From contig VFLF01000251.1 in assembly GCA_009885185.1 (NCBI GenBank), positions 1-8,398 on the forward strand: a stretch of DNA of 8,398 nt, written 5' to 3'. A program made the position numbers and the translations under genes. Below are positions 1 through 8,398 of this stretch, in pieces. How positions within the stretch are numbered: the first letter of the stretch is position 1; every line of letters starts with the position of its first letter. The notes under the pieces are model-generated. The model had not been told where the DNA came from. It did no database searches and was given only the letters and a program-made list of their open reading frames with translations. This DNA is from Nitrosomonadales bacterium. GTDB lineage: Bacteria > Pseudomonadota > Gammaproteobacteria > Burkholderiales > SG8-41.

Positions 1-624
1 ACGCTAAGCGGCAACGCCAGGAGCAATGCTGAAGCAGAACAGGCCGTCAAGATTGCGCGCGATACCAAAGGCGTGACTTCGGTCAGGAACAATTTAGTGA
101 TCGGCGACACTGGCGGTAAAAAATCAATGACCGGAAGCGCCACGGAAAATGTAGGCGATGCGTCGATCACTACCAAAATCAAAGCCGCATACGTGAAGGA
201 CAGGCTGGTCAGGGCGAAGAACATCAAGGTCGATACCGACGACAAGGGTGTTGTAACATTGAGCGGCACTGCCAAGACTCAGGCTGAATGTGACCAGGCC
301 GAGAAGATTGCGCGGGAGACCAAAGGCGTGACCTCGGTCAGCAACAATATCGTAGTCGGCGACACCAGCGGTAAAAAATCAGCGACGGCAAGCGTTAAGG
401 AAAACATCGGCGATGCGGTGATCACCACCAAGATCAAAGCCGAATACGCGAAGGACAAGCAGGTCAGCGCGATGCGTATCAAGATCGATACCGATGATAA
501 GGGTGTTGTAACGCTGAGTGGCAACGCCAGGAGCAAGGCTGAATCAGACCAGGCTGAGAAGATTGCGCGCGATACCAAGGGCGTGACCTCGGTCAGGAAC
601 GACATTGTGGTTCAGGCTAAATAA
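1..624 (+). CDS. Tandem BON-domain protein (3' part; start lies outside the window)
   Basis: The frame is open from base 1 to a TAA at 622-624, so the gene begins upstream; the GTG at 73 is only an internal codon. The window encodes 207 residues containing the end of one BON domain and two complete ones. The anchor TLSG recurs at nt 1, 256 and 511, an exact period of 255 nt (85 residues). Each unit runs from a GDA-x-ITTKIKA-x-Y stretch through IK-x-DTDDKGVVTLSG to EKIAR-x-TKGVTSV and a hydrophilic GDTSGKKS linker. BON domains (as in OsmY and some haemolysin or secretin-associated proteins) are usually periplasmic and thought to bind phospholipid or envelope surfaces, often under osmotic or general stress. 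Any signal peptide would be upstream and cannot be checked. The family call is firm. The specific role is unknown. Confidence 0.88.
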   Translation, partial: TLSGNARSNAEAEQAVKIARDTKGVTSVRNNLVIGDTGGKKSMTGSATENVGDASITTKIKAAYVKDRLVRAKNIKVDTDDKGVVTLSGTAKTQAECDQAEKIARETKGVTSVSNNIVVGDTSGKKSATASVKENIGDAVITTKIKAEYAKDKQVSAMRIKIDTDDKGVVTLSGNARSKAESDQAEKIARDTKGVTSVRNDIVVQAK

Positions 625-649
625 TCCAAGCAGGATTCGCAATAGAGGA

Positions 650-686
650 TGCCGTCACCGAACCCCTTGCCGGGCAGGTGACGGCA
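650..686 (+). terminator. Hairpin after the BON gene, possible terminator
   Basis: TGCCGTCACC at 650-659 and GGTGACGGCA at 677-686 form a perfect 10-bp stem with a 17-nt loop, starting 25 nt after the BON stop codon. No run of T follows, so it is not a textbook intrinsic terminator. It may instead protect the 3' end of the mRNA or be a short palindromic repeat. Confidence 0.4.
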
Positions 687-957
687 CTCCTAGCCGCGTG
701 GTCGGCCCTAGCGCTGCACAATGCTGCATGGCAAGTGATTGCACTGAGGAAAAACTGCACCGAGCCTATTTAGGGGTATCGGAATTTTAAACGCACGATT
801 TGCATAACGCCCAATGTCTTCAAGACCCGGCGAACGGGCAATTGCAGGCCATTCGGTCACACCATTCGCCTGCTGTGAAATTTGGCATTCCAAATTCACG
901 TAAACTCATGATGTTGCGTTTAAATTTATCGCCAACGCCATTACGGGCCAAGCGATC
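687..957. other. Intergenic stretch, no supported gene
   Basis: Open frames here have no recognisable motif and no convincing ribosome binding site. Composition is more mixed than in the flanking genes. A near-match to a sigma-54 promoter (729-743) was rejected because its spacing is one base short. Confidence 0.6.
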
Positions 958-1062
958 CCGCCGCGCCCGTAGCGGCGGCTGCGGACTCAAGCCCAGATGC
1001 GTGAGTATCTTCTCAATTGCCGCAACGCGCTTTAACGTGCCGTCCCACTCGCAAACGCACAA
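958..1062 (-). pseudogene. IS91-like transposase C-terminus, remnant
   Basis: The minus strand encodes LKRVAAIEKILTHLGLSPQ followed by PPLRARR. This resembles the extreme C-terminus of IS91-type (Y2) transposases, which typically end with an IAAIE-(DPxVI)-KILTHLGLP pattern and a Pro/Arg-rich tail. The five or so residues usually found between AAIE and KIL are missing. Only one Cys pair (CVC) of the zinc-binding region that normally precedes is left. No Y2 catalytic domain is visible in any frame upstream, so this is a scar of about 35 codons. A 7-bp GC-rich inverted repeat (958-964 with 972-978) lies at its end. Recognition is from family memory and rests on a short match. Confidence 0.5.
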
Positions 1063-1167
1063 TGTCGATGTCGAATCATGGGCTCTAACACCCGCGCCCA
1101 CGTCATGTGCACCGGCGCGCTGTGTCCATGTTTGCTAGCTCATTCGCCTGTCGTTGTCTTCTGCGTG

Positions 1168-1275
1168 AAGCGGTTAAGTTGCCGGCACCCGAACATGGCC
1201 GTCCAGGAGATTTGGGTCTGCGTGCTCGTCTACAATTTGATTCGCATGATTGACGCTGTGACGATCCGCAAGCGC
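1168..1275 (+). pseudogene. IS4-like transposase C-terminus, remnant
   Basis: The plus strand encodes KRLSCRHPNMAVQEIWV directly followed by CVLVYNLIRM. This matches the conserved C-terminal helix of IS4-family DDE transposases, usually of the form CKSPEMVRKEIW-x-x-LLAYNLIR. The match covers about 30 residues. The sequence before it lacks the expected Arg-x-x-Glu-containing catalytic region, and the sequence after it drifts away from the family, so the element is a decayed fragment. No terminal inverted repeats or target duplications were seen. It lies about 100 bp from the IS91-like scar on the other strand, which suggests an old insertion hot spot. Confidence 0.5.
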
Positions 1276-1321
1276 ACGGGATCAAGCGTGGCTGTTCGCA
1301 TGGGCTTAATGCTTTCGCACT

Positions 1322-1396
1322 TTAGCGCAGGCCGAAAAATCCCAAAATAGCGACGATGATGACGATGGCGCCGACGATATAAACGATGTTGTTCAT
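1322..1396 (-). CDS. 24-aa single-pass membrane peptide
   Basis: A minus-strand ATG at 1396-1394 opens a 24-codon ORF ending in TAA at 1324-1322. The peptide starts MNNIVYIVGA, continues with an almost wholly Ile/Val/Ala/Leu/Gly/Phe core, and ends GFFGLR, so it is one transmembrane helix with a basic C-terminal Arg. An AAAAGG ribosome binding site (complement of 1404-1409) lies 7 nt before the ATG. An ATG further upstream would give a 90-residue product, but its extra residues look non-coding. Very similar tiny hydrophobic peptides are common next to stress and envelope genes in beta- and gammaproteobacteria and are usually annotated as hypothetical. The function is unknown. The ORF is well supported for its size. 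Confidence 0.62.
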   Translation of the reverse strand: MNNIVYIVGAIVIIVAILGFFGLR

Positions 1397-1753
1397 GGGA
1401 TTACCTTTTGAGTGGTCTAATCGAGTAAAAAATAAAATCGCCTGTTTAAAGCGGTTCTCGGTACTTCGATTTGCACTGTAATCCGTCGTGCCCGATCGGT
1501 CTGTGCGCCAGCGCCCATAAAGCGTAACAGCGCTCAATAACCTGGCGTGCCTTGAGGCGTCGCTGGAGATACTTGGCGTCCGGCGCCGTCGCATTGTTCC
1601 GAAAAGGCCCTCGGGCGCGCTTCAGGATGTACGTCAGCGCACAGATTACGTTCTGCACGGAGAAAATAATGATTCACTCACGGTGCCGGGTGCGGCGGCG
1701 CGAGCGTCTCGCGCGGACGCGCAACCAGACAGTTCAGTCATGAAGCTGTGACA
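1397..1753. other. Gap between the divergent membrane peptide and CBS genes
   Basis: About 360 bp separate the minus-strand peptide gene from the plus-strand CBS gene, so it should carry divergent promoters. I see an AT-rich patch at 1426-1440 next to the peptide gene and another at 1662-1675 before the CBS gene. Neither gives a clear -35/-10 pair. Open frames across the gap show no recognisable family. Confidence 0.4.
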
Positions 1754-1760
1754 AAGGAGA
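1754..1760 (+). promoter_or_regulatory. Strong Shine-Dalgarno for the CBS gene
   Basis: AAGGAGA lies 6 nt before the ATG at 1767 and fixes that start. It is the strongest ribosome binding site in the five-gene run. The next three genes use weak TTG or GTG starts. Confidence 0.75.
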
Positions 1761-1766
1761 GTAGAC

Positions 1767-2186
1767 ATGCAACAACTCAAAGACTTGATGAGCGGTGATG
1801 TGAAGGTCATCAGTCCGGATATGACCATCGGGGAAGCTGCAAAAAAAATGCGCGACGGCGATTTCGGTATGCTGCCTGTCGGCGAAAATGACCGCATGAT
1901 CGGTACGATATCGGATCGCGACATCGTGATTCGTGCCGTGGCCGAAGGCAGAAACGTTGCCACCACGGTCCGTGATGTGATGTCCGACGGTATCGCCTGG
2001 GTGTACGAGGACGACTCGGTGGAACAGGCTGCGGCGATTATGGCCGAGCGCCAGGTGCGGCGCTTGCCGGTCGTCAATCGCGACAAGCGCCTGGTCGGCA
2101 TTGTGGCGCTGGGCGATTTTGCCGTTGAAAGTTCGGAGATCCAGCCGGCTGCCAAGGCCTTGTCGGAAATATCGAGACCCTCTTGA
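1767..2186 (+). CDS. CBS-domain pair (Bateman module) protein
   Basis: This 139-residue protein consists almost entirely of two CBS domains. CBS1 spans about residues 6-62 and contains TIGEAAKKMRDGDFGMLPV and GTISDRDIVIRA. CBS2 spans about residues 71-122 and contains SVEQAAAIMAERQVRRLPVV and LVGIVALGDFA. CBS pairs bind adenosine nucleotides such as AMP, ATP or SAM and act as regulatory modules; stand-alone versions of this size are common in proteobacteria and often stress-linked. No catalytic or DNA-binding domain is fused, so it presumably acts on a partner. The start is set by the AAGGAGA site just upstream. The stop (2184-2186) overlaps the TTG start of the following small gene, so the two are probably translationally coupled. 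It is the first gene of the co-directional run that ends at 4686. Confidence 0.93.
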   Translation: MQQLKDLMSGDVKVISPDMTIGEAAKKMRDGDFGMLPVGENDRMIGTISDRDIVIRAVAEGRNVATTVRDVMSDGIAWVYEDDSVEQAAAIMAERQVRRLPVVNRDKRLVGIVALGDFAVESSEIQPAAKALSEISRPS

Positions 2187-2377
2187 AACCCGGAAACAGC
2201 ACCGCCAAGACGCGTGTACCGCGCACGCCGCTGGACTCGCAACAACTTCCGTTTCATGTCCAGACAAACGCGAGGCCAGGTCGTCGAACCGTCCGCGAGA
2301 CGGAGCATCCGGTGACGGCGCTGCGGCAAACCAAGTGGCGTTCAGAACGAGCGAACAAAACGCAGGCCGCTATTTAA
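2183..2377 (+). CDS. 64-aa basic protein of unrecognised family, copy 1
   Basis: I do not recognise this family. The ORF starts with TTG at 2183, overlapping the CBS stop as TTGA, and ends with TAA at 2375-2377. Its product aligns without gaps over its whole length with the 64-aa product at 5241-5435: 33 of 64 residues are identical, including AKTR (8-11), TPLD (15-18), PGR (32-34), VRE (37-39), HPVTA (42-46) and RQT (48-50). Fourteen of the identical residues use different synonymous codons, which argues for selection on the protein. The TTG aligns exactly with the ATG of copy 2, and the 13 nt before it match at 11 positions, including a weak CGAG ribosome site. The protein is basic (about 13 Lys/Arg against 4 Asp/Glu), lacks Cys, and has no signal or membrane segment. 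A disordered or nucleic-acid- or partner-binding protein is possible but is inference. Confidence 0.72.
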   Translation: MKPGNSTAKTRVPRTPLDSQQLPFHVQTNARPGRRTVRETEHPVTALRQTKWRSERANKTQAAI

Positions 2378-2407
2378 TCACGCGACGCGCATGCGAGTGC
2401 AAGCGAC

Positions 2408-3133
2408 TTGACCTACTGCATCGGCGTATTACTCGACGAGGGATCGATTCTCGCGTCCGATTCACGCACGAACGCCGGCGTCGATAACTTTGCGAAGTTC
2501 TGCAAGATGACGGTATTCGAGCGTCGAGGCGACCGCGTCATCGTACTGTTGAGTTCCGGAAACCTTGCCGGAACACAGGCCGTTGTCAGTGTGCTGAACC
2601 AACGTTGCGCGGGCGGCGTGGATAATAATCTGTGGGGTGCCCAGACCATGTTCGATGCTGCGATGCTGGTAGCGGATGCAATGCGAGACATTGAGCGGCG
2701 CGACGGTGAATATATGCAGGAAAACGAGATCGGCTTCAACGCCTCGTTTATCATCGGCGGGCAGATTGCCGGCGAGGGATTGCGCCTGTTTCGCATCTAT
2801 GCAGAAGGCAATTTCATCGAGGCCGGCGTGGACACGCCGTACTTTCAGACCGGTGAAACCAAATACGGCAAGCCGGTCATCGACCGCGTGATTACGCGTT
2901 CTAGGCCCCTTGCGGAAGCCGTGAAGTGCGTACTGGTGTCTTTTGATTCGACGCTGCGCAGCAACCTGTCAGTCGGCATGCCGATAGACCTGATGTGTTA
3001 CGAGCGCGACAGCCTCGAAGTGCGGCGGCGCCGCCGGTTTGATGAAGGCGACGCCTATTTCACCGCGCTCAGTCTCGAATGGCGGGAAGGTTCGCGACAG
3101 GTGTTTCGTCATTTACCCGAGCTGCAATGGTGA
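2408..3133 (+). CDS. Anbu-type proteasome homologue (putative Ntn peptidase)
   Basis: This 241-residue protein has the pattern of Anbu, the bacterial ancestral beta-subunit relative of the 20S proteasome and HslV. It begins MTYCIGVLLDEG, so Met removal would expose Thr as the N-terminal nucleophile. Asp18 in LASDSRTNAGVD (Asp17 of the mature form) and Lys33 lie at or within one residue of the usual catalytic Asp17 and Lys33. LLSSGNLAGTQAVV and SFIIGGQ are also typical of the fold. The start is TTG. It is the only start codon after the in-frame stop at 2375, and it puts the nucleophilic Thr next to Met as the family requires. The upstream ribosome site is weak. Anbu subunits assemble into rings or open helical forms in the cytoplasm. 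Natural substrates are unsettled, and peptidase activity has been weak or absent in some reports. Its neighbours (an FGase-like protein 24 nt downstream, then a transglutaminase) fit known Anbu neighbourhoods. Confidence 0.92.
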   Translation: MTYCIGVLLDEGSILASDSRTNAGVDNFAKFCKMTVFERRGDRVIVLLSSGNLAGTQAVVSVLNQRCAGGVDNNLWGAQTMFDAAMLVADAMRDIERRDGEYMQENEIGFNASFIIGGQIAGEGLRLFRIYAEGNFIEAGVDTPYFQTGETKYGKPVIDRVITRSRPLAEAVKCVLVSFDSTLRSNLSVGMPIDLMCYERDSLEVRRRRRFDEGDAYFTALSLEWREGSRQVFRHLPELQW

Positions 3134-3157
3134 GCGGTCGTTGCGAACGTCGCGGTC

Positions 3158-3877
3158 GTGATCGACGCCTTTATCATCACCTGTGAGCACGGCGGCAATC
3201 GGATTCCCGCGCCTTTTCAACAGTGGTTTCGGGGCCGCCGCGCGTTGCTCAATTCCCATTGCGGCTATGATCCTGGTGCGCTGGTCATGGCTCAAGCGCT
3301 GGCCGCAGCCTTCGCGGCGCCGCTAGTGATGTCTACGGTTAGCCGGTTGCTCGTCGATCTCAATCGTTCACTCGGCCATAAGCAGCTTTTCTCGGCGGCA
3401 ACACGTCGGCTGCCAACCAAGATTCGTTCGGACATCATCGAACGGCACTATCGGCCCTATCGCGAAACGGTTGAACGCCTGGTGCGGCAATCGGCATCGC
3501 GCGGGCGTCGCGTGATTCACATTTCCTCGCACAGCTTTACGCCGGCGCTGGATGGCAAGGTGCGGATCGCCGATGTGGGTTTGCTTTACCACCCGAGCCG
3601 CCGCTACGAGAGCGAACTGTGCGCGCGCTGGAAGGCATCGCTCGCGGCGTTCCGTCCTGAACTCCGTGTGCGCCGCAACTACCCTTATGCAGGCAAAGGG
3701 GACGGGCTCACGTCGCACTTGCGCCTGCGCTTCGCGCCTGCCGCTTACGTCGGTGTTGAACTCGAAATTAATCAGGAAATCGTTCTGACCGCGGGCCGGC
3801 GCTGGACAGCGCTGCGCGGCGCGTTAATCGATTCGTTACGTGCGGTCTGTGCTATCCCACCCGGAGACGCTCCATGA
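3158..3877 (+). CDS. N-formylglutamate amidohydrolase-like protein
   Basis: This 239-residue protein matches the FGase family (PF05013), zinc-dependent hydrolases named after N-formylglutamate deformylation in histidine breakdown. Visible motifs are CEHGGNRIP (9-17), HCGYDPGA (34-41), DLNRS (67-71), HISSHSFTP (121-129), ADVGLLYHPSR (138-148), NYPYAGKGDGLTSH (174-187) and VELEINQE (200-207). The His and Glu residues in the first, fourth and last motifs are likely metal or catalytic ligands. The start is GTG at 3158, the only usable start after the in-frame stop at 3131-3133. The gene follows the Anbu gene by 24 nt and overlaps the transglutaminase gene by ATGA, so it is embedded in that operon. 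No histidine-utilisation genes are present, so the true substrate is more likely another amide or peptide than formylglutamate; that is inference. Confidence 0.88.
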   Translation: MIDAFIITCEHGGNRIPAPFQQWFRGRRALLNSHCGYDPGALVMAQALAAAFAAPLVMSTVSRLLVDLNRSLGHKQLFSAATRRLPTKIRSDIIERHYRPYRETVERLVRQSASRGRRVIHISSHSFTPALDGKVRIADVGLLYHPSRRYESELCARWKASLAAFRPELRVRRNYPYAGKGDGLTSHLRLRFAPAAYVGVELEINQEIVLTAGRRWTALRGALIDSLRAVCAIPPGDAP

Positions 3878-4686
3878 AAATTCGCGTCGGCTTTGACATG
3901 AGCTATGAGTGTCCGCAGTCCACTCCGATGATACTCAACGTCAACGTCCATTTTACACGCGTGTCCGACCTTGTTGGTTGTGACGACCTGATCGTGGACC
4001 CTCCGACACCGATGGCGGCCTATCGCGACAGCTTCGGAAACTGGTGTACGCGCATGGTTGCGGTGCAGGGCCGCACGCGCCTTAGCGCCGATGTGTTGGT
4101 GAACGACAGCGGCGCACCCGATGTGGTGGTGCCGCAAGCACGGCAGATCGCGGTGCCGGAGCTGCCGGAGGAAACGTTGTTGTTCCTGCTCGGCAGCCGC
4201 TATTGCGAAACCGACCGGCTATCCGAGGCCGCGTGGGATCTGTTCGCATCCGCGCCAACGGGATGGGGCCGCGTGCAGGCGATCTGCGACTTTGTACATA
4301 GACATATCACCTTCGGTTATGAGCACGCGCGCATGACACGGACCGCGCTGGAAGCCTTTCACGACAAGACCGGCGTGTGTCGCGACTATGCGCACCTCGC
4401 CGTTGCCTTCTGCAGGTGCATGAACATCCCTGCCCGTTATTGCACCGGCTACCTGGGTGATATCGGCACACCGCCGCCGTACGGCACGATGGATTTCGCC
4501 GCCTGGTTCGAAGCTTTCCTCGAGGGCCGTTGGTACACCGTCGATGCCCGCAACAACACGCCGCGCATTGGCAGGGTGTTGATCGCGCGCGGGCGCGATG
4601 CCGCGGACGTCGCGATCAGCAGTACGTTCGGGCCCAACACATTGACGAGTTTCAGGGTATGGGCCGACGAAGTACGCGCCGCTTGA
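3874..4686 (+). CDS. Transglutaminase-like cysteine protein, Anbu-associated
   Basis: This 270-residue protein has an N-terminal beta-rich region (about 1-90, typical of bacterial transglutaminase-like proteins) and a papain-like transglutaminase core (about 105-230). The catalytic Cys169 sits in KTGVCRDYAHLAVAFC, followed by MNIPARYCTGYLGD. Asp224 lies in RWYTVDARNN. Where the catalytic His is normally found (H-AWFE, about 40 residues after Cys) this protein has Ala209 in MDFAAWFEAFL. I recall that relatives in this subfamily can carry a non-His residue there, so the change may be shared rather than damage. The tail PRIGRVLIARGRDAADVA is typical of the Anbu-linked subfamily. The ATG overlaps the FGase stop by 4 nt and has GGAG (3863-3866) 7 nt upstream. 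Such proteins may act as peptidases or amide-forming enzymes. It appears to be the last gene of this operon. Confidence 0.9.
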   Translation: MKIRVGFDMSYECPQSTPMILNVNVHFTRVSDLVGCDDLIVDPPTPMAAYRDSFGNWCTRMVAVQGRTRLSADVLVNDSGAPDVVVPQARQIAVPELPEETLLFLLGSRYCETDRLSEAAWDLFASAPTGWGRVQAICDFVHRHITFGYEHARMTRTALEAFHDKTGVCRDYAHLAVAFCRCMNIPARYCTGYLGDIGTPPPYGTMDFAAWFEAFLEGRWYTVDARNNTPRIGRVLIARGRDAADVAISSTFGPNTLTSFRVWADEVRAA

Positions 4687-5240
4687 GCTATCGGCGTCGC
4701 GTGGTCGCGATTGTCGTATCGGCCAGCGGTTAGAGTACAGAGCGCTTTAATACGAGAGTGAATGCTCGCGCGCAGGCCGGGTTTCGCTGTTGTTTTGTGG
4801 GCGGGCTGTGAGGGATGCGGTGCGTCCGCCGCACCAGCGGCCAGCGCTTCCATGGACTCCACGGATAGGCACTGCTGCGTGAACTCCAATGATTTTTATA
4901 TAAAACCGATTTAAAAACAGATACTTACACAAAATAGACTATTTCTCGCCAGAAAAGTGTGACTTCGCCCCTTGGTTGTCACTGCACGTGCGCGCTTAAA
5001 GTTTTCTGGGTTGCGGCAGAGATTCCATGAGCATTGCTTGTGCGGCAGCGAACAGACCGCTCCGCGATCGGAGTCGATAGTTATCGGGACGTCAGGAAGC
5101 AGTCGTTCAAAAAAAGTGACGTGCGTCCAGGTTACAGGGGCGCGTGCGAATACGAATACGAATGCGACTGCCACAAATACCTTTAAATCGTGGCGCCCAT
5201 TAAATGTGCCAACCAACGTTCGTAAACTATCGAGGCCATC
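4687..5240. other. Intergenic region of about 550 bp, no supported gene
   Basis: No open frame here has a recognisable motif or good ribosome site. It contains a GC hairpin (GGTGCG 4819-4824 with CGCACC 4830-4835, 5-nt loop, no T-tract) that could end the upstream operon, an AT-rich island at about 4889-4947, and a threefold hexamer run CGAATA-CGAATA-CGAATG at 5147-5164. The last 13 nt (5228-5240) resemble the leader of the first 64-aa gene. Confidence 0.55.
4889..4947. promoter_or_regulatory. AT-rich island with two palindromes, candidate promoter/operator
   Basis: In otherwise GC-rich DNA this stretch holds a perfect 12-bp palindrome TTTTATATAAAA (4894-4905) and a perfect inverted repeat AAATAG-A-CTATTT (4932-4944). 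Both shapes suit a regulator site or a promoter melting region. No clear -35/-10 pair with 17-bp spacing was found. It lies about 300 bp before the next gene, so the assignment is weak. Confidence 0.3.
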
Positions 5241-5435
5241 ATGAAACAACCCAAAATCCCCGCCAAAACACGTGCGCTGCAAACCCCACTGGATTTGCAT
5301 CGATTTCCGTTGAGTGCGCAGACTGATGCGACGCCCGGTCGCGAAGCGGTGCGCGAGTTGGCGCATCCAGTGACGGCGCCGCGCCAAACGCAGCGTCGTG
5401 CGGGTAAAGCGAAAAAGAGCCAGTCGGATATCTGA
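5241..5435 (+). CDS. 64-aa basic protein of unrecognised family, copy 2
   Basis: This is the paralogue of the gene at 2183-2377, with the same length of 64 residues and 33 identities in an ungapped alignment. The shared core runs TPLD----P---QT-A-PGR--VRE--HPVTA-RQT (residues 15-50). It starts with ATG and has GAGG 5 nt upstream, a clearer start than copy 1, and ends with TGA at 5433-5435. It has about 13 Lys/Arg against 5 Asp/Glu, no Cys, and no membrane or signal segment; its C-terminus is Lys/Arg/Gln/Ser-rich and probably disordered. macA starts 65 nt downstream on the same strand with no clear terminator between, so co-transcription with macAB is plausible. A longer frame ending at 5244 overlaps its start but looks non-coding. 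The function is unknown. Confidence 0.78.
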   Translation: MKQPKIPAKTRALQTPLDLHRFPLSAQTDATPGREAVRELAHPVTAPRQTQRRAGKAKKSQSDI

Positions 5436-5500
5436 TCGTGCTGCATGTGTGCGCAGGCAAAGCCGCCTACACTGGCTTGCGCCACTGAGCTAATGCCAAC

Positions 5501-6878
5501 GTGACCACGGTTCCGCCTACTCCAGCGGGCGTAGCGGAGCAAGGCGCTGCCCCTCGGCCCGCGCCTGCCCCTACCCCTACCCCTGCGCGAGCGCGCGTGC
5601 CGCAAGTCGGTCGTTGGGCGCTGATTATTGCCTTGTGCGGCTTGCTGGTCGGCGGCAGCTACTACGCATTGCGGGCGTGTTTTCGTCAGGACAACCCCGC
5701 CGACAGCTTCATCACGGCGGTGGCGCAGCGTGGCAATCTGGAAGATACCGTCACGGCGACCGGCACGCTCCAGCCCAAGGAATTCGTCGACGTCGGCACG
5801 CAAGTCTCCGGGCAGGTGAAAAAGCTGCTGGTCGACGTGGGCGACGTGGTCAAGGCTGCGCAACTGCTCGCCGAGATCGACCCTTCGGTTTATCAGGCCA
5901 AGGTGGATGGTGATCGTGCGCAGATGCTCAACCAGCGGGCAACGCTTGCTGACCGGGAAGCTCAGGTAGCACTCGCCCAACTTCAGTTTACGCGGCAAAA
6001 AAATCTTGACCGCGAGAATGCCACCACCACCGAAGCCGTGCAAAGCGCCGAGGCGACGCAGCAGTCCGCCATGGCGCAGGCCGACGCCATTCGCGCGCAG
6101 ATCAAGCAGACCGAATCGACCCTGCGCGGCGACGAGGCCAATCTGGGCTATACCAAAATCCATGCGCCGATTGCGGGCACCGTGGTGTCGCAGGCGGCAA
6201 AGCTGGGGCAAACCTTGAATGCCAATCAGCAGGCGCCGGTGGTGATGCGCATCGCGAATCTGGCGACGATGACGGTGCAGGCGCAGGTGTCGGAGGCGGA
6301 TGTCCCCAAGCTCCACGTCGGGATGGACGTTTACTTCACCACGCTGGGCGGCAACAACCGTCGTTATTACAGCAAGCTGCGCCAGATACCGCCCACGCCC
6401 ACGGTGGTGAACAATGTCGTGCTCTACGATGCGTTGTTCGATGTGGAGAATCCGAAGCAGGCGCTGATGACCCAGATGACGGCGCAAGTATTCTTCGTGG
6501 TGTCGAGTGCGCGCAACGCGGTGCTGGTGCCGTTGGCTGCGCTGCACCCGGTCGCGGCGGAGAGCCCGCCGCGTGCAGCTGACGCAGTATCCGGGAAGAG
6601 CGCAGGTGGTGCGCGCAAAGGAGGCGGCGATACGCGCAGTCAAATTTGGCGACGGACGCGCGCGGGTGAGCGTGGTTGGCGTCGATGGCAAGGTGGTGGA
6701 GCGTGAAGTCAAAGTCGGCGTGATGAACCGGGTGTCGGCGCAAATCTTGTCCGGTATCGAACCCGGCGACAAGGTAGTGATCGGCAACAAGACACCAGCG
6801 GCTGCCGTGCCGGCGAAGAGCACCAGCGCGCTGGTGCCGAATGCGCAGAATACACAGAAGGGCGGCGGCCGCCCGTGA
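5501..6878 (+). CDS. macA: MacA-type periplasmic adaptor subunit, apparent frameshift near the 3' end
   Basis: MacA links the inner-membrane ABC transporter MacB to a TolC-type outer-membrane channel for export of macrolides, peptides or siderophores. The GTG at 5501 is the only start after an in-frame stop at 5486. A Pro/Ala-rich cytoplasmic leader (1-37) precedes one membrane helix (about 39-58). Next come the first lipoyl half (TGTLQPKEFVDVGTQVSGQV), a Gln/Ala-rich coiled-coil hairpin (about 136-215), the second lipoyl half (GYTKIHAPIAGTVVSQAAKL), and beta-barrel and membrane-proximal regions up to VLVPLAALHP (341-350). The original frame then loses family resemblance and stops at 6706. 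The family sequence resumes one frame over as REVKVGVMNRVSAQILSG and GDKVVIGN, ending at TGA 6876-6878. The shift (net +1) lies somewhere in 6545-6660. It may be a real mutation or a sequencing error. The stop overlaps the macB GTG by 4 nt. Confidence 0.85.
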
Positions 6879-8398
6879 GATCCGATGCGGCGAGCACGGT
6901 GACCGGCCAGCCACTGATTGAACTGGTGGACGTGACCAAGACCTACCACACCGGGGAGCTGGATAGAAGTGCTGCACGGTGTCAGCCTGAAAATTTACGC
7001 CGGGGAGTTTCTGGCGATCATGGGCGCCTCCGGATCGGGCAAGTCCACGCTCATGAACATGATCGGCTGCCTGGACCGGCCCACCAGCGGCACCTACCGC
7101 TTCATGGGTGAAGATGTATCGGGCTTCGAGCGCGACGAGTTGGCACGCTTGCGGCGCGAGGCGTTCGGTTTCGTGTTTCAAAGCTACAACCTGATCGGCA
7201 CAGTGTCTGCGCTGGAGAACGTCGAGGTGCCGGCAGTGTATTCAGGAATGCCGCCGGCCGAACGCGATCGTCGTGCAAAAGAGCTGCTCGGCTCACTGGG
7301 CTTGGGTGACCGCCTCGAGCACCGGCCCAGCCAGCTTTCCGGCGGGCAGCAACAGCGCGTGTCGATTGCACGCGCGCTGATGAATGGCGGCCGCATTGTG
7401 CTGGCCGACGAACCCACCGGTGCGCTCGATAGCAAGAGCGGTGTCGAGGTGATGGCGCTGTTGCAGGATTTGTCGCGCCGTGGACACACCGTGATTCTTA
7501 TTACCCATGCCCAAGAGATTGCCGCGGCGGCGCAGCGCATCATCGAAATCCGGGATGGCTCCATCGTGAGCGATCCCGGCCCGCAACTGTCAGTCGGATC
7601 ACCGGCGCCGGAAATCAAGCAGTCCGCGCACGAAGGCGGCGCGTCCTTTGTGGGCGGTGCGTTCGAAGCGGCAAAGACCGCGGTTCGAGCGCTGCGCGCT
7701 AATCTTTTTCGCACCTCGCTGACGCTGCTGGGTATTGTGATCGGCGTGGCGTCGGTGATAGCGATGCTCGCCATCGGCGACGGCGCCAAGCAGTTGGTGC
7801 TCGACCGCATCAGTGCCATGGGTACGAATTTGCTGCTGATCCGTCCCGGCCCGCCTACCCGCAGAGGCGTGGGCGGTGCAGTGGCATCACTGGTGCCGGA
7901 GGATGCGGAGATGATTGCCGCGCTGCCGAACGTGCTGGCGGCGGTGCCTGAATTGGGTGGGAATGTGACAGCGCGCTTTGGGAATTCCGACTATCAGACG
8001 CAGGCGACGGGAACCTCCGCGACGTTTCCGGTGGCGCGCAACTGGGCGGTGAGCAGGGGCGTATTTTTTTCCACGGCGGATGTCACAAGCTATACCTCGG
8101 TGGTGGTGCTGGGCCAGACTGTTGCCGACAATCTTTTTCAAAAAGGCGTTGATCCCGTCGGGCAATACATCGTGCTGAACAATGTCATGTTTCAGGTGAT
8201 CGGCCTGATGGCGGTGCGCGGGGCGTCACCGCAGGGGCAGGATCAGGACGACGTGGTGTTGGTGCCGTTGACGACAGGCGGCCTGCGCCTGTTCGGCCAG
8301 CGCTTTTTGCGCAACATTACCGTGGCAGTGGACGATGTGGAACGCATTGATGAAACGCAGGCTGCAGTGACGGCGTTGTTGCAATCACGCCATCAAAC
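6875..8398 (+). CDS. macB: MacB-type ABC transporter, frameshifted near its start and cut by the window end
   Basis: MacB fuses an ABC ATPase to a four-helix membrane domain with a large periplasmic domain and drives MacA/TolC export by mechanotransmission. GTG at 6875 begins a family-like N-terminus, [18 protein letters not shown]. At about 6965 the frame breaks, and [15 protein letters not shown] continues one frame over from 6966. A partial codon at the break suggests loss of 2 nt. Beyond it the frame is open to the window end (about 477 codons). It contains Walker [10 protein letters not shown], signature [10 protein letters not shown], Walker [13 protein letters not shown], the H-loop in ILITHA, the first membrane helix around [21 protein letters not shown], and part of the periplasmic domain. 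About 140 C-terminal residues, including the remaining helices, would lie beyond the window. If the shift is real, only a GTG at 6969 could restart, giving a product without its first strand. The overlap with macA indicates one operon. Confidence 0.87.

Follow-up and report, generated by a model that had tools for sequence, protein, structure and literature searches.

In a window of 8,398 nucleotides, the whole stretch of DNA analysed here, I found two diverged copies, S1 and S2, of a small bacterial protein. They represent a genuine family that has not been described, whose members are short, carry positive charge and are probably unstructured. Judged by gene order, the small protein recurs more with a gene for a CBS-pair protein than with the gene for the proteasome-like peptidase Anbu. 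I tentatively favour the reading that the small protein is a disordered basic peptide that would act as a binding accessory of a CBS-linked stress module.

S1 (2183-2377, forward strand) starts with TTG, and S2 (5241-5435, forward strand) starts with ATG. The coordinates, the 64-aa length and the frame given for both ORFs in the original prediction were correct. The two products align without gaps. The predicted 33 identical residues of 64 were obtained when the S1 TTG is read as Met, but literal translation gives 32/64. When the S2 residues were shuffled 10,000 times, the mean was 5.06 identities with S1 and the maximum was 14. By this alignment, S1 and S2 are paralogues of one family. Different codons are used at 14 of the identical residues, exactly as predicted. 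At the nucleotide level 129/192 positions are identical, with 50/64, 45/64 and 34/64 at codon positions 1, 2 and 3, which is, as far as the codons tell, the pattern expected from a conserved coding frame. The S1/S2 dN/dS is 0.43 (NG86) or 0.28 (YN00). In every computed pair it was below 1, as under purifying selection: among four genes, NG86 gave 0.18-0.43 for six pairs and YN00 gave 0.28-0.78 for four, although these figures are rough and near saturation because dS is 0.6-2.5. Thus, the proposed selection at the protein level was borne out.

The TTG of S1 overlaps by 4 nt the stop codon of an upstream gene (1767..2186, forward strand; Pfam CBS, 1.7e-28) for a CBS-pair protein of 139 aa, a relative of Rv2626c whose PDB matches are 9z6r (8.9e-26) and 1xkf (Rv2626c; 3.8e-19). 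The Anbu gene (2408..3133, forward strand; a TTG start codon with a Thr codon next to it) begins 30 nt after S1. Its product matches 5loy (1.7e-90) and 5nyj (9.4e-76) in the PDB, and the Pfam Proteasome profile only below the cut-off. S1 is positioned in an operon between a CBS sensor gene and Anbu; coupling to a CBS/Anbu operon had been predicted. The operon continues on the same strand with genes for an N-formylglutamate amidohydrolase-like protein (3158..3877; PF05013, 7.2e-25) and a transglutaminase-like protein (3874..4686; PF01841, 6.3e-19). S2 does precede macAB: it ends 65 nt before the frame of a macA-like periplasmic adaptor gene on the same strand (5501..6878). This frame is interrupted; the MacA model covers residues 62-349 of its 401 aa, and a putative C-terminal part was seen by eye in another frame. 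The following macB-like ABC transporter gene (6875..8398, forward strand) has its first part in another frame, also by eye, and runs off the window. BON domains are also encoded in the window (Pfam).

The likeness of the two copies continues for about 15 nt upstream of their starts (12/15 nt identical), and the frames upstream of S1 and of S2 both terminate in SRPS and a stop codon. In an 18-nt comparison, 13 identities occurred nowhere in the window but at the starts of S1 and S2 themselves (2/8380 positions). The sequence that leads into and spans the start of S2 (5226..5244, forward strand) thus resembles the 3′ end of the CBS gene, and may be either a duplication scar or a shared ribosome-binding region. 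A CBS remnant upstream of S2 was rejected since the blastn matches were short and weak (best E 0.021 over 19 nt). Between 1300 and 5600, no sigma-70 promoter was found (1.5 expected) and two terminators were found (5.2 expected). The window has six FNR-like sites with up to 2 mismatches (1.2 expected from mononucleotide shuffles); none lies just upstream of the CBS gene or S2, and one lies inside S2. None was found in the scanned parts of loci L001, L104, L119 and L106, while L105 has three FNR-like sites (one with 1 mismatch) and two sigma-54-like sites with 1 mismatch. FNR-type or sigma-54 control was not adopted.

The original prediction could not place the proteins, and this stands. S1 and S2 have no Pfam match at E<=1, no PHROG or PDB match and nothing near the cut-off in NCBIfam, and no Rfam structured RNA matched at the gathering score. 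It is thus a small-protein family without a model in any profile library searched. Homologues do exist in other genomes: iterated searches found 25, then 138 and, at E<=1, 227 proteins, and no match to a characterised family appeared. The family apparently is betaproteobacterial. It consists of three subfamilies (A, B and C), and T-x2-R-x2-VR...PRQ(S/T)-x-R-x2-ER is common to all of them in 186 rows. The counts over 186 rows exclude P0026, from a contig of 703 nt, in which the start of the small protein is fused to the end of a CBS protein, possibly an assembly chimera. The median size is 63 aa and the median net charge is +8; in S1 and S2, K+R is 13 in both, and D+E is 4 and 5, respectively. 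No relatives of P0003 were found in viral contigs, of P0067, which a Hydrogenophaga strain carries, in phages or of P0112 in plasmids, and the five plasmid records retrieved with S2 all had E 0.6 or worse. A phage or plasmid origin was rejected on this lack of relatives.

It was not foreseen that the Anbu-linked S1 is the diverged copy and S2 the canonical one. S2 has none of the 34 conserved columns of subfamily A altered, and retains the family core except for G and K at positions 55-56 (family-wide E55-R56). S1 retains most of the core, but 11/34 columns are altered, the most of the 25 subfamily-A rows, and R31, L47 and W52 occur in S1 alone among the 186 rows. S1 also has the longest end branch in the tree (0.43). 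Furthermore, the 25 database proteins first retrieved include S2 but not S1, the TTG-started copy being missing from the protein collection searched. S1 might therefore be a decaying duplicate kept open by the overlap or by chance, with S2 alone functional. This possibility also weakens the stress-module reading. I consider such decay improbable: the frame is intact, and dN/dS against S2 is 0.28-0.43. In addition, P0032, which groups with S1 in the tree (support 92/93), starts with Leu at the same position, as known from the protein and not from DNA. A Leu start is what literal translation of a TTG-started gene would give.

Nor was it foreseen that both copies would have closer relatives outside the window, P0032 in the case of S1 and P0003, 88% identical to S2, in the case of S2. 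From these two pairings, the duplication is probably, though not provably, no recent one. Forcing S1 and S2 as sisters lowered the log-likelihood by 11 units (AU p 0.15); a recent sister duplication is thus disfavoured but not rejected. A single clade of S1, P0032, P0016 and P0021 fitted equally well (p 0.517).

Which neighbours recur with the small protein? I compared five loci of subfamilies A and B and six of subfamily C. A CBS-pair gene lies directly upstream at 3/5 A/B loci (window S1, L001 and L104), in two subfamilies, and the start overlap is present in the window and at L001. The next gene at these three loci encodes Anbu (window S1 and L001) or, once, an FtsH-like protease that scores far below the FtsH equivalog cut-off. 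The remaining two A/B loci adjoin MacAB-type genes. No CBS gene was found at the six subfamily-C loci, which have unrelated gene contexts. Thus, the CBS partner is not obligatory. The CBS-module reading is also weakened because the small protein is missing at another, closer CBS gene of genome G499, and likewise at the CBS relatives in five other genomes examined.

The stress-module reading draws on the stress-type company of the small protein, namely the Rv2626c-like CBS protein, the BON domains, the FtsH-like protease and, in G667, a P-type ATPase and a UspA-like frame, the latter recognised by eye. The AlphaFold (AF2) model (pLDDT 67, pTM 0.25) has a helix at 34-41 only and is mostly unstructured elsewhere. 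With a basic, Pro-rich chain, this low-confidence model suggests that the protein is probably disordered, although it is no proof of disorder in the cell. The predicted small binding or adaptor protein is consistent with these features, while binding itself is putative. The working part may be a short linear element, the helix around 34-41 (R-x2-VR) followed by the arginine-rich tail (PRQ[S/T]-x-R-x2-ER). S1 would be translationally coupled to the CBS-pair (Hrp1-like) protein and made in step with it. The partner that the peptide might bind would be acidic, and could be the CBS protein, RNA, DNA or a stress protein encoded nearby. Such binding would let the CBS-protein response influence transport or the quality control of proteins.

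In a rival explanation, the small protein is a basic stress peptide of general function, whose targets would be RNA, ribosomes or the nucleoid and whose link to CBS would be co-regulation only. Sra and KGG/YciG-type proteins, which are small, basic and stress-related, are working analogues; the present family is likewise short and basic with stress-gene neighbours, but S1 and S2 have no Pfam match at E<=1 and no NCBIfam match near the cut-off. The positive net charge in 186/186 rows (4 to 17), the Arg-rich tail and the scattered contexts of subfamily C agree with this explanation. The repeated CBS adjacency in two subfamilies does not, and the conservation of E55 and P47 points to a specific motif more than to charge as such. 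I regard it as rather unlikely.

In another explanation, compartmental proteases use the small protein as a tag, an adaptor or a substrate; S1 would serve Anbu, and the G499 relative the FtsH-like protease. The model for this is Pup, a protein of about 64 aa that is acidic and has a Pfam profile. S1 resembles Pup in its 64 aa and predicted disorder, and the S1 and L001 copies adjoin a proteasome-type peptidase; a protease or peptidase gene comes next at 3/5 A/B loci, and the window operon has a transglutaminase. Unlike Pup, the family is basic. The Pup profile did not match S1, S2 or nine relatives at E<=1, a C-terminal GGE/GGQ occurs in 0/186 rows, and Q49 is replaced by E in 13/186. S1 and the other Anbu-linked member, P0016 (6/34 columns altered), rank with the most diverged subfamily-A proteins, and L001 has no transglutaminase within its 12.7 kb. 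Anbu is not beside the small protein at 3/5 A/B and 6/6 C loci. Conversely, among the best 80 of 283 Anbu relatives, only 1/80 loci has the small protein. A general Anbu component was rejected on this count. None of the Mycobacterium loci among the relatives has it; Rv2626c (Hrp1) is a relative of the upstream CBS protein and not of the small protein. At the same 80 loci, the N-formylglutamate amidohydrolase-like gene is downstream of Anbu at 38/80, and the transglutaminase gene is downstream at 57/80 and upstream at 11/80. Core Anbu operons, as described in parts of PMC5666114 and PMC6376114, comprise Anbu, transglutaminase, ATP-grasp and alpha-E. The window shares the first two and differs in the N-formylglutamate amidohydrolase-like, CBS and small-protein genes; neither ATP-grasp nor alpha-E was found among nine window proteins scanned. 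According to a section of PMC6376114, a role of Anbu operons in the tagging of proteins has been proposed, which fits a tag, but the explanation as a whole seems quite improbable to me.

Its boldest form, an unlikely one, is a tag or adaptor that resembles Pup without being related to it, is controlled by the CBS sensor and delivers targets to Anbu here and to the FtsH-like protease elsewhere; I give it very little credence. According to sections of PMC6376114, Anbu did not cleave proteasome test peptides and formed no stable complex with other operon proteins, and a passage of PMC5666114 calls finding its physiological substrates and interactors a key task. If the bold form were true, the small protein would be the interactor still missing according to these papers. 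The prior is modest, but the small protein offers a concrete candidate interactor of Anbu, being a conserved basic peptide encoded immediately ahead of Anbu with a start that overlaps a CBS gene.

The products of S1 (2183-2377, TTG start) and S2 (5241-5435, ATG start) align without gaps over their equal length of 64 residues, as the original prediction had it. Of the 33 identities claimed for the pair, literal translation gives 32/64, and 33/64 is reached once the TTG start is counted as Met. It was also borne out that 14 identical residues are encoded by different codons. The nucleotide identity is 129/192 (50/64, 45/64, and 34/64 at codon positions 1, 2, and 3); shuffled controls gave a maximum of 14 amino acid identities in 10,000 trials. 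The dN/dS ratio, proposed earlier as a check, was computed for the pair as 0.43 (NG86) or 0.28 (YN00) with a dS of 0.8-1.1.

The TTG codon of S1 lies in a 4-nt overlap with the stop codon of the CBS-pair gene (1767-2186), whose product has 9z6r as its closest match (8.9e-26) and also matches Rv2626c (3.8e-19). The gene downstream of S1 (2408-3133) was confirmed as Anbu via solved Anbu structures (5loy, 1.7e-90). S2 is located upstream of macA and macB; both of these frames (5501-8398) appear broken, whether through genuine decay or an error in sequencing. Three BON-domain units with a spacing of 255 nt occupy positions 1-624, where a 99-nt stretch of the other two units is 77% and 86% identical to that of the first.

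Neither S1 nor S2 matched Pfam or PHROG at E<=1; in NCBIfam, S1 had a single match far below the cut-off (E 0.056) and S2 had none. A 50-member family profile matched no PDB chain at E<=1. The proposed homologue search did find relatives beyond the window pair: 25 proteins at E<=10 among 26 candidates (S2 itself included), 138 at E<=10 among 4495, and 227 at E<=1 among 1632 in successive searches, the best 120 of 138 and the best 120 of 227 being listed. Among the matches listed, the few entries with named sources were from Hydrogenophaga, Burkholderiales, Betaproteobacteria, and Pseudomonadota. The family alignment has 186 rows, made up of two loci and every listed or window protein except P0026 (184 of 185), and my own motif rule divides it into subfamilies A (the window type, 25), B (130), and C (31). 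R38 is invariant (186/186), followed by R34 (185), P47 and R48 (184 each), R52 (182), V37 (180), E55 (173), T31 (172), and Q49 (172, with E instead in 13). In P0026, from a 703-nt contig, the start of the small protein runs in frame into the latter half of a CBS protein, the junction falling at a similar KVR(E/D)V word; this is compatible with a chimera or real recombination. P0034, a 119-residue protein from a 1134-nt contig, joins an HH/AA-rich small protein to the family; no Pfam family scored above cut-off for it, and NCBIfam gave nothing at E<=0.01.

A 49-row tree built on few columns groups S1 with P0032 (support 92/93) and S2 with P0003 (99/85). Judged from protein sequence only, P0032 is the sole row besides S1 to begin with Leu at the start position. 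In a 31-row tree, forcing S1 and S2 as sisters was 11 log-likelihood units worse and not rejected (p 0.15), and a clade uniting S1 with P0032, P0021, and the Anbu-linked P0016 fitted equally well (p 0.517). Of the 34 columns conserved in subfamily A, S1 deviates at 11, more than any other of the 25 rows; P0016 and P0021 deviate at 6 each, P0032 at 5, and S2 at none.

Is the small protein a partner of Anbu? A Pup-like role with Anbu is attractive, but the protein fails the sequence tests for Pup, and the distribution among Anbu loci speaks against it. A C-terminal GGE/GGQ is found in 0/186 family rows. Among the best 80 of 283 Anbu relatives, with at least 700 nt upstream covered in 78/80, one locus has the small protein: L001 of a Betaproteobacteria MAG, with the order CBS, small protein, Anbu and again a start/stop overlap. 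It is also the only one of the 80 with a match to the window CBS within 2 kb of Anbu. The first 26-row profile found one small-protein copy in this genome, and a wider profile also picks up a distant copy belonging to subfamily C. A tiny hydrophobic 24-residue peptide (MNNIVYIVG...FFGLR) is encoded at 1322-1396 on the minus strand, divergent from CBS; its kind was also seen upstream of CBS in L001, in L106 (where a small protein of subfamily C follows immediately), and in L048, some 4.6 kb away from Anbu.

The proposed tabulation of neighbours was run on five A/B and six subfamily-C loci, this small number being its main weakness. In genome G499, the small protein lies between CBS (79-80% identical to the window CBS) and an FtsH-like AAA+/M41 protease. 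By eye, the 128-nt gap after this CBS (L104:2962-3089) appears to be a dispersed palindromic repeat. A second CBS gene of G499, 86% identical, has no small protein within the 12 kb covered, nor do CBS relatives in five further genomes (L120-L124), whose one weak match (L121, E 0.71) is not credible. In G667, a MacB-like gene precedes the small protein, which is followed by a frame that looks UspA-like by eye and by a P-type cation ATPase. Thus, among A/B loci, CBS is upstream in 3/5, a protease or peptidase downstream in 3/5, and a MacAB-type neighbour present in 2/5. None of the six subfamily-C loci matches the window CBS, Anbu, or MacB.

The family looks patchy in distribution across the overlapping genome sets scanned. 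The first profile matched 3/8 genomes at E<=1 (only G001 convincing), 3/100 relatives of G001 at E<=0.01 (two marginal), and 1/399 genomes of the order. The wider profile matched 3/399 of the order; since scoring in the 399-genome profile scans stopped at 15 candidates per genome, misses are possible. It also matched 7/100 genomes (the G075 match contains a stop and that of G064 is weak), 2/37 with Anbu loci, 2/80 relatives of G499 (G075 being one), and 1/2 and 1/1 within the genera of G667 and G499. Single-protein queries matched 2/399 and 2/275 within the taxonomic family, both being the same two genomes.

CBS is not mentioned in the main text of PMC5666114 or PMC6376114. In a search that left most subscription papers outside, no paper was found naming Anbu together with a CBS domain, or combining four of CBS domain, FtsH, small basic protein, operon, and betaproteobacteria. 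An AlphaFold2 model (50 rows; pLDDT 67, pTM 0.25) has a single helix at 34-41, consistent with a disordered peptide bearing one short element. The small protein may be a binding peptide that would be produced in step with the CBS protein.
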